Of a DNA stretch of 64,000 bases, positions 1-64,000 are shown one piece after another. Within the stretch, counting starts at the first letter, position 1. Every line of letters begins with the position of its first letter. The stretch lies in assembly GCA_003021175.1 (NCBI GenBank), contig PXQV01000010.1, positions 62,001 through 126,000 of the forward strand, given 5' to 3'. A program made the position numbers and the translations under genes. Under the pieces are notes generated by a model. It made no database searches. It was not told the origin of the DNA and saw only the letters and a list, made by a program, of their open reading frames with translations. This stretch comes from Halobacteriales archaeon QH_7_66_36 (GTDB lineage: Archaea > Halobacteriota > Halobacteria > Halobacteriales > Haloarculaceae).

Positions 1-683
1 TCGCCGGTTTCGACCGCTCGCACGAGCGCACCGAGTCGCTCGCCCGTCGGCTCGGGGGGTGTCCCGCCGAACGTGGGGTCGCGGTCGGTGCGGAGTCGGA
101 CCACGTCCGCGCCCGCGGCGGCGAGCAGGCGGTCGGTGACGCCGCGCCCGGAGCCGTGCATCGCGTCGTAGGCGACGGTCACGCCCGACAGGTCCGCGTC
201 GACGAGATCGAGTGCGTGGTCGAGATACGCGTCCGTGAGATTCGTCTCCGTCGTCGTGCCGGACGCTTCGGCCGACACCGGGTCGCGGAGGTTCGCCTCT
301 ACGCGCCGTGTCGTCTCGGGGAGCGCCGGTGCGCCGGTGTCGGGAATGAACTTGACGCCGTTGTACGACGGCGGATTGTGGCTGGCCGTCACCATCAGCG
401 CCCCCGCCAGTTCGCGGTCCCGCACAGTCCACGCGACGACGGGCGTCGGCACGTCACGCTCGGGGAGCAGACAGTCGAAGCCGTTGTCGGTCAGCACGTC
501 ACACAGCGACTCGGCGAAGCCGCGCGAGGTTTCGCGGGCGTCGTAGCCGACCGCGACGGCACCGTCGTGGCCCGCCTCGCGCAGATAGTCGGCGACCCCC
601 TGTCCGACGATTCGCACGCGCTTGTCGGTGAACGTGTCGAGCGTCGCGCGCCACCCGTCGGTCCCGAACGTAATCTCGTCCAT
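1..683 (-). CDS. Phosphoglucomutase/phosphomannomutase, 5' part only
   Basis: Alpha-D-phosphohexomutase that interconverts hexose 6-phosphate and 1-phosphate for surface glycan and nucleotide-sugar supply. It is read on the minus strand from ATG at 683 and runs off the left edge, so about 227 N-terminal residues are visible. The N-terminus carries FGTDGWR, and TASHNPPSYNG near residue 99 supplies the active-site serine that becomes phosphorylated (about Ser101). Whether the sugar is glucose, mannose or glucosamine cannot be decided from this part. The upstream side is occupied by repeat copy A rather than a gene, so it is probably the first gene of its unit. Confidence 0.9.
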   Translation of the reverse strand, partial: MDEITFGTDGWRATLDTFTDKRVRIVGQGVADYLREAGHDGAVAVGYDARETSRGFAESLCDVLTDNGFDCLLPERDVPTPVVAWTVRDRELAGALMVTASHNPPSYNGVKFIPDTGAPALPETTRRVEANLRDPVSAEASGTTTETNLTDAYLDHALDLVDADLSGVTVAYDAMHGSGRGVTDRLLAAAGADVVRLRTDRDPTFGGTPPEPTGERLGALVRAVETG

Positions 684-732
684 GCCCGTGGGTCGCCGGC
701 GCGGCGTGAAAAAGGCTCGTAGCGTTGCGCCA

Positions 733-940
733 GTGGTGTTCAGACAACTGGGGCGTCGCTTGACCGAGTAACCGCGCCGGGTGGGACTGAAAGGGGCCGG
801 CGGCTCGACGAACCCGGCCGACGTAAGGACCGCAGGCCAACGGCCGAGGACCGCAGCGAGGCCCGGGAGTCGAGCCGCCGGGGGCTTTCTACATCTTGTT
901 GTCCTCTTCATCTCTAGAATCACTCTCAACTGAACACTAC
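733..940 (+). repeat. Interspersed hairpin element, copy A
   Basis: A 208-base non-coding element. The ends are inverted: GTGGTGTTCAG (733-743) against CTGAACACTAC (930-940), 10 of 11 paired. A conserved left block ends in GAAAGGGGCC and a conserved right block starts with GGGGGCTTTC. The core forms a 13-bp perfect stem (797-809 with 869-881) enclosing GGCC-AAC-GGCC (835-845). The outer GAAAG/CTTTC pairing is separated from this stem by a GGG facing GGG internal loop. No clear target duplication is seen at this copy. Confidence 0.8.
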
Positions 941-999
941 TGTCAGCAGTAAGAGCGGCCAGTCGGCACACATATGCCCGACGACGACGACCCGCCAGT

Positions 1000-1086
1000 A
1001 TGGATCGCCAGCAGGTGTTCGCGCTGTTCATGGTACTGCTGATGGTGTTCTCCTCGATAGCCTACGCCGCCTCGCTCGTCTTCTAA
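1000..1086 (+). CDS. 28-residue single-span membrane peptide
   Basis: A tiny open frame, ATG at 1000 and TAA at 1084-1086. It reads MDRQQVF followed by an almost unbroken hydrophobic stretch ending AASLVF, so a charged N-terminus plus one membrane segment. It converges on the helicase gene and the two stop codons overlap. The composition is far from random for this GC-rich region, and short proteins of this style are common in haloarchaea, but I do not know a function. It could be a chance frame. Conservation in relatives would decide. Confidence 0.5.
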   Translation: MDRQQVFALFMVLLMVFSSIAYAASLVF

Positions 1087-2837
1087 TCCGTCTCCCACAC
1101 GTCGCCGAGCGGGTGGTCGTCGAGCGAGGGAGCGCCGCTGTCGTCGGTTCTGTCGCCGACCCGCCCTCGCGATACCCCGGCTCCGCTCCCGCTCGCACCT
1201 GCGTTCGCCGCACTGGCGTCGAAGGCCGGCAGGTCGGGCGTCGTCATCGCGTCCACCTGTTCGGCGAACCAGTCGGGCATGTCGCCGCGAGCGCGCTCGA
1301 AGAGGTCCAACAGCGACGAGTCGGTGAGATACGTCGCGCCGTAGTCGTCCGGCGCGCGGACGACGCGACCGGCCGCCTGAATGACGGTGCGGAGCGCCGT
1401 CCGGTAGTACCAGCCCCACTGGCTCTCTTCCAGTCGGCGCGCGACCCGCGAGTCGCGGGTGTTCGGGTACGGTGCCTTGCAGATCACCTGCCAGCGGCAG
1501 AGGTCGTCGTGGAGGTCGAGCGCTTCCTCCATCTTCACCGAGACGAACACCGCGTTCGACTCCTCGCGCTTCCAACTCGCGAGCGCCGCGTCGCGGTTCT
1601 CGCTGTCGTGCGTTCGAACTCGGTCGCCGACGCCCATCTCCGCGAGTCGACTCGCGAGTCGGTCGGCGATGGCGTAGCTGTGGGCGTGGACGAGTCCCTT
1701 CTCGTCGGGGTGGTGGGCCATCAGCCGGACGAGCGTTCGGGCGACGGCCGGGAGCGTCTCGTCGCGCTGCTCGTAGGTCATCTTCCCACAGGTCACGTCG
1801 CAGAGCGGGCGGTGTTCAAGGGGAAACGTGTGGGGCACGTCGACCAGCGCCACGTCGTCGGGGGCGAGCCCCGTGCCGGCACAGAACGCCCGCTTGTCGA
1901 GGATTGTCGCCGACAGGAGCGCGAACTTGTTTCCCCGGTCCCACACGGTGTGGTGGAGATACCGCGCCGGGTCCATCGGCTTCACCGTCAGGGTCGTCCC
2001 CGCACCGTCGGGCTGGTCGACGACCCACGTCGTCGGACTCTCCGGGTCGCGGGCGTCTTCGAGGAACCACTGTAGCTCGCGGGTGAGTTCGGAGAGGCGG
2101 TCGCGCTCGGCCACCTCGGCCCGCGAGAGTTCCGCCTTCGAGCGGAGTTCCTCGGCCCGTCGGTCACAGACGCGCAGCAGGCGCTCGGCGTACCCCTCCA
2201 CGTCGGTCAGGCCGTCGACATCGGGCGGCTGGCAGGCGTCCCACACGGGGACGCGCTCGGGCGAGAGTTCGATGGTCGCGTACATCTCGGCCCACTCCGC
2301 GAGGCCGTGCGCCTCGTCGACGACCACCACGTCGCGCTTGCCGAACACGTCGGAGCCGGCCGTCTGCATGAAGTACGCCAGCGTCATCGCGGCGATGTTG
2401 CGGTTCGACGCGATAGACCGGTCAGAGAAGTACGGACACCGGTGTTTCACGGGGCAGTCGAAGCCCGTCTCGCGGGCGCAGGGGGCCTCCGTCACCGGTG
2501 TCTCAGTCTCGCCGGGGAGGATGCAGTCGTAGTTGCCCTTGCCGCGAATGATAGAGAAGTCGTCGAGCAGCGCGTCGCCGGCCACGTCGTCGAGCTGTGA
2601 CACCTGCGGGGTGGTGTAGTACGCGCCGTACGATTCGACGTGGTCCGTCTCGCCGGGCGTCTTCGCACACCCGGCGACCGCACGCGCGAGCAGCGACTTC
2701 CCGCTCCCGGTCGGCGCGCGCACGAGGACGACATCGTTGCCCGCCTCGAACGCCTCGCGGATTCGACCGAGCGCCGTCTCCTGTGCCCCGCGGTAGTCGA
2801 GGGCAGGAAACTCCGATGCCATCCGCTCGGGTTTCAC
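1083..2837 (-). CDS. XPD/Rad3-like superfamily 2 DNA helicase with Fe-S cysteines
   Basis: ATP-dependent 5'-3' DNA helicase of the XPD/DinG group, 584 aa, probably acting in repair. Visible motifs are Walker A APTGSGKS (41-48), DEAH (174-177) and motif VI QAAGRVVR near residue 495. Four cysteines at about 105, 120, 128 and 134 have the spacing of the XPD 4Fe-4S domain. The start is GTG at 2837. An in-frame ATG at 2822 (MASEFPALDY) is an equally good alternative. The small gene upstream ends 30 bases before the GTG, so the two are probably co-transcribed. The 3' end overlaps the convergent 28-residue peptide. Confidence 0.9.
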   Translation of the reverse strand: MKPERMASEFPALDYRGAQETALGRIREAFEAGNDVVLVRAPTGSGKSLLARAVAGCAKTPGETDHVESYGAYYTTPQVSQLDDVAGDALLDDFSIIRGKGNYDCILPGETETPVTEAPCARETGFDCPVKHRCPYFSDRSIASNRNIAAMTLAYFMQTAGSDVFGKRDVVVVDEAHGLAEWAEMYATIELSPERVPVWDACQPPDVDGLTDVEGYAERLLRVCDRRAEELRSKAELSRAEVAERDRLSELTRELQWFLEDARDPESPTTWVVDQPDGAGTTLTVKPMDPARYLHHTVWDRGNKFALLSATILDKRAFCAGTGLAPDDVALVDVPHTFPLEHRPLCDVTCGKMTYEQRDETLPAVARTLVRLMAHHPDEKGLVHAHSYAIADRLASRLAEMGVGDRVRTHDSENRDAALASWKREESNAVFVSVKMEEALDLHDDLCRWQVICKAPYPNTRDSRVARRLEESQWGWYYRTALRTVIQAAGRVVRAPDDYGATYLTDSSLLDLFERARGDMPDWFAEQVDAMTTPDLPAFDASAANAGASGSGAGVSRGRVGDRTDDSGAPSLDDHPLGDVWETD

Positions 2838-2867
2838 GACCGGACGGAACCCCGCGACGCTCCTAAA

Positions 2868-3080
2868 CTACTCGGTGTCGCTCCCCAGCGCGGCCACGTC
2901 GGCCGCGGTGGGGTCCTCCGGGAGTCGCTCGATACAGTCGTAACACAGCAGGTGGTCGCTCCCGTCGGTCAGTTCCAGCGTCAGCCCGTCCGCGTCGTCG
3001 CCGCCGAACGTCCAGATGTTCGCGATGCCGCCGGCTATCTGCACCTCACAGCCACAGCCGTCACACGGCGACGAGGCCAT
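2868..3080 (-). CDS. Small CxxC protein of unknown function
   Basis: 70 aa. The sequence begins MASSPCDGCGCEVQ and has a second CYDC motif near residue 46, so it probably binds one zinc through paired cysteines. The middle is acidic (GGDDADG) and the tail polar, with no membrane segment. It lies directly upstream of the XPD-like helicase on the same strand with a 30-base gap, which suggests one transcript. I recognise it only as a typical haloarchaeal small zinc-binding protein and assign no function. Confidence 0.75.
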   Translation of the reverse strand: MASSPCDGCGCEVQIAGGIANIWTFGGDDADGLTLELTDGSDHLLCYDCIERLPEDPTAADVAALGSDTE

Positions 3081-3120
3081 GCAGACAGTACGCGGGCCGC
3101 GAGCAAAGAGCTATCGGCGG

Positions 3121-3396
3121 TCAGTCGCCGGGTTCCTGTCGGCGGTCAGTGCCGCTGTGGTCGGCCGCGTTGGCCGGCGGGTCGACGAAGAGCGCGTCCG
3201 CGACAGCGGCAGCCCCGACGAGCGATCCGACCGCCATCGCCGCGTGCAACGGGATCGACGAGAGCAGTCCCGCGGCGAGGCCGAGCAGCAACGCGACCGG
3301 AACGACCGCCAGTACGAGATCGTATCGCGAAACGGCGGTCGCTCCGGCTATCGTTCGCGAGACGGCACGGTCGGTTGGCGTGGTTGGCCCGCTCAT
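3121..3396 (-). CDS. Small two-span membrane protein
   Basis: 91 aa with a polar N-terminus (MSGPTTPTD), two hydrophobic segments at about residues 28-48 and 52-70, and an acidic soluble tail. The start ATG at 3396 is preceded by a strong Shine-Dalgarno match: the minus strand reads AGGAGGTG (3402-3409), five bases before the ATG, which is unusual in haloarchaea. It heads the helicase-side gene group with a 40-base gap to the next gene. Function unknown. Confidence 0.7.
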   Translation of the reverse strand: MSGPTTPTDRAVSRTIAGATAVSRYDLVLAVVPVALLLGLAAGLLSSIPLHAAMAVGSLVGAAAVADALFVDPPANAADHSGTDRRQEPGD

Positions 3397-3401
3397 CAGA
3401 A

Positions 3402-3409
3402 CACCTCCT
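3402..3409 (-). promoter_or_regulatory. Strong ribosome binding site
   Basis: The minus strand reads AGGAGGTG, a full match to the anti-Shine-Dalgarno end of 16S rRNA, five bases before the ATG at 3396. Most starts in this window lack such a site, so this gene probably has a leadered, SD-driven mRNA. A short palindrome, TGCCT-TC-AGGCA (3422-3433), lies just upstream. Confidence 0.65.
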
Positions 3410-3564
3410 ATCGTACTGTTATGCCTTCAGGCACAAAAAACTAGCACGACGTTTTCCGTGATTACCTCATAACTTATGGGATAATTACACCGACGTTGGC
3501 CGCGGACGGGTCGGCTCGCGGGGTGCGGGGTGGGATTAAGTCGGGGGAACCCATGTAGGGGAGC

Positions 3565-4296
3565 ATGAGCGTGGACGAGACGACCCCCGAGTTCGGTGAG
3601 ACGTGGGTGTACGAGTCCATCGTCGGCGCGCTCCCCGGCATCTCGCTGTCGCGACCGGTCGCCATCGCCATCCAGTTGTCGATTTTTCAGACCGGGCTCG
3701 TCCTGCTGGCGTGGTACTACGACCTGTGGTCGGCCGCGGTCGCCGGGACGGGGGTCGTCTTCATCGCCGCGGTCGGCAGCGTCGAGATGCTCCGTATCGG
3801 CTCGCTGTCCCGGACTGCGGACGTGCCGGAGACGTACTCTCGACTGCTGTTCGGGTCGAGCGTCGAGGTCGTGCTCGGCGTGCTCGCGTTCATCGCGCTC
3901 GTTACCCACCTGTTCGTGTTCGACCCGATGATGTCGACGAACCCACTCGTTCCCTCGCTGTTCGGCGAGCGTCCGCCGGTGATCGTCGTCTACCTCACCC
4001 TGCTGGTGCTGTGGGACGTCTGCTACCGAATCGGGACGAACTGGTGGGCCGCAGTCGTCGCGGTGTGGCGGTCCGCCCGCTACGAGTTCGACCCGGGGAC
4101 GCGTCGCTCGCTCGCGCGGTTGGACTTGGAAACGATGGCGTTCGGCATCGTCCAGTTAGTGCTCGCCCCCTTCATCGTCAGCTACCCTGTGCTGCTGTTC
4201 GCACTCGTGGGCCACGTCGTCGCCGTCGTCTTCGCGACGGGACTCTCCGTGGCGCTGCTACGGGTGAAAAGCGGGCCGTTCAGTGCTCCGACTTGA
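3565..4296 (+). CDS. Polytopic membrane protein of unknown function
   Basis: 243 aa with a soluble N-terminus (MSVDETTPEFGETWVYESIV) and about five or six hydrophobic spans between residues 30 and 235. Single polar positions and an aromatic loop NWWAAVVAVWRSARYEF sit near the centre. No transporter or enzyme motif is evident. It resembles conserved haloarchaeal membrane proteins known only by a domain-of-unknown-function label. Its 3' end overlaps the convergent small gene at 4280-4456 by 17 bases. Confidence 0.75.
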   Translation: MSVDETTPEFGETWVYESIVGALPGISLSRPVAIAIQLSIFQTGLVLLAWYYDLWSAAVAGTGVVFIAAVGSVEMLRIGSLSRTADVPETYSRLLFGSSVEVVLGVLAFIALVTHLFVFDPMMSTNPLVPSLFGERPPVIVVYLTLLVLWDVCYRIGTNWWAAVVAVWRSARYEFDPGTRRSLARLDLETMAFGIVQLVLAPFIVSYPVLLFALVGHVVAVVFATGLSVALLRVKSGPFSAPT

Positions 4297-4456
4297 TCTG
4301 CTTGAACTGATTCAGCAGCGCTTCGGTTGACTCCCCCGATTCGTAGTTGACGCTCCCCTGATACTCCGTCCGCGTGTCGTCGGTGTCCGCGTCGACGGCC
4401 GCGGCCTTCTCCTCGCGACGCTCGTGTTCGTCCTCGTCGTACGCTCCCATACTCAT
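4280..4456 (-). CDS. DUF5786-like small acidic protein
   Basis: 58 aa if started at ATG 4456 (MSMGAYDEDEHERREEKAA). An internal ATG at 4450 would give 56 aa. It is highly acidic and ends NQFKQIKSEH. The opening MSMGAYDEDEHERRE is what I remember for DUF5786, a protein conserved across haloarchaea with no known function. It converges with and overlaps the preceding membrane protein gene. A perfect palindrome lies 8 bases upstream of the start, suggesting dedicated control. Confidence 0.8.
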   Translation of the reverse strand: MSMGAYDEDEHERREEKAAAVDADTDDTRTEYQGSVNYESGESTEALLNQFKQIKSEH

Positions 4457-4463
4457 GGTACTC

Positions 4464-4479
4464 GTTCACATTTGTGAAC
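4464..4479. promoter_or_regulatory. Perfect palindrome at promoter of the DUF5786-like gene
   Basis: GTTCACA-TT-TGTGAAC, a 7-bp perfect inverted repeat with a 2-base spacer. On the minus strand it falls between an AT-rich TATA-like patch (CATTAATGAG, about 4485-4495) and the ATG at 4456, close to the expected transcription start. A dimeric repressor bound here would block initiation. The binding protein is not known. Confidence 0.5.
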
Positions 4480-4566
4480 TGTTCCTCATTAATGTATGGG
4501 TAGATGTAAGGAGTGACCTAGGACTACGACACAACGAGTAAGCACGCTCGGTGCGTCGGTTCGGGC

Positions 4567-5565
4567 GTGGCAGGGCCGCTCCGCTTCCGAGTGTCACACG
4601 AGTCGTGGACGGAGGGACGCGTCCGCGAGCGACTGCTCCGGCCGCTCGACGACGCGTTCGGCGCGCGTCTCGAAACGCCGTGGTTCACGCCGCCCGACGG
4701 CCACGAGGCGCGCCGGATGGAGATGGACAACGGCGACATCGCGCTGTTCTGCTGGAACGAACAGCGAGCCTACTGGCTCGGCAACACCGAGACCCCGGAG
4801 GCACTGTGGCGCACAGAGAAGTTCGATTTTACCGAGGTGCCGTATCCGGTCGCGCGCTGGGCACAGCGGGAGCTACTCGCCCGCCTCGAACTGGTCGATC
4901 CGTGGCTGGCGGAGTACGACCACGTCGCGTGGTTCTTCCTCCCCGTCTTCCTCTCGAAGGACGGCCGCGAAACGACGCGCGCCTTCTTCGCCGACCACGC
5001 CGCGGGGTTCCCCGACGCATCCCGCGACGAGGCGCTCGACTTCTTCGAGGATGCGCTCGCGACCGGCGCGCTCGACGCCTACCGATACACGATGGCCGCG
5101 AAGCTCGGCACCAGCGAGGGGATGGACGTCGGCCGGATGAGCGCGGCAATGGGCGAGTTCATCGTTGCGAAACTCCTCGTAGACGCTGATCTCGACTTCG
5201 TGCCAGAGATCCAACTCGACAGCGGCTACGCACTCGACTTCCGCGTCGCCGGGAAACATCTCGTCGAGGTGACGCGGCCGCGGCCGCCGGCCAGCCGCGA
5301 CCGCGCCGACACGCCGATTGCGGCCGTCCGCGAGACGGCAGACGCGAAAACCGGCGACCAGCTGCGAGCACATCCGGACGCGGCGCTATTCGTCGACTGC
5401 TCCTCCTTCCGCGACGACGAGTGGGCGACGGTGCGCGCAGAGCGACCGGGCGTGCGTCACTCCCCGACCGTCGTGTTCCGCGCCCGCCCCGACAGACACG
5501 TCGAAGGCTACCGCGTCGGCACGCTTCCGTTCGAGATGGACGACGCTATCGACTGGCTGGACTGA
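4567..5565 (+). CDS. DUF5784-like protein with nuclease-fold-like C-terminal half
   Basis: 332 aa, starting at GTG 4567 (MAGPLRFRVSHESWTEGRVR). I recognise it as the haloarchaeal DUF5784 type. The C-terminal half has a pattern suggestive of the PD-(D/E)XK fold: a helix GEFIVAKLL (near 197), then YALDFRV (near 221), then HLVEVTR (near 230), with Asp and Glu on adjacent strands but Thr where Lys is usual. It has no membrane segment. It stands alone between a divergent small gene and a non-coding stretch. Nuclease activity is only an inference. Confidence 0.7.
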   Translation: MAGPLRFRVSHESWTEGRVRERLLRPLDDAFGARLETPWFTPPDGHEARRMEMDNGDIALFCWNEQRAYWLGNTETPEALWRTEKFDFTEVPYPVARWAQRELLARLELVDPWLAEYDHVAWFFLPVFLSKDGRETTRAFFADHAAGFPDASRDEALDFFEDALATGALDAYRYTMAAKLGTSEGMDVGRMSAAMGEFIVAKLLVDADLDFVPEIQLDSGYALDFRVAGKHLVEVTRPRPPASRDRADTPIAAVRETADAKTGDQLRAHPDAALFVDCSSFRDDEWATVRAERPGVRHSPTVVFRARPDRHVEGYRVGTLPFEMDDAIDWLD

Positions 5566-5780
5566 CAGGTGGCCCGCGGCCAGACGGCGACGGGTGGGCC
5601 ACACGCCGGCACGAGACCGGCTACGGTTTCCAGCGGAACCGCGTGCTCCCATCTGGGCCCGTCACCGCACGCCTCACAGCACGGCGTGAGTGGCCGCGGT
5701 TCGGTATATAAACATTCGCGCGACGACAGGGACACGGAGCCACCGCTCCGCGTATGGAGCGACCGAGAAGTTCGAGCGCC
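5566..5780. other. Non-coding stretch with TATA-like box and small hairpin
   Basis: 215 bases with no convincing gene. It holds the best TATA-like sequence of the first 10 kb, TATATAAA (5705-5712), readable on both strands, and a hairpin CTCAC/GTGAG (5673-5677 with 5686-5690). A short minus frame with paired cysteines crosses it but would have to start upstream of that promoter, so I do not call it. The stretch may hold an untranslated RNA. Confidence 0.35.
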
Positions 5781-6095
5781 TCAGAAACTCAGCTGCGTCG
5801 GGCCATCCTCGCCGATGGCGGGCGCGTCGCGGTCCGAGTAGCCCTTCCGACCGATAGCGTCCTCCGAGACGGCCGACATCGCGGCGAGCTTCGCGTCTTC
5901 CGAGTTCTGGTAGGTGGTGTCCCCGAGCCGGCTCATCGCCTCGCCGAGCGTCTCGTCGCCGTTCGGGAGATCGAGTTCCGCGTCACCGTACTCGTCGATG
6001 AGTTCCTCGCCGGTAGCCGGGTAGTTGTGGGTGTCGAGCACCGCCTCGGCGTCGCCAATAAATCGCATATCCCCTCTGAATCCGCTAACCTTCAT
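5781..6095 (-). CDS. DUF5789-like small protein
   Basis: 104 aa from ATG 6095. An internal ATG at 6068 (MRFIGDAEAVLD) would give 95 aa. The core NYPATGEELIDEYGD followed by LPNGDETLGE and IGRKGYSDRD matches my memory of the DUF5789 proteins that are abundant in haloarchaea and linked to a DUF2795-like fold. It is acidic and soluble with no catalytic motif. An AT-rich promoter patch (about 6130-6145) lies upstream. It is divergent from the PHP phosphoesterase gene. Function unknown. Confidence 0.75.
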   Translation of the reverse strand: MKVSGFRGDMRFIGDAEAVLDTHNYPATGEELIDEYGDAELDLPNGDETLGEAMSRLGDTTYQNSEDAKLAAMSAVSEDAIGRKGYSDRDAPAIGEDGPTQLSF

Positions 6096-6186
6096 GAAAG
6101 TTGTGTAGGGATGGATTCCCAGAATGGTAATTCATTAAGGATATGTAAGGGAGAAGCGGTTTGCCGCTCGCGGGCGTCTCGACAGT

Positions 6187-6981
6187 ATGGCCGAGTCGCC
6201 CGTCGCGGACCTTCACGCGCACACCACGAACTCGGACGGAGAGATGACGCTGTCGGCAGTCTCCAACGCGGCCAGAGAGGCCGGCGTCGACGCCGTCGCG
6301 ATCACCGACCACGACCGCCTCCACCCGGATCTGGACGCGCCGTGGGAGACGCGCGACGGCATCCAATTGATCCACGGCATCGAACTCCGCGTCGAGAGCC
6401 CCGCCGGACGCGTCGACCTGCTCGGCTACGCCGTCGAGCCCACCCCCGCGCTGAAACAGGAGGTGGAGCGGTTACAGACCGACCGCGAGCAGCGCGGTGC
6501 CGCCATCATCGACCGCGTCGAGGATCGGCTCGGCGTCGACCTCGACATCGAGGCCGCCCCGGGGATCGGCCGGCCGAACATCGCTCGCGCCGTCGCCGAC
6601 GCGACGACGATGACCGTCGACAACGTGTTCGCCGACCTCATCGGCGACGACTGCCCCTGTTACGTCCCCAGAGACGTGCCCGACTTCGAAGCCGGCCGCG
6701 AACTGCTCGCCGACGCGGCGGCGCTGGCCGGGCTCGCACACCCCCTCCGCTACGACGACCCCGCGGCCGCGCTGGAGCTGTGTTCGGACCTCGACGCCGT
6801 CGAGCAGTTCTATCCGTACGGGCGGTCAGTCGATTCCGCGCTCGTCGAACGAGCCGTCGACCGCTACGATCTCGTCCCGACCGGTGGGAGCGACGCCCAC
6901 GACCACACCCTCGGGCGGGCGGGACTCGACGCCGACGGGTACGCCCAGTTCTGCGAGGCGGTCGAGTTGCCACACCCGTAG
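6187..6981 (+). CDS. PHP-domain metal-dependent phosphoesterase
   Basis: 264 aa. The polymerase-and-histidinol-phosphatase (PHP) fold is a multi-metal phosphoesterase. Visible ligands are DLHAHTTNSDG (8-18), ITDHD (about 39-43), the GIELRVE segment, LAHPLR (about 185) and the terminal GGSDAHDHTLG, which together give the usual His/Asp set. The length fits single-domain PHP proteins acting on nucleotides or small phosphate esters. The substrate cannot be told from sequence. It starts at ATG 6187. A conserved small zinc protein gene follows 32 bases after its stop on the same strand. Confidence 0.88.
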   Translation: MAESPVADLHAHTTNSDGEMTLSAVSNAAREAGVDAVAITDHDRLHPDLDAPWETRDGIQLIHGIELRVESPAGRVDLLGYAVEPTPALKQEVERLQTDREQRGAAIIDRVEDRLGVDLDIEAAPGIGRPNIARAVADATTMTVDNVFADLIGDDCPCYVPRDVPDFEAGRELLADAAALAGLAHPLRYDDPAAALELCSDLDAVEQFYPYGRSVDSALVERAVDRYDLVPTGGSDAHDHTLGRAGLDADGYAQFCEAVELPHP

Positions 6982-7013
6982 CCGTTTTTACCACCCGCTA
7001 CGTACCAGTAGGT

Positions 7014-7175
7014 ATGCAGTGTCACTACTGCGACGGCGAAGCCGTCGTCGCGGTCGAGAAGGACCACATCAAGGTCGGCCTCTGCGAGGACCACTTCCGC
7101 AACCGACTGGAGGAACTCAAGGAGGACGGCTGGCTCGACGATCTTCAAGAAGAGTTGAACATCGACCGCTCCTAA
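7014..7175 (+). CDS. DUF6757-like small zinc-binding protein
   Basis: 53 aa, ATG 7014 and TAA 7173-7175. It reads MQCHYCDGEAVVAVEKDH and then LCEDHFRNRLEELKEDGWL. Cys3, Cys6, Cys27 and His30 form a CxxC...CxxH zinc site ahead of an amphipathic helix. I remember nearly identical short proteins in most haloarchaea under the DUF6757 label. A T-rich promoter-like patch (GTTTTTACC) precedes the start, and it could also be co-transcribed with the PHP gene. Function unknown. Confidence 0.8.
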   Translation: MQCHYCDGEAVVAVEKDHIKVGLCEDHFRNRLEELKEDGWLDDLQEELNIDRS

Positions 7176-7396
7176 CCCACTTTTGGCACCTCTCTCGCTC
7201 GGCTTCGCCTCGCTCAGTCGGGCAAAAACCTGGGGGAAAAGACACAGCAGGCCTCCCTACGGTCGGCCCTTGGTCCCGCGCCTCGCGGGACTCGCGTTGC
7301 TCGTCCCGTTCGGCGCGGCGAACCGCTCGCTCGTTTCACTCGCTCGCGGATGCTCCGGGTGTGGCGAGAGCGCTCCGTCGGCACCCTCACAGCGTT
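7176..7396. other. Intergenic stretch rich in CGCTCG-type repeats
   Basis: 221 bases between two convergent genes. It is dominated by short GC-rich motifs such as CTCGCTCG and CACTCGCTCGCG, with no open frame of credible composition. This texture is common between haloarchaeal genes. I see no promoter or named element. Confidence 0.5.
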
Positions 7397-9523
7397 TTAC
7401 GCTCTGTCCCCGACCTCGATTCCCCGCTCCGCCAGCAGCGCGCGAAACCCCTCTTCGTCCCGCACGGGCACGTCCTCTGCCTCGGCGTCATCCTGCTTGC
7501 TCTGGCCCGGATTCTCGCCGGCGACGAGATAATCCGTGTTGCTCGACACCGACGAGGTGGCGTTGCCGCCGTGTCGCTCCACGAGGTCCTGTGCCTCGCT
7601 GCGGGTCATCTTCGAGAGCGACCCGGTGAACACGAACGTCTCGCCCGCGAGCGCGTCACCCGTCTCCGTGTCCGCAGGCTGCGGGGAGACGTGCGCCAGC
7701 AGCCCCGCGATGACCGCCTCGTTCTGCTCGGAGTCGAAGAACTCCCGAATCTCGCCGGCGACTATCTCGCCGATCCCGTCGACCGTCTCCAGTTCCTCGC
7801 GGCTCGCCGTCCGCACGGTCTCGAACGTGCCGAACTCTCGCGCGAGGTCACGGGCGACGGTGGGCCCGACCTCCGGGACGCCGAGCGCGACGAGGAAGTC
7901 GGCGAGCGGCGGCTCGCGGCTCGAATCGACGGCCGACAGGAGGTTGTCGGCGCTGGTCTCCCCCCAGCCGTCGAGGTCGGCCACGGCCCCTCGGCCGAGT
8001 TCGTACAGGTCCGGCAGCGCGTCGAGTAGCCCCGCGTCGAACAGCTGCCCGACGGCCTTCTCGCCGAGACCTTCGATGTCGAGCGCGTCGCGGCTCGCGT
8101 AGTGTTCGACCGCGCGCCGGAGCTGGGCGTCGCAGGCGACCCCGCCCGTACAGAAGGCCAGCGGCCCGTCGCGTTCGACCGCCGAGTCACAGACCGGGCA
8201 GTGGTCCGGGAGCGCGAAGTGGCCGTCCGTGTCGGCCTCGATCACCTCGTCGACGTACGGGATCACGTCGCCGGCCCGCTGGACGCTCACCCGGTCGCCG
8301 ACGGCGACGCCCAACTCCGCGATCTGCTCGGGGTTGTGGAGCGAGGCGCGCGACACCATCACGCCGCCGACCTCGACCGGATCGAGCAGCGCGACGGGCG
8401 TGAGCCGCCCGGTGCGACCCACCTGCACGGCGATGTCGCGAACCGTCGTCTCCTCGGAACGGGCGGGGAACTTGTAGGCGTACGCCCACCGCGGCGCTCG
8501 CGTGGTCGACCCGAGCGTCTCGCACGCGTCGCGGTCGTCCACCTTCACCACGACGCCGTCCACCTCGTAATCGAGGTCGTCGCGCCGCTCCAGCATCGCA
8601 TCGCGGTAGTCGATGGCTCCCTCGATGTCGGTGACCCGTTCCACCTCGGTGTTCACCTGCAGGCCCCAGTCGGGAAGCGTCCGGTGGCGCTCCCACGCCG
8701 TGTCGAAGTCCGGGCCGTCGAGCACCTCGAAGAAGAAGCAGTCGAGCGGCCGCTCGGCGACGACCGACGGGTCCTGCTGGCGGATGGTGCCGGCCGTCGC
8801 GTTCCGGGGATTGGCGAACGGGTCGTCGCCCCGCTCGACACGCTCGCGGTTGTACGCGTTGAACGCCTCTCGGGGCATGAACAGCTCCCCGCGCACCGCG
8901 AGGAACTCCGGGTGATCGCCCCGCAGCTCGCCGGGGATGGACGCCACCGTCCGGACGTTCCGGGTCACGTCGTCGCCCTCCTCGCCGTCGCCGCGCGTCA
9001 CGGCCCGCTCGTAGACGCCGTCCTCGTACACCACTTCGATGGAGACGCCGTCGAACTTCGGCTCGCAGACGAACTGGACGTCGTCAACCTCTCGCTGGAC
9101 GCGGTCGGCGAACTCCCGCACGTCGGCCGCCTCGCCCGAGGAATCGATGGACAGCATCGGCGCGACGTGGTCGACAGTGTCGAACGTCTCGACCGGTTCT
9201 CCGCCGACCCGCTCCGTGGGCGAACCGGTCGTGTCGATGTCGAACGCCGCTTCGAGTTCCCGCAGGCGGTCGAACAACTGGTCGTACGCCCGGTCGCCGA
9301 TAGCGGGGTCCGACTGCACGTAGTACCGGTGATCGTGGTAGCGGATCGCCTCGCGGAGGTCGGCGACCTGCGCGCGGGCCGTCGTCTCGTCGAGGTCCGC
9401 AACTGGTGTAAGGCCGGTGTCCGGGTCGCGGACGTACGGGTTGTCCGTCGGCGCGTCGTCCACGGACGTGTCCTCGTCGCCCCCGTCGTCCGTGAACGAC
9501 GAGATATCCGCCTGATCGGTCAT
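7397..9523 (-). CDS. ligA: NAD-dependent DNA ligase
   Basis: Seals nicks in double-stranded DNA using NAD+. 708 aa from ATG 9523 (MTDQADISSF). An acidic haloarchaeal N-terminal extension of about 40 residues precedes the Ia domain (YHDHRYYV). The adenylation motif is CEPKFDG with catalytic Lys156. An OB region, a zinc finger CPVC...C...C, helix-hairpin-helix repeats and a C-terminal BRCT domain (ETFVFTGSL onward) follow. Domain order and length match bacterial LigA. Archaea normally use ATP ligases. An NAD ligase of bacterial origin is known in haloarchaea such as Haloferax volcanii, so this gene reflects an ancient transfer. Confidence 0.96.
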   Translation of the reverse strand: MTDQADISSFTDDGGDEDTSVDDAPTDNPYVRDPDTGLTPVADLDETTARAQVADLREAIRYHDHRYYVQSDPAIGDRAYDQLFDRLRELEAAFDIDTTGSPTERVGGEPVETFDTVDHVAPMLSIDSSGEAADVREFADRVQREVDDVQFVCEPKFDGVSIEVVYEDGVYERAVTRGDGEEGDDVTRNVRTVASIPGELRGDHPEFLAVRGELFMPREAFNAYNRERVERGDDPFANPRNATAGTIRQQDPSVVAERPLDCFFFEVLDGPDFDTAWERHRTLPDWGLQVNTEVERVTDIEGAIDYRDAMLERRDDLDYEVDGVVVKVDDRDACETLGSTTRAPRWAYAYKFPARSEETTVRDIAVQVGRTGRLTPVALLDPVEVGGVMVSRASLHNPEQIAELGVAVGDRVSVQRAGDVIPYVDEVIEADTDGHFALPDHCPVCDSAVERDGPLAFCTGGVACDAQLRRAVEHYASRDALDIEGLGEKAVGQLFDAGLLDALPDLYELGRGAVADLDGWGETSADNLLSAVDSSREPPLADFLVALGVPEVGPTVARDLAREFGTFETVRTASREELETVDGIGEIVAGEIREFFDSEQNEAVIAGLLAHVSPQPADTETGDALAGETFVFTGSLSKMTRSEAQDLVERHGGNATSSVSSNTDYLVAGENPGQSKQDDAEAEDVPVRDEEGFRALLAERGIEVGDRA

Positions 9524-9568
9524 TACCCGTGTTCGGTCCCCGGCCGGCAAAAATCGGTCGTGTCGTCC

Positions 9569-10687
9569 CTACAGGTCCGCCACGTCTTCGATGGCGTCGG
9601 TGAGTTCGCGGATGCTCTCGACGGTGTGTTCGCCCATGTGACCGATGCGGAACGTCTCCCCGCCAATCGGCCCGTAGCCGTCCGAGAACACCATGTCGTA
9701 CCTCTCGCTGACGGTCTCGATGGTCGCGGCCACGTCGATTCCCCGCGTGTTCTCGATACAGGTGACCGTCCGCGACTCGTATCCCTCCTCGGGGAAGAGC
9801 CCGAAGTGGTCGCGGGCCCACTCACGAGTGTACTCGGCCATCTCGCGGTGGCGCGCGTCCCGCGCTTCGTGGCCCTCGTCGAGCATGTGCTTCATCTGCT
9901 CGCGGTAGGCGAGCATGAGCGGAATCGCCGGCGTCGAGTGGGTCTGGCCCTTCCGGTCGTAGTAGTCGAGACACCGCTGGAAGCCGCCGTACCACGAGGC
10001 GGCGTCCTGTTCCAGTTCCTGCTGGTAGGCATCGTCGCTCACGACACACACCGCGAGGCCGGGCGGCATCGCGAACGCCTTCTGCGTCGAGGTGAAGATG
10101 GCGTCGATGCCGTGGGCCTCGATGTCGACGTAGTCGCCGCCGAGACACGAGATGGCGTCGACGACGAACCGCGTATCCGGATACTCGGCGACCACGTCAC
10201 CGATCTCTTCGACCGGGTTGCGAACCCCCGTCGAGGTCTCGTTCATTACCATGCCGACGGCGTCGTACCCCTCGTCGCTCGCCTCCAGCGCCTCGCGAAC
10301 GTCCTCGGGCTTGACCGCCTGCCCCCACTCGTACTCGATGCGGTCGACCGCCTTGCCCAGTCGCTCGGCGACGTTCGCCTGTCGCTCGCTGAACGCGCCG
10401 GAGGTCGGCACGAGCATGCGGTCCTCGACGAGGTTGAGCGTCGTCGCCTCCCAGAACTCCGTGCCGGAGGCCGTGAGGACGATGACATCGTTGTCGGTGT
10501 CGAGGAACTCCTTCGTGTCCTCGACGACGGTCGTGTAGAGGTCGGTCATCCGGTCCATCCGGTGGCCGAAGGTCGGTTCGGCCATCGCCTCGATGACCTC
10601 CTCGCGCACCTCGGTCGGGCCGGGGAGATACAGGGTCTTGTCGGGGTACTCGCCCGTGTACTCGCGTTTCTCGGTCACGTGGATCAC
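9569..10687 (-). CDS. Class V PLP aminotransferase (serine/alanine-glyoxylate type)
   Basis: 372 aa, pyridoxal-phosphate enzyme of aminotransferase class V. The N-terminal PGPTEV, TASGTE near 72 and the PLP lysine in TSTQKAFAMPPG (Lys203) are characteristic, as is FRIGHMGE near the C-terminus. Likely reactions are transamination of serine or alanine with glyoxylate, or a related deamination. The substrate is not settled by sequence. The start is GTG 10687, with a second in-frame GTG at 10678 also possible. It lies between ligA and an MFS gene, all on the minus strand but with separate functions. Confidence 0.9.
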   Translation of the reverse strand: MIHVTEKREYTGEYPDKTLYLPGPTEVREEVIEAMAEPTFGHRMDRMTDLYTTVVEDTKEFLDTDNDVIVLTASGTEFWEATTLNLVEDRMLVPTSGAFSERQANVAERLGKAVDRIEYEWGQAVKPEDVREALEASDEGYDAVGMVMNETSTGVRNPVEEIGDVVAEYPDTRFVVDAISCLGGDYVDIEAHGIDAIFTSTQKAFAMPPGLAVCVVSDDAYQQELEQDAASWYGGFQRCLDYYDRKGQTHSTPAIPLMLAYREQMKHMLDEGHEARDARHREMAEYTREWARDHFGLFPEEGYESRTVTCIENTRGIDVAATIETVSERYDMVFSDGYGPIGGETFRIGHMGEHTVESIRELTDAIEDVADL

Positions 10688-10746
10688 CGTGGTCGTGACT
10701 AACGATTACCGGGAGGCGGCATGGTCGTTTTGATACCGTGCAAGTG

Positions 10747-11952
10747 TTAGTCACCCTCAGACCCGTCCGCGAACGTCGCCACGCGGTCGGTGTCGAGCCG
10801 AAACAGCGCGGGCAACAGCGCGACCGCGAGCAGGAGCTCCGCCCCGCCGGCGACGAGAAACGCCGTCGTGTAGCCGACTCGCTCCGCGAGCAGACCGCCG
10901 CCGACCACGCCCGCGAGGAAGCCGACCGACCCGACGACGTTGAAGCCGCCCGTCGCCGTCCCGCGCTGGTCTGCGGCCGCGAGATCCTGCACCAACGCGA
11001 GCGTCGCCGGCGCACACAGCGCGCCGAACGCGCCGACCAGCGCCATTACCACCGCCGCGATCGGTACCGTCGGCGCGAACGCCACGCCGACGATGACCAG
11101 TCCGTAGGCGAACGACCCGGCCGCGACCGGCCCGATCCGACCGACCCGGTCCGAGAGCACCCCCAGCGGATACTGGAGCAGGGCGAAGGGGAGGAAGAAT
11201 GCACCGAGCAACAGCCCGGTCGCCGCGGGGTCGAGACCGAACCGCGCCTGCAGAAACGCGACCCCGACCAGCGCAAAGAAGCCAGCGGTGAACCGGTCCG
11301 CGAAGCCGAAGGCGAACGGGACGGCCAGCGCCGGCCGGTCACGGAGGACGCGAACGGCCGCCATCAGCGTGCCGTCCGCCCCGCCGTCCGCGTCAGCCCG
11401 CTCGCCGAGTCGCAGCGCCGCGACCCCGACGACGGCCAGCAGTCCCGCCGCGACGACGAGCGGCGCGCGCGGACCGAGCCGGTAGAGCTGGCCCCCGACC
11501 GGCGCGCCAAGCCCCGTTCCGAGACCGATAGCGATGCCCGCCGCGCCCATGTTTCGCCCGCCGCCGCCGTCCAGGTCCATCAGCGCCGCGATGGCGAGCG
11601 AGAACGCGCCGATGGTGAACGCGCCCTGCACGAACCGGACGACGAGCACTCCTGCGAAGGAAAGCGCGGGGACAGCGGCCATGACGAGATAGCCGGCCGC
11701 GCCGCCGAACGCCCCGAGCGCGACGAACGGCCCGCGGCGTCCGGCCCGGTCGGAGATGCTCCCCCACGCGCCGGCGAAGAGGACGAATCCGGCGAACTCG
11801 GCCGCGAGGAACGCACGGCCAGCGTCGAGCGGGCCGCTGCCGCCGAGCGAGTCGACCAACGCCGGCACGCCGGGGTAGAGGAGCACCTGTGCGAACAGCA
11901 CCGCGAACACGACGGCCGCAAGCCCGGCCCGCTCGGTCCGGTCGCGGTTCAC
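10747..11952 (-). CDS. MFS transporter, 12 spans
   Basis: 401 aa major facilitator with about 12 hydrophobic spans in two halves joined by a charged loop near residue 180-200 (GERADADGGADG). The MFS loop 2-3 signature appears as GSISDRAGRRGP near residue 65 and again in the second half as GVLSDRVGRIGP. It is likely a proton-coupled drug or metabolite exporter, but the substrate is unknown. The acidic tail ends DGSEGD. It starts at ATG 11952 (MNRDRTERAG). Confidence 0.88.
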   Translation of the reverse strand: MNRDRTERAGLAAVVFAVLFAQVLLYPGVPALVDSLGGSGPLDAGRAFLAAEFAGFVLFAGAWGSISDRAGRRGPFVALGAFGGAAGYLVMAAVPALSFAGVLVVRFVQGAFTIGAFSLAIAALMDLDGGGGRNMGAAGIAIGLGTGLGAPVGGQLYRLGPRAPLVVAAGLLAVVGVAALRLGERADADGGADGTLMAAVRVLRDRPALAVPFAFGFADRFTAGFFALVGVAFLQARFGLDPAATGLLLGAFFLPFALLQYPLGVLSDRVGRIGPVAAGSFAYGLVIVGVAFAPTVPIAAVVMALVGAFGALCAPATLALVQDLAAADQRGTATGGFNVVGSVGFLAGVVGGGLLAERVGYTTAFLVAGGAELLLAVALLPALFRLDTDRVATFADGSEGD

Positions 11953-12032
11953 GTCGCCCTTAGGACAGCGTCCGGTTTAGCTTCGCCGGCTGAGCCGCTA
12001 CGCCACGGCGAGAAACAACGAGAAACGTCGGC

Positions 12033-12392
12033 TCAGAACGGGGCCTGCGGGCCTTCGTCGTCGCCGGAACTCGACTCGCCGGGGAACGACGGCGAGACGT
12101 TGCCGCCGCCCATGCCGTCGCCGCCACCCGAGGACACGCCCGTGTCCGCGTGCACCTTCTTGATCTCGGGAATCTCCTTCGTCATGCGGGACTTGATCGC
12201 CTGAATCGTCATCGGCGAGATGCCACAGCCGGAGCAGGCACCCCCGAGCTGGATCGACACCGACCCCTCCTCGCGGTCGATGTTCTGGATGGCGGCGCTC
12301 CCGCCGTGCATCTGAATCTGCGGGAAGTTCCGCCGCAGGAAGTTCGAGATGCGGTCGCGCAGGTCGTCGCCGTCAGCGGATTCTGTGCTCAT
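12033..12392 (-). CDS. NifU C-terminal-like Fe-S cluster carrier
   Basis: 119 aa from ATG 12392 (MSTESADGDD). The conserved core ends in GGACSGCGISPMT, where Cys53 and Cys56 bind a labile 4Fe-4S cluster for delivery to target proteins, as in Nfu. The C-terminal 40 residues are a Gly/Ser/acidic tail (SSGGGDGMGGG) beyond the usual domain. It is a stand-alone gene, and no SUF genes are near. It acts in the cytoplasm in Fe-S maturation. Repeat copy B lies just upstream. Confidence 0.9.
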   Translation of the reverse strand: MSTESADGDDLRDRISNFLRRNFPQIQMHGGSAAIQNIDREEGSVSIQLGGACSGCGISPMTIQAIKSRMTKEIPEIKKVHADTGVSSGGGDGMGGGNVSPSFPGESSSGDDEGPQAPF

Positions 12393-12441
12393 GTGTTTGG
12401 ATAGGTCGCCGCGACGCTTAGGCCTTGCCCCTCCGCGTGAG

Positions 12442-12638
12442 GTAGTGTTGACATGGGAGTGGTGGTGTACGTTTTGTGGTGGTGACGGTCTCGAAAGCCC
12501 CGACGCGCTCGACGAACCCGGACGATGCAAGCACCACAACGAAGTGAGGAGCGCAGCGAGGCCTGGGAGTCGAGCGCGTCGGGGCTTTCATTCCCACCCG
12601 ATACCGGGTGGGCGAGACGGCACCGCTTGGATAAACAG
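12442..12638 (-). repeat. Interspersed hairpin element, copy B
   Basis: Inverted relative to copies A, C, D and E. On the minus strand it starts near TGTTTATCCAAGCGG (diverged left end) and finishes TCAACACTAC. The core is a 21-bp perfect stem (12493-12513 with 12569-12589) carrying GAAAGCCCC/GGGGCTTTC at its base. A second hairpin, CCCACCCG-ATAC-CGGGTGGG, covers 12593-12612. The loop GAACCCGG...GAGGCC...GGGAGT matches copy A. CGTGAG flanks both sides (12436-12441 and 12647-12652), a possible target duplication. Confidence 0.72.
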
Positions 12639-12726
12639 CGACCACACGTGAGAGCCGCTGATGACGCCACCATGTTCGCGAGATGACACCCCGAGAGAGT
12701 AAACGGGGCGCGCCCATGACATAGGC

Positions 12727-13323
12727 ATGGACCGGAACGCGGTGCGACGGGCGTGGGACGAGGTGAGCGAGACGTACGCCGACCGGCGCGATCCCGACGG
12801 GAGCGACGCCGCGCTCATCGACGGCCTGCTCGCCGACCTCCCGGAGGATCCGGACGTGCTCGACGTGGGCTGTGGCGACGGGGCGCGCACGCTGGCAAAT
12901 CTTCCCGACGGTAGCGTCGGCCTCGACTTCTCGCGGGCTGGCCTCGACCTCGCGACCGACCGCGTACCGGCCGCGCGGCTCGTCCACGGGGACATGACCG
13001 CGCTCCCGCTCGCCGACGACGCGTTCGACGCGATCACAGCGTATCACGCCGTCTTCCACGTCCCGCGAGACGACCAGCCCGGCGTGTACGAGGCGTTCGC
13101 CCGCGTGCTCCGGCCGGATGGAACGCTGCTGATGACGCTTCCCGGCGGGCGGTTCGAGACCGTCCGTCGCGGCTGGATGGGCGACGAGATGTTCTTCGCC
13201 GCGCCCGGCCGCGAGCGGACGCTCGCGCAACTCCGCGAGGCGGGCTTCGGTGACGTGCGCGCGGAGACGGTGACTGACCCGCTCGGGAGCAGTTCCGAGA
13301 TGGTCTTCGCGACCGTCGCGTAG
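12727..13323 (+). CDS. SAM-dependent class I methyltransferase
   Basis: 198 aa Rossmann methyltransferase. Motif I is DVGCGDG (46-52), motif II is LDFSRAG (about 66) and the post-motif GDMTALPLADDAFD (about 88) contacts adenosine. AYHAVFHVPR and LRPDGTLLMT follow in the usual order. This is the UbiE/type 11 architecture, compatible with methylating a small molecule, lipid or quinone. The acceptor is unknown. It starts at ATG 12727 and converges on the aldehyde dehydrogenase gene, with stop codons one base apart. Confidence 0.85.
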   Translation: MDRNAVRRAWDEVSETYADRRDPDGSDAALIDGLLADLPEDPDVLDVGCGDGARTLANLPDGSVGLDFSRAGLDLATDRVPAARLVHGDMTALPLADDAFDAITAYHAVFHVPRDDQPGVYEAFARVLRPDGTLLMTLPGGRFETVRRGWMGDEMFFAAPGRERTLAQLREAGFGDVRAETVTDPLGSSSEMVFATVA

Positions 13324-13324
13324 G

Positions 13325-14842
13325 TCAGTCCTCGGTGTTGATGTCCGCGCTCAGCCCCTGTGCCATCTCGATGTCCTTCGAGTTGTTGAGCGTCCACGCC
13401 GTGCGCTCCGTGACGGCCTCGATGACCTCGCGCGCCGAGGGGTAGCCGTTGCCCGAGCGCTTCACGCCGCCGAAGGGGAGTTGCACCTCCGCGCCGATGC
13501 AGGGGAGATTGCCGTACGCGAGGCCGACCTCCGCGTGGTCGCGGTAGTAGTTCACCTGCCGGTACTCCTCCGAGATGACCGCGCCCGCCAGTCCGTACTC
13601 GGTGTCGTTGTGTATCTCGACGGCGCGCTCGATGTCGCCCGAGTACTGCAGGAGGGCGACGTGGGGGCCGAACACCTCCTCGTGGGTACACCGCAGCGGC
13701 GCGTCCGAGTCCGCCTCGTAGACGAACGGGCCGACCCAGTTGCCGTCCGCGTGCCCGTCGGGGATCTCCGCGCTGTCGAGGTCGGTGCGGTCGACGAGCA
13801 CGTTCACGTCCTCCTCGCGGGCGAGGTCGTTGTAGCCCGTGACCTTCTCGACGTGCGCCGGCTCGATGAGCGGCCCCATGAACGTGTCCTCGTCGAGCGG
13901 GTCGCCGACGGCGACGGATTCGGCCACCTCGATGAATCGCGACTTGAACTCGTCGTACACGTCCTCGTGGACGACGAGCCGCTCGCTGGAGACGCACCGC
14001 TGGCCGGTGGTCTTGAACGAACTCATGACGGCCGCGTGGACAGCGATGTCCAGATCCGCTTCCTCGGTGACGACGATGCCGTTCTTCCCGCCCATCTCGC
14101 AGGCGGCGAGCTTGCCGGGCTGTTCGGCGACCGCCTGTGCGATCTCGTGGCCGACCTCGGCGGAGCCGGTGAACAGCACCGTGTCGACGCGCTCGTCGTC
14201 GACTATCTCTGCGCCCGCGTCGCCGAACCCTTGAACCATGTTGAAGACGCCGTCGGGAATCCCCACGTCGTCGAACATCTCCGCGATGATCTGCCCGCAC
14301 CACGGCGTCTGTTCGGCCGGCTTCCAGACGACCGTGTTCCCCTCGACGAGCGCGACCGCCATGTGCCAGAAGGGGATGGCGACGGGGAAGTTCCACGGGG
14401 TGATACAGCCGACGACGCCCCGCGGCTTCCGGCGCATGTAGGCGTCCTTCGCCGGGATCTCCGACGGCACCACGTCACCCTTCGGGTGGCGGGCGTCGCC
14501 GGCGGCCCACTCCACCATGTGCCACGCCTCCGTCACGTCGGCTTTGCCCTCGGATATCTCCTTGCCGCACTCCTTGGTGACGATCTCGCCGAGTTCCTCG
14601 TGGCGGTCGCGGAGTTCGTGGTAGATGTCCCACAGATACTCCGCGCGGTCGATGTGGCTCAGCGCGCGCCACTCGGCCTCGGCGGCGTCTGCGGCCGCCA
14701 GCGCGCGGTCGATATCCGATTCGGTGCCGCGACGGAACGTGCCGAGTCGCTCGCCCGTCGCCGGGTTCGTGGACTCGAAGCTGTCCGATCCGTCGCCCGC
14801 GTCCCAGTCGCCGCCGATGTAGTGGTCGTACACGTCCGACAT
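13325..14842 (-). CDS. NAD(P)-dependent aldehyde dehydrogenase
   Basis: 505 aa member of the ALDH superfamily, oxidising an aldehyde to an acid. Catalytic Cys283 is in TTGQRCVSSE and the general base Glu249 in CEMGGKNG. The NAD site includes TPWNFP (148) and FTGSAEVG (about 224). The length is normal. The best family guess is a semialdehyde dehydrogenase, but the substrate cannot be assigned. It starts at ATG 14842 (MSDVYDHYIGGDW) and is divergent from the Bat-type regulator, which starts 94 bases away and could control it. Confidence 0.92.
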   Translation of the reverse strand: MSDVYDHYIGGDWDAGDGSDSFESTNPATGERLGTFRRGTESDIDRALAAADAAEAEWRALSHIDRAEYLWDIYHELRDRHEELGEIVTKECGKEISEGKADVTEAWHMVEWAAGDARHPKGDVVPSEIPAKDAYMRRKPRGVVGCITPWNFPVAIPFWHMAVALVEGNTVVWKPAEQTPWCGQIIAEMFDDVGIPDGVFNMVQGFGDAGAEIVDDERVDTVLFTGSAEVGHEIAQAVAEQPGKLAACEMGGKNGIVVTEEADLDIAVHAAVMSSFKTTGQRCVSSERLVVHEDVYDEFKSRFIEVAESVAVGDPLDEDTFMGPLIEPAHVEKVTGYNDLAREEDVNVLVDRTDLDSAEIPDGHADGNWVGPFVYEADSDAPLRCTHEEVFGPHVALLQYSGDIERAVEIHNDTEYGLAGAVISEEYRQVNYYRDHAEVGLAYGNLPCIGAEVQLPFGGVKRSGNGYPSAREVIEAVTERTAWTLNNSKDIEMAQGLSADINTED

Positions 14843-14935
14843 GGCTCACCCTTCGACGCGCTCCCTCAAACCTCTCACCCTCACATGGTCGGCACGTGGC
14901 GTCAGCTACAAGCCGTCGAGCGAGCACTCGGAGGT

Positions 14936-15643
14936 ATGAGCGACGCCGCGGCAGGTGGGACGCGACTGACGCTCGATCTCCGACATCCGAACTGCTGGGC
15001 TATCGAGGCGACCGAACGGGCCGGCGGGGGCGTCCTCGCCCACGCGGTGTACGACTCGCCGGACGTGACGCCCGACGCCGTCACCGGCCTGTTCACCGCC
15101 TTCGGCGACAGCGAGCGAGAGGTGGAGCGGCTGCTGGACGCCATCCGCGACTCCCCACACGCCGGTGACCTCCGCGAACTGCAGGAGCGGTTCGGCCGCG
15201 CCCGCGACGCCCCCGGTCGCGTCGTCCGCGAGTTCTTCCTCGAATACGACCCTGACGACATGGTGTGTCCGACGCTGCTCGAACACGGCTTCGTCCACAG
15301 CGCGCCGGTCCGCATCGAGAACGGCCACGAGGAGTGGCAGGTCGCCTTCGCCGGCGACCGCTCGGGGATCGAACCGGCGCTCGACGAGGTCCGCGCGGCC
15401 GCGAACGCGCAGGTCGAGGTCGCGGCCATCACGACCGGCGACGCCGACCGCTCGCCCCGCGAGCGTCGGCTCGACTCGCTCACGCCGACACAGCGCGACG
15501 TGTTCGAGGCCGCCCGCGCGGCCGGCTACTACGAGTGGCCGCGAGAGACGACCACGCGAGCGCTCGCCGACGAGTTCGGCGTCTCGAAGACGACGCTGCT
15601 GGAGCATCTTCGGAAGGCGGAGGCGACGCTGCTCGACCCGTGA
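14936..15643 (+). CDS. Bat-type HTH transcriptional regulator
   Basis: 235 aa. The C-terminal 55 residues form the haloarchaeal bacterio-opsin-activator HTH (HTH_10): LTPTQRDVFEAARAAGYYEW, then the tryptophan-containing wing, then ALADEFGVSKTTLLEHLRKA. The N-terminal 170 residues match the sensor-like domain of this family (DLRHPNCWAIEATE) and probably bind a ligand. The start ATG 14936 follows GGAG. It is divergent from the aldehyde dehydrogenase gene with only 93 bases between starts, so regulation of that gene or of itself is plausible. Confidence 0.88.
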   Translation: MSDAAAGGTRLTLDLRHPNCWAIEATERAGGGVLAHAVYDSPDVTPDAVTGLFTAFGDSEREVERLLDAIRDSPHAGDLRELQERFGRARDAPGRVVREFFLEYDPDDMVCPTLLEHGFVHSAPVRIENGHEEWQVAFAGDRSGIEPALDEVRAAANAQVEVAAITTGDADRSPRERRLDSLTPTQRDVFEAARAAGYYEWPRETTTRALADEFGVSKTTLLEHLRKAEATLLDP

Positions 15644-15700
15644 GCGCGGCCCCCTCGCGACGCCACCAGACACTTAGGGTGGAACACCGTAGCACGGCGC

Positions 15701-15823
15701 ATGGACCTGCCGCTCATCGCGTTCGGGGTCGGGCTGTTCGTGCTGGTGTTCGGGGCCATCGAGTTCCTCGACGACATCCTCGACCGCTTCTATCCGACCG
15801 ACGAAGAGATCGAAGTCGACTAG
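15701..15823 (+). CDS. 40-residue single-span membrane protein
   Basis: ATG 15701, TAG 15821-15823. It begins MDLPLIAFGVGLFVLVFGAI, a hydrophobic span, followed by FLDDILDRFYPTDEEIEVD, an acidic amphipathic tail. The charge pattern and clean ends argue for a real gene. Short membrane proteins of this form are common in haloarchaea. It lies 57 bases after the Bat-type regulator on the same strand, so it may share its transcript. Function unknown. Confidence 0.6.
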   Translation: MDLPLIAFGVGLFVLVFGAIEFLDDILDRFYPTDEEIEVD

Positions 15824-15861
15824 TCCGCCCGTCGGGTTCGGGTGCACTGACGCACGGTCAC

Positions 15862-16416
15862 TCACACGAGCAGTCGAACGACCGCGAACAGCACCAGCAC
15901 GCCGAACACGTCACAGGTGTTGGTGACGACCGGCAGCACCACGTCGTCCGGGTCCGCGCCGACCCGGAAGGCGGTGTACGTCGCGGCGACCGTGACGAGG
16001 ACGGCGAGCGCCGCCAGCGCCGCCCCGCTGAGTGTCGCCACGAGAACGACTGTCCCGAGCGGGAGTCGCGTGCCAGCCAGCAGCGCCTGCACGACCCACG
16101 CGCCGGCCCCCACCGCCGGAAACAGCGTCACCGCGATGCCGACCGTCGCCAGCGCGTTCCCGGCCAGCGTCTCGTCTGTTGGCTCGAAGCTCAGTAGGCC
16201 GAGATGCGTCGCCGTCGAAAGCCGCGAGGCCATGATCGAGCCGATGTTGCCCGCAAGGCCGATGGTCACCGGGACGAGCACGAGCAGCGACGGAAACCGC
16301 AGCAGCGTCGCCTGAAACGTGTCGAGGACGACGCCGGAGACGAGTTCGAGGAGCGTGAGGACCGCGAGCACGGGCATCATGTCGGCGACGATACCGCAGA
16401 CGGTCCACCGCGCCAT
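15862..16416 (-). CDS. MgtE-like membrane domain protein, downstream half of a pair
   Basis: 184 aa, about five membrane spans. It matches the MgtE/SLC41 integral-membrane domain: LLRFPSLLVLVPVTIGLAGN followed by GSIMASRLSTATHLG, and a later TNTCDVFGVLVLF motif typical of the Mg2+ path. It lacks the cytoplasmic N and CBS domains of bacterial MgtE. The upstream gene's stop TAG abuts this ATG (TAGATG), so the two are translated together and probably form a heterodimeric divalent-cation channel or exporter. Confidence 0.82.
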   Translation of the reverse strand: MARWTVCGIVADMMPVLAVLTLLELVSGVVLDTFQATLLRFPSLLVLVPVTIGLAGNIGSIMASRLSTATHLGLLSFEPTDETLAGNALATVGIAVTLFPAVGAGAWVVQALLAGTRLPLGTVVLVATLSGAALAALAVLVTVAATYTAFRVGADPDDVVLPVVTNTCDVFGVLVLFAVVRLLV

Positions 16417-16995
16417 CTACCCACCCCCGAGCGCGAGGACGACCCGCACGGCGAACAGCATCGTCGCGATGCCGACCACGTCGCCCGTCGTCGTGACCAC
16501 CGGCCCCGCGAGCGTGTCCGGATTGATCCCCCGCCGGTGGCCGATGAACACGACGCCCACCACCGCGAGCGTCAACAGGACGCCAGAGATGACGCCCGCG
16601 ATGAACGCGACGGCAACGAGCGTCGCGAGACTCGCATGATTGCGGCCGAGAGCGACCAGTAATCCGAACCCCGAGAGCGCGGCGAACACGCTCACCAGCA
16701 CGCCGTTTGCCATCGCCGCCGCGATAGCCGCCCGCGTCCGTCTGTCCGCGAAGTCGAACCGCGGCTCGACCAGCCCCTGATGGAGCGCCGAGGCGAGACG
16801 CGCGCCAAGCGAGCCGTACACGTTGCCACGCGTCGCCAGCAGCGCCGGTACGAGCAACAGCAGTCCGGGCACCTGCGACAGCTCCGCCTCCATCCCCCCG
16901 AGGACGACGCCCGCGAACAGCCCGCCGACGGCGCTGACCGCGACCACCGGCAGCGCCTCCCGGTAGGCCTCGGCCGCCGTCGTGCGGATACTCAT
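16417..16995 (-). CDS. MgtE-like membrane domain protein, upstream half of a pair
   Basis: 192 aa from ATG 16995 (MSIRTTAAEAYREA), again only the MgtE membrane domain: PGLLLLVPALLATRGNVYGS and ASALHQG, then GPVVTTTGDVVGI near the end, which parallels the TNTCD motif of its partner. Five spans. Together the two proteins amount to one SLC41-like double domain split into separate chains. The missing cytoplasmic gate means Mg2+ sensing, if any, is different from bacterial MgtE. A longer start upstream would add residues unlike the family. Confidence 0.82.
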   Translation of the reverse strand: MSIRTTAAEAYREALPVVAVSAVGGLFAGVVLGGMEAELSQVPGLLLLVPALLATRGNVYGSLGARLASALHQGLVEPRFDFADRRTRAAIAAAMANGVLVSVFAALSGFGLLVALGRNHASLATLVAVAFIAGVISGVLLTLAVVGVVFIGHRRGINPDTLAGPVVTTTGDVVGIATMLFAVRVVLALGGG

Positions 16996-17041
16996 TACGC
17001 GGGTGTCACGGGGCGGGAGCAAAAGAGCAGCGGACCGACTC

Positions 17042-18424
17042 TCAGTCGCCGAACGGTCCCATCCCGCCCATGCCGCCACCGCCGCCCTGCATCTGCTGCA
17101 TCATCCGCTGCATGTCGCCGTCGCCCATCCCTTGGAACTGCTTCATCACCTGGGCCATCGTCTTGTGCTGTTCGAGGAGTTCCCGCACCGTCTCCTCGCT
17201 CTTGCCGGAGCCGCGAGCGATGCGCTCGACGCGCGACTTGGAGACCGAGCGCGGGTTCGCCATCTCGTCGTCGGTCATCGAGTCCATGACCACCTCGAAG
17301 TCGCGGAGCCGCTCCTGTGTCACGTCCATCGCGTCGTCGGGGAGTTGGTCCATCAGCCCGCCGCCCATGCCGGGGATCATGTCCATCACCTGCGAGAGCG
17401 GTCCCATGTTGTTCATCGCCTCCATCTGCTTGCGCATGTCGTGGAGGGTGAACTCCCCCTCCAGCATCTGCTCGGGGTCCCAGTCGTCCTCCTCGGTGCC
17501 AGTCTCCTCCATCGCGCGCTCGACCCGCTCGGTGAGCTGCTTGAGGTCGCCCATCCCCAGCAGTCGGGAGATAAATCCGTCCGGCTCGAACCGCTCGACG
17601 TCCTGCACCTCCTCGCCGGTGCCGAGGAAGGCGATGGAGGAGTCGGTGCGGTCGACCGCCGCGAGCGCGCCGCCACCCTTCGCCGTCCCGTCGAGCTTGG
17701 TGATGACGACGCCGTCGATGCCGACCGCGGACTCGAAGCTGTCGGCCTGCTCCTTCGCGCCCTGTCCGATGGCGGCGTCGAGGACGAGCAGATTCCGGTC
17801 GGGGTCGACCACCGACTCGATCTGCTCCAGCTCGGAGATGAGTTCGTCCTCCAGCGCGTGTCGCCCCGCGGTGTCGACGATGAGCACGTCGACGTGGGAG
17901 AGCTCCTCCTTCCCCGTCCGGGCGATGTCGACCGGATCGTCGTTGTCGGGGTCGCCGTAGAAGTCCACCTCGGCACGCTCGCACATCTGCTTCGCCTGAT
18001 CGTACGCGCCGGGCCGGAACGTGTCCGTCTGGATCACGCCGGGGCGGAGTCCCTTCTTCGAGAACCACCGCGCCATCTTCGCCGCGGAGGTGGTCTTCCC
18101 CGACCCCTGCAGGCCGGCGAGCACGATGGTCTGCTCTTCGAGCGGCAGGTCCGTCGATTCACCCACCAGACCGACCAGTTCCTCGTAGACGATACGGAGG
18201 ACGTGATCGCGGGCGGTGGTGCCCGACGGTGGCTCCTCTTCTAGCGCTCGCTCTCGGATGTCCTCCGAGAGATCCATCACGAGGTCGACCGCCACGTCCG
18301 CTTGGAGGAGCGACCGCTGGATCTCCTTCACGATCTCCTCGACGTCCTCCTCGCCAAGCCGGGATTTGCCGCGCAGCTTGTCGAGACTGCCGCGGAGCGA
18401 ACTCCCTAAGTCGTCGAGTACCAT
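17042..18424 (-). CDS. srp54: Signal recognition particle GTPase SRP54
   Basis: 460 aa. Binds signal sequences and 7S RNA and, with FtsY, targets ribosomes to the membrane. The N domain covers about 1-95. The G domain has GLQGSGKTT (104-112), [20 protein letters not shown] and GTGEE. The methionine-rich M domain ([20 protein letters not shown]) includes the RNA-binding [13 protein letters not shown]. The tail is Gly/Met rich. It starts at ATG 18424. The partner genes ftsY and pfdA are 3.5 kb away on the same strand, separated by a LysE and a peptidase gene. Confidence 0.97.
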
Positions 18425-18539
18425 TTACATAGTCTACGCTGCCGACGCGGTAAACGCTTTTCCGTCAGTTCGCGCCACGCTTATCGCTCTCGGGGAAAGA
18501 GCCGACCGCGCTGGACGCCGGATCGGCTCCCCGGTGACG

Positions 18540-18666
18540 GCGGTGTTCAGACAAGCGGGTCGTCGCTCGGCCAAGTAGCCGCGCCGGGTGGGACTGAAAG
18601 GGGCCGGGCGCTTTCTACACTTTGTCGCTGGCTCATCCAACTGAATTCCCCTTCCCTGAACACTAC
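18540..18666 (+). repeat. Interspersed hairpin element, copy C (short core)
   Basis: 127 bases, the shortest copy. The left end GTGTTCAG (18543-18550) pairs with CTGAACAC (18656-18663). The left block reads GGGTGGGACTGAAAGGGGCC as in copy A. The variable core is almost absent (GGGCGCTTTC follows directly). The right block GTCGCTGGCTCATCCAACTG is shared with copy E. It lies between the srp54 start and the LysE gene, so it sits in the upstream region of both. Confidence 0.8.
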
Positions 18667-18700
18667 CCTACTATATGTCATCGGCCACGAACCGACGACC

Positions 18701-19297
18701 GTGCCCGGGCTCCTCGCGTATGTCACGGCCGCGGTCGCGCTGATACTGGCCCCGGGTCCAGACACGGCGTTCGTGCTCGCACAGGCGGTCGGGGCTGGCC
18801 GCGCCGCCGGCGTCCGGGCCGCACTCGGGGTCGCGACCGGCGTCTGCGTCCACACGGTCGCCGCCGTCGCCGGGCTCGCCGCGCTGCTGCGGGCCGCGCC
18901 GGCCGCGTACGACGCCGTCACGCTCGCCGGCGCGGCGTATCTCGCGTATCTGGGCGTCCGAATGCTCCGGGGCGACGGTGCGTTCGACGGCGAGCCACGC
19001 GGCGGCTCGGAAGGGGCGACCGGCGGCTTCCGTCGCGGCCTGCTCACGAACGTCCTGAACCCGAAGGTGGCGCTGTTCTTCGTTGCCTTCCTGCCGCAGT
19101 TCGGTGCCGGGCTGGAACTCCTGCCGCTCGGCGGACTCTACGCGCTCATCACCGCCGGCTACCTCGGCGGAGTCGCGCTGGCGGCCGGCCGCGCTCGGTC
19201 CCTACTCGCCGCAGCGGGAGCACGTCGGTGGCTCGGCCGCATCGCGGGCGGCGTCACGCTCGCGCTGGCCGGCGTCGCCGCTCGTGAGGCGCTGTGA
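18701..19297 (+). CDS. LysE/RhtB-family amino acid exporter
   Basis: 198 aa, six hydrophobic spans. The N-terminal LILAPGPDTAFVLAQAV matches the LysE signature, and the central TNVLNPKVALFFVAFLPQFG is the second conserved motif. The family exports lysine, homoserine, threonine or similar amino acids using the proton gradient. The substrate here is unknown. The start GTG 18701 lies 26 bases after a TATA-like ACTATATG, which fits a leaderless mRNA. Repeat copy C ends 34 bases upstream. Confidence 0.88.
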   Translation: MPGLLAYVTAAVALILAPGPDTAFVLAQAVGAGRAAGVRAALGVATGVCVHTVAAVAGLAALLRAAPAAYDAVTLAGAAYLAYLGVRMLRGDGAFDGEPRGGSEGATGGFRRGLLTNVLNPKVALFFVAFLPQFGAGLELLPLGGLYALITAGYLGGVALAAGRARSLLAAAGARRWLGRIAGGVTLALAGVAAREAL

Positions 19298-19334
19298 GCG
19301 GGGGATTGAAGCCACGGGGCCGCCTGCGGCGAGT

Positions 19335-21353
19335 ATGAGCAACGACCCGGTCGAAGCCGCCGACTATTACGACCTCGTGCGAGTGACCGACGCCCGCGTC
19401 GCCCCGGACGGAGAGACCGTCGCGGTCCTCCGCGAGACGCCCGACACCGGCGAGGCGTACGAGACGACCGTCTACACGGTGCCCGCCGACGGGAGCGACG
19501 ACCCAGAGCGGTTCACCGCGAGCGAGGGCGTGGACGCGGAGCCGCGATGGTCGCCCTCCGGCGACCGACTGGCGTTCGTCTCCGACCGCGGCACCGAAGG
19601 AACGCCCCAACTGCGAGTCGTCTCCGCCGGCGGCGGCGAGTCCGAGCGCGTCACCGACGTGGTCGGCGGCGTCTCCGAGATCGCGTGGGCGCCCGACGGC
19701 ACCCGGATCGCGTTCACGCAGACGACCCGGCCCGAGGAGCGCGAGGCGGGCCACGACATCGAGGCCGACGAGGCGTACGAGCGCGAGGAGCCGGACCCGC
19801 GCGTCGAGGACCGCACCGTCTACCGGGCCTTCCAGTCATACTTCGACGGCGGCCGCTCGCACGTGTACGTGGTCGACCTCGCGAGCGGCGACGTGCGACG
19901 GCTCACCGACGGCGACCGCGACTACAAGTCGCCGGTCTGGGCCGACGACGACTCGCTCTACTACATCGTCAAGGCGGACGTGCCGGACCCCGATGACATC
20001 ATCGAGTTCGACATCGAGCGCGTTCCAGTCGAGGGTGGCGACGTCGAACACGTCCAGACGACGACCGACTACGAGCCGCGACTGGCCGTGGCCGACGACG
20101 GCCGCCTCGCGTACCCCCGCACGCCGCCCGAGCGGTCGTCGATGCGACAGACTGACCTCTGTGTCTTCGACCCCGAAACCGAACGAGAGACGGTCGTCAC
20201 CGCCGACCTCGACCGGGCGCTCCATCGCTCGCGCTCGCTGGCGTGGGACGACGGCGACCTGCTCTTCCTCACGCCGGATTCGGGCCACGTCACCGTCCGG
20301 CGGGCGACCGTCGGCGAGACAGCCGACATCGACACACTCGTCGGTGAGGGCCACGCGACCACGGTCCACGCGGCCGGCGGCACCGTCGCCTTCCCGCGCT
20401 CGACGGCCGAACACCCGGACGACGCGTTCGCCTACGACGGCGAGGTGTCCCGGCTCACCGCGTTCAACGCCGAGTATCTCGACTCGCACGCTGTCGCCGT
20501 CCCCGAGTCGATCACGTTCGAGAGCGACGGCCACGAACTGGACGGGTGGGTACTGACGCCGCCCGAGGCGGAGCCGGGGGAGACGTATCCGCTCGTGGTC
20601 GAGGTCCACGGCGGGCCCCACGTCACGTGGACGGCCGCCGGCTCGATGTGGCACGAGTTCCAGACGCTCGCCGCCCGCGGCTACGTCGTGTTCTGGTCGA
20701 ATCCGCGCGGCTCGCTCGGCTACGGGGCCGACTTCACGCAGGCAATCGCCGAGAACTGGGGCGAGGTGACGATGACGGACGTGCTCGCCGGCGCGGACGC
20801 GGTCGCGGAGCGCGACATCGTGGACGAGGACCAGCAGTTCCTCACCGGCGGCTCCTTCGGCGGCTACATGACCGGCTGGACCATCGGCCACACGGACCGC
20901 TTCGAGGGTGCGGTTGCACAGCGTGGCGTCTTCGATCTGGCCTCCTTCTACGGGTCGACCGACAGTGCGTACAAACTCGTCGAAGGCGACTACGACGCGC
21001 TCCCGTGGGAGGACCCGACGTTCCTCGCGGAGCACTCGCCGGTGAACTACGTCGACGACGTGGAGACGCCGACGCTCGTCGTCCACGCCGAGAAGGACTA
21101 CCGGGTGCCGGTCTGCAACGGCGAGATGTTCTATCGATGCCTGCGCAAGCAGGGCGTCGACACGCGGCTGGTGCGCTACCCGCGCGAGGGTCACGAACTG
21201 TCGCGGTCGGGCGAACCGACCCACGTCGTCGACCGCATCGAGCGCATCGTCCGCTGGTTCGACGGCTACTCCGAGCATCACGATGCCGACCGCGCGCTCG
21301 ACCGCGAGCGCAACGACGGGCTGTCGGCGGGTGACGAGGACGAGGGCGAGTAA
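19335..21353 (+). CDS. S9-family serine peptidase (acylaminoacyl-peptidase/DPP-like)
   Basis: 672 aa. An N-terminal beta-propeller with WSPSGDRLAFVSDRGT-type repeats (about residues 40-410) guards a C-terminal alpha/beta hydrolase. The catalytic triad is Ser in GGSFGGYMTG (about 507), Asp in HAEKDYRVP (about 588) and His in REGHELSRSG (about 619). The family removes N-terminal residues or acylated amino acids from short peptides in the cytoplasm. The acidic tail SAGDEDEGE suits high salt. It starts at ATG 19335. No signal peptide. Confidence 0.93.
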   Translation: MSNDPVEAADYYDLVRVTDARVAPDGETVAVLRETPDTGEAYETTVYTVPADGSDDPERFTASEGVDAEPRWSPSGDRLAFVSDRGTEGTPQLRVVSAGGGESERVTDVVGGVSEIAWAPDGTRIAFTQTTRPEEREAGHDIEADEAYEREEPDPRVEDRTVYRAFQSYFDGGRSHVYVVDLASGDVRRLTDGDRDYKSPVWADDDSLYYIVKADVPDPDDIIEFDIERVPVEGGDVEHVQTTTDYEPRLAVADDGRLAYPRTPPERSSMRQTDLCVFDPETERETVVTADLDRALHRSRSLAWDDGDLLFLTPDSGHVTVRRATVGETADIDTLVGEGHATTVHAAGGTVAFPRSTAEHPDDAFAYDGEVSRLTAFNAEYLDSHAVAVPESITFESDGHELDGWVLTPPEAEPGETYPLVVEVHGGPHVTWTAAGSMWHEFQTLAARGYVVFWSNPRGSLGYGADFTQAIAENWGEVTMTDVLAGADAVAERDIVDEDQQFLTGGSFGGYMTGWTIGHTDRFEGAVAQRGVFDLASFYGSTDSAYKLVEGDYDALPWEDPTFLAEHSPVNYVDDVETPTLVVHAEKDYRVPVCNGEMFYRCLRKQGVDTRLVRYPREGHELSRSGEPTHVVDRIERIVRWFDGYSEHHDADRALDRERNDGLSAGDEDEGE

Positions 21354-21355
21354 AC

Positions 21356-21829
21356 TCAGACTCCACTGACGGTCGCGAGCGCGGCCATCGCGACTGTCCC
21401 CAACGTCGCCAGCGTCATCGCGAGCACGAGCACCGTCTGCGTGTCCACCTCGTCGAGCACCCGCTCGATGAGACGCACGTTCGTCCGGTGGATCGCCCAC
21501 AGCAGCGACAGCGACAGCCGGTGATACTGGAGGAACGTCCCCGCCAGTCCACCCCGCTGTGTATCGCGCGGCGGCCGCCACGTCACGTCGCGAGCGCGCT
21601 CGCCGTCCGTCGGTGCGGTTCGCGCCGCCCGCTCCCCTTCAGCCGTCGAGACCCCCTCGACGCGAGCAGTTCCACCCTCCACGTCGAACAGCGACCGGGC
21701 GCAGAACACACACAGCGTCCGCTCGTCGGTCTCCGTTTCGATCGTGAGCGTCTCGTCGGGCGACACCGACTGCTCGCAGAGTTCACACGTCGTCTCCTGC
21801 TCGGCGGCGACCGTCCGTGTCCGACTCAT
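21356..21829 (-). CDS. Zinc-finger plus C-terminal membrane anchor protein
   Basis: 157 aa from ATG 21829 (MSRTRTVAAEQETTCELCEQ). Two CxxC pairs (CELC near 16 and CVFC near 40) form a probable zinc ribbon. A polar linker, an aromatic amphipathic helix (FLQYHRLSLSLLWAIHRTN) and one hydrophobic C-terminal span follow. The layout suggests a membrane-tethered zinc protein. It is downstream of ftsY by 59 bases on the same strand and converges with the S9 peptidase gene. Function unknown. Confidence 0.75.
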   Translation of the reverse strand: MSRTRTVAAEQETTCELCEQSVSPDETLTIETETDERTLCVFCARSLFDVEGGTARVEGVSTAEGERAARTAPTDGERARDVTWRPPRDTQRGGLAGTFLQYHRLSLSLLWAIHRTNVRLIERVLDEVDTQTVLVLAMTLATLGTVAMAALATVSGV

Positions 21830-21888
21830 CACGAAGCCGTAGCGGCCGCGAGTGCCTAACGGCGGACCCGAACATCGGCGGCAGTTTA

Positions 21889-22929
21889 TCACTCCGTCAG
21901 TCGGTCGACGATGACCTCGGGGTCGAACTGCTCAATGTCGTCGTACCCCTGTCCGGTGCCGAGGAACAGGATCGGCTTGCCGGTCACCTCTGCGATGGAG
22001 ATGGCCGCCCCGCCCTGCGAGTCGGCGTCAGCCTTCGTCAGCACGACGCCGTCGATTTCGGCCGCGTCGTCGAACTGCTCGGCGCGCTTCGTCGCGTCCT
22101 GCCCGGCGACGGCTTCGTCGGCGAACAGCGTCAGGTCCGGGCCGACGACGCGGTCGATCTTCTCCAGTTGCGACATCAGGTCGTTCGACGTGTGGAGCCG
22201 ACCGGCCGTGTCGCCCAGCACGATGTCGACCTCGTTCGCCTCCGCGTACTCGACGGCGTCGTAGATGACCGCCGCCGGGTCGCCGCCCTGCTCGTGGCTG
22301 ATCAGCTTGAGATCGAGGTTGTCGGCGTGTTTCTGGAGCTGCTCGTTCGCGCCGGCCCGGTAGGTGTCGCCGTTGGCGAGCACGACCGAGTAGCCGCGCT
22401 CCTCCAGATACCGGCCGAGCTTGGCGATGGTCGTCGTCTTGCCGACGCCGTTGACGCCGGTGAAGATGATCGTCACCGGCTTCTCGCGGGCGGCGATCTC
22501 CTCGTCGAAGTCGATGCCGCCCACGTCGATGACATCCAACAGCGCGTTGCCGATGGCCTCTCTGACGACGACCTCGCCGCTCTTCACCTGTGCGCGGGCC
22601 TGTCCGACCAACTCCTCGCGCAGTCCCTCGATTATCTCGCTGGCGACGCGCATCTCCACGTCGCCCTGCAGGAGCGCGAACTCCAGCTGTTCGAGCGGCT
22701 CTTCGAGCTCCTCCTCGGTTATCTTCGACTTGCCGGACGCGAACAGCTTCGCGCGTTCGGTGAGGCTGTCGTCGTCACCCTCGGTCGTGTCGGTGTCCGT
22801 ATCGGCGTCGGTCGCCTCCGGGTCGGGCTCTGCCGGCTGGTCGGCTGCGTCAGCCGCCTCGGCCGTGTCGGCTTCGTCTTCGACCTCCTCCTCGAACCGG
22901 CCGAGCTTCTCCTTCAGCGAGTCGAACAT
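21889..22929 (-). CDS. ftsY: SRP receptor GTPase FtsY
   Basis: 346 aa. Membrane-associated receptor for SRP54. An acidic N-terminal A region (AADQPAEPDPEATDADTDTD, about 20-50) precedes the N domain. The G domain shows GVNGVGKTTT, NGDTYRAGA, DTAGRLHT, TKADAD and GTGQGYDDIEQF. The length fits archaeal FtsY. It starts at ATG 22929, one base after the pfdA stop, so it is the last of a tightly spaced rpl18Ae-pfdA-ftsY run. This linkage of a ribosomal protein, prefoldin and the SRP receptor is typical of haloarchaea. Confidence 0.97.
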   Translation of the reverse strand: MFDSLKEKLGRFEEEVEDEADTAEAADAADQPAEPDPEATDADTDTDTTEGDDDSLTERAKLFASGKSKITEEELEEPLEQLEFALLQGDVEMRVASEIIEGLREELVGQARAQVKSGEVVVREAIGNALLDVIDVGGIDFDEEIAAREKPVTIIFTGVNGVGKTTTIAKLGRYLEERGYSVVLANGDTYRAGANEQLQKHADNLDLKLISHEQGGDPAAVIYDAVEYAEANEVDIVLGDTAGRLHTSNDLMSQLEKIDRVVGPDLTLFADEAVAGQDATKRAEQFDDAAEIDGVVLTKADADSQGGAAISIAEVTGKPILFLGTGQGYDDIEQFDPEVIVDRLTE

Positions 22930-22930
22930 C

Positions 22931-23392
22931 CTACTCCTCGTCGTCGCCCATGCCGCCCATCTGCTGTTGCATCTGCTGCATCTGCTGTTGTTGCATCTGC
23001 TGGGCCTGCTGTTCGAGCCGCTCCGTCTCCGTCTCTATCTCGCCGATCTCCTCGCGGAGGTCCTCGATCCGCTCGTCGATGGTCTCCTTCTTGCGTTCGA
23101 GCGTCTCGACGGCCTCCTCGCTGTCGTGTTCCGCGGCGTAGCCGCCGCCCAGCGAGACGATGATCTCGTCGATGTCGTCGACCGTCGCGCGGACGTAGGC
23201 GTCGCCGCCGAGCGGCACCTGCACCGTCGAGTCGGAGTCGAGCACGTCGATGGCCTCGGTCGCCTCGTCGATCTCGACCTGCTCGTCGCGAAGCTCCTCG
23301 ATTTCGCCTTCCAGCGCCTCTTTCTCCTGTTCGAGCGCCTGAATCTGCTGTTGCAGCTCCTGCATCTGACCGCCGCCACCACCGAGGCTCAT
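22931..23392 (-). CDS. pfdA: Prefoldin alpha subunit
   Basis: 153 aa from ATG 23392. Two long coiled-coil arms (QMQELQQQIQALEQEKEALE and DLREEIGEIETETERLEQQ) flank the short beta-hairpin core VQVPLGGDAYVRATV. That layout matches the alpha class of archaeal prefoldin, a hexamer that hands nascent chains to the thermosome. The tail is Gln/Met rich. The start ATGA overlaps the rpl18Ae stop by four bases, and ftsY follows one base after its own stop. Confidence 0.95.
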   Translation of the reverse strand: MSLGGGGGQMQELQQQIQALEQEKEALEGEIEELRDEQVEIDEATEAIDVLDSDSTVQVPLGGDAYVRATVDDIDEIIVSLGGGYAAEHDSEEAVETLERKKETIDERIEDLREEIGEIETETERLEQQAQQMQQQQMQQMQQQMGGMGDDEE

Positions 23393-23562
23393 GCGTCCAC
23401 CCCGCTGATCTCGATTTCGGTGCGCTTCAGTCCGAGCTGGGAGCCGATGTTCGCGTACGTGCGCTCGCGGGCGACCGACTCGTTGGGCGCGTCGACCGAC
23501 ATCTCGAACGCCTGCCGGCCGTCGCGGGCCTGAAACTGACCGCTCACTGTAAACTCGCTCAT
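23389..23562 (-). CDS. Large-subunit ribosomal protein L18Ae (LX)
   Basis: 57 aa from ATG 23562. The sequence FTVSGQFQARDGRQAFE...NESVARERTYANIGSQLGLKR matches archaeal L18Ae/LX, a single-domain form of eukaryotic L18a. It opens the rpl18Ae-pfdA-ftsY operon and overlaps pfdA by four bases. In other haloarchaea this gene usually follows aif6 closely. Here a histidine kinase and a transposon remnant intervene. Confidence 0.93.
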   Translation of the reverse strand: MSEFTVSGQFQARDGRQAFEMSVDAPNESVARERTYANIGSQLGLKRTEIEISGVDA

Positions 23563-23640
23563 ACCAGAAACGGGCCGCGCGAGCGGGAAGTACCTTCCGA
23601 CCTGCCACGGCACCGCTCTGGAGGCGTGAGGGGTTACGCG

Positions 23641-24777
23641 CTACGCCAGCTCGTCGACGCCGGTCATCTCGAAGCGCGCGCCGTCGGCCTCGCTGTCCGT
23701 CGCCGCGGCTGTCCAGCCGTGACCCTCGGCGATGTCGCGGACGATCCGGAGTCCGAAGCCGGTTCCGCCGTCGCTGGTCGTGTAGTCGCGGTCGAACACG
23801 CGTGCGTCGTCGTCCGCGTCGATCCCCGCGCCGTCGTCGGCGACGTAGAACCCGGCCCGCTCGCCGAGCGCGTCGACCGTCACGGTGACGGACTCTCCGC
23901 CGTGTTGCACCGCGTTCCGAAACAGATTCTCGAACAGTTCGCCGAGTCGACTCCGGTCGCCGGCGACGGTTGCGTCGTCGAGTCGCACGTCCAGCGTCGC
24001 GTCGGCCGTGTCGATCCGGTTCCACGCCTGCCGCGCGACCGCCGCGAGTCGGAGTTGCTCGGTCGTCTCGACCACGCGCCCGTCGCGAGCGAGCGTCAGG
24101 AGGTCCTCGATGAGCGTCTCCATGCGGTCGAACGCCGTCTCGGCGTTGTCGAGATGTGACGAGACGGCGTCGTCCTCGGTCTTCTCGGCCGCGAGACCGA
24201 CGTGACCCCGCGCCACCGTCAGCGGATTCCGGAGGTCGTGACTGACGACGCCGGCGAACTCGTCGAGGCGGTCGTTCTCGCGGGTGAGCTGCTGTTCGCG
24301 CTCCTGTAGCAGTCGCTCGCGTTCCACCCGATGGAGCGCCGCGAGAAGCGTGTCGGTGATGATGTCGACGAGCGCCCGGTCGGAGGCGTCGAACGCGTCG
24401 GCTTCGAGTGCGGTGATGACGAAAACGCCCTCGTCCGCGAGCGGATAGACGACGCCGCTCCGCGACGGAGACAGCTCGGCCACCGTCTCGTCGTGGTCGC
24501 GGATGTCGTCAACGATCAGGGGCTCTCCGGCTTCGAACACCGACCAGACAAACCGGTCGACCCGGTCGTCGGGGTCGCGCCGATAGGTCGGCGGCCCGTC
24601 GAGAGCGTCGGGTTCGGACCCCACCAGCGCGAGCGGCCGGAGTTCGTTCGTCTCGGGGTCGTAGTCGTGAAAGCCAGCGAGCGGCGCGTCGATCACGTCG
24701 TGGGCGGCCTCGACCGCGATACGCGCCGTTTCTTGCCGCGTCTCCGCGCGCAGTAGTTCACGGGTGTAGGTGTGCAA
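23641..24777 (-). CDS. GAF-domain sensor histidine kinase
   Basis: At least 378 aa. A GAF domain (GLHTYTRELLRAETRQETA to about residue 160) is followed by HisKA with the phosphoacceptor in FAGVVSHDLRNPLTV and a HATPase domain with LFENLFRNAVQHG (N box), ADDGAGI (G1) and GTGFGLRIVRDIA (G2). No membrane span, so a cytoplasmic sensor. The only close in-frame start is TTG 24777. A plausible ATG at 24839 is out of frame, separated by a G3-A-G5-A-G7 tract. No response regulator is adjacent. It separates L18Ae from aif6. Confidence 0.85.
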   Translation of the reverse strand: MHTYTRELLRAETRQETARIAVEAAHDVIDAPLAGFHDYDPETNELRPLALVGSEPDALDGPPTYRRDPDDRVDRFVWSVFEAGEPLIVDDIRDHDETVAELSPSRSGVVYPLADEGVFVITALEADAFDASDRALVDIITDTLLAALHRVERERLLQEREQQLTRENDRLDEFAGVVSHDLRNPLTVARGHVGLAAEKTEDDAVSSHLDNAETAFDRMETLIEDLLTLARDGRVVETTEQLRLAAVARQAWNRIDTADATLDVRLDDATVAGDRSRLGELFENLFRNAVQHGGESVTVTVDALGERAGFYVADDGAGIDADDDARVFDRDYTTSDGGTGFGLRIVRDIAEGHGWTAAATDSEADGARFEMTGVDELA

Positions 24778-24839
24778 CCCGGTCAGCTTTCGCTCCCGTT
24801 CGGTTGCCTCCTCACCCCCCCTCCCCCTCCCGCCTTCAT

Positions 24840-25133
24840 GACTTGTTACTCTGTTAACTACCGTAATAGTTCCATCGCGTCCGCGGGCGTCAGCGGTTTC
24901 GAGGCAGAGTCTCCAGCAAGGAGTAAGCGAACGAGTAGGCCGGAGAGGACAGAGCGGAAGCAAAGCTCCCGCAGGCGGCCGGACGTAGTCCGGTGACAGC
25001 GAGGTGCTACGCGTCTCGGGCCGTGCGAGCGGGCGAGGCCCGCGCGCAGAAGCCGACAACCCCGCCACGGCCCACGGACTGTTGCCGTCCCTTCCCCTCA
25101 ACGTTAATAAATCATAAGGAACACATCTAACGT
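24840..25133. other. Intergenic region with two perfect hairpins
   Basis: 294 bases without a gene. It holds CCGGAC-GTA-GTCCGG (24979-24993), and a longer stem GGGCCGTG (25018-25025) with CACGGCCC (25066-25073) that encloses GCGGGC-GAG-GCCCGC (25029-25043). The string GGGCCGTGCGAGC and its surroundings recur in the core of repeat copy D (44528-44540). AT-rich sequence (TTAATAAATCATAAGG) follows directly before the tnpB remnant and probably belongs to that element's left end. Confidence 0.5.
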
Positions 25134-26280
25134 ATGGAAGTGCGGCGAACTGTCCCAGTCAAACTCGACGTGAACAGCGATGACGCCGCACTTCTGCGCG
25201 AAACCGTCGATGAATTTCTGCGGGCCGCCAACTACGTCGTAGACCACGCTTGGCAGGGTGAATACAAGATCACCAGCAAGGTCACGTTGCAGGCGGAGAC
25301 CTACGACGAGGTGCGTGAACAGACGCGGCTACACGCGAATCTTGTCCGGAACGCCCGCAACAAGGCCGCCGACGCCGTGCAGGGCGTCGTCGCACGCCGG
25401 AAGACCACACTTTTCGAAGCCGACTGTCGTCTATGACAAGCGGTGTGCGAGCTTCCACGACGAGTACGTGTCGCTGGCAACCGTGGACGGACGCATCGAA
25501 ATCGACTACGTACTCCCCGACCCAGAGCGCGACACGCCCCACAGCAGGTATCTCGATACCGACGACTTCGAGGTGACGAGCGCGGAACTACACCACAGAG
25601 ACGGCGAGTGATTCCTTCATCTTCGCACAAAGGCGGAGATGGAGTTCGACCACTGGCGACGAGAATACGAAAAGCGACGTGCATCACTCCAGCAGTGCGG
25701 AAGTCACCATGCTCACGAGAACATACAGGCAGTTGGACGGAAGGAGACGGGACGGTTCACGATGATGCTCCACCGGATTGCCAACGGCATCATCGCAGAA
25801 GCCGCCCAGAACGGGTGTACGGTCATCGCGTTCGAGGACTTGACCGGCATCCGCGACCGACTACCCGGCGCGTCGTGGGGGCACGAATGGGCCTTCGAGC
25901 GATTGCACGAATACGTCGAATACAAGGCCAAGATGTACGGGATTGCTGTCGAAAAAGCAGACCCGGAGCACACGTCTCGTCGGTGTTCGACATGCGGGTT
26001 TACGCACCATGGCAACCACGACCGTGAAGCTTTCGAGTGCCTGAAATGTGGCTACGAGAACCACGCCGACTACAACGCCGCGAAGAACATCGGTTTACGG
26101 TATCTCCGTTGTAACCAAACTGGGGACGGCGGAGGCGCACCCGTAGGCGTGCGCTTGAATCGCGGGACGTTGAACGCGAACAGAGAGTTTGAACCTCCTG
26201 CCGGAGAGCCCGGCCAGAGCGGGAGTCCACGCGAAAACACTACCCGCAACGAAGCGAGGTCGTCAGACCGAGCGAAGTAG
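25134..26280 (+). pseudogene. Decayed tnpB (IS1341/IS200-IS605 type) with RuvC-I deleted
   Basis: TnpB is an RNA-guided nuclease carried by IS200/IS605 elements. The N-terminal part ([17 protein letters not shown]) stays open to 25436. The frame then shifts (continuation [15 protein letters not shown]), reaches an in-frame TGA at 25609-25611 where tryptophan would normally follow DGE, and resumes as [19 protein letters not shown]. The segment that should carry the RuvC-I aspartate (GVDLGV) is missing at this join. RuvC-II Glu ([15 protein letters not shown]), the zinc ribbon CSTCG...CLKCG and RuvC-III Asp ([12 protein letters not shown]) remain. It cannot encode an active nuclease. Confidence 0.88.
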
Positions 26281-26291
26281 GGTGCGGTAGT

Positions 26292-26957
26292 TTACTCGAT
26301 GAAGCCGAGCGCCGACTCGATGCGACCGAGTTCCGGGCCGGTGGTGTCCTCGCCACAGACGTAGCCGCGTTCGTTGGCGACGAGGCCGCTCCCGACGAGC
26401 GCGCCGCCGTAGTTGATCGTCCCGATGTCGGCCGGCACGCCGAAGTGGTCCGCGAGCCGATCCAGCGTCTCGTCGGTCGTCTTCGGGTGACAGAGAACGC
26501 CGTCGTCGGTCGCGACGGCGGCCGTGCCAACGGTGCGGACGCCCGCGATGTCGCCCCGTTCGACGGGCACGTCGAGCGCCCGCTGGACCGCCTGCACGGC
26601 CTCCCGCGAGAGGTCCGGGTGGGCGTACGCGCCGGTGTCGTTACAGAGGACGACGTTGCCGGCGGCGTTCACCCGGCCCGGCAGTTCGTGGACCGGGAGG
26701 TCCGTCGCGTCGGCGATCTGGTCGCGCTCGCGGTCGGAGATGCGCGAGGAGACGAGCAGGCCGTTCGCGTTGCCGGCCGCGAGCGCGCCGACGGTGCCCG
26801 AGCCGCCGACCGTCGTCGGGCAGGCCGGCACGTCGAGTTCGGCGGCGAACGACTGCCGTAGCTCCGGCTGCATGTCGGGGCGGACGAGAAGCACGTCGTC
26901 CGTGGCGCGGGCGAAGACGCCGACGTACGACGAACCGGACAGGGCCGCCCGGAGCAC
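26292..26957 (-). CDS. Translation initiation factor aIF6
   Basis: 221 aa. Anti-association factor that binds the 50S subunit and blocks premature joining to 30S. The five-fold pentein repeats are visible as [66 protein letters not shown] and [17 protein letters not shown]. The start GTG 26957 lies one base after the rpl31e stop, so it is translationally coupled. The 3' side meets the tnpB remnant within 12 bases, which places the insertion right behind this operon. Confidence 0.96.
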
Positions 26958-26958
26958 G

Positions 26959-27234
26959 TCAGGCCGTCTCCGCCTCGACGACGGCCTCGCCCTCCTCGTC
27001 GAAGCGGGCCGCGCGGACGCGGAGCTTCGACGGCGGCTTCGAGCGGCCGCGCTCCCACACCGCCTCGTTGATCGAGGGGTCGAGCCGGACGGCGTCCTCG
27101 GCGACGCTGAACTGCGTCGCGAGGTGTTCGCGCACGAGCGTCATCGCCTTGTCGGCGCGCTTCTGCTTCGCCTCCGCCTTGGCGTCGCGCAGCGGCACCG
27201 TCACGACGCGCTCCTCGAAGTTGCTCGCGCTCAT
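26959..27234 (-). CDS. rpl31e: Large-subunit ribosomal protein L31e
   Basis: 91 aa. [20 protein letters not shown], then [20 protein letters not shown] and [20 protein letters not shown], the conserved L31e core. It lines the polypeptide exit tunnel rim. The start ATGA overlaps the rpl39e stop by four bases, and its own stop is one base before the aif6 GTG. An acidic C-terminal tail ([13 protein letters not shown]) is the haloarchaeal variation. Confidence 0.97.
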
Positions 27235-27383
27235 TCGTCCGTGTCGCCCCGCCGCCAGTTACGCCGCTTCGGGTTCTGCATGGTGTCGCGGTCTGTCTTC
27301 ATGATGACCCACGCCGGCACCCGGCTGTTCTGTCGCTCCAGCTTCGCGAGCCGCTTCTTCTGCGCCTTCGACTTCTTGCCCAT
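27231..27383 (-). CDS. rpl39e: Large-subunit ribosomal protein L39e
   Basis: 50 aa, ATG 27383: [20 protein letters not shown], then VPAWVIMKT and [14 protein letters not shown]. One of the smallest and most basic ribosomal proteins, inserted in the exit tunnel. It heads the rpl39e-rpl31e-aif6 operon, each gene overlapping or abutting the next. It is divergent from mutL, whose start lies 102 bases away. Confidence 0.97.
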
Positions 27384-27485
27384 GGTGAACGCCAGTTCGA
27401 CGCCCGGGCATTTATCGCTGTCCTTTCGGCCGACCACCGCGAGCGACGACGCGGGATTGATAGGCGTCGCCGCCGTCCCCGACAC

Positions 27486-29528
27486 ATGAGCGATATCCGC
27501 CGGCTCGACGACGCGACGGTCGACCGCATCGCCGCGGGCGAGGTGGTCGAGCGGCCGGCCTCCGTCGTGAAGGAACTCGTCGAGAACAGCATCGACGCCG
27601 ACGCCTCGCGCATCGAGGTGGCCGTCGAGGCCGGCGGGACCGACCGCATCGCCGTGCGCGACGACGGCGTCGGCATGCGCGGCGACGACCTCGAACTCGC
27701 CGTCGCGGAACACGCCACCTCGAAGATCGGCGACATCGACGACTTGGAGGCCGGCGTCGCCACGCTCGGCTTCCGCGGCGAGGCGCTCCACGCCATCGGG
27801 GCCGTCTCGACGCTGGCGCTCCGGTCGCGCGAGCGGGAGGCCGAGCGCGGCACCGAACTCCGCGTCGAGGGCGGCGACACCGTCGAGCGCCAGCCGGTCG
27901 GCTGTCCCGAAGGGACGGCCGTCGTCGTCGAAGACCTGTTCCACAACGTCCCCGCGCGCCGGAAGTATCTCAAGTCGGAGACGACCGAGTTCGCGCGCAT
28001 CAACCGCGTCGTCTCGGGCTACGCCCTCGCCAACCCGGACGTGGCGGTCACCCTCGAACACGGCGGGCGGGAGACGTTCGCCACCGAGGGTCGCGGCGAC
28101 CGTCGCTCGGCCGTCATGGCCGTCTACGGCCGCGAGGTGGCCGCCGACATGGTGGACGTGGGCGCACCGCGCGACGGGGCCACCCTCGACGCCAACGGCC
28201 CGCTCGACGGCGTCGGCGGACTCACCAGCCACCCGGAAACGAACCGCACCACCCGCGAGTACGTGAACGTCCTCGTGAACGGCCGATGGGTGACTGCGAG
28301 CGCCGTCCGCGAGGCCGTGGTCGAGGCGTACGGGCGGCAACTCGCCGGCGACCGCTACCCGTTCGCCGTCCTCGATCTCGCCGTCGACCCGGCGACTGTC
28401 GACGTGAACGTCCACCCGCGGAAACTCGAAGTGCGGTTCGCCGACGAGGCCGGAATGCGCCGGCAGGTGCGCGAGGCCGTCGCGGACGCGCTGTTGGACG
28501 AGGGGCTCGTCCGCACGAGCGCGCCGCGGGGCCGCTCGAAGGCCGCGCAGACGCCGATCAGTCCCGAATCCCGCTCCGAGACGGAGGGGTCGGAAAGCGA
28601 GGCGTCCGCGACGGGGGCGGACCGGGCGACGAACGTGGACGGGACAGCGGCGGGCGCAGACCCAACGCGCTCGGACGAACCGGACACGTCTGCTCGAACC
28701 GCAGGCGCTGGCACGGATAGTGCCGCTGACGCGGAATCGACGGACGGCTCGACGCCGGCGTGGGCGGGTGAATCGGCGGAATCCGACGACACGCAGGCGA
28801 CCGGACGCGACGGGGCGAGCCACGGTCCCGACGGCGCGACCGTCGACCGCGAGCGCCGGTTCCGCGCGTCGCCGACGCAGACGACGCTCGACGGGAGCGA
28901 CCCGGACCACGAGTTCGACCGTCTGCCCGCGATGCGCGTGCTCGGACAGCTTCACGACACCTACGTCGTCGCCGAGACGGCCGACGGCCTCGTACTCGTC
29001 GACCAGCACGCCGCCGACGAGCGGGTGAACTACGAGCGACTCCGCGAGCGGTTCGCCGGCGAGGTGCGGACGCAGGCGCTCGCCGAGCCGGTGGAACTGT
29101 CGCTGACGGCGAAGGAGGCGGCCCTCGTCGAGCCGGCTCGTGACACGCTCGCACGGCTCGGGTTCACCGCGACGCTCATCGACGACCGGACGCTGCGCGT
29201 AACGACGGTGCCCGCGCTGCTTGCCGACGCCGTCGAGGACGCGACCGGCGCGGACCTCGTCCGTGCCCTCATCGACGACTTCGCGGACGGCGACCCGGAC
29301 CGGACGGTCGAGCGCGCGGCCGACGACCTGCTCGGGGACCTCGCCTGCTACCCCGCGATCGAGGGGAACACCTCGCTCACGGCGGGGAGCGTGACCGCCC
29401 TGCTCCGGGCGCTGGACGACTGCGAGAACCCGTACGCCTGTCCGCACGGCCGCCCCGTCGTAGTCGAGGTGAGCACCGAGGAGATAGAAGAGCGGTTCGA
29501 GCGGGATTACCCGGGTCATGGGGGCTAA
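27486..29528 (+). CDS. mutL: DNA mismatch repair protein MutL with endonuclease motif
   Basis: 680 aa. The N-terminal GHKL ATPase shows [35 protein letters not shown] and LGFRGEAL. A transducer domain follows, then a Ser/Thr/acidic linker of about 130 residues (about 340-470). The C-terminal dimerisation domain carries the metal-binding endonuclease motif [12 protein letters not shown] and a late CPHGRP, so this MutL should nick DNA itself, as in organisms without MutH. It starts at ATG 27486. No mutS is in the window. The linker is longer and more acidic than in bacteria, as expected at high salt. Confidence 0.96.
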
Positions 29529-29615
29529 CGAACCGGCAATCCGCCCGCTTTACCGTCTTTTATCGAAGCGTCAGCCAGCAAGTATATTAGTTCCACCCGA
29601 CTCACGTCGACCCGT

Positions 29616-30746
29616 ATGAACGCGAAACCGCTCGTAGTAGCGTTGTTACTCGTCGCCTCGGTGACCGTACCGGTCGCCGCGGCCAGTGCACAAAACACAC
29701 AGGAGGGACAGGCCGGTGCCTTCGTCTCCTTCGAGGCAGAGTCGAACGCCGTCGTCGACTACACGGTCGGCGGCACCACGGTCGTCGAGAACGTCAGCGT
29801 GCAGTCGGAGTCGGAGGCGGGCAGCGGGGCCAACGTTGACCTCGGCGGTAGCGCCGACTTCTCGGGTGCGGGACTCTCGGTCGCCTCGTCGATGCAGGCG
29901 GGCGGCTCCGCGACGATACAGTCCGAGAGCGGCGCGACCATCGAGAGCCACGACAACCAGCGCGGCGTGCTCGTCGTCCGGCCGGCCGGAGGAAGTCAGG
30001 CCGCAGCTATCAACGTCAGCTCCGACGCTGAAGCAGAAAGCGAGTCCGAGAGCCGCGTCGTCATCGAGAAGGACGACGGCACGCAGGCCGTCGTGCTCGC
30101 CACCGGTGACGCCGAGGTCGCGGTGACCGACGAGGGCGACGTCGAGGGTCGCACCGGCGAGGACGGCACGCTCGTCTACCGGCAGTACGACGGCGAGCGC
30201 TCCGACGACGACGAGAGTCAGGAGCAGTTCATCGCCAACGGCACCGCGACCGCCGAACTCTACTACCAGCAGGCGAGCGAGAGCGGCGAGTCGAGCGGTG
30301 ACCGTGCCGTCAACGTCGTCAACTACGGACAGGACACGACCGTCGAGGTGACCGAGCGGTCCGCGTCGACGCTCAACGCGACCGTCGAGCGCTCTCAGTC
30401 CGAGGGGAAGGTCGTCCTCGTAAGCGTGAGCGAGGCCGCGATGGAGAACGCCGAGTCGACCTCCGTCTACGTCGACGGCGAGGCCGCCGCGGAGGCGTCC
30501 TCCTACTCCGAGGTGGCGTCGGCGGCGAACGGCGGCGACAACTCGGCGTTCCTCGTCCGGTCGTCGTCGAGCGCGGAGGCGACGACGGACGTGGTCGTCG
30601 GTATCAACGGCTTCTCCGAGCGCGAGCTGTCGATGCAGGCCGACGGTGGCGACGGCGCGACCAGTTCCGGCGGCCAGCCCGGCTTCGGTGTCGGCCTTGC
30701 GGTCGTCGCGCTCGCGGGTGCGGCGCTCCTCGCAGCGCGGCGGTAA
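29616..30746 (+). CDS. Secreted surface protein with PGF-CTERM sorting tail
   Basis: 376 aa. A signal peptide (MNAKPLVVALLLVASVTVPVA, cleavage near ASA-QN) is followed by a Ser/Glu/Gly-rich domain with many N-glycosylation sequons. The C-terminus has PGFGVGLAVVALAGAALLAA then RR, the tripartite PGF-CTERM signal processed by archaeosortase ArtA, which attaches a lipid and removes the span. A TATA-like AAGTATATTAG precedes the ATG. It is likely S-layer associated. No enzymatic motif. It sits in tandem with another PGF-CTERM gene. Confidence 0.87.
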   Translation: MNAKPLVVALLLVASVTVPVAAASAQNTQEGQAGAFVSFEAESNAVVDYTVGGTTVVENVSVQSESEAGSGANVDLGGSADFSGAGLSVASSMQAGGSATIQSESGATIESHDNQRGVLVVRPAGGSQAAAINVSSDAEAESESESRVVIEKDDGTQAVVLATGDAEVAVTDEGDVEGRTGEDGTLVYRQYDGERSDDDESQEQFIANGTATAELYYQQASESGESSGDRAVNVVNYGQDTTVEVTERSASTLNATVERSQSEGKVVLVSVSEAAMENAESTSVYVDGEAAAEASSYSEVASAANGGDNSAFLVRSSSSAEATTDVVVGINGFSERELSMQADGGDGATSSGGQPGFGVGLAVVALAGAALLAARR

Positions 30747-30978
30747 GTCGAGGCCGCTTTTCTCCGTTCGCTCCCCGTCGACAGCGCGGCGAAACGAGCC
30801 TGAATCCGCGCCGTGAACGGCGGCGACGAACTGTGGATTCCGGGGGGTCGTGTGTCACGGATTGCGGGCCGGCGGCGGAATACCCCCGTACGGCGACCTG
30901 CCGTCGGCTCGGGGGCGTGACGAGCGGATTTGAACGAACAATAGCTTCAAGCGGTGGCCGGGTACGTACTGTAGTAGG

Positions 30979-32187
30979 ATGCGAACCGAACCAGTGGTAG
31001 TCGCGGTGCTCGTTCTCGTATCGTCACTCGGTGGCGTACCGGCGGCGACCGCGGACCAGTCCGCGGATGCGACGCTGACCGTCTCGGTCGTGACCGAGTC
31101 GGGCGCCGGTATCCGCGATGCGACGATCAACGCCACGTGGGACGGCGGACAGACGGTCGTCCAGACCGCGGGCAACGGGAAGGCGTTCGTCGACGTGCCG
31201 GAGGGCGCGGACGTGTCGCTGTCCGTCGAGAGCGACGAGTACATCCGCAATCTGCCGCGCGTCGTCGAGGACGCGAGCACTCGAGAGGTGACCGTCGAGG
31301 TCGCGCCGAAGGGGAAACTCACCGTCGCGGTCAACGACCAGCAGGGGTCAGTCGAGAACGCTCGTGTCCGGGTACAGACTGACCAAGGCACGGTCGTGAC
31401 GGGCCGAACCAGCGCCGACGGCACGTTCACCACGCCCGACATCGAGCAGGGCGAGTACGCGGTCGAACTGTTCAAGGCGGGCTACTACCGGAACCTCACG
31501 CGACAGACGGTCGGCGAGTCGACGCTGCTCGACGTGTCGATGCGTCGCGGGACGACGAACGTCCAGTTCGAGGTGGTCGACGACAACTTCTCGCCGCCGC
31601 AGACGGTGTCCGAGGCCCGCGTCGAGATAACGGACATCGGCACCCAGCGGCTCACCGCCGGGACGGTGACGTTCACGCTGCCGGTGAACACGCGGTACAC
31701 GGTGACGGCGAGACAGGACGGCTACCAGTCGAACGAGACGACGATATTCGTCAGGGAGAGCGGCGAAGCCCGGACGCTCGTCATCAACCGCGAGCCGCGC
31801 CTCGACCTCTCGGTCGCGAGCGGCCGGGTCGTCGTCGGCGAAACCGTGCAGGTGACGGTGCGCAGCGCCTACGACGAGCGCGTCGAGGGCGTGACCATCG
31901 AGGTCAACGGGGAGTCCGTCGCGACGACCGGGCCGGACGGCACCGCCGACGTGCCGGTGAAGTCCGCCGGCGAGGTGACCATCGTCGCGAGTGCGAACGG
32001 CCTCACGTCCAACGAGACGGTCGTTCAGGGGATCGCGACGGCAACTGAATCAGAGGGCACAGACGAATCGACGGCGACCGCAGCCGACGACGGCCTGCCG
32101 ATCGACGTCGACCAGCCGGGCTTCACGCCGGTCGCCGCGGTGGTCGCGCTCCTCGCGGTGGCGCTACTCGCCCGCCGGCGACGGTAA
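30979..32187 (+). CDS. Secreted Ig-like/carboxypeptidase-regulatory protein with PGF-CTERM tail
   Basis: 402 aa. A signal peptide (MRTEPVVVAVLVLVSSLGGV) precedes three or four beta-sandwich repeats of the carboxypeptidase-regulatory or big Ig type, for example KGKLTVAVNDQQGSVENARV and then TSADGTFTTPDIEQGEYAVE. A Thr/Ser/Glu linker leads to QPGFTPVAAVVALLAVALLA followed by RRRR, a PGF-CTERM signal. N-glycosylation sequons are frequent. It is probably anchored in the cell envelope by archaeosortase processing. Ligand unknown. It follows a similar gene after 232 bases with its own upstream AT-rich patch. Confidence 0.87.
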   Translation: MRTEPVVVAVLVLVSSLGGVPAATADQSADATLTVSVVTESGAGIRDATINATWDGGQTVVQTAGNGKAFVDVPEGADVSLSVESDEYIRNLPRVVEDASTREVTVEVAPKGKLTVAVNDQQGSVENARVRVQTDQGTVVTGRTSADGTFTTPDIEQGEYAVELFKAGYYRNLTRQTVGESTLLDVSMRRGTTNVQFEVVDDNFSPPQTVSEARVEITDIGTQRLTAGTVTFTLPVNTRYTVTARQDGYQSNETTIFVRESGEARTLVINREPRLDLSVASGRVVVGETVQVTVRSAYDERVEGVTIEVNGESVATTGPDGTADVPVKSAGEVTIVASANGLTSNETVVQGIATATESEGTDESTATAADDGLPIDVDQPGFTPVAAVVALLAVALLARRRR

Positions 32188-32193
32188 CCCCTA

Positions 32194-32646
32194 TCACTCC
32201 TGTGAGAGCCCCTCGGTCGTGCGGAGCATGTACAGCGACCCGGCGAGCACGATCAGCAGGAGGCCGAACGAGGCGGCAAACAGCAGGTCGTCCGTGCCTA
32301 TCGTGTCGCCCGGCCGGAAGCTGATTATCTTCCGCGAGACGGCGATGATGGCCGCGATGATAACGATACGGACGACGCTCTCCTCGCGGGTGTAGGCGAC
32401 GACCGTCTGGTAGATCTCGACGATGATGAACAGCAGGAGCGCGGTGTCGATGAAGCCGACGACGACCTCGGGGTCGGCGATGCCGGGCGAGCCGCCGGGG
32501 CGGAACGAGGCGACCACCGCCTCGAGTATCTGTATCAGCAGGTCGACGACGCCGATGGCGAACAGCGCGACGAGGATGTACGCCGCGACGATTTCGACGA
32601 CCCTGATTGCCGTCTCGGACGGCGCGACGAGTCTGTCGTGGTCCAT
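32194..32646 (-). CDS. PsiE-like membrane protein
   Basis: 150 aa with four hydrophobic spans. Conserved polar positions match the phosphate-starvation-inducible PsiE family: IVEIYQTVVAYTREESVVRIV, then IIAVSRKIISF. The family name comes from E. coli, and its biochemical role is unknown. It starts at ATG 32646 (MDHDRLVAPSETA) and converges with the PGF-CTERM gene, with 6 bases between stops. No phosphate genes are nearby, so control by phosphate is not supported here. Confidence 0.8.
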   Translation of the reverse strand: MDHDRLVAPSETAIRVVEIVAAYILVALFAIGVVDLLIQILEAVVASFRPGGSPGIADPEVVVGFIDTALLLFIIVEIYQTVVAYTREESVVRIVIIAAIIAVSRKIISFRPGDTIGTDDLLFAASFGLLLIVLAGSLYMLRTTEGLSQE

Positions 32647-32764
32647 ACGCTGGCGTCACTCCCCGGTAACAAAGTTTCCGGGGCAGTGGGCCTCGGCTCG
32701 CGCCACGAACGTGGGGCGGACCGAACACCAACACCCAACTCACGGGCGGTCGTAGCGGCCGGTA

Positions 32765-34126
32765 ATGAGCGGGGGACGCGTGGAGGCAGACCCGAGCGTA
32801 CGCGAGACGCTGCGCGGATATCTCGCGCTCGAACGCGACGTGCTGGTCCTGTCGGTCGCGATGTTCGCCTTCTCGCTCGGCTATCAGGGGACGAACCAGT
32901 ACATGGCGGAGTATCTCTACGCACTCGGTGCGGGGCCGCTCGTGGTCGGCCTCTTCGGCTCGCTGGGGAATCTCATCTCGGCCGTCTACCCGTATCCGGG
33001 CGGAGCCATCTCGGACCGTATCGGGTCGCGACGAGCGCTCGCGCTGTTCGGCCTGCTGTCGGCAGCCGGGTTCGGGCTGTGGGCGGCCGCGGGTCTCCTA
33101 CCCCCCGTCGTCGTGCCGGCCGTCGCCGTCGGTCCCGTCACCGTCCCCGAGCTGACCTTTCCGGTGGCGATATTCCTCGGCCTGTTTCTGGTGCAGTGCT
33201 GGAAGTCGTTTGGTCTCGGCGCGACGTTCGCGGTGGTGAAACAGGCGACGACGCCCGACCGACTGGCGACCGGCTTCGCCGCGACGGAGACGGTCCGACG
33301 GCTGGCGTTTCTGCTCGGGCCACTGGCCGTCGCCGCCGCCCTCTCTGTGTTCGAATTTTCGGTCGGCTTCCGGGTGGTGCTCGCGGGCGCGGCCGTCGTC
33401 GCGCTGGTCGGCACGCTCGCACAGCACGTCCTCTACGACGCGTCGAACGACTCGCTCGGATCCGCGTTCGCTGGCGTCGGGAGCGTCGTCTCGGATCTGC
33501 GCTCGCTGCCGGCGGAACTGCCGCCGCTTCTCGCCGCGGACACGCTCGTCCGCTTCGCCAACGGGATGGTGTACGTCTTCTTCGTCGTCTTCGTCGTCGA
33601 CGCGCTCGACGGCCCGGTCGGCGTGCCGGTCGTCGGGGCGCTGTCGCCACAGGCGTTCTTCGGCGTGTTGCTCGCCGTGGAGATGGCCGTCGCGCTCGCC
33701 TCGATGGTGCCGGTGTCGCGGCTCGCCGACCGCGTCGGGCTGAAACCCGTCGTCGCCGTCGGCTTCCTCGTGTACGCGACGTTCCCGGCTCTGTTGTTGC
33801 TTGCGCCCGACAGCGCCGTGCAGGTAGGGCCGCTCGCGCTGTCACCGGTCGCCGTGTTCGTGGCGCTGTTCGCGTTCTCCGGCGTGCGCTTCGCCGGCCT
33901 CCCGGCGCACAAGGCGCTCATCGTCGGCCCGGCGGAGCGGGACGCCGGCGGCCGCGTCACGGGGTCGTATTATCTGGTTCGCAACGCCGTCACCATCCCC
34001 TCTGCGGCGGTCGGCGGGGCGCTGTACGCGCTGTCGCCGGCCGTCGCGTTCGGCACGGCGACGGCTGTCGGACTGGCGGGCGTCGGGGTGTTCGTCGTCA
34101 TCGGTGAGCGGTTCGAACCGAACTGA
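32765..34126 (+). CDS. MFS transporter
   Basis: 453 aa, about 12 spans. It has a soluble N-terminus (MSGGRVEADPSVRETLRGYL) and the MFS loop motif as GGAISDRIGSRRAL near residue 79, repeated as VSRLADRVGLKPV in the second half. FGLGATFAVVKQATTPDR and FAGLPAHKALIVGPAERDAGG are further family-like loops. Substrate unknown. It is divergent from the PsiE-like gene and converges on the DUF424 gene. Confidence 0.87.
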   Translation: MSGGRVEADPSVRETLRGYLALERDVLVLSVAMFAFSLGYQGTNQYMAEYLYALGAGPLVVGLFGSLGNLISAVYPYPGGAISDRIGSRRALALFGLLSAAGFGLWAAAGLLPPVVVPAVAVGPVTVPELTFPVAIFLGLFLVQCWKSFGLGATFAVVKQATTPDRLATGFAATETVRRLAFLLGPLAVAAALSVFEFSVGFRVVLAGAAVVALVGTLAQHVLYDASNDSLGSAFAGVGSVVSDLRSLPAELPPLLAADTLVRFANGMVYVFFVVFVVDALDGPVGVPVVGALSPQAFFGVLLAVEMAVALASMVPVSRLADRVGLKPVVAVGFLVYATFPALLLLAPDSAVQVGPLALSPVAVFVALFAFSGVRFAGLPAHKALIVGPAERDAGGRVTGSYYLVRNAVTIPSAAVGGALYALSPAVAFGTATAVGLAGVGVFVVIGERFEPN

Positions 34127-34137
34127 GGGGAACGAGG

Positions 34138-34428
34138 TTACAGGCGCAGATACTGCGCGTGGCGCGTCCCGTCGAGGTCGAGGACGTTCGCCTCGGCGAC
34201 GAAGCCGGCCTCGACGGCGACCCGAACGGACTCCGTGCCGACGATGTTGGCCACGTCACAGCGGGCGAGCGCGTCGGTCACGGCCTCGGCGTCGACCGCC
34301 TCGCCGTCGTAAAATGAGGGGTCGGCGGTGATCGACACCTCGCCGTTCTCGAACGTCTCCCCGAGGTCGCTCTCGTCACAGACGGAGACTAACAGCCCCT
34401 CGGATGTGTCGCGCTCGACGAGCAACAT
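34138..34428 (-). CDS. DUF424-like protein
   Basis: 96 aa, ATG 34428 (MLLVERDTSEGLLVSVCDES). The pattern GLLVSVCDESDLGETFENG, then FYDGEAVDAE, then ANIVGTESVRVAVEAGFV matches DUF424, a small archaeal family with no established function. It overlaps the upstream TPR gene by one base (TGATG), which couples their translation. No membrane segment, cytoplasmic. It is one of few genes in this stretch that is conserved beyond haloarchaea. Confidence 0.8.
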   Translation of the reverse strand: MLLVERDTSEGLLVSVCDESDLGETFENGEVSITADPSFYDGEAVDAEAVTDALARCDVANIVGTESVRVAVEAGFVAEANVLDLDGTRHAQYLRL

Positions 34429-35159
34429 CACTCGACCATCTCCGCTTCGCGTTCCTGCCGCACCTCCTCGGCCTCCTCGACGAGTTCCTCGGCACGCTCC
34501 TCCTGTCCGGTCTCCTCGTAGGCGCGGGCGAGTTCCTCCAGCAGTTCGGGGCTGCGGAAGCCGAGCCGCTGGGCGTTTTCGAGGGCGTTGACAGCCTCCT
34601 CCGCGAGGCCACGCTCCAAGAGGAAGAAGCCCCGGTTGTACCACGCCTGCGGGAGCCGCGAGTCCATCTCGACGGCGCGCTCGGCGTGTTCAAGCGCCTG
34701 CTCCGTGCGCCCGGCCTCCCACAGCGCGTACGCGAGGTTTGTTTCGGCGCTCGCGGCGTGTTCGCCGTCGCTGTCGACGTACAGCGCCTCGCGGTGGGCG
34801 TCGATGGCCGCCTCCCACTCCTCCAGTTCCGCGTGGGCCGCGCCCTTGTTCACCCACGCCTCCTGCTCGACGGCGTCGTCGTCGGTGAACTGCGCGGCGC
34901 GCTCGAAGGTGTCGACGGCCTGCTCGAACCGCTGGATGCCCATGTAGGAGAGGCCCACATCGAGGAGTTCGTCGGCATCAACGTCCTCGGCGACGCTCTG
35001 CCGGCGGTCAAGCGTGTCCGCGACTACGCGAGAGTCGACCGGGTCGACCTGCTCCGGGTCGACGGCGAGTTCCGGCGGGTCGAGGTCGAACCCCTCGTAG
35101 GGGTCGTCGAACCCCTGTCCCTCGGAGAATTCGTGGTCTGGAGTGTCGTCATCGGTCAT
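34428..35159 (-). CDS. Tetratricopeptide repeat protein
   Basis: 243 aa from ATG 35159 (MTDDDTPDHEFSEGQ). An acidic N-terminal 60 residues precede about four or five TPR units, for example LLDVGLSYMGIQRFEQAVDT, AWVNKGAAHAELEEWEAAID, NLAYALWEAGRTEQALEHAE and AWYNRGFFLLERGLAEEAVN, and then a charged coiled-coil end (EERAEELVEEAEEVRQEREA). It is a protein-protein scaffold in the cytoplasm. Coupled with DUF424 through a TGATG overlap, so the two may act together. Partner unknown. Confidence 0.88.
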   Translation of the reverse strand: MTDDDTPDHEFSEGQGFDDPYEGFDLDPPELAVDPEQVDPVDSRVVADTLDRRQSVAEDVDADELLDVGLSYMGIQRFEQAVDTFERAAQFTDDDAVEQEAWVNKGAAHAELEEWEAAIDAHREALYVDSDGEHAASAETNLAYALWEAGRTEQALEHAERAVEMDSRLPQAWYNRGFFLLERGLAEEAVNALENAQRLGFRSPELLEELARAYEETGQEERAEELVEEAEEVRQEREAEMVE

Positions 35160-35302
35160 TACTGACTGTCCGTGGAGCAGACGCAAAAGGGCTACGTCCG
35201 GCGCTCTCAGACAGGCGCGAGCGTGTCGTCATGAGCTTTCGGTCGGCCTAATATTATCGAGAAGCCGATAGTTTCACCACCGGGCAGCGGCAACCGTCGA
35301 CC

Positions 35303-36100
35303 GTGGCCACCGCGAGAGCGTACGCGCTCGTCTTCACCGCGGGACTGATCACGGCACTCGCGACGGGGCTCGGCGCGGTGCCGTTCTTTATCGCCGAGGA
35401 GGTGAGCGACCGGGTCAATGTCGCGCTGTGGGGCGTCGCCTCGGGGATCATGCTCGTCGCGAGCGCGTTCGGCCTGCTTCCCGAGGGGCTGGCGGCGGGC
35501 CAGCCACTCGTCGTCGCGGCGGGCCTGCTCGCCGGCGTGCTGCTCGTCGTCGTCGCCCACGAGTGGCTGGCCGACGCCGATGTCAACCCCCAAGAGTACG
35601 AGGCCGCCAACTTCCGGAAGCTCGTGCTCGTGCTCGGCGTGCTCACGGTCCACTCCTTTCCGGAGGGGATCGCTATCGGCGTCGCCTTCGCGGAGCTGAA
35701 TCTCGGCTCGGGGGTCGCCCTCGCGGCCGGCGTCCCCGCGCTCGCCGTGGCGATGACCGTCGCCATCTCCGTCCACAACGTTCCGGAGGGCGTCGCCATC
35801 TCCATCCCGCTGCGGGACATGGAGGTGTCGCCGTGGCGGATGGTCGGCTGGTCTGTGTTCTCCAGCTTGCCACAGCCGCTGGGTGCGGTGTTCGCGTTCG
35901 GCTTCGTCCGACTCGCCGCGCCGTTGTTGCCATTCGGCTTCGGCTTCGCCGCCGGCGCGATGGCGTATCTCGTCGCCAGCGAGTTCATCCCGGAGGCGCT
36001 GGCAATCGGCGCTGACCTCGCGGGCGGCGGCTACCGCGAACTCGCGGCCGGTATCGCCGCGGGCGGCGTCAGTATGTTGGTGTTGTTGGCCTTCGTGTGA
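35303..36100 (+). CDS. ZIP-family metal transporter
   Basis: 265 aa, eight hydrophobic spans. Spans IV and V carry the paired signatures HSFPEGIAIG (about 118) and HNVPEGVAI (about 154), which form the binuclear metal site of ZIP carriers. It most likely imports Zn2+ or another divalent metal into the cytoplasm. The long histidine-rich loop of many ZIPs is absent. The start is given as ATA/GTG-region Met at 35303 (MATARAYALV). Upstream TCGGCC...GCCGA around TAATATTAT could be a metal-regulator site, but this is weak. Confidence 0.88.
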   Translation: MATARAYALVFTAGLITALATGLGAVPFFIAEEVSDRVNVALWGVASGIMLVASAFGLLPEGLAAGQPLVVAAGLLAGVLLVVVAHEWLADADVNPQEYEAANFRKLVLVLGVLTVHSFPEGIAIGVAFAELNLGSGVALAAGVPALAVAMTVAISVHNVPEGVAISIPLRDMEVSPWRMVGWSVFSSLPQPLGAVFAFGFVRLAAPLLPFGFGFAAGAMAYLVASEFIPEALAIGADLAGGGYRELAAGIAAGGVSMLVLLAFV

Positions 36101-36163
36101 GTCGTGGGCACTCCCGAAGGCTCCGGTCCGAGTGCTTTTGCCCGTCCGTGTCGTGTGCCGACT

Positions 36164-36361
36164 ATGGGCATGGACGGTGAGTGTCTCGGCTGCGGGGTCG
36201 AGTTCGACTACGGCGAGGGCGAGTGTCCCGAGTGTGGCTGGGACCTCGCGGTGTTCCGCGAGCGTGACCGGCACGGACTCGCGACGGAGGGACACGGCGA
36301 ACCGGACGGAGAGGGATCCGGCGGACCGCCGCCGGGACCGGGGAGCCTGCGCGGGATTTAG
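36164..36361 (+). CDS. Small zinc-ribbon protein
   Basis: 65 aa from ATG 36164 (MGMDGECLGCGVEFDYGEGE). Cys7/Cys10 and Cys21/Cys24 (CLGC, CPEC) make a compact zinc ribbon, and a Gly/Pro-rich disordered tail follows (EGSGGPPPGPGSLRGI). It overlaps the end of the convergent DUF59 gene by four bases. Typical of haloarchaeal single-ribbon proteins. No function is known to me. The start at 36164 is preferred to the in-frame codon at 36104 because the ribbon begins there. Confidence 0.68.
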   Translation: MGMDGECLGCGVEFDYGEGECPECGWDLAVFRERDRHGLATEGHGEPDGEGSGGPPPGPGSLRGI

Positions 36362-37122
36362 CTCAGCGGCGGCCGGTCGGGGGCGTGGCGGGCCTCGTTG
36401 AGCGCGTCACAGACCCCGCCTTGTCCGCCCATGTTGACGGTGGCGAGTCGCGCGCGCTGCTGAATCAGGTCGAATTCTTCCGGGTCGATAGGGTCGCCCT
36501 CGGGCGTCCGGAACAGCTCGTCGTGCTCGTCCCCGAGAAGCCCCGTGGCGCGTGCCTTCTCCAGATATGCGTCGAGTGGCTCGGCTGGCACCGAGACGGC
36601 GACGCTCTCCTCGCGGACGAACACGGCCGCGAGGTCGTCGAGCCGGCAGTCGGCGGCGGTAAGCTCGCATATCTGTTCGGGGTCGAGACCGGCGTCCAGC
36701 AGCGTGTCGACGGCCGCGTGCTGGCGGGCGACCCGCGCCTTGTCGTCGAGCGTCGCGCGGACGCTCGCGACGCCGCCGTCCGCGTCGGGGAACGTCTCGC
36801 CGAAGCTCCATCCCGCGTTGACGCCCTCGGTTATCTCCTCGTCGTGCATATGCTCCGCCAGCGTGATACTGGCCCGCTCGACGCCCGGCAGCGACTCCAC
36901 CTCGTCGCGGGCGTCCGTCGCCATCATCCACGCGAACGCCGGCGAACACCACGCCGTCGGGAGCGTGAACGTCACCGATACCTCGCTTCCCTCGACGGCT
37001 ATCTCGTCGATGTAGTCGAGGGCGACGATAGACTCGTCGAGTTCGGGGTCGGTCACCCGGTTCAGCCGCTCGCGGACGGCGGCGGTCGAGGGTGGCCCGG
37101 CCGACTGTGAACTGCTCGCCAT
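36358..37122 (-). CDS. MIP18/PaaD-like (DUF59) protein with C-terminal extension
   Basis: 254 aa from ATG 37122 (MASSSQSAGPPS). The DUF59 domain occupies about 15-105: RLNRVTDPELDESIVALDYI, then VTFTLPTAWCSPAFAWMMAT. Such domains take part in Fe-S or di-iron cofactor assembly. A 150-residue extension follows, ending VNMGGQGGVCDALNEARHAP. This longer form is what I remember from bacterial propane-monooxygenase-type clusters. The ATG overlaps the amidohydrolase stop (TGATG), so the two are co-translated and probably act in one pathway. Confidence 0.82.
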   Translation of the reverse strand: MASSSQSAGPPSTAAVRERLNRVTDPELDESIVALDYIDEIAVEGSEVSVTFTLPTAWCSPAFAWMMATDARDEVESLPGVERASITLAEHMHDEEITEGVNAGWSFGETFPDADGGVASVRATLDDKARVARQHAAVDTLLDAGLDPEQICELTAADCRLDDLAAVFVREESVAVSVPAEPLDAYLEKARATGLLGDEHDELFRTPEGDPIDPEEFDLIQQRARLATVNMGGQGGVCDALNEARHAPDRPPLS

Positions 37123-38186
37123 CAGTCGTCGGCGGGGGCGGTCCCGCTCGTCCCGTAGTGGTCGGCCAGCCCGAACTCCTCCGTCGCGTCGTCGGAGCGA
37201 AGCCGCTCCTTCTTCGCCTCGATGTCGATGTCGTACAGGTCGGCCGCGTTCTCGCCCATGATTTTCTTCATCACGTCCGTCGAGAGTTCGACGCCGTACT
37301 CGTCGCGCTGTTCCGGGGTGAGTTCGGCGTCCATCACCGTCTCGACGAGCCAGTCGGGGTTCCACAGCGCGTAGTCGGAGCCGAAGAGGAGTCGGTCCTC
37401 GCCGAGCCAGAACAGGAGTTCACCCATGATTTCGCCGAACTTCCGTGGCCGGTGGACGGCCAGCGGCGCGGCCACGGCGAGTCCGCCGTACACGTTCGGC
37501 TCCTGTGCGGCAATCCAGCAGAAGTCGTCGAGTCGCGGCAGGCCGACGTGCTCGACGATGAAGTTGAGTTCGGGGAACGACGAGGCCGCGTCGTCCACGT
37601 CCGCCACGTCGAACGCGTCGCGGTTCAGCGGCCGAATCGTCGGTCCCTTGTGGGCGTGGATGTTCTCGATGCCTAGTTCCGAACAGAGCTCGAGGAACTC
37701 GAAGGCGTCCTCGGAGTCGAGCCGCCACCCCTTCGAGTCGCCGTTCCACTCCGCCGTGTACAGCTTCACGCCCTGAACGTCGTACTCCTCCTTCTGCCGG
37801 CGGAGTTCGCGCTTGCCCGCCTCCCCTTCGCGCGGGTCGAACCGGCCGTTGACGACGAACCGCTCCGGATACTGCTCGGCGAGTTGGGCGTTGTCGTCGA
37901 TGGTGTTGAACCCCTCCTCGTAGAAGTCGGTGAGATACGTGGGCTGGAAGATACCCATGTCGACGGCCGCGTTGCCGAACAGGTCCTCGGCCATCCGGTC
38001 GGGGTTGTACTGTCGGTACTCATCGAGGTCCCACTGTTTCCCCTCCGGCGTGAACCCGGTGTGGTAGTCGTAGAAACACTGGATGAACTGTTCGCCGCCC
38101 TCGTGTTTGATGTTCTCCTCCGTCGCGTCCCACAGGTGGACGTGCGAGTCGATGACGAAGATGTCCTCACCGTCTTGCCGGTACAT
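37122..38186 (-). CDS. Amidohydrolase 2-family protein
   Basis: 354 aa from ATG 38186 (MYRQDGEDIFVIDSHVHLWD). An upstream in-frame GTG at 38201 would add five residues. Metal ligands of the TIM-barrel hydrolase are HVH at residues 15-17, HAHKG (about 180), VEHVG (about 213) and GSDYALWNPDW (about 270). It is a COG2159-type decarboxylase or hydrolase. Coupled to the DUF59 gene and divergent from an alcohol dehydrogenase, it belongs to a three-gene set that elsewhere accompanies soluble di-iron alkane monooxygenases. Its own substrate is unknown. Confidence 0.87.
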   Translation of the reverse strand: MYRQDGEDIFVIDSHVHLWDATEENIKHEGGEQFIQCFYDYHTGFTPEGKQWDLDEYRQYNPDRMAEDLFGNAAVDMGIFQPTYLTDFYEEGFNTIDDNAQLAEQYPERFVVNGRFDPREGEAGKRELRRQKEEYDVQGVKLYTAEWNGDSKGWRLDSEDAFEFLELCSELGIENIHAHKGPTIRPLNRDAFDVADVDDAASSFPELNFIVEHVGLPRLDDFCWIAAQEPNVYGGLAVAAPLAVHRPRKFGEIMGELLFWLGEDRLLFGSDYALWNPDWLVETVMDAELTPEQRDEYGVELSTDVMKKIMGENAADLYDIDIEAKKERLRSDDATEEFGLADHYGTSGTAPADD

Positions 38187-38231
38187 GGCAATTGATATCA
38201 CGCCTGTACCATAATAGTAGCTTCGGCGAAA

Positions 38232-38256
38232 CTCGTCGCTAATTTACTCCGACGAG
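38232..38256. promoter_or_regulatory. Inverted repeat in divergent amidohydrolase/ADH promoter region
   Basis: CTCGTCG (38232-38238) and CGACGAG (38250-38256) form a perfect 7-bp inverted repeat around an AT-rich 11-base spacer. It lies between the divergent starts at 38186 and 38297. On the minus strand a TATA-like ACTATTATGG (38211-38220) leads to the amidohydrolase. One regulator here could control both directions. Confidence 0.4.
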
Positions 38257-38296
38257 CGGCGGGATTTTTCACCTGCCAACCCTGACGGTCCATACC

Positions 38297-39334
38297 ATGC
38301 GTGCCGCACGACTGCACGAGTACACCGACGAGATGGGCGACGCTCTCAGCATCGACACGGTCGACCAGCCGACCGTCACCGCCTCTGACGACGTGATCGT
38401 CGAGGTGGAGGGTGCAGGCTGGTGTCAGACCGACAACCACGTCGTCGAGGGGATGTGGACCGACTACGTGCCACAGGAACTCCCGCTCACGCTCGGCCAC
38501 GAGAACGCCGGCACCGTCGTCGAGACGGGCGAGGAGGTGACGACCGTCTCGGAGGGCCAACAGGTCATCTGTCACCCCGTGATGACCTGTGGCACCTGTC
38601 GCCCCTGCCGGCAGGGCGAGGACATGTACTGTGAGAACGTCGCCTTTCCGGGGCTGACACACGACGGCGGCTTCGCGGAGTATCTCGGCACGAACGAGCG
38701 GGCGGTCATCCCGCTGCCGGACGGCGTCGACCCCGCCGAGATCGCGCCACACGCCGACGCCGGCATCACGGCCTACCACGCGGTGAAGAAGGCCGTCGCG
38801 GAGCTGAACCCCGGCGACACCGCGGTCGTCATCGGCGTCGGCGGGCTCGGCCACATCGGCGTCCAGTGTCTCGACGCCATGAGCGCGGCCGACATCGTCG
38901 CGCTCGACCTGAAGAAGAGCGCCCGCGAGCTGGCACGCGAACTCGGCGCACGGCACGCGCTTGACCCGACGGACGACGTGCGGAGCGAAATCGACGCGCT
39001 CACCGACGGCACCGGCGCGGCACAAATTCTCGATTTCGTGGGCGCGGACGAGACGACGGCACTCGGGCCAGATATCGCCGCGGCGGGCGGCGACCACCAC
39101 GTCGTCGGCTACGGCGGCCACGTCCACGAGCCGTCACAGACGCTCGTCGACGGCGAGATGGCGTATCGGGGCACGCTCGTCGGCCGCTACACCGAACTGC
39201 AGGAACTCGTCGCGCTCGTCGAGCGGGGCGAGGTGGACCTGCGGACCAGCCGCTACGACCTGAGCGAGATCAACACCGTCGCAGAACGGCTCGAACACGG
39301 CGAAATCGAGGGTCGGGCAGTCATCACGCCCTGA
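38297..39334 (+). CDS. Zinc-dependent NAD(P) alcohol dehydrogenase
   Basis: 345 aa medium-chain dehydrogenase. Catalytic zinc ligands are Cys43, His48 (GWCQTDNH) and His68-Glu69 (GHENAG). The structural zinc is held by Cys98, 101, 104 and 112 (CGTCRPCRQG...C). The Rossmann motif GVGGLGHIG lies near residue 184. It oxidises an alcohol to aldehyde or ketone. The sequence style (LPLTLGHENAGTVVETGEEV, CHPVMTCGTCRPCRQ) is close to the alcohol dehydrogenase encoded beside bacterial propane monooxygenases. It is divergent from the amidohydrolase-DUF59 pair. Confidence 0.92.
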   Translation: MRAARLHEYTDEMGDALSIDTVDQPTVTASDDVIVEVEGAGWCQTDNHVVEGMWTDYVPQELPLTLGHENAGTVVETGEEVTTVSEGQQVICHPVMTCGTCRPCRQGEDMYCENVAFPGLTHDGGFAEYLGTNERAVIPLPDGVDPAEIAPHADAGITAYHAVKKAVAELNPGDTAVVIGVGGLGHIGVQCLDAMSAADIVALDLKKSARELARELGARHALDPTDDVRSEIDALTDGTGAAQILDFVGADETTALGPDIAAAGGDHHVVGYGGHVHEPSQTLVDGEMAYRGTLVGRYTELQELVALVERGEVDLRTSRYDLSEINTVAERLEHGEIEGRAVITP

Positions 39335-39735
39335 CGACGGTCTCCGACCCCCGATTCAGGTTCCTTTGATGAATATCCGGCTCGGCGCGCGCTGGCTCGC
39401 GTCTCGTCGCGAGCCAGCCCCGTGCGAGGGATGAGCGAACGAAGTGAGCGAATCGGCTGGGGAGGCATGTGGCTGCGGTCGGCGGTGCGGTTCCCTAGAA
39501 TCGCGCTGGCAGGACGTGGCTGTTCTCCCATCCAACATAGACTCCGCGCACCGAGGAGTGGGACCCAATCGACCGTGAGATATCTCTCCGCCCATCCGAC
39601 ACCGACTCCGCGTACCAATACATCTCCGACACTAACCGGTTCAGACGGAGCAACGCACGGGTTGAGAACTGTTGTATGCCATCTTTGGTGCGAACGGAAC
39701 GTTTTCACCCCCGAATCACGAGCTTTCACCCACGC
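39335..39735. other. Intergenic region with perfect 10-bp hairpin
   Basis: 401 bases with no gene recognised. A perfect hairpin GCTGGCTCGC-8-GCGAGCCAGC covers 39391-39418, soon after the dehydrogenase stop, and could end that transcript or mark a small RNA. The following GAGCGAACGAAGTGAGCGAA is the common haloarchaeal intergenic texture. The last 100 bases before 39736 presumably hold the promoter of the next gene. Confidence 0.45.
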
Positions 39736-40188
39736 GTGGCTATCACGGACAAGATCTACCTGAAGAATCACCGGCAGATCGCCTCACAGCTGGAGACCTC
39801 CATCCCCAAGAGCGCCTTCTCCGGGGCGACGATGGACCTGCTGTTTCAGGGCGAGAACCTCGCGAATCTCGACGAGGCGACGCAGGACCGCGTGCTCGAC
39901 TTCGCGACTGACTTCCTCGACTGCGACTGTCAGTCAAATCCTCACTGTGGCCACCCCGAACAGAAGTTCGTCCGCTACCTGCTCGAACTCCGCGAGCAGG
40001 GGCTCGGGCCGGACGCCATCGTCGACGTGATGGGCGACGACTACATGCTGTACGCGTATCCGGGCGACGTGCTCTCCTTCCTCGACGACTCGGTGCGCTC
40101 GCTGGAGGCCATCGAGGAACTCGCGGACGTGGACGGCCACGACGACGCGGCGACAGACGCACGCGAGCGGAAACAGCGGCTGTCGTAG
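39736..40188 (+). CDS. DUF5814-like protein
   Basis: 150 aa from GTG 39736 (MAITDKIYLKNHRQIASQLE). The body DFLDCDCQSNPHCGHPEQKF contains four cysteines and two histidines in a compact cluster, a likely zinc or Fe-S site, followed by GDDYMLYAYPGDVLSFLDDS. I remember this as DUF5814, highly conserved in haloarchaea. In longer homologues the region is fused to helicase domains, so a nucleic-acid role is possible but unproven. Charged C-terminal tail. Confidence 0.75.
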   Translation: MAITDKIYLKNHRQIASQLETSIPKSAFSGATMDLLFQGENLANLDEATQDRVLDFATDFLDCDCQSNPHCGHPEQKFVRYLLELREQGLGPDAIVDVMGDDYMLYAYPGDVLSFLDDSVRSLEAIEELADVDGHDDAATDARERKQRLS

Positions 40189-40220
40189 CCGGACCGACGC
40201 GAAACGAAGGGGAGAAACGG

Positions 40221-40247
40221 CGAGCGACCGGTCACCGGCGTCGCTCG
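40221..40247. terminator. Hairpin between convergent genes
   Basis: CGAGCGAC (40221-40228) pairs perfectly with GTCGCTCG (40240-40247), and an inner CGGT/ACCG extends it. It sits in the 90-base gap between convergent genes and could terminate both. There is no U-tract, so archaeal termination here is an inference. Confidence 0.4.
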
Positions 40248-40278
40248 GCGGCGGCAGGAACGTAAAGAGAGTGTATGG

Positions 40279-40707
40279 TCAGGGAGCGGTCCAGCTCTCG
40301 TCGCGGTACTTGTCGGCGACGACCTCGTCGCGGAACATGTCGATGATGTTCATCAGCTCCCGAACCTCCTGCTCGGGAACGCCGACGTGATACAGGGTCG
40401 CCTTGATTTCCGTGCGCACGACATCGAACTCCAGTTCGGAGACCGCGAGTTCGTCGTGAGCCGCCTCCATGTCACGACCGGGATACACCTCCGGTCCGCC
40501 GGCGTGTTCGATGGTCCACGCGGTGACGAGATACTTGAACCCGGCCGGGTCGTGTTCCTCGTGGAACTCCGCCGTCACGGGGTTCTGGTTCGCGGTGTCG
40601 TTCTCGAACAGCCGTTCGGTCAACACGTCTACCGCCCCAGCAATGCCGTACGCGCCGCCGAGCCGTTCGTACAACGATTCTTGCTCTTCCATCCCTGCTT
40701 CGCTCAT
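40279..40707 (-). CDS. Truncated (2/2) hemoglobin
   Basis: 142 aa. The pattern SLYERLGGAYGIAGAVDVL, then YPGRDMEAAHDELAVSELEF (proximal His84), then a C-terminal helix with ELMNIIDMFRDEVV fits group I truncated globins. It binds haem and probably O2 or NO. It starts at 40707 (MSEAGMEEQE), with Met6 as an alternative. The upstream 60 bases are unusually AT-rich (ATAATTATTATTGTCATAAA), giving a strong promoter. There are no denitrification or flavohaemoglobin genes nearby. Confidence 0.86.
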   Translation of the reverse strand: MSEAGMEEQESLYERLGGAYGIAGAVDVLTERLFENDTANQNPVTAEFHEEHDPAGFKYLVTAWTIEHAGGPEVYPGRDMEAAHDELAVSELEFDVVRTEIKATLYHVGVPEQEVRELMNIIDMFRDEVVADKYRDESWTAP

Positions 40708-40853
40708 CCCGACCTCGTATTATATCTTATTCACTATAATTATTATTGTCATAAATTCCGAAGCAACACGGTGGAGATCGATGTCTCTTGATTTTGCACG
40801 GACCGACCGGTCGGTGTCGGACTCGCGAGATGCGGTAAAAAGAGTCTCGGCAG

Positions 40854-41528
40854 TCAGGTCGTTCGGAACGCGCGGTCGCCGGCGTCGCCCAGTCCGGGGA
40901 CGATGAAGCCGTCGTCGTCGAGTCGTTCGTCGACGGCGACGGTGAGGAGGTCGACCTCTGGGAACGCCTCGTCGACGCGGACGAGTCCGGGCGGCGCGGC
41001 GACCGCCGAGAGCACGAGCGTCCGCTCGGGGTCGGCGTCGGCGAGCAGGTTCTCCAGCACGGCGACCATCGTCGAGCCGGTGGCGAGCATCGGGTCGGCG
41101 ACGATGACCGTGTCGTCCTCGGAGATATCGGGGAGTTTCATGTAGTCGATGGTGATGGGGAACTCACCCTCGTCGTTCATGCCGGCCTCCTCGTCGCGGC
41201 CGGCGGAGATGACCCCCTGCTTGGCGCGGGGGAACGCCTTCAGCAGGCCCTCGACGAACGGCGTGGCCGCGCGGAGGACGTTGACGATGACGACGTCGTC
41301 GAGCCCCTTCACGCGCTCGCCGGTGGTCTCCGACAGCGGCGTGGTGATGGAGACGAACTCCGTCTCCATCGCGCCGTCGATGATCTCGTAGCCGCAGATG
41401 CGGCCGAGCTTCACCAGCCCCTTCCGGAAGCTCACCTGCTCCGTCTCCGCCGAGCGGAGCCGCGAGAGGGTGTGTTTGGCGAGCGCGTGGCCGACGACGT
41501 ACGCGTCGTCACGGTCCTCGATGGTCAT
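40854..41528 (-). CDS. upp: Uracil phosphoribosyltransferase
   Basis: 224 aa from ATG 41528 ([20 protein letters not shown]). Salvages uracil with PRPP to UMP. Conserved features are [22 protein letters not shown], the PRPP loop [11 protein letters not shown], and the C-terminal uracil-binding [12 protein letters not shown]. The length is normal. A longer frame upstream adds only nine unlike residues. A T-rich stretch (CTTTTTACC) follows the stop on the minus strand and may terminate transcription. Confidence 0.95.
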
Positions 41529-41567
41529 ACCCGAGTGACTGACGCCGAGCGGCAATAAGTCACCGAC

Positions 41568-41747
41568 TCATCGGAGCACGACGAGATACGTCAGGAGCGC
41601 GAGCACGAGCGTCGCGACCCCGACGTTTCGGGGCGTGAAGGCGAGGACGCCGATGAAGTCGAGCCCCCAGACGACCCCGGACGCGAAGGCGGCCGACAAC
41701 AGCAGGTCGAGCGCGAGCAGGACGCGGATGTCGCCGTCGGAAGCCAT
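41568..41747 (-). CDS. Small two-span membrane protein
   Basis: 59 aa from ATG 41747 (MASDGDIRVLLALDLLLSAA). Two hydrophobic spans are joined by WGLDFIGVLAFTPRN. An in-frame ATG nine bases upstream (41756) is possible. It ends LLTYLVVLR. It lies 39 bases before upp on the same strand and might share its transcript. No known family or function. Confidence 0.65.
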   Translation of the reverse strand: MASDGDIRVLLALDLLLSAAFASGVVWGLDFIGVLAFTPRNVGVATLVLALLTYLVVLR

Positions 41748-41846
41748 CGTCCGCATCTCCCCGCGCGGGGACTTAGGTGTCACTCACCGCGGCGCGCACC
41801 CGGACGGACCCGTACGGTTTTGCGTCGAGTGGGCGTACCGTCGGTC

Positions 41847-42158
41847 GTGGGCTCCGAGCGCGACGGCCGGCGCGACCCGGTGCCGTTCCTCGTCGCCGCC
41901 GCGACGGGGACGCTCGTGAGCGTCGCGTTCGTCCCGGGCTACGTCATGGCGCTCGGCGGGACGATGTGGCTCGGCGTCGCCGGTGCCGGCCTGATCGCGG
42001 TCGGCTTCACGGCCTTCGTCTACCGGCGGATGGGGTCGACGCGCCGTGACGTCCGTCGGGAACTCCCGCCGGAGACGCGCCTGCGGACCATCGTCTACGG
42101 CGTCCTCGTCGCGTGTGCGGCCATGCTCGGGCTCTCGCTGCTGTACGTGCTCGCGTGA
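41847..42158 (+). CDS. Small membrane protein with two to three spans
   Basis: 103 aa if begun at GTG 41847 (MGSERDGRRDPVPFLVAAAT). A codon at 41820 would add nine residues. Hydrophobic stretches at about 13-32, 38-55 and 82-102 flank the charged loop RRMGSTRRDVRRELPPETRL. It is divergent from the two-span membrane protein gene. I recognise no family. Confidence 0.6.
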   Translation: MGSERDGRRDPVPFLVAAATGTLVSVAFVPGYVMALGGTMWLGVAGAGLIAVGFTAFVYRRMGSTRRDVRRELPPETRLRTIVYGVLVACAAMLGLSLLYVLA

Positions 42159-42194
42159 CGCCACCTCTTTGCCGGACTCCCGTGTAGCAGACCC

Positions 42195-42590
42195 ATGCGC
42201 GAGGTCGAGGTCAGCCGGTTCGTCGCCGCCACGCCCGCCGCCGTCGAGCTGGTGCTCACGCCCGAAGGCATCGTCACGGCGGAGGGGAGTTTCACCGTCC
42301 GCGGGGTTCGCGAGGACGAGGCGGGGACGCTCGTGGCGGCGGGCCGGGCCGGCGTCGAACTCCTGTTCCGGTTCGAACCGACCGACTACGGCTACGTCTA
42401 CCGGCAACTGGAGGGGCCGCTCGACCGGCTGACGACGACCATCAGCTACGCACCGGAAGACGAGGGGACGCGACTCACCGCGCGTTCGACGGTCGCCGTC
42501 CGCGGCCCGGGACTGCTCGACCGACTCGCCGCGTGGAAGCGGACGGGCGAACTCCGGCGGGCGCTCGCCGGCATCGAGCGCGAACTGTGA
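42195..42590 (+). CDS. SRPBCC/START-like lipid- or ligand-binding protein
   Basis: 131 aa. The sequence MREVEVSRFVAATPAAVELV, then VRGVREDEAGTLVAAG, then FRFEPTDYGYVYRQLEGPLD has the alternating strand and helix pattern of the SRPBCC helix-grip fold, which encloses hydrophobic ligands. It ends in an amphipathic helix (RTGELRRALAGIEREL). No catalytic motif. It follows the small membrane protein gene by 36 bases on the same strand, so co-transcription is likely. Ligand unknown. Confidence 0.72.
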   Translation: MREVEVSRFVAATPAAVELVLTPEGIVTAEGSFTVRGVREDEAGTLVAAGRAGVELLFRFEPTDYGYVYRQLEGPLDRLTTTISYAPEDEGTRLTARSTVAVRGPGLLDRLAAWKRTGELRRALAGIEREL

Positions 42591-42661
42591 ATCAGAGCGG
42601 CCGTGCGCGCGTAGCGCGCAGACGGACGGAGAACTAAGTAGCAGAGCCGCCAACGAGTGGC

Positions 42662-42886
42662 ATGAGACTGTTGGACACGGTGACGGAGACGCTGAAGGCT
42701 TCGACCCAGTCGGTCAATCGGGGGGACGTGACGGACGAGGAGTCGAACGGAGCCTACTGGTGTCAAGACTGTGCCGAGCGGATTCGTGACGTCGATGTCG
42801 AGGGTGAGACGCCGCCGTCGTGTCCGGATTGTGGCGATGAGATGGAGTTCGAGCGCTCGGCCGGCTCGACCGGCTGCGCCTGTTAG
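42662..42886 (+). CDS. Small zinc-ribbon protein
   Basis: 74 aa, ATG 42662 (MRLLDTVTETLKASTQSVNR). CQDC near residue 34 and CPDC near residue 54 form a zinc ribbon, and the tail ends GSTGCAC with two further cysteines. The linker between the pairs is acidic. It converges with the CobW-like gene and overlaps it by four bases. No function known. Confidence 0.68.
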   Translation: MRLLDTVTETLKASTQSVNRGDVTDEESNGAYWCQDCAERIRDVDVEGETPPSCPDCGDEMEFERSAGSTGCAC

Positions 42887-44073
42887 AAGGCGAACGTCTC
42901 GTCGTCTGTCTGCGGGAACGGATCGTCGAAGGCTCCGTCACGGTGCTCCGTCTCGGTCGCGAGACACGACTCGAAGGCGTCGCGGAGCGCCGACTCGTCC
43001 ACGTCGCGGCCGATGAAGACGACCTCCGTGCGGCGGTCGCCGTGCGTCTCGTGCCAGTCGAGGTCGGGTCGCATCCGTCGCTGCATCTCCTGTCGTGACT
43101 CCGGCATCGCGGCGATCCACTGCTCCCCGACCTCGATACGCGCTGAGGGACCGGCCTGTCCGTAGTGGAGCGCGTGTTCGTCGCGGCCGGCGACCCACAC
43201 GCGGCCCTTCGAGCGGAGCACCGCGTCGGGGAGATCGCGGACGAACGAGACGAACCGCTCGGGGTGGAGCGGTCGGCGCGCGCTGACGACGAACGAGTCG
43301 ACGCCGTACTCCGACTGCGGGCTGTGGTCGTGATCGTGATCGGCGTGTTCCGCGGCGCGTTGCCACGCGGCCGTCTCGCTCACCGTCTCCGGGTCGAACG
43401 CGCCGGTGCCGAGCAGGTCGGCGGCGTCGACCTGTCCGTCGGTCGTCCGGAGCTGTCGCGCCTCGGGGTTGAGCGACGCCAGCAGGTCGGCCGTCTCGGC
43501 GAGCGTCGCCTCGCTCGCGAGGTCACACTTGTTGCACACCAACACGTCGGCACACTCGACCTGTCCGACGAGCAGTTCGGCGAGCGGGCGCGTCTCCGTC
43601 TCGCGGTCGGCCTGTCCCGTCCGGGTGCGGCGCACGTCTTCAGGTTCCACCTCGTCCGCCTCCGTGATGGTGTCGCGGAACGTCTCCACGTTGACGACCG
43701 TCGCGAGCGTGTCGAGTTCGTAGGGGGCGGAGGCCGCGCCGGTCGTGAACTGGCGGGCGACCGGTGCCGGCTCGGAGATGCCAGACGACTCTACGAGCAG
43801 GAACTCGAAGTCGCGCTCGCGGGCGAGCCGGCTCACCTCGACCTCGAGGTCGCCCCGGAGGTCACAGCAGATACAGCCGTTCGACAGCTCCGCCACGCCC
43901 CCCTCGCGGTTCTCGATCAGCTCGGCGTCGATGTTCACCTCGCCCATGTCGTTGACGAGAACGGCGACGCGACGGCCACTCGCGTTCGCCAGCAGATGGT
44001 TCACCGTGGTCGTCTTCCCCGCGCCGAGTGCCCCGCTGAGGACGGTCACCGGAATCCGCTCGCCCGTGCTCAT
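42883..44073 (-). CDS. CobW/COG0523-family metal-chaperone GTPase
   Basis: 396 aa from ATG 44073 (MSTGERIPVTVLSGALGAGK). Walker A is GALGAGKTT, the metal-binding CxCC motif is NGCICCDL, and the G4-like loop is CNKCDL. A histidine-rich stretch HADHDHDHS lies between the GTPase and the C-terminal CobW_C domain, suggesting Zn2+ handling. The protein inserts or delivers metal to target enzymes. It is not beside cobalamin genes, so a zinc chaperone role is more likely than CobW. Repeat copy D occupies its upstream region. Confidence 0.88.
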   Translation of the reverse strand: MSTGERIPVTVLSGALGAGKTTTVNHLLANASGRRVAVLVNDMGEVNIDAELIENREGGVAELSNGCICCDLRGDLEVEVSRLARERDFEFLLVESSGISEPAPVARQFTTGAASAPYELDTLATVVNVETFRDTITEADEVEPEDVRRTRTGQADRETETRPLAELLVGQVECADVLVCNKCDLASEATLAETADLLASLNPEARQLRTTDGQVDAADLLGTGAFDPETVSETAAWQRAAEHADHDHDHSPQSEYGVDSFVVSARRPLHPERFVSFVRDLPDAVLRSKGRVWVAGRDEHALHYGQAGPSARIEVGEQWIAAMPESRQEMQRRMRPDLDWHETHGDRRTEVVFIGRDVDESALRDAFESCLATETEHRDGAFDDPFPQTDDETFAF

Positions 44074-44153
44074 GTCGGCGGCGTAGGCGAAGGAGACACT
44101 TAGCCGTCGCGCTGCGACCCATGCTGGGATGTGCCGGAGCGCGCCGGTAGCGT

Positions 44154-44631
44154 GGTAGTGTTCAAATGAACAGGTCGTCGCTCGACCGAGCAACCGTGCT
44201 GGGTGGAACTGAAAGGGGCCGTTATCGGCGGCTCCGCCGCCGATTGCTCGGGAGAGTTCTGCTCTCCCGGTGGGCGGTCGATCCGCCCCCGGCGTTCGGA
44301 AGACGCGGTGCGTCTTCCGCAGCCCAGCAGCAATCTGCGATTTCTGCGGGCGACGCAAGCCGCGAGGCGACGGCGTCGCCTCGGCCCGCTCGCGCGGGAC
44401 AACCGCGCGAGGACACCGCAGCGAACGCAGTGAGCGAGAAGCGCAGCGAGCCGCGGACCGCGAGGTGGCGGAGCCACCTCGGACAGTCGACGTGACGCGC
44501 CGACGACAGCGTGGAGCGGCGCTCCACGGGCCGTGCGAGCGGCGAAGCCGCGAGCAGACGGGCGAGCGACCGGGGGCTTTCCACACCGTGTTGCCATCCT
44601 ACTCTCCGGAGTCACTCTCAGCTGAACACTA
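44154..44631 (+). repeat. Interspersed hairpin element, copy D (long core)
   Basis: 478 bases, the largest copy. The end GGTAGTGTTCA (44154-44164) is inverted as TGAACACTA at the right edge. Direct repeats CCGGTAGCGT (44144-44153) and CCGGTGGCGT (44632-44641), 9 of 10 identical, flank it. The core is a string of perfect hairpins with short loops at 44224-44244, 44249-44269, 44272-44288, 44297-44319, 44363-44383, 44389-44411, 44461-44481, 44510-44528 and 44539-44551, with stems of 5-10 bp. The conserved left and right blocks match copies A, C and E. Confidence 0.82.
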
Positions 44632-44633
44632 CC

Positions 44634-44658
44634 GGTGGCGTCAGGCCACCACTTTTTT
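44634..44658 (+). terminator. Terminator-like hairpin with T-run
   Basis: GGTGGC (44634-44639) and GCCACC (44645-44650) around GTCAG, followed by six T (44653-44658). On the plus strand this resembles an intrinsic terminator. No plus-strand gene ends here, only repeat copy D, so it would stop transcripts leaving that element. Confidence 0.45.
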
Positions 44659-44754
44659 CTCTCGACTTGCTGGCAACCCACGTTGGCGGTCGCGACACGC
44701 ACGGACCGGTGTCCTTCGCTGCGTCGACTCGCCACACATCTCGGGTAGCGACGG

Positions 44755-45423
44755 CTACACCACGTCGCCGCGAACCGTCGTCCCGTCCTGCGTGTCGCGG
44801 TACTCGCGGACCGTCTCGGCGGCCGTCGCCGCCTCCGGTTCGTCCATCCCGAGCATCGCCAGCGCGCTCGACAGCGTCGGAAAGACGAACTCGTTGTCGC
44901 GGAGCTTCGCCATCGCCGACTCGCTCACCTCGCCGCCCGTCCCGTCGCCGGCCCACAGCAGCGCAGCACGGGGGTCCAGCAGTTGCGTGTACTCATCGCG
45001 GGCCCGCGCCGCCTGCAGTCGCTGGATGACGTTGTCCTCGAAGCCGGTGTTGCACACCTCCAGATGGACCGGCTCGTCGGCGGGAAGCAGGTGGGCCGCG
45101 AGACACCGCTCCGGGGCGGCGTGGCCGTTCTCGTTCGCGCGCAGGTACTCCGGGTGCTCGTCGGCCCACGCCGCACGGACGGTTTTGCCGACGCCCTCGA
45201 TGCCGTGGCTGTCGACGAACGCCGCCTCTCGCTCGGGGGCGTCGTCGAACAGCAGGTCCTTCGTGAGATACACGTTGACCCGCGGGACGGGATCCAAGCC
45301 GAGCACGACGTCGCCGCACACCCACAGTTCGCGCACCGGGACGGGCAGCCGCTCCGTCCGGATCGTCTCGACGATGTCGGCGACCCGCTCGACCGCCCGC
45401 GCCCGTGCCATCCCGTCAGTCAT
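44755..45423 (-). CDS. DUF7095-like protein
   Basis: 222 aa from ATG 45423 (MTDGMARARAVERVADIVET). Soluble and acidic. Conserved-looking stretches are VRELWVCGDVVLGLDPVPRV, NVYLTKDLLF, APERCLAAHLLPADEPVHLE and CNTGFEDNVIQRLQAARARD. I recall a haloarchaeal DUF7095 family of this form with no known role. It is divergent from ncsA with about 220 bases between starts. Repeat copy D and its terminator-like hairpin lie behind its stop. Confidence 0.72.
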   Translation of the reverse strand: MTDGMARARAVERVADIVETIRTERLPVPVRELWVCGDVVLGLDPVPRVNVYLTKDLLFDDAPEREAAFVDSHGIEGVGKTVRAAWADEHPEYLRANENGHAAPERCLAAHLLPADEPVHLEVCNTGFEDNVIQRLQAARARDEYTQLLDPRAALLWAGDGTGGEVSESAMAKLRDNEFVFPTLSSALAMLGMDEPEAATAAETVREYRDTQDGTTVRGDVV

Positions 45424-45646
45424 GACGCCGCGTAGCCGCTCCACAAACAAGACCCGACCGACACGCGGGCTCCGTTGCCCGAAACTGTATCAGTCCCATC
45501 CGTACCGGACGGTATGGGCGCAGGGAGTGGCCGCGGTGTGCTGCGGTTCTCCCCCGTTTCCGGCGGCGTATTCCGGCTCGCGTTCGATCTCCCGTGCCCG
45601 ACCGGCGTGACGAAACCCATACCCTCGCGCGCTCTGAACGGAGGGT

Positions 45647-46651
45647 ATGCACTGCGACAAGTGTGGGGGACCGGCGGTCACCCACCTCGCCTACTCCGGG
45701 CTCCACCTCTGCGAGGGGTGTTTCTCGCAGTCGGTGGAAAAGCGGGTGCGCCGCCGCGTCCGCGAGGACGGACTCGTCCCCGACGACGCGACGCCCGACG
45801 ACCCGGACACGTGGGTGATCGGGCTTTCTGGGGGGAAAGACAGCGTCGTGTTGACGCGGATACTCCACGACACGTTCGAGCAGGACCCGCGGATCGAACT
45901 CGTCGGCCTGACGATCCACGAGGGGATCGAGGGGTACCGCGACGCGAGCGTCGACGCCTGCCGCGAACTGGCCGCCGACCTCGACCTGCGACACGAACTC
46001 GTCTCCTACGAGAAGGAGTTCGGCGTCCGGATGGACGACGTGGCGGCAAACGACCCCGAGGGGATGGCCCCGTGTGCGTACTGCGGCGTCTTCCGGCGCG
46101 ACGTGCTGGAACGCTACGCTGAGGAGTTGGCCGCCGACAAGCTGCTCACCGGGCACAACCTCGACGACGAGGCACAGACCGCGCTGATGAACTTCCTCGA
46201 AGGCGACCCGGAGCAGATCGCCAAACACTTCGACGCGTCGCTCGGCGGCTTCGACGACGCGGCCGGGGAGACGGGAGGAGCGCGAGAGGAGCAGGACACG
46301 TTCGTTCCGCGGGCGAAGCCGCTGCGAGACGTTCCCGAGAAGGAAGTCGCGCTGTACGCACACCTCAACGACCTGCCGGCCCACATTACCGAGTGTCCAC
46401 ACGCGAGCGAGGCGTACCGCGGCGAGATAGGCGACCTCCTGTTGAAGCTGGAGGAGAACCACCCCGGTACGCGCCACTCGATCATGGCCGGCTACGAGCG
46501 GCTCGCCGAGGCCGCGGCCGATGCATTCCGCGGCGGTGCCGACGACCTCGGCGAGTGTGACCGCTGTGGCGCGCCGACTGACAACGACGTTTGCCGGAAG
46601 TGCTACCTCGTCGATGCGGTCGGCGGCGACATCACCGCCGCGCCGGAGTAG
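45647..46651 (+). CDS. ncsA: tRNA 2-thiolation enzyme (Ncs6/TtuA family)
   Basis: 334 aa. Adenylates U34 of tRNA and, with sulfur from a ubiquitin-like SAMP, forms 2-thiouridine, as shown for NcsA in Haloferax volcanii. The PP-loop SGGKDS is at 61-66. N-terminal zinc finger cysteines are at 3, 6, 22 and 25. A central CAYCG and TECPHA hold the catalytic Fe-S or Cys residues. The C-terminal CDRCG...CRKC makes a second zinc finger. It starts at ATG 45647. An insertion (GGFDDAAGETGGAREEQD) is the haloarchaeal difference. Confidence 0.92.
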   Translation: MHCDKCGGPAVTHLAYSGLHLCEGCFSQSVEKRVRRRVREDGLVPDDATPDDPDTWVIGLSGGKDSVVLTRILHDTFEQDPRIELVGLTIHEGIEGYRDASVDACRELAADLDLRHELVSYEKEFGVRMDDVAANDPEGMAPCAYCGVFRRDVLERYAEELAADKLLTGHNLDDEAQTALMNFLEGDPEQIAKHFDASLGGFDDAAGETGGAREEQDTFVPRAKPLRDVPEKEVALYAHLNDLPAHITECPHASEAYRGEIGDLLLKLEENHPGTRHSIMAGYERLAEAAADAFRGGADDLGECDRCGAPTDNDVCRKCYLVDAVGGDITAAPE

Positions 46652-46844
46652 GGGTCTGTTCGGCGGGATAGGTCTCCATCCTCACAGTCGTCGGTCGGAC
46701 GGCTGCCGGACGTCATACGTGCGTCAGTCAGATGTAATACGGGCAGCGACGGGCCAGTTCTCGCGTCGTATCAGATTTGATAATTGCATAGAAGACTCTA
46801 AAATCACACTACAAAAGCAGAACGATAAAGATACAGAATCTGAC

Positions 46845-48038
<1,194 letters not shown>

Positions 48039-48039
48039 C

Positions 48040-48216
48040 CTACACCTTCGCCCACGGGCGGCGCTCGCCGTCCTCGCGGTCTTCCGCCTGTTCGTTTATC
48101 ATTTCCCGCACGGCCGACCGGATCGCCTCGCTCCGGTTCGGGAACTCGCCCGTATCGACCATGCTTTCGACCTCTTCGATCTGCTGTTTCGGAATCCGTA
48201 GTGTCACACGCTCCAT
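48040..48216 (-). CDS. cdrS: Ribbon-helix-helix regulator CdrS
   Basis: 58 aa. [20 protein letters not shown], then [20 protein letters not shown], a one-domain RHH (MetJ/Arc) protein. The position directly before ftsZ2 and after a larger RHH protein matches cdrL-cdrS-ftsZ2 of Halobacterium and Haloferax, where CdrS is required for proper division and controls division genes. It starts at ATG 48216. Several GTAAGACG sites lie in its promoter region and are candidate binding sites for CdrS or CdrL. Confidence 0.93.
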
Positions 48217-48237
48217 GTTGGTTTCCCCTTGGTTGTA

Positions 48238-48398
48238 GTAAGACGGCGCACGGTGCACACCCGTGTCGCGTCTTACAGCACGAAACCGCACCACAGCAGC
48301 GGGTCGTGTCACGACCCGGCCGCGCTGTAAGACGACCGTCTTACGCAGTCGTACTCACAAACCGATTTGTTATAAAAGTTTGCATCAGGCGTAAGACG
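48238..48398. promoter_or_regulatory. cdrS-ftsZ2 promoter with five GTAAGACG sites
   Basis: The octamer GTAAGACG occurs in either orientation at 48238-48245, 48269-48276 (inverted), 48327-48334, 48337-48344 (inverted) and 48391-48398. The third and fourth form a perfect 18-base palindrome with spacer AC. A TATA-like box on the minus strand, CTTTTATAA (48370-48378), is bracketed by the palindrome near the expected start of transcription and by the fifth site upstream. The spacing suits cooperative RHH dimers and autoregulation. Confidence 0.65.
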
Positions 48399-48447
48399 GA
48401 GACATCAACACGCCGCCTTGACCCTTCTACACGGAGAAAACGGCGTT

Positions 48448-48975
48448 TTACGTGTCTTTCAGAACGTCCGCAGCGGGGGTTCGACGGCCGCATCCAGGGC
48501 AGAACGACCAGTCCGAGCGGAGCTCGTCACCGCACTCGCAGAACACTCTGTGTGACGCTTTCTCCCCACAGTTCGAACAGTAAACGGCAGACGGCTCGAG
48601 GTCGTCGCCACACTGTTTACACGTGTCCGGGGTCGCGTCGGAGGCGTTTGCGGACTCTGGTGACTCCGTCTTACGCGCCCCCTCGCTCTCGGCGTCGACA
48701 GCCGTGGAATCGCCGTCCACCGTGATGTTGACGTTCACGTCCTGCGGTGCGCGCGGCGTAAACGAGCGGTCGAGTCGCTGCTCGATCAGCGCGTCGATGC
48801 GCTCGGCCAGCACGTCGTCGAGCGTCTCTGCACTCGTGTCGGACGCACCCGTCCCGGACGCCGGCTCCTCCAGATACTCGCGGAGCGCCTCCCGCATCAC
48901 CTCGCTCTTGGAGGCGTCGAACTCCTCGAGTTGGCGGATCAGGTCGTCGTCCGCCCGGAACGTGATCTTGCTCAT
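48448..48975 (-). CDS. cdrL: Ribbon-helix-helix/zinc-ribbon regulator CdrL
   Basis: 175 aa from ATG 48975 (MSKITFRADDDLIRQLEEFD). An N-terminal RHH domain (1-37, with SKSEVMREALREYLE) is followed by an acidic linker. Two zinc ribbons carry cysteines at 119, 122, 133 and 136, and at 146, 148, 159 and 162. This long form next to cdrS and ftsZ2 matches CdrL, which controls the cdrS-ftsZ2 unit in Halobacterium. A GTAAGACG-like octamer in inverted form also lies inside its coding region near 48671. It is upstream of cdrS by 231 bases. Confidence 0.9.
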   Translation of the reverse strand: MSKITFRADDDLIRQLEEFDASKSEVMREALREYLEEPASGTGASDTSAETLDDVLAERIDALIEQRLDRSFTPRAPQDVNVNITVDGDSTAVDAESEGARKTESPESANASDATPDTCKQCGDDLEPSAVYCSNCGEKASHRVFCECGDELRSDWSFCPGCGRRTPAADVLKDT

Positions 48976-49020
48976 TACTCGGTTGCGCATCCGTACGCCC
49001 GGTATTTCAATCTTCCCGCG

Positions 49021-49055
49021 CGTCCGACATCTGTCTGTCACCCGTCTGTCGGACG
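49021..49055. promoter_or_regulatory. Inverted repeat upstream of cdrL
   Basis: CGTCCGACA (49021-49029) and TGTCGGACG (49047-49055) form a perfect 9-bp inverted repeat with a 17-base spacer, 46-80 bases before the cdrL ATG. A third copy, GTCCGACAG, lies at 49107-49115 just before the tRNA. A TATA-like GAAATACC about 25 bases before the ATG fits a leaderless cdrL mRNA, which puts the repeat upstream of the core promoter as an activator or repressor site. Confidence 0.5.
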
Positions 49056-49135
49056 CGTCACACGCCGGCCGATGTGGCTGTCCCCGCATGGGATGATAAC
49101 CGTTAAGTCCGACAGTCGACTCCGTTCGCACACGC

Positions 49136-49209
49136 CCGCCCTTAGCTCAGACTGGTAGAGCAGTCGACTGTAGATCGACTTGTCCCCCGTTCAAATCGGG
49201 GAGGGCGGA
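49136..49209 (+). tRNA. tRNA-Tyr (GTA anticodon)
   Basis: 74 nt. The acceptor stem CCGCCCT pairs with AGGGCGG, discriminator A. The D arm is GCTC/GAGC. The anticodon stem GTCGA/TCGAC encloses CTGTAGA with anticodon GTA. The T arm is CCCCG-TTCAAAT-CGGGG. No intron. CCA is not encoded. The 3' end is duplicated at 50485-50512, which marks it as an integration site. Confidence 0.95.
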
Positions 49210-49213
49210 CTGC
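49186..49213 (+). repeat. attL: tRNA-Tyr 3' end
   Basis: T-arm, acceptor 3' strand and four downstream bases of the tRNA-Tyr gene. Identical to 50485-50512 except for G versus A at 49200. It keeps the tRNA functional after integration. Confidence 0.8.
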
Positions 49214-49672
49214 TTCGCCAAACGATTCAGAGCCGAGAGGAACCGCGTTGTCGTGCGATTTCATCTCGCCTCATTTGGGTTGAACAGGTCACCAAACTCG
49301 GGTGACCGCCGTCGTATGTTCGCATATAGCTGAACGTATCGGGGAAAGTATACTCTTTCGGCTCGAAAATCCTGGACTGCTGTTAGTCGGACGTACAAGC
49401 CATGAGCGGCGTTTATTTAAGAGAGCGTCGAACTCGATCCACAGAGGGAAGATACCCCGACTCAAGAGATTGGTGAGATATGCCATTAGGTAAATGACGC
49501 TCTGGTGACTGCATGGGAGTCCCGGGATCCGCTCGATTGTCATAGTACTGTATGAGAGGAGATGATGATGCAATCCGACATCCGCGAGCGTCTTCGTAGA
49601 GTGGAACCGTATCTCGGAAACGCCCCGTGGGAAAGATATAAATGATATGTATATAATTGTTATCATGTACCA

Positions 49673-49891
49673 ATGGGATTGATAAGAAGTTCCAAGTGCC
49701 TAATCTGTGGTAACAAGGCGAAAGACGCACAGTATCTCCAGTGTAATGGATGCGGAGAGTACTTCCACATACAATGTGGAAAAAGTAGAGGTGATTTGAA
49801 GCAGGGGGGGACAAGTGGAATTATTCGTAAAAAGACGCAGTATCACTGGGATTGTCCAAATTGCGCGCATACTGCTACGAAGAAAGTCTGA
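49673..49891 (+). CDS. PHD-finger-like small protein
   Basis: 72 aa, ATG 49673. Cysteines 9, 12, 24, 27, His32, Cys35, Cys61 and Cys64 give Cx2C-x11-Cx2C-x4-Hx2C-x25-Cx2C, the C4HC3 order of a PHD finger, including Trp59 two residues before the seventh ligand (HWDCPNC). PHD fingers are mainly eukaryotic and bind histone tails or proteins. A strong TATA-like GATATAAATGATATG lies about 30 bases upstream. Codon use is AT-rich compared with neighbours, so it came with the integrated element. Role unknown. Confidence 0.6.
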   Translation: MGLIRSSKCLICGNKAKDAQYLQCNGCGEYFHIQCGKSRGDLKQGGTSGIIRKKTQYHWDCPNCAHTATKKV

Positions 49892-50215
49892 GCGCGATAC
49901 ACCAGTAGTAGAGTTGCTTCACAGACACCGTAACTAATTCCGGTCCGATTGTCATAGGGTTATACGGAGGGCTTTGGAGAGTGACTGACAGGATACCACA
50001 GTGGGTGGTGTGTCGGTTGGTAACCGCAGGTGTAGAGATGCCACCTTACTTCACGTATCGCCCATCGATGGTATCATTTCTCTCCGACACGCGATACGGA
50101 TATGCCACTCACCGTAGGTGTCACCATTCGGATAGTGTACCTCATCACACTTCGGTGTAGGTTGGCTCTGCATCCCGTATCGCCGTGATGCACGGAAGCA
50201 CTCGTCCATCAATTG

Positions 50216-50398
50216 CTAGTCGCCCTTGCACCAGAAGTACAGTTGGTTGAGGAACGTCATGTCCCCCTCAGACGGGGACTTCCACCCTGCATTACCTCCT
50301 CGCCACAGGTGGGTTCTCTCAGAAGCATCGTCTTCCCGTTGTGCGAGGTAGAGGTCGACCGCTTTCTGTGGTGCGATGGGTTCGAGGTTTTGGGTCAT
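50216..50398 (-). pseudogene. Integrase (tyrosine recombinase) N-terminal fragment
   Basis: The frame starts MTQNLEPIAPQKAVDLYLAQ followed by REDDASERT, which resembles the N-terminal SAM-like domain start of haloarchaeal phage-type integrases. Similarity ends near residue 29, and the rest (HLWRGGNAGWKSPSEGD) is unrelated, stopping at 50216. The catalytic domain with the Arg-His-Arg-Tyr residues is missing. The position, 87 bases inside the distal att repeat and reading inward, is where an integrase gene is expected. Confidence 0.6.
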
Positions 50399-50484
50399 CG
50401 GTTGTCATCTCCGCGACCCCACGATGTCGGTCGGGGAAGCCGAGCAGATCCCCCCGATGCCGCCCTGTTATTCCGCCGCAATCT

Positions 50485-50512
50485 CCCGTTCAAATCGGAG
50501 AGGGCGGACTGC
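50485..50512 (+). repeat. attR: partial copy of tRNA-Tyr 3' end
   Basis: CCCGTTCAAATCGG then A then GAGGGCGGACTGC: 27 of 28 bases match the 3' end of tRNA-Tyr. There is no 5' half, so it is not a tRNA gene. The single change would break a T-stem pair, which fits a non-functional copy left by integration. Confidence 0.8.
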
Positions 50513-50612
50513 GAGGCCCGAGCGGCCACGCCGCGAGCACGCTCCCGCGAACGACAGTGAGCAGTGAAAAGATCAGGCGATCCGGAGCGTGGCGTGGCCG
50601 TCTGACGGCCGC

Positions 50613-51926
50613 TCACTCGCCGGCCAGCCGGGCGTAGATGTCGGCGTGCTCGTCGGGGGAGAGCCGCGCGCCCGGACTCTCGGGCGTGGTCAGGAGCCAC
50701 TCGTCGGTAGCCTGTCTGACGAGTTTGTGCCCGTCCGCGCGGGCGAAGGAGAGCCGCTCGCCGAGCAGGCGACGGTCGTACTCAACCGTCCGATCCCAGA
50801 CGAGCCGTCCGATATCGATCATCGGGGTGTAGAACGCCCCGGTAGCCGTCTCGTCGGGGGAGCCGTTCGCGAGTGTCCGGTCCGGATACGCGCGGACACC
50901 GGCTTCGTCAAGGATCGTGTGGAAAACGCGTCGCGTCTCGAACTGGCCGGGGACCGTCCGGCCCTCGTCTTGCCCGGGGAGCTTGACCACCAGCGGGACC
51001 GAGACGACGCTGTCGAAGACGCTGTGCTGGTGGCCGATCAGGTCGAACTCCCCGAGATGCTCCCCGTGGTCGGAAACCAGTACGACCAGCGAGTCATCCA
51101 GCGCGCCGCGGGCCTCGAGTCCCGACAGTAGCCGCCCCAGCCGGTCGTCCATCGTCCGGAGGTCGGCGTCGTAGAGCTGGCGCAGCTTCCGGCGCTCACA
51201 CTCCTCCAGTCGCCGGTCTTCGGAGAAGACGTGGGCGCGCTCGGTGGCGGTCAACTCCACCTCCCGCAGGTCGGGGTCGACGAACTGTTCGAACGGTTCC
51301 CGGGCAGGCGAGCGCGGCAGGTGCGCGTCCATGAGCGGAGCGTACAGGAAGTACGGCTCGTGCGCCCGGTCCACGATGTCGAGGACGCGGTCGACGGTAC
51401 CGTCGTCGGTCGCCCCCTCGGTACCCGTGACCGTCGAAGGGTCGTCGGTGGTCAGGAACTTGTTGAACGCACGCTCGACGGGGCGGCGGAGTGCAGCCGT
51501 ACTGGTGACCGTGTTGACGACCGGCCCCAGCGCCCGAACGAGCGGGTCGGGCGCGGTCACGCGGCCCGGCGTGTAGAACTCGTCGAACCCCCGGCCAAAG
51601 CCAGTCATCGGCCGGACGTACTCGTTCGCGGAGACGGCGTAAGTCTCGTAGCCGGCCGTCTTCAGGAGTGCCGGGAGCGTCTCCTCACACCGGAGCACGG
51701 GTCTGACGGTCGTGGCCCCGTGGTCGGCCGGGACGGCACCGGTCAGCAGCGACGCGTGCGCCGGGATGGACCACGGAGCCTGCGAGATGGGGTCGCCAAA
51801 GCGGGTCGCTCGCTCGGCAAAGGCGTCCAGCGCGGGCGTCGTCGGACGCTCGTGGCCGTAACAGGAGACGCGGTCCCGACGGACGGTGTCCGTAACGACG
51901 ACGATGACGTTTGGCTGTGAGGGCAC
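50613..51926 (-). CDS. Sulfatase-like alkaline-phosphatase-superfamily hydrolase
   Basis: 437 aa, GTG start at 51926. Metal-site motifs are VVTDTVRRD near residue 10, SDHGEHLGEFD near 295 and GHQHSVFDS just after. The active-site segment is APWSIPAHASLLTG near residue 49, where sulfatases have C/S-x-P-x-R. Serine takes the nucleophile place and His the place of Arg, so formylglycine made from Cys is not possible. It may be a phosphodiesterase or phosphotransferase acting on surface glycans. No signal peptide. It lies next to the integrated element. Confidence 0.82.
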   Translation of the reverse strand: MPSQPNVIVVVTDTVRRDRVSCYGHERPTTPALDAFAERATRFGDPISQAPWSIPAHASLLTGAVPADHGATTVRPVLRCEETLPALLKTAGYETYAVSANEYVRPMTGFGRGFDEFYTPGRVTAPDPLVRALGPVVNTVTSTAALRRPVERAFNKFLTTDDPSTVTGTEGATDDGTVDRVLDIVDRAHEPYFLYAPLMDAHLPRSPAREPFEQFVDPDLREVELTATERAHVFSEDRRLEECERRKLRQLYDADLRTMDDRLGRLLSGLEARGALDDSLVVLVSDHGEHLGEFDLIGHQHSVFDSVVSVPLVVKLPGQDEGRTVPGQFETRRVFHTILDEAGVRAYPDRTLANGSPDETATGAFYTPMIDIGRLVWDRTVEYDRRLLGERLSFARADGHKLVRQATDEWLLTTPESPGARLSPDEHADIYARLAGE

Positions 51927-52622
51927 GTAGTCGTCTTCCGAGGCCGACCTGTTAACCGAACCGGATCAACGCGGGCTGGTGTGAGTCGTGACGCCCGGCC
52001 GAAACGGCGTCCCGAAGCGTCGGAATCACTCAGCTACTCGGCGTCGGCCTCCCTCCCGGCAAGATGTTCGAGGAGATTGGGAGAGATGTACCCCGTGGTT
52101 CCGGGCTGTTCCCGTGAAGTTCCACGCCATGGAGACGCTCGTCGTCGGCTTCCTCACTTGGATCACGCTCGACTGACGGGCGACTGGAACGCCCACCGTT
52201 CCGCTGTTGGTCCCGTTAATCTGGGACGAGTTCGGCGTTGCTTGGCGATTCGAAACGAGTGTGAAGCGAGGAGTCGCACATCACTGACTCCTGTACGAGA
52301 CAACACCGCGTGGGACAGGTAGGAGTCGCGTCTCGTGAAACTGCACTGTCGTGGGCAGTGGACACGGAAGAAGGCTGCTCGGGTGCGACGAGGGGATGCA
52401 GGCACCGAGCGCCGTAGTCGACGCACGATACAGGCTCGGTCGCCGGTCAGAGATTCGGCGAGTCAGGCGCGTTCGGTGCGTCCGGGAGGTTCGGCGGCTC
52501 CAGTTGCGAACGCTACCCAATCGACGGAGGATACCGATGTCACGATTGACAGACTGAGGGAGGCCACGCTCGACCGACCTGCCGACGCCAACACTTAGGG
52601 ACGAACCCGCCCGAACTCGGGT
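51927..52622. other. Long intergenic stretch without recognisable gene
   Basis: 696 bases. Open frames exist on both strands, but none has the acidic composition of real genes here. A short hydrophobic end (METLVVGFLTWITLD, plus strand, stop near 52174) may be debris of a lost gene. The last 50 bases before 52623 contain AACACTTAGGG, presumably the promoter of the M24 gene. I see no hairpin, repeat or att site. Confidence 0.5.
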
Positions 52623-53792
52623 ATGCCGGCGACACTCCCCGCCGAGGAGTACCGAACCCGCCTCACGGCGGTACGGACGAAACTCGCCGAGACCGACGCC
52701 GACGCCGCGGCGTTCTTCTCCGCGACGAGCATCGACTATCTGACCGGCTTCGACCACATCCAGACGGAGCGGCCCGTCTTCCTCGTGGTGACGCCCGACG
52801 CGGTTGCGATCACGGTGCCACGGCTGGAGGTCGAGCGCGTCGAGCCGAATTCGCGCATCGACCGCGTCGTCTCGTACTTCGACTACCCGGGCGGACACCC
52901 CATCGAGACGGCTGCGGAGCTGTGCGGCGAACTCGGCGTCGAACGGGTCGTCGCCGACGCCGATGGTGCACCGGGCGTGATGGGCTACGAGGGGCCGCCG
53001 CTGTCTGACTTTCTCGCCGTGACCGAACAGTCGTGGGTGCCGCGGATGCGCTGGGCGAAGTCCGACGCGGAGGTGGCGCTCATCCGCGAGTCGGCGAAGT
53101 GGGCCAACCTCGGCCACCGCTATCTCGCGGAGTACACCGAGCGCGGCGCACACCCCGCGACGGTGAGCCAAGAGGCCTCGACGGACGCCTCACGCGTCAT
53201 GCTCGACACGCTCGGCGACCGCTACGAGGCGCGCGTTCGCGGCGACGGCCCGGTCCACGCGGGCTACATCTCCGGCGACGAGACGCGACTTCCCCACGGC
53301 CACACGCCCAACGAACAGCTCTCGGAGGGTGACGTGCTCATCACCGGCGCGTCGGCGAACGTCGGCGGCTACGTGTCGGAGCTCGAACGGACGATGTTCG
53401 TCGGCAGCTACACCGACGAGGACGAACACTACTTCGAGGTGATGTGCGACCTCCAAGAGACGGCCATCGAGGCGATGGGGCCGGGCGTGGAACTGGCCGC
53501 CGTCGACCGCGCGGTCCACGCCCGCGCCGAGGAACACGGCGTGAGCGACCTGTTGCGCCACCACGTCGGGCACAATATCGGGCTGGACGGCCACGAGCCG
53601 CCGTACATCGACCGCGGGTGGGGTGAGCGGTTCGACGATGCGACGATGGAACCGGGCCACGTGTACACCATCGAGCCGGGGCTGTACACCGACGAGGTCG
53701 GCTATCGCCACTCCGACACCGTCGCCGTCACCGAAGACGGCACGGAGCGACTCACGTTCTTCCCGCGCGACATCGAGTCCAACACCGTGTGA
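52623..53792 (+). CDS. M24-family (Xaa-Pro peptidase/creatinase-like) protein
   Basis: 389 aa. An N-terminal creatinase-like domain (about 1-150: SATSIDYLTGFDHIQTERPV) precedes the pita-bread domain with HHVGHNIGLDGHEPP (about 313), YTIEPGLY and RHSDTVAVTEDG. The usual two metal aspartates are altered: VLITGASANVGGY in place of a VLIDFG-type motif, and SELERT in place of SDxTRT. Peptidase activity is therefore uncertain, and a creatinase-like, metal-poor hydrolase or a Glu-substituted site is possible. It starts at ATG 52623. Confidence 0.8.
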   Translation: MPATLPAEEYRTRLTAVRTKLAETDADAAAFFSATSIDYLTGFDHIQTERPVFLVVTPDAVAITVPRLEVERVEPNSRIDRVVSYFDYPGGHPIETAAELCGELGVERVVADADGAPGVMGYEGPPLSDFLAVTEQSWVPRMRWAKSDAEVALIRESAKWANLGHRYLAEYTERGAHPATVSQEASTDASRVMLDTLGDRYEARVRGDGPVHAGYISGDETRLPHGHTPNEQLSEGDVLITGASANVGGYVSELERTMFVGSYTDEDEHYFEVMCDLQETAIEAMGPGVELAAVDRAVHARAEEHGVSDLLRHHVGHNIGLDGHEPPYIDRGWGERFDDATMEPGHVYTIEPGLYTDEVGYRHSDTVAVTEDGTERLTFFPRDIESNTV

Positions 53793-53877
53793 GCGCCGCG
53801 TCGCCGCCGAGAGGGTGAGACGCGCCGTCGCCGGGCCTCACCAGCATTTTCAAGTCCGATAGCGCTGATCAAGAAGT

Positions 53878-54507
53878 GTGCCCGTCACGTTCGACCTGTT
53901 CGGGACGCTCGTCGCGGCCGACCGGCCCGACGACCCGGCCGCGGCCGTCGCGCACGAGCTCGAAGCGCGCGGCGTGGCCGTCCCGGACGACTGGGCGACG
54001 GCGTACGTCGAGCCGCACGTCGACGCCCCCGCCGGAGCCGAGGTGCCGCTCCACGTACACGTCGCGCACGCGCTGGCGTCACGCGGCGTCGAGGCGTCGG
54101 CGAACGCCGCGCGCCGTGCCGTCGTCGCCGCCTTCGAGCCGGACGTTGAACCGGTCGACGGGGCGCGCGCCGCCGTCGAGCGCGCACGCGAGCAGGGACC
54201 GGTCGGCCTGCTGTCGAACTGTGCTGTCCCCGAACTCGCCCGTCGGAGCCTGCTGGCGGCCGACCTGCGCTGGCGGTCGGGAGCCGACCGCGAGCCGCTG
54301 TTCGACGCACTCGTCACGAGCCGTGGCTGTGGCTGGCGGAAGCCCGACGCCCGAGCGTTCGAGACGGTCGTCGCCGAACTCGGCTGTGCGCCCGACGAGT
54401 TGGTCCACGTCGGCGACGACCCGGACACCGACGGCGGGATCGAGGCCGTCGGCGGTAGATTCGTGAACGTCGCGCGAACACCGTTGTCTGCGCTGTTCGC
54501 GACATGA
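53878..54507 (+). CDS. HAD-family hydrolase linked to cobalamin genes
   Basis: 209 aa from GTG 53878. The nucleophile motif is FDLFGTLVA (Asp6), motif II GLLSNCAVPE, motif III WRKPDARAFE and motif IV HVGDDPDTDGG, the haloacid-dehalogenase layout with an alpha-helical cap. It is likely a small-molecule phosphatase. The stop overlaps the cbiB start (ATGA), so it is translated with cbiB and cobS. A dephosphorylation step in cobinamide or aminopropanol metabolism is a reasonable guess, not shown. Confidence 0.82.
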   Translation: MPVTFDLFGTLVAADRPDDPAAAVAHELEARGVAVPDDWATAYVEPHVDAPAGAEVPLHVHVAHALASRGVEASANAARRAVVAAFEPDVEPVDGARAAVERAREQGPVGLLSNCAVPELARRSLLAADLRWRSGADREPLFDALVTSRGCGWRKPDARAFETVVAELGCAPDELVHVGDDPDTDGGIEAVGGRFVNVARTPLSALFAT

Positions 54508-55406
54508 GCCTCGCGGTCGCCCTCGCCGTCGCGCTCGCTGCCGGCCTCGACTGGGTCGCCGGCGAGCCGCCGGAGTGGATGCATCCGGTCGCCATCTTCG
54601 GCCGTCTCGTCGCCCGTGCCGACCGCGAGTGGCAACGACCGACTGCCGCCGGCGTCGGCCTCGCGATCGGGCTCCCGCTCGTCGCCACGCTCCCCATCGT
54701 CGGACTGGTGGCGCTCGCCGGACAGCTCTCGCCGCTCGCGGCCGCACCCTTCGCGGCCGCCGTGCTGTTCACGACTACGAGCCTCCGGATGCTGGTCAAC
54801 GAGGTGCGGACCGTCGTCCGGTTCGCGGGCGAGGACCTGCCGACGGCCCGCGAGCGGCTTCGGTCGCTGGCCGGTCGCGACGCGGCCGACCTCGACGCCG
54901 ACCTCGTGCGGTCGGCGGCCGTCGAGAGCGCCGCCGAGAACTTCGCGGACGGGCTCGTCGCCCCGCTGTTCGCGTTCACGCTCGGCGCGCCGTTCGGTCT
55001 CTCGGTCGCCGCGGGCGCGGCCGCGTGGGTGAAGGCCGTCAACACGCTCGACTCGATGCTCGGCTACCCCGAGAAGCCACACGGGACGGCGAGCGCACGG
55101 CTCGATGACATCGTCATGTGGCTGCCCGCACGGGTGTCGGCCGGCGTGCTCGCCGTGGCCGCACTCGACCCGCGGGCCGCGAACCGCGCTCGCGCGTGGC
55201 TCCCCCGCGTCCGGTCGCCCAACTCCGGGTGGCCAATGGGGACGCTCGCGGCCGCCGTCGGGACGCGACTGGAGAAGCCGGAGACGTACGTGCTGAACAG
55301 TAGCGGCGACACGCCCGACGAGGAGACGGCCCGCGACGGCGTCACCGTCGTCTCTCGCGCCGGCGTGCTCGCGTGGACGCTCGCCTTCGTGGTGGGGTTG
55401 CTATGA
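54504..55406 (+). CDS. cbiB: Adenosylcobinamide-phosphate synthase CbiB
   Basis: 300 aa membrane enzyme that joins aminopropanol (phosphate) to adenosylcobyric acid. Conserved stretches are GLDWVAGEPPEWMHPVAIFG, ESAAENFADGLVAPLFAF, KAVNTLDSMLGYPEK and RLDDIVMWLPAR. Four or five spans. It overlaps the HAD gene upstream and cobS downstream by four bases each, forming a HAD-cbiB-cobS operon. It starts at ATG 54504. The length is as expected for the CobD/CbiB family. Confidence 0.95.
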   Translation: MSLAVALAVALAAGLDWVAGEPPEWMHPVAIFGRLVARADREWQRPTAAGVGLAIGLPLVATLPIVGLVALAGQLSPLAAAPFAAAVLFTTTSLRMLVNEVRTVVRFAGEDLPTARERLRSLAGRDAADLDADLVRSAAVESAAENFADGLVAPLFAFTLGAPFGLSVAAGAAAWVKAVNTLDSMLGYPEKPHGTASARLDDIVMWLPARVSAGVLAVAALDPRAANRARAWLPRVRSPNSGWPMGTLAAAVGTRLEKPETYVLNSSGDTPDEETARDGVTVVSRAGVLAWTLAFVVGLL

Positions 55407-56143
55407 AGTGGCTCCGGGGCGGCGTCGGCTTCCTGACGCGACTCCCGGTTTCGACCGACGAGACCGACTGGCTCGGCTTCGCCGCGGCGCCCGTGACGTT
55501 TCCGCTCGTCGGCTATCTCGTCGGCGCGCTCGCGGCGCTCGCGCTCCTCTTGCCGGGCGTCGTCGCCGCGTTCGGCTATCTCGTTGCCGTCTACGCGCTG
55601 ACGGGGGTCAACCACGCCGACGGCCTCGCCGACCTCGGCGACGCGGCCGTCGTTCACGGCGACGTCGAACGACGCCGCGCCGTCCTCTCGGACAGCGAGG
55701 TCGGCGTCGGTGCGGTCCTCGCGCTCGCGCTCGGACTGATCGGCCTCGCGCTGGCGGGGATCGGACTTTCCGGCGCGCAGTCGGATGTCGCGGTCACGCT
55801 CGTCGTCGCGAGCGAGGTCGGCGCGAAGCTCGGAATGGCGACGCTGGCCTGTCTCGGCACCGCGGGCCACGAGGGGTTCGGCAGTACGTTCACCGAGCGG
55901 TGCGCCCCCGAGGACCTGACCGCCGTCGTGCTCGCCGCGGTGCCGGCCGCCCTCTTGCCTGTCGTCGCCGACGCGCCGGCAGTCGGCGTCGCGGCCGTCC
56001 TCGCCGCCGTTACCGTGGCGCTGTGGCTCCGCGAGTGGGCGACGAGCCGACTCGGCGGCGTCACGGGCGACGTGTTCGGCGCGGCGAACGAACTCGGGCG
56101 GGTGGCCGGCCTCCACGCCGGCCTGCTCGTCCTCGCGGTTTAG
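55403..56143 (+). CDS. cobS: Adenosylcobinamide-GDP ribazoletransferase CobS
   Basis: 246 aa polytopic membrane enzyme that attaches alpha-ribazole to adenosylcobinamide-GDP, the last assembly step. The N-terminal FLTRLPVSTDETDW and the signature TGVNHADGLADLGDA (about 67-81) are diagnostic, with GGVTGDVFGAANEL near the end. It starts at ATG 55403, overlapping cbiB by four bases. Its 3' end overlaps the convergent lactate-oxidase-like gene by four bases. Confidence 0.95.
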   Translation: MKWLRGGVGFLTRLPVSTDETDWLGFAAAPVTFPLVGYLVGALAALALLLPGVVAAFGYLVAVYALTGVNHADGLADLGDAAVVHGDVERRRAVLSDSEVGVGAVLALALGLIGLALAGIGLSGAQSDVAVTLVVASEVGAKLGMATLACLGTAGHEGFGSTFTERCAPEDLTAVVLAAVPAALLPVVADAPAVGVAAVLAAVTVALWLREWATSRLGGVTGDVFGAANELGRVAGLHAGLLVLAV

Positions 56144-57339
56144 AGACTCCGCTCGTCGCGCACGGCCGCGCGATCGATATCCTCGGCGGCGTCGATGCCG
56201 GCCAACCCCATCGTCAGGTCGAACTGCGAGATGGTGTTCCGGAGCACGTTCTCGACGCCGGACGTACCGGAGTGGGCGAGCCCGTAGGCGAACGGTCGCC
56301 CGAGCATGACCGAGTCCGCGCCGAGCGCGAGCGCCTTGAACACGTGTTCGCCCCGGCGAATACCGGAGTCGAACAGCACCGTCGCGTCGTCGCCGACCTC
56401 CTCGGCAATCCCCGGGAGCGCCTCGATGGACGTAATCGAGCCGTCGACCTGTCGGCCGCCGTGGGTCGACACCTGCACGCCGTCGGCACCGGCCTCGATT
56501 GCCTTTCGGGCGTCGTCGGGGTGGAGAACTCCCTTCACGATCACCGGGAGGTCGGTCCGCTCGCGGACGAAGGCGAGGTCGTCCCACGTGAGCGAGGCGT
56601 CGCCGAAGATGGAGAGGAAGTGGTCGACGGCGGCCTCGGGGTTCTCCTCCGGCGGGTCGTCGAGCGCCGCGCGAAACGCCGGGTCCGAGAAGTAGTTGCC
56701 CATCCCCTCGCCTTCGAGGAACGGGTAGTACCCCTTTTCGAGCAGGCGTTCGCGCCAGCCGAGCGTCGGCGCGTCCACGGTGACGACGATGGCGTCGTAG
56801 CCGGCCGCCCCCGCGCGGTCGAGGAACGACTCGGCCACGTCACGGTCCGACGACCAGTAGTACTGGAACCACTTCGGCGTGTCACCGAGCGCGTCCGCCA
56901 CGTCTTCCATCGACTCGGTGGACACCGAGGAGAGCACGAACGGCACGTCCATCTCCCGACAGGCGCGGGCGGTGGCGCGCTCGCCGTCCTCGTGGAGCAT
57001 CCCCTGCACGCCGATGGGCGTGACCATCAGCGGGTAGGCGTGCGTCCGGCCCAACACGTCGACGGAGAGGTCGCGGTCGGCGACGCCACGGAGCATCCGC
57101 GGGACGATGCGCCACCGCGAGAAGTCCTTGTTGCGCTCGAACGTCTCCTCCGTCCCGGCACCGCCGCGGACGTACGCCTTCGCCTGCCACGACATCCGCT
57201 CTAACGCCTCCTCGCGCAGTTCGTCGAACGACACCGGAAACTCCGGCGGCTCGCCCTCGAACATCCCACGACGGTACACGTCGCGGATGTGCTTGACACC
57301 GAACTGCTCGCCGTGCACCTCACGCTCGCTCTCGCTCAT
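56140..57339 (-). CDS. FMN-dependent alpha-hydroxy-acid oxidase/dehydrogenase
   Basis: 399 aa from ATG 57339 (MSESEREVHGEQFGVKHIRD). TIM-barrel flavoenzyme that oxidises L-lactate, glycolate or a similar 2-hydroxy acid. The catalytic His and substrate Arg are in QVSTHGGRQVDGS, FMN contacts in TPIGVQGM and VIVKGVL, and DSGIRRGEHVFKALALGA is the phosphate-binding end. The length and the HGGRQ motif suit lactate 2-monooxygenase or lactate dehydrogenase-like members. It interrupts the cobalamin genes and has no evident functional link to them. Confidence 0.9.
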   Translation of the reverse strand: MSESEREVHGEQFGVKHIRDVYRRGMFEGEPPEFPVSFDELREEALERMSWQAKAYVRGGAGTEETFERNKDFSRWRIVPRMLRGVADRDLSVDVLGRTHAYPLMVTPIGVQGMLHEDGERATARACREMDVPFVLSSVSTESMEDVADALGDTPKWFQYYWSSDRDVAESFLDRAGAAGYDAIVVTVDAPTLGWRERLLEKGYYPFLEGEGMGNYFSDPAFRAALDDPPEENPEAAVDHFLSIFGDASLTWDDLAFVRERTDLPVIVKGVLHPDDARKAIEAGADGVQVSTHGGRQVDGSITSIEALPGIAEEVGDDATVLFDSGIRRGEHVFKALALGADSVMLGRPFAYGLAHSGTSGVENVLRNTISQFDLTMGLAGIDAAEDIDRAAVRDERSL

Positions 57340-57398
57340 AGACGACAGTGACGGATTACCGACTAAAGGGTCTACTCCAAGCGGCGAACCCCACCCGA

Positions 57399-57857
57399 TC
57401 ACTCGTTCAGCAACTGCTTGAACGGCGTTCGCCCGGTGATCTGTCGCGCCTCGGCGAACGCCTCGTCGGCCCGCTGGAGCGCCTCCTCGATGTCTCTCTC
57501 GCCCTCGCGAGACTGCTCGAACAGGTCGTCGATGGCGTCGCGGTAGTGGCCGGTGTGGCGTGCCACCTGCACCGCAAGCGGCAGATCCTCGTCCCGCGGT
57601 CCGGCGACGGACACGTCCCAGTCGTCACCCTCGCCGAGACCGACCAGCGGCGTCCGGGCGTCCGCCTCGCGGAGCGCGTCACGGAGGTCCGTCGCCGACG
57701 CGTCGGCCAGCGACCCGACGACGGCCACGTCGACGGTGGTGGCACGGACGCGGGCGTTCGCCAGCGTCTCGGCCCGCTCGACGGTGAAGCCGTCGTCGCG
57801 CAGTCGCTCACGGGTGCGTACGCCCGCTTCCCCCGTGGCGGCGATCAGAACCGTCAC
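57399..57857 (-). CDS. Receiver-like protein with HalX-type C-terminal domain, phospho-Asp lost
   Basis: 152 aa from GTG 57857 (MTVLIAATGEAGVRTRERLR). An ATG at 57881 is in frame, but a T-rich TATA-like TTTTTAT overlaps it and fits a leaderless GTG start. The first 85 residues follow the receiver fold, yet the strand that should end in the phosphorylated Asp reads DVAVVGSLADAS, without it. The C-terminal half (HYRDAIDDLFEQSREGERDI, then EEALQRADEAFAEARQITGR) resembles HalX. A phosphorylation-independent adaptor is likely. No kinase is adjacent. Confidence 0.68.
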   Translation of the reverse strand: MTVLIAATGEAGVRTRERLRDDGFTVERAETLANARVRATTVDVAVVGSLADASATDLRDALREADARTPLVGLGEGDDWDVSVAGPRDEDLPLAVQVARHTGHYRDAIDDLFEQSREGERDIEEALQRADEAFAEARQITGRTPFKQLLNE

Positions 57858-57936
57858 TGCTACCCCCCACGACGGACTCATAAAAAGAATCCCCGGTGGC
57901 GCGCGGGCAACTCGGCGGCGTCTCGCGCAGAAGGGG

Positions 57937-58151
57937 CGGTGTTCAGATAAGCGAGTCGTCGTTCGGCCGAGAAACCGTGGTGGGTGGGAATGAAAGGGGC
58001 CAGTCGCTCGATCCGGCCCCGGCAACGAAAGCACCGCAGCGGGCCGCAGGCCCGCGAGGCGCGCAACGAGCCGCGGCCGGGCGAGCGACCGGGGGCTTTC
58101 TAAACCCTGTCGCTGGCTCATCCAACTGCATCGCCCTTATTTGAACACTAC
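57937..58151 (+). repeat. Interspersed hairpin element, copy E, with 11-base flanking duplication
   Basis: 215 bases. The ends GTGTTCAGATAAG (57939-57951) and CTTATTTGAACAC (58136-58148) are inverted, 12 of 13. CGCAGAAGGGG occurs immediately on both sides (57926-57936 and 58152-58162), a perfect 11-base direct repeat typical of a target-site duplication. The core has GTCGCTCG/CGAGCGAC (58003-58010 with 58082-58089) around GCGGGCC-GCA-GGCCCGC (58039-58055). The right block matches copy C. Confidence 0.88.
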
Positions 58152-58224
58152 CGCAGAAGGGGAGGAGAGCGTGTGACGGCGACTCCCCTGACGGCCTCGT
58201 CACGGCTCGGGAGGGCCTGCCGTG

Positions 58225-58285
58225 TGACATCCTCCGCGCCGTGAACGGCGGGGCTTCCCGTACCGCAGGTGGGATATTTGCTGGT
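58225..58285 (-). repeat. Right end of IS200/IS605-type element
   Basis: Behind the tnpB stop the minus strand carries GGAAGCCCCGCCGTTCACGG then CGCGGAGGATG (about 58228-58258), the short imperfect hairpin usual at the 3' end of haloarchaeal tnpB elements. In TnpB systems the guide (omega) RNA ends here and the bases just outside serve as the guide. The exact boundary cannot be fixed without an empty-site comparison. Confidence 0.55.
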
Positions 58286-59536
58286 CTACGACACGACTTG
58301 TTCTCCCGTGCGAAACGTCCCGCTCTCGCGGTCGAACAAGTATGTCGATGGCTGTGCCACACAGCCGTTACTCCTATCCTCACCGTGAGGACTCGGAGTT
58401 ATCTTCTGTCGCATATTCTCCGCCCCATTACAATCCGCGTTGGCCACCAACTCACACGACGAGCAAACGTACAACCCACGTTCGACACGGTTCGACTTCG
58501 TGTCATCGCCACACCGTGAACACGTCTTCGAGGTGTTCCACTCGTTCTCTTTCAGTACCTCAACACCACGTTCTCCGCCCTTGTAGTCGAGGTACTGGTA
58601 AATACGGTCAAACGCCCACGAGTGCAACTTCTTGTTGCCCGTTTTGCCCCAGTCTGACTCTCGCACGTCTTCGGGCCAACTCACCGCGAGCGTTCCGACA
58701 CCGCGTTCGACACATTCGGTGATGATGGCGTCCGTCAACGTGTGATAAAAGTGCGTTTCCCGGTCGGCGAGTTTCTGACGCGCCCACATCGACTTCTCAG
58801 ACGGGCCGTTCTCCCCCTCGGTGTTATACTCTGCTCGGGTGAAGTAGTGCTTGTCCTGTTTAAGTGAGTTACCGGGGTACAGAACGTATTCGTCGGAAAA
58901 GGCGACAGTGGCGGTGTTCTTGATACCGAGGTCGATACCTGCCACTCCATCGCCTGTTGAGTCGTTGGTTTCGAGTTCGACCTTACAGACGAAGTGCAGT
59001 TCCCATTCGTTGCCGTTCCAGACGGCGCGGATGTTCTGTACTCTGTTGACTTCTGAGAGGGCAACGTCAGGGCGCGTCTGGTACTCGCAGAGGATGAAGT
59101 CCGAGAGGTGTTCTTTCAGGTTCTTCCCTTTGCTGAGTCGGACGCGATTGTTCTCGAGATCGTGTTTGAATCCGTCTTCTTTGAATGTGACCGTGGAACG
59201 AGGTCGTTTGTCGCCGTGTTTGCGGTAGCCAGGTGGATTCGCCTCGTCAAACTCGTGTCGCACGTCGAACCACGACTGGAAAGCGTCGGAAAGTTCTTCG
59301 ATGACTTTCTGACTGGATTGCGCGTTCAAGTCTTTCCAGCACGCTTGGTTCTTCATGTACGATCTCAACACGCTTTCGTCTGGTATCTCGCCGGTCACGC
59401 CCCAGATGCGGTCTGCTGTCCATCGTGCGACGTTCCAGACTTTCGAGGCAGAATCACCGAGCGAATTGAGACCGTCGCAGACCTGCCGGTGGTTCTGGAT
59501 GGAACCAATGTAGGTGCCCGTGACCCCAATCGCCAT
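58286..59536 (-). CDS. tnpB: Intact TnpB, RNA-guided nuclease of an IS200/IS605-type element
   Basis: 416 aa from ATG 59536 (MAIGVTGTYIGSIQNHRQVC). The RuvC residues are all present: Asp in VAGIDLGIKNTATVA, Glu in LAVSWPEDVRESDWG and Asp in VANADCNGAENMRQK. The zinc ribbon is CSRCG...CSSCE. An N-terminal helical region of about 180 residues binds the guide RNA. No tnpA is next to it, so mobility would need one elsewhere. It belongs to a different subgroup from the decayed copy at 25 kb, with little similarity outside the motifs. It splits the cobalamin region. Confidence 0.9.
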   Translation of the reverse strand: MAIGVTGTYIGSIQNHRQVCDGLNSLGDSASKVWNVARWTADRIWGVTGEIPDESVLRSYMKNQACWKDLNAQSSQKVIEELSDAFQSWFDVRHEFDEANPPGYRKHGDKRPRSTVTFKEDGFKHDLENNRVRLSKGKNLKEHLSDFILCEYQTRPDVALSEVNRVQNIRAVWNGNEWELHFVCKVELETNDSTGDGVAGIDLGIKNTATVAFSDEYVLYPGNSLKQDKHYFTRAEYNTEGENGPSEKSMWARQKLADRETHFYHTLTDAIITECVERGVGTLAVSWPEDVRESDWGKTGNKKLHSWAFDRIYQYLDYKGGERGVEVLKENEWNTSKTCSRCGDDTKSNRVERGLYVCSSCELVANADCNGAENMRQKITPSPHGEDRSNGCVAQPSTYLFDRESGTFRTGEQVVS

Positions 59537-59776
59537 ACATAGCCTATGTAGACAAACCAACTTAACAGTACGGATTAACGTGGAATATCCGGCCCGTGTG
59601 TCGTCAGTGGGCTGTGGAGAAGTTGTCGGATTCACTCCCGTCCCCAGAACGCGTAGCGTTCTGGTGTGCGAACGAGACACGGAGCGTCTCGTCAACGTCG
59701 TAAACGGCGGGATTCTCTCCTTGCAGGAAAATAGCCTTTTCCCGGTGTCGTACCTGTGTCCGCTCCGCGTCGGACA
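59537..59776. repeat. Upstream flank of tnpB with a second, solo right-end-like sequence
   Basis: 240 bases between tnpB and cobA. On the minus strand GAATCCCGCCGTTTACGACG (about 59698-59717) closely resembles the right-end sequence behind tnpB (GAAGCCCCGCCGTTCACGGC) in the same orientation. Short hairpins AGAACGC/GCGTTCT (near 59646-59664) and GAGAC/GTCTC (near 59682-59694) are also present. It may be the relic of an older tnpB element into which the present one inserted. Confidence 0.45.
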
Positions 59777-60448
59777 CTAGTACTCGGTCCCCTTCCGCGC
59801 CCGGATGCCGTCGTCGATGGGGTGTTTCACCTTCCGGACGTTGGTGATCAGGTCGGCGGCCTCGGACAGATACGTCGGCTCCGCGTGTGACCCCGTCACC
59901 ACGAGTTCCAGATTCGCCGGCTTCGAGTCGACGAGGTTGACCACCGCGTCGGGCGCGACCAACTCCCGGTCGGCGGCGTACAGCAGCTCGTCGAGCACGA
60001 GCATGTGGACGCCGTCGTCGGCCGGGGCGTCGAGCGGGAACGGCGTCGTCAGGTCCGCCGCGCGACAGGCGTCCACGAGGTCGGTCGCGCGCTCGAAGCC
60101 GGCCTCGGCCTCGGCGGCGTGGTCGCGGTCGTCGCTCCCGTCGTTGAGCGCGTGCCAGCCGTAGTGGCCGAGATTCTCGTACGAGAGGCCGGGGAGCGCC
60201 GCGATGGCGTTGTACTCGCCGCGGGTGTCCTCGACGCTGTCCGCGCCGCCCTTCATGAACTGGAGGACGTGGACGCGGTAGCCGTGGCCGGCGGCGCGGG
60301 CCGCCATGCCGAGCGCGGCCGTCGTCTTCCCCTTGCCGTCGCCCCACCACGCCTGCGTCAGGCCGAACTCCTCGGGTGCGCCGGGGTCGATGTCGCGTGC
60401 CGCCGGCGTCCGTCCCCTGCCGGGCGTCGCCCGCTCGTCGTCGGTCAT
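59777..60448 (-). CDS. cobA: Cob(I)yrinic acid a,c-diamide adenosyltransferase
   Basis: 223 aa from ATG 60448. Transfers the 5'-deoxyadenosyl group of ATP to reduced cobalt (CobA/CobO/BtuR type). The P-loop is WWGDGKGKTTAALGMA, then VHVLQFMKGG, VLDELLYAADREL and VVTGSHAEPTYLSEAADLIT in family order. The N-terminal 30 residues are an acidic extension. It sits alone between tnpB remnants and the divergent exonuclease gene, but belongs functionally with cbiB and cobS at 54-56 kb and cbiZ-cobD-cobY at 61-63 kb. Confidence 0.95.
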   Translation of the reverse strand: MTDDERATPGRGRTPAARDIDPGAPEEFGLTQAWWGDGKGKTTAALGMAARAAGHGYRVHVLQFMKGGADSVEDTRGEYNAIAALPGLSYENLGHYGWHALNDGSDDRDHAAEAEAGFERATDLVDACRAADLTTPFPLDAPADDGVHMLVLDELLYAADRELVAPDAVVNLVDSKPANLELVVTGSHAEPTYLSEAADLITNVRKVKHPIDDGIRARKGTEY

Positions 60449-60508
60449 GTACAGCTGTGGGTCCCCGCCCCTGAAAGCGGTGTCGTCGCCCGGTGTTCGG
60501 ACACGCTT

Positions 60509-61198
60509 ATGACTCCCCCGGCGCTCGGTCACCGCCACGTGCAGTACGAACTCACCGACGGCGGCCACGAACGGATCGCGACGGTCGACATCGAGACGAC
60601 GGGTTACGATCCCGACGAGAGCGAACTCGTCGCGGTCGGGATCGGCGTCCACGAGCGCGGCACCCCCGCGTCGGCCGTCGACTGCCGACGATTCTACCGG
60701 GAGTCGTCGGACGACGAGGCCGCGACGATCCGCGCGGCGGTGTCGGCGCTCGACGAACTGGACGCCGACCAGCTCGTCTCGTTCAACGGCGACGAGTTCG
60801 ACCTGCCGTATCTCCGGGATCGGCTCGCGGCGCTGGGCGAATCGCCGCCAGCCGTCGCGCTCGCCGAGGCGAACGCGCACGTCGACCTCTTCGTTCCCCG
60901 GAAGGTTAGGGCCGAGGCGCGCGGCGAGCCGTGGCCGGGCCTCGAAGCCTGTCTCCGAAGCTACGACATCCAGCCGGCGACGACCGTCTGGCAGGGCGAG
61001 AAAGTCGACAACACGCTGTTCGGGGAACGGCTCGGGCCACGGTATCTGGAGGCCGTCGCGACCGGCGAGCCGACCCGACCGCGAGACGCCATCGACCACT
61101 ATCTCGTCTCGGATTTAGAGGCGAACCTCGCGCTCTACTACGCCGACATCGGCGCGGCGTTCACACCGACGCACGCGGGCGACCGAGCGGAGTTCTGA
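60509..61198 (+). CDS. RNase H-like 3'-5' exonuclease (DEDD type)
   Basis: 229 aa from ATG 60509. GTG 60539 is an alternative start. The acidic exonuclease residues are in ATVDIETTGYDP (about 25), SFNGDEFDLPYLRDRL (about 92) and HYLVSDLEANLALYY (about 200), the ExoI, ExoII and ExoIII order of stand-alone DnaQ or PolB-like exonucleases. A role in DNA repair or RNA processing is likely. The gene converges on cbiZ with 3 bases between stops. No polymerase domain is attached. Confidence 0.75.
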   Translation: MTPPALGHRHVQYELTDGGHERIATVDIETTGYDPDESELVAVGIGVHERGTPASAVDCRRFYRESSDDEAATIRAAVSALDELDADQLVSFNGDEFDLPYLRDRLAALGESPPAVALAEANAHVDLFVPRKVRAEARGEPWPGLEACLRSYDIQPATTVWQGEKVDNTLFGERLGPRYLEAVATGEPTRPRDAIDHYLVSDLEANLALYYADIGAAFTPTHAGDRAEF

Positions 61199-61201
61199 CG
61201 C

Positions 61202-61900
61202 TCACCGGGGGTCGAACGTCTCGGCGCGCGCCTCAGTCGCCAACCCGTGCTCGGCGGCCGCGACCGACACGGGCGGGTCGTCCGCGTCGTAGCGCGATTC
61301 GAAGCTCGCGTGGATGGCCTCGCGGACGCAGGCGCGAGCGGCGGCACCGACCGCCGTGGCGCTGCCGGCGAACTGCGCCCGTGGCTCCCCGAGTGCGCCG
61401 CCGACGACGACTGCATCCGAGGTGGTGCCCGGCGTTCCGACGGCGTCGAGGAGCGTCGCCGCCTTCGCCTCCGCCACGACGGCCAACAGCGACGCCAGCG
61501 CGCCGTCCGGGAGCGACCGCTCGACGCCGAGGAGGACGTTCACCGTGCCCGGCTTGCCGCGGCCGTCGTCGGGGAGGTCGCCGCCGGCCGGGTCCATCGG
61601 GAGGTCGGCCGGGTTGGAGAGCCCCACGGTCGCCACGGCCGTCACCAGACCCAGTCGTGCGCCGCGAGCGTGCGCCTGCGAGACGCCGGTGAGCAGCGTC
61701 GGCCCGCGCACGTCGAACCCCGCCTCTTCCCGGCGTTCCGCGGCGTAGGCGGCGAGGTCGGTCCGCCCGAACTCGTCCGGGACCGTGACGTTGTACGCCG
61801 CGCGTCTCTCGGCGTAGCCGCCGTCGAAGCCGGCCGAGAGCCACCGCGTCTCCGGACCGTGGAGTCGACAGACGGCGGCGCGACACTCAGTCCGGTACAT
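61202..61900 (-). CDS. cbiZ: Adenosylcobinamide amidohydrolase CbiZ
   Basis: 232 aa from ATG 61900 (MYRTECRAAVCRLHGPETRW). Removes the aminopropanol side chain from salvaged cobinamides to give cobyric acid, the archaeal salvage route. The core pattern LLTGVSQAHARGARL, VTAVATVGLSNPADL, GTVNVLLGVERSLPDGALAS and TTSDAVVVGGALGEP is typical. It overlaps cobD by 14 bases as the last gene of the cobY-cobD-cbiZ operon. Its presence implies uptake of incomplete corrinoids. Confidence 0.92.
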   Translation of the reverse strand: MYRTECRAAVCRLHGPETRWLSAGFDGGYAERRAAYNVTVPDEFGRTDLAAYAAERREEAGFDVRGPTLLTGVSQAHARGARLGLVTAVATVGLSNPADLPMDPAGGDLPDDGRGKPGTVNVLLGVERSLPDGALASLLAVVAEAKAATLLDAVGTPGTTSDAVVVGGALGEPRAQFAGSATAVGAAARACVREAIHASFESRYDADDPPVSVAAAEHGLATEARAETFDPR

Positions 61901-62924
61901 CCACGCCGAGCGCCGCGAGCAGTCGGTCGTTCGCCGCACGCTCCTTCACCGCCACCCGGACGTGGCTGTCTAAACCGCGGAACGTCGTCGCGTCGCGCAC
62001 GACGACGCCCCGCTCGCGGGCCCGCTCGATTAGCGGCGTCGGGTCGCGGCCCACGTCGGCGAGCAGGAACGGCGCGTCGCTCTCCGGGACGCGAAACCGC
62101 TTGGACAGGTGCGCGCGCAGATACGCCCGCTCGCTGGCGACGCGTTCGCGCGTCGCGGCGACGAACGCCTCGTCGCGCATCGAGACGCAACCGACCCGCG
62201 CGGCCGGCCAGCCGAGCGACCACGCCGGCCGGGCCGTCGCGAGCAGATCGTAGAGGTCGTCGGTCGCGCCGCTCGGTCCGTCGCCAGCCACCGCGAATCC
62301 GGCGCGCAGGCCGGGAAAGCCGAACAGCTTCGTCAGCGAGCGCGCGACGACGACGCCCGGTTCGCCAGCCAGCGAGGGCTCGTCGGTGAAGCCGAGAAAC
62401 GCCTCGTCCACGAGCAGGGTCGTTTCGGCCGCCCGACAGCGCCGAGCGAACGCTCGGAGCGCGTCGGCGTCGTACGCCTCGCTGGTCGGGTTGTTCGGGT
62501 TGCAGACGACCGCCAGCGCGTGGGGCGCGGGGTCGGCGTCGAGAATGTCGTCGTGCGCGACGAAGGCCGGCTCGCCGCCCTGCAGTTTCACCTCGCGAGC
62601 GTACTCACCGAAACTCGGAGCGGGGACGAGCGCCGAGTCCTCCGGGCCGATGGTGACGGCGACCGTAAGCCGAATGGTCGCCAGTCCGCCCGGCGTCGGG
62701 ACGACCTGCGCCGGGTCACAGCCGACGTAGTCGGCCGCCGCGGCCCGGAAGTCGGGGTAGTCGTCCGGCGGATACGAGCGCGCCTCGTCGAGTGCGGCCT
62801 CGTAGGCCGCGCGGACGCCGTCGGGGACGCGCGTGTTGATGTTCGCGGAGAAGTCGAGCACGTCCGGGTCGTCGCTGGAGCCGTGGGGGACGCGCCCCGT
62901 CGCACGAACCGCCTCGCGGTTCAT
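61887..62924 (-). CDS. cobD: Threonine-phosphate decarboxylase CobD
   Basis: 345 aa fold-type I PLP enzyme making (R)-1-amino-2-propanol phosphate for the cobamide linker. VLDFSANINTRVPDGV at the N-terminus, VVCNPNNPTSE, VDEAFLGFTDE and the PLP lysine in ARSLTKLFGFPGLRAG define the family and separate it from histidinol-phosphate aminotransferase. The start ATG 62924 overlaps the cobY stop by four bases. The product is the substrate of CbiB encoded 7 kb away. Confidence 0.93.
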   Translation of the reverse strand: MNREAVRATGRVPHGSSDDPDVLDFSANINTRVPDGVRAAYEAALDEARSYPPDDYPDFRAAAADYVGCDPAQVVPTPGGLATIRLTVAVTIGPEDSALVPAPSFGEYAREVKLQGGEPAFVAHDDILDADPAPHALAVVCNPNNPTSEAYDADALRAFARRCRAAETTLLVDEAFLGFTDEPSLAGEPGVVVARSLTKLFGFPGLRAGFAVAGDGPSGATDDLYDLLATARPAWSLGWPAARVGCVSMRDEAFVAATRERVASERAYLRAHLSKRFRVPESDAPFLLADVGRDPTPLIERARERGVVVRDATTFRGLDSHVRVAVKERAANDRLLAALGVDVPD

Positions 62925-63487
62925 CCGGCCAGCACCTCCGCAGTGGCCGCGTCGTCGGCGTAGTTCACGTTGACCGCGGCGCGGGCGTCCCAGACGCGTT
63001 CGACCCGCTCGTCGGCGTCGTCGGCCGCGACGACGTTCAGTCCGGTCGGCGAGAGTTGCTCGCCGCCCTCGTCGCGCACCGTCTCGGTCGACACGCCGAG
63101 CGACTCCTTCAGCCGCGTCGGGACGCAGACGGTGACGTTCCGGCCGTCGTAGGCCGCGAGCGCGTCGTCCACGACGGCAGGCGCGAGCAGCGGCAGGTCC
63201 GCGACGACGGTGACGACCGGCGGCGAAACCGTCGCCAACGCCCGCCGCAGGTCCGCGACGTACCCCTCGCCCCTCCCCTCGATGACGGTCGCGTCCCGGT
63301 CGTCGAGATACGCCAGCGTGTCGGGCGTGGCCGGCGACGTGACCGCGTGAACCGCGTCCACGGCCGCGCCGTCGAGCGCATCGAGCACGCGGCCGAGCAT
63401 GGGCCGCCCGCCCACCTCGAACAGCGGCTTCTCGGCGTCGGCAGCGAGGCGCGTCCCCTCACCGCCACACATCACGAGTGCGTCCAT
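62921..63487 (-). CDS. cobY: Adenosylcobinamide-phosphate guanylyltransferase CobY
   Basis: 188 aa nucleotidyltransferase, the archaeal non-orthologous replacement of CobU. The GTP-binding loop is MCGGEGTRL near residue 6, followed by EKPLFEVGGRPML and VTVVADLPLLAP (metal-binding Asp). It lacks the kinase activity of CobU, so it needs cobinamide phosphate directly from CbiB with threonine-phosphate-derived linker. It is the first gene of cobY-cobD-cbiZ. It starts at ATG 63487. Confidence 0.92.
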   Translation of the reverse strand: MDALVMCGGEGTRLAADAEKPLFEVGGRPMLGRVLDALDGAAVDAVHAVTSPATPDTLAYLDDRDATVIEGRGEGYVADLRRALATVSPPVVTVVADLPLLAPAVVDDALAAYDGRNVTVCVPTRLKESLGVSTETVRDEGGEQLSPTGLNVVAADDADERVERVWDARAAVNVNYADDAATAEVLAG

Positions 63488-63535
63488 TGGCGGGAGGTGG
63501 GGCGGCGACGTGTTCGCTCTTTCGCAGTCGCGCGG

Positions 63536-64000
63536 TCAACAGACGTTCTGCGTGACGTAGACGCCGCCGTCGGTCCCGACGGCGACACCGATCCCCTGTC
63601 GGGAGAAGCCGGGATCGAGCAGCGTCTCGCGGTGGCCGGGTGAGGCGAGCCACTCCTCGACGACCCAGCGGGCGAACGCGCGTTCGGTCACCGACAGCTC
63701 CCCGTTCGGCGTGAAGTAGATGTTCTCGCTCCCGGCACAGCCGAGCCCGAACCGGTCGTAGCGGTCGGCGACTGTCGAGCCGTTCGGCGCGGTGTGGTTC
63801 ACGTAGCCGCGCGCGGCCATGTCCGCGCTGTGCGCGTCCGCGACCCGCGCGAGCGTCGCGTTCGCGTCGAGCGGGGCGAGACCGCGGTCGGCCCGCGCGT
63901 CGTTCACCTCGGAGACGACCAGCCGTTCGACGCGCTCGTCGTCGAACCCGGTCGCACCGCCCGTCACCGAGAGTGCGAGCGCGACGACGAGCGCGATGGC
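63536..64000 (-). CDS. CAP/SCP-domain secreted protein, 5' end outside window
   Basis: About 155 C-terminal residues are visible, read from beyond the right edge to the stop at 63536. A hydrophobic stretch (AIALVVALALSVTGG) at the edge looks like a signal peptide or span, so only a few residues are missing. The CAP fold shows LVVSEVNDARADRGLAPL, VADAHSADMAARGYVNHTAP, CAGSENIYFT, VVEEWLASPGHRETLLDPGF and GIGVAVGTDGGVYVTQNVC, with the usual His and Glu. It is exported. Its role in archaea is unknown. Confidence 0.85.
   Translation of the reverse strand, partial: AIALVVALALSVTGGATGFDDERVERLVVSEVNDARADRGLAPLDANATLARVADAHSADMAARGYVNHTAPNGSTVADRYDRFGLGCAGSENIYFTPNGELSVTERAFARWVVEEWLASPGHRETLLDPGFSRQGIGVAVGTDGGVYVTQNVC

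Follow-up and report, generated by a model that had tools for sequence, protein, structure and literature searches.

Location and structure of copy D

The window, i.e., the whole 64,000 nt stretch of DNA analyzed, is haloarchaeal with ~68% GC and is part of a 2.6-Mb draft genome. Copy D is bounded by a target site duplication, the left copy being GGTAGCGT (positions 44146–44153) and the right copy GGTGGCGT (positions 44634–44641), with one mismatch. Inside the duplication are the terminal inverted repeats. The left repeat is GGTAGTGTTCA on the plus strand (44154–44164) and the right repeat, on the minus strand at 44623–44633, is its exact inverse and reads TGAACACTACC on the plus strand. All features between these repeats are on the plus strand. 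The left frame GGGTGGAACTGAAAGGGGC (44201–44219) contains G-tracts and the 5' strand (GAAAG) of a stem termed P0. The invariant partner of GAAAG is in the right frame GGGGCTTTC (44573–44581), which consists of a G-tract and the 3' strand of P0.

Set against short units from the same genome, D reads as a short scaffold interrupted by insertions at four places. Cassette M1 (44222–44272) lies after GGGGC and before stem P1 and has two hairpins, 44224–44244 and 44249–44269; its presence or absence in sister copies is unit-wise. The scaffold segment at 44273–44293, which aligns with the short copies, represents the 5' strand of P1 and P2 and houses most of hairpin 44272–44288. Cassette M2 (44294–44349), in the P2 region, has hairpin 44297–44319 and an imperfect hairpin at approximately 44327–44345. 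The core 5' strand GCGACGCAAGC (44350–44360) corresponds to the conserved GACGYAAGS of alignment A1. Cassette M3 (44361–44414), with hairpins 44363–44383 and 44389–44411, is inserted within AAGC^ACCGCA. The core 3' strand, ACCGCAG-hairpin-GAGAAGCGCAGCGAG, and the P2 3' strand are at 44415–44458, a region delimited by alignment with short copies and by a partial covariance model match (44406–44449). Cassette group M4 (44459–44561) is located before the P1 3' strand (44562–44572, placed by the same alignment) and contains 44461–44481, an imperfect hairpin at approximately 44486–44506, 44510–44528 and 44539–44551. M2 and M4 are delimited by the hairpin check and the module table described below, and M4 additionally by comparison of sister copies.

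Three further copies in the window share the conserved ends: A (735–941), B (18542–18667), which has almost no interior, and E (57938–58152). The window also has a unit at 12482–12599 whose core is oriented opposite to the frame. Both frame arms of this unit are from the right arm (GAAAGCCCC ... GGGGCTTTC), which gives a fully paired end. Core inversions within the frame are also present at loci L091, L098, L234 and L236.

The hairpin string

The first-pass annotation described nine hairpins with perfect stems between positions 44224 and 44551. Each was checked base by base and all are present. The stem lengths, with all outer pairs counted, are 9, 8, 6, 10, 10, 9, 9, 9 and 5 bp. Two of the nine close on a single base; given a 3-base loop, their stems are 9 and 8 bp. 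The imperfect hairpins of M2 (CAGCAATC-TGC-GATTTCTG) and M4 (GTCG..CGAC) had been overlooked.

Hairpins were counted as perfect stems of at least 8 bp with loops of 3–8 nt, and 1000 dinucleotide shuffles served as control. The string has seven such stems compared with a shuffle mean of 0.19 and a maximum of 2; an equal number of hairpins in shuffled sequence, which the annotation had named as evidence against its claim, is thus not found at this stem length. For stems of at least 6 bp the count is eight (shuffle mean 1.46, maximum 5). With stems of at least 5 bp, the lower limit used in the annotation, it is nine (shuffle mean 3.8, maximum 9). The best shuffles equal this last count, and the small hairpin 44539–44551 is therefore not significant on its own. 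A scan of the 64-kb window found no other 328-base stretch with a comparable hairpin density.

Eight of the nine hairpins are genuine modules. The third, 44272–44288, is one strand of the underlying scaffold: it forms the 5' strand of P1 and is disrupted in sister copies L002 and L004. It is therefore probably fortuitous.

Hairpin cassettes as modules

The D hairpins belong to cassettes, mostly of two hairpins, that occupy four fixed positions in the scaffold; sister copies either have or lack a given cassette as a whole. A module table of 105 elements from the genome of D shows M1 alone in 14, M3 alone in 6, M1 with M3 in 3 and all four modules in 7, in addition to other combinations; 56 of the 105 carry none of the modules looked for. 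An array near to that of D is present in L002, L003 and L004 at 88–92% identity, with M1 missing from L004. Other genera have comparable two-hairpin cassettes at the same positions, in both orientations and usually with 3-base loops, e.g., GTCGTT-hairpin-TGATCA-hairpin-AACGAC with other perfect stems. The two-hairpin layout of M2 is found with different stems in L159, L173 and L201, and the M3 cassette recurs at the identical site in another genus (L150). The module combinations and their recurrence at fixed positions imply gain and loss, or exchange, as units.

The proposal that modules were collected one by one is thus largely borne out by the fixed positions and by the many combinations, but the usual unit is a two-hairpin cassette and the D array is not fresh, as it is nearly the same in three sister copies. 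Similarly, the stem sequences all differ within D as stated, but each module recurs in other copies in the same genome. Cassettes vary as units among sister copies. At the D locus, which the annotation had suggested comparing in relatives, four congeners lack a unit.

The cassettes differ from the scaffold in how they change. Among four D-type copies compared, loops differ by 27.5%, stems by 4.7% and linkers by 5.7%, so that stems show no better conservation than linkers. In the genome of D, 97.6% of module stem pairs are Watson-Crick. The ratio of G.U to A.C pairs is 26 to 9, which comes from related copies and partly from one inherited change, and is 5 to 5 by a stricter count. Within one module, some loop triplets are reverse complements of others (TCC/GGA, TTC/GAA, TGC/GCA), which fits loop inversion. 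From these variable loops, inversions and a weak strand signal, the modules look tolerated, and their palindromy may be kept at least partly by processes at the DNA level, in contrast to the RNA-like selection on the scaffold.

Terminal repeats and mobility

Scaffolds in the genome of D lie between terminal inverted repeats, with short target duplications outside them. The left motif GGGTGGRANTGAAAGGGGC is found at 139 places with up to two mismatches, compared with none in a reversed control, and sites resembling the terminal inverted repeat are found at 96 places, again with none in the reversed control. Target duplications, mostly ~8 bp and counted beside the 11-bp ends, are present in 26 of 65 elements with recognizable ends. 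The control, in which a left flank is paired with the right flank of a different element, gave a mean of 2.0 and a maximum of 7 in 200 runs. The excess over this control implies that the elements are mobile, or once were. They are ~120–500 bp including the terminal inverted repeats, which is too short to encode a transposase. Terminal inverted repeats, a target site duplication and no room for a transposase gene are properties of a MITE.

No IS6- or IS1595-type transposase gene is present in genomes G000 and G001. Among the loci examined, there is no pair of terminal inverted repeats around a transposase and no full-length autonomous partner. Exact matches to the terminal inverted repeats occur in viral contigs without the unit. 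No copy of D lies upstream of the orthologous CobW gene in four congeners, but synteny farther out is not kept, so these genomes do not provide a clean empty site.

Some copies consist of frame and terminal inverted repeats with essentially no interior (GGGGCCGGGGGCTTTC or similar), i.e., copy B and loci L021, L026, L027, L047, L054 and L064. The ends of L027 form a perfect 10-bp direct repeat, so an empty frame may have moved in that state or may have lost its interior afterwards. In the same genome, elements of the first and second subfamilies nearly abut in opposite orientation at L023, L024, L043, L044 and L050. Paired units in other genomes are often head-to-head with 15–27 bp between frames, an arrangement seen in 31 of 115 units. 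There is a mild excess of downstream genes co-directed with the unit (54 vs 31).

Conserved secondary structure of the scaffold

A simple unit has the layout GGGTGGGACTGAAAGGGGC, variable stem P1, conserved core and GGGGCTTTC. The fold common to units from other genomes is ~115 nt and consists of P0 (GAAAG:CTTTC), a GGG/GGG internal loop, the long and variable P1, P2 and small core helices. The core has GACGYAAGSACC ... GAGGASCGCAGCGAG flanking a variable apical hairpin. In the second subfamily of the genome of D, the P0 pair is GGAAG:CTTCC in place of GAAAG:CTTTC. The minimum-energy fold of D itself does not rebuild the full scaffold.

Covariation was assessed with an alignment of 53 units, all from genomes other than that of D. 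In this alignment 94.4% of cells are paired and 23 of 30 base pairs show double compensatory changes. The covariation score is 0.535, compared with 0.150 ± 0.009 for shuffled alignments and at most 0.096 for slid structures. Two independent observations agree with this result, namely the replacement of the P0 pair in the second subfamily and a core pair of type S-S that is G-C 39 times, C-G 38 times and mismatched twice. Wobble pairs in P1 are asymmetric, with 107 G.U and 18 A.C, where right ends were picked by Watson-Crick pairs only and related copies are treated as independent. Equal numbers would be expected if the double helix alone mattered, and the asymmetry therefore implies that the plus strand folds. 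Compensatory change thus maintains the scaffold, and selection acts on its plus strand. Because single-stranded DNA tolerates G.T pairs as well, the wobble asymmetry does not prove RNA and is also compatible with single-stranded DNA.

These data bear on the suggestion in the first-pass annotation that the string could fold as RNA, and on the compensatory changes it had asked for. Both are supported for the scaffold, where single-stranded DNA is also compatible. The inserted modules give a weak strand signal, and among the four D-type copies their stems vary about as much as the linkers.

Conservation of the frame is circular in this alignment because its units were found via the left motif. 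When units are found by the core alone, the frame is present in 27 of 31. Among these 27, 24 or more units retain any given G of GGG, GGG, GGG(G) and GGGG, and for most positions the number is 25–27; the T between the first two G-tracts varies to C. The presence of four conserved, nominally unpaired G-tracts suggests a possible quadruplex next to P1. The haloarchaeal cytoplasm is potassium-rich.

Distribution of the family

A covariance model (R1) built solely from units of other genomes detects copy A at 779–889 (E = 3e-17) and copy E at 57982–58100 (E = 7e-12). D gives only fragments, at 22.7 and 14.3 bits, because the insertions break up the match to the model; D may also be a decayed member, too altered to keep the original fold. 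The model finds 76 places in the genome of D. Within the order, it detects units in 27 of 33 genomes of one sample and in 143 of 195 of a larger one; the 164 genomes taken from elsewhere in the phylum gave no hit.

Exact matching of the left motif against genome contigs gave at least 114 stretches, and every record listed is haloarchaeal. Counted by left motifs, copy number ranges from none to highs of 139 and 178, both in the same genus, in which four other genomes have 2–7 each. D as query gives no match in plasmid or phage records, and the simple copy A matches 33 plasmids.

Plasmid units and an SSB-like gene

On plasmids the unit is usually single. Eighteen plasmids spanning several haloarchaeal families were inspected, and in 15 of these (loci L265, L266, L268, L270–L280 and L282) the unit and a gene that resembles those for SSB/OB-fold proteins are divergent, with ~460–620 bp between the unit and the gene start. 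The encoded homologs are 57–92% identical, roughly 290 aa in length, and show a weak OB-fold/SSB match. The ~460–620 nt spacer is noncoding, conserved and rich in hairpins, and neighboring sequences on both sides differ between plasmids. Folding of the spacer does not distinguish the two strands, and the plasmid loci have no match in Rfam.

Units L101, L102 and L153, from Haloarcula and relatives, have a wholly different interior within the same frame GGGTGGGACTGAAAGGGGC ... GGGGCTTTC. They adjoin a 30%-identical relative of the plasmid OB-fold protein, and a TATA-like sequence, AGTATATAA, precedes the unit by roughly 250 nt. Units of this type look like the end of a longer RNA. Halobacterium has the minichromosome SSB-type genes rfa5 and rfa6 (PMC5924565), and the plasmid protein may be a candidate counterpart of their products. 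The association of the plasmid unit with an SSB-like gene provides a concrete functional lead.

Interpretation

D probably represents a non-autonomous, MITE-like DNA transposon that carries a long-form member of a haloarchaea-wide family of structured elements. A transposase acting in trans would move the MITE and spread its copies. The cargo would be a folded plus-strand molecule that is transcribed and most likely RNA, with the invariant G-rich frame and the GACG-AAG / GCAGCGAG core as its functional or protein-binding part. Cassettes would gather in the loops as tolerated expansion segments, comparable to those of rRNA. Their palindromes would be kept perfect partly by processes at the DNA level, and recombination would then mix the cassettes among the many paralogs.

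It is possible, although on balance somewhat unlikely, that the hairpins matter only at the DNA level or not at all and are neutral clutter in a MITE, with hairpin-templated replication or repair creating and perfecting palindromes as in REP or BIME-like repeats. The hypervariable, inverting loops of the modules fit such a process, as do the occurrence of cassettes and of entire cores in both orientations and the low G.U to A.C ratio of the module stems. Palindrome repair does not explain the strand asymmetry of the scaffold (107 to 18) or the unpaired core and frame bases conserved across the order.

Another reading, unlikely but built on the conserved G-tracts and the plasmid neighbor gene, would make the unit the terminal domain of a folded haloarchaeal RNA, or single-stranded DNA, that has not been described before. 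The G-tracts (GGG-T-GGG ... GGG (stem) GGG) would form a quadruplex that caps P1 and is bound by the plasmid-encoded SSB-like OB-fold protein, and the mobile copies, D included, would be escaped decoys or satellites.

We also consider it improbable, and slightly more so, that the plus strand acts as folded single-stranded DNA, e.g., as a hairpin site of transfer or replication recognized by an SSB-like protein, with the genomic copies as mobilized relics. The divergent SSB/OB-fold gene and conserved structured spacer of 15 of 18 plasmids, and the 30%-identical relative next to the diverged Haloarcula-type units, are consistent with such a site. More than 100 chromosomal copies have no such gene nearby, and the TATA-like sequence upstream of the Haloarcula-type units fits transcription instead.

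An IS200/IS605-type element, with its omega-RNA or sot RNA, or a PATE, is very improbable. Just beyond copy E (~80 bp away), a sot0042 RNA (RF02656; 58233–58404, minus strand) overlaps the 3' end of a TnpB-like ORF (58286–59695, minus strand), and in both systems the end consists of GC-rich hairpins and a following GGGGCTT. IS605-type elements and PATEs have no terminal inverted repeats and no target duplications (PMC3119063). The elements here have both, which largely refutes this assignment; the sequence of the sot match is distinct from the units, which match no sot family. Finally, a by-product of high GC (~70%) or of coding sequence, to which the long ORFs that run across the region by chance might point, is practically excluded, the former by hairpin counts far above dinucleotide shuffles and the latter by cassette lengths that are not multiples of three and are unequal between copies, and by the intergenic location of 150 of 166 units as determined with a simple gene caller.

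Relation to known elements

The preferred reading, a MITE-like element with a structured cargo, has several known parallels. The MITEs of Haloquadratum walsbyi (PMC3119063) are likewise short, without transposase and present in many copies, with terminal inverted repeats and target duplications. The elements here differ in their cargo, a folded scaffold conserved across the order that carries hairpin cassettes at set positions, and no parent transposon is present among the loci examined. SMR-A (HqIRS42/43/55; PMC3119063) is ~110 bp with prominent inverted repeats and up to 54 copies, and its insertion sites are palindromes within other mobile elements, a resemblance to the hairpin cassettes and the unit. 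Unlike the outer element here, SMRs do not duplicate their target, a comparison drawn from published descriptions. The REP/BIME repeats associated with a tyrosine transposase (PMC2817692, PMC3733652) are also extragenic palindromes with more than 100 copies per genome, often as inverted pairs. REPs have a GTAG or CGTC tag beside a 20–40 bp palindrome (PMC2817692, PMC3733652). The units here are three to ten times longer, have a conserved internal core and appear to lack this tag. The sot RNA (RF02656) and PATEs share GC-rich terminal hairpins in haloarchaea but belong to a class without inverted terminal repeats or target duplications.

Similarly to structured non-coding RNA families, the scaffold has helices that covary across species, a conserved unpaired core and a wobble asymmetry that fixes the strand. 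No Rfam 15 family matches the units. With both gathering and relaxed thresholds, the window yields only sot0042 and a tRNA. No published description of the family was found in the open-access literature; an earlier description elsewhere is possible. MITEs, short mobile repeats (PMC3119063) and structured RNAs are already known, and the covarying folded element appears to be uncatalogued.

The family represents a strongly covarying element that is found in approximately three quarters of the sampled genomes of the order, at up to well over a hundred copies. It also provides a rare natural series in which cassettes are inserted at fixed positions, such that the growth of a structured molecule is traceable copy by copy.
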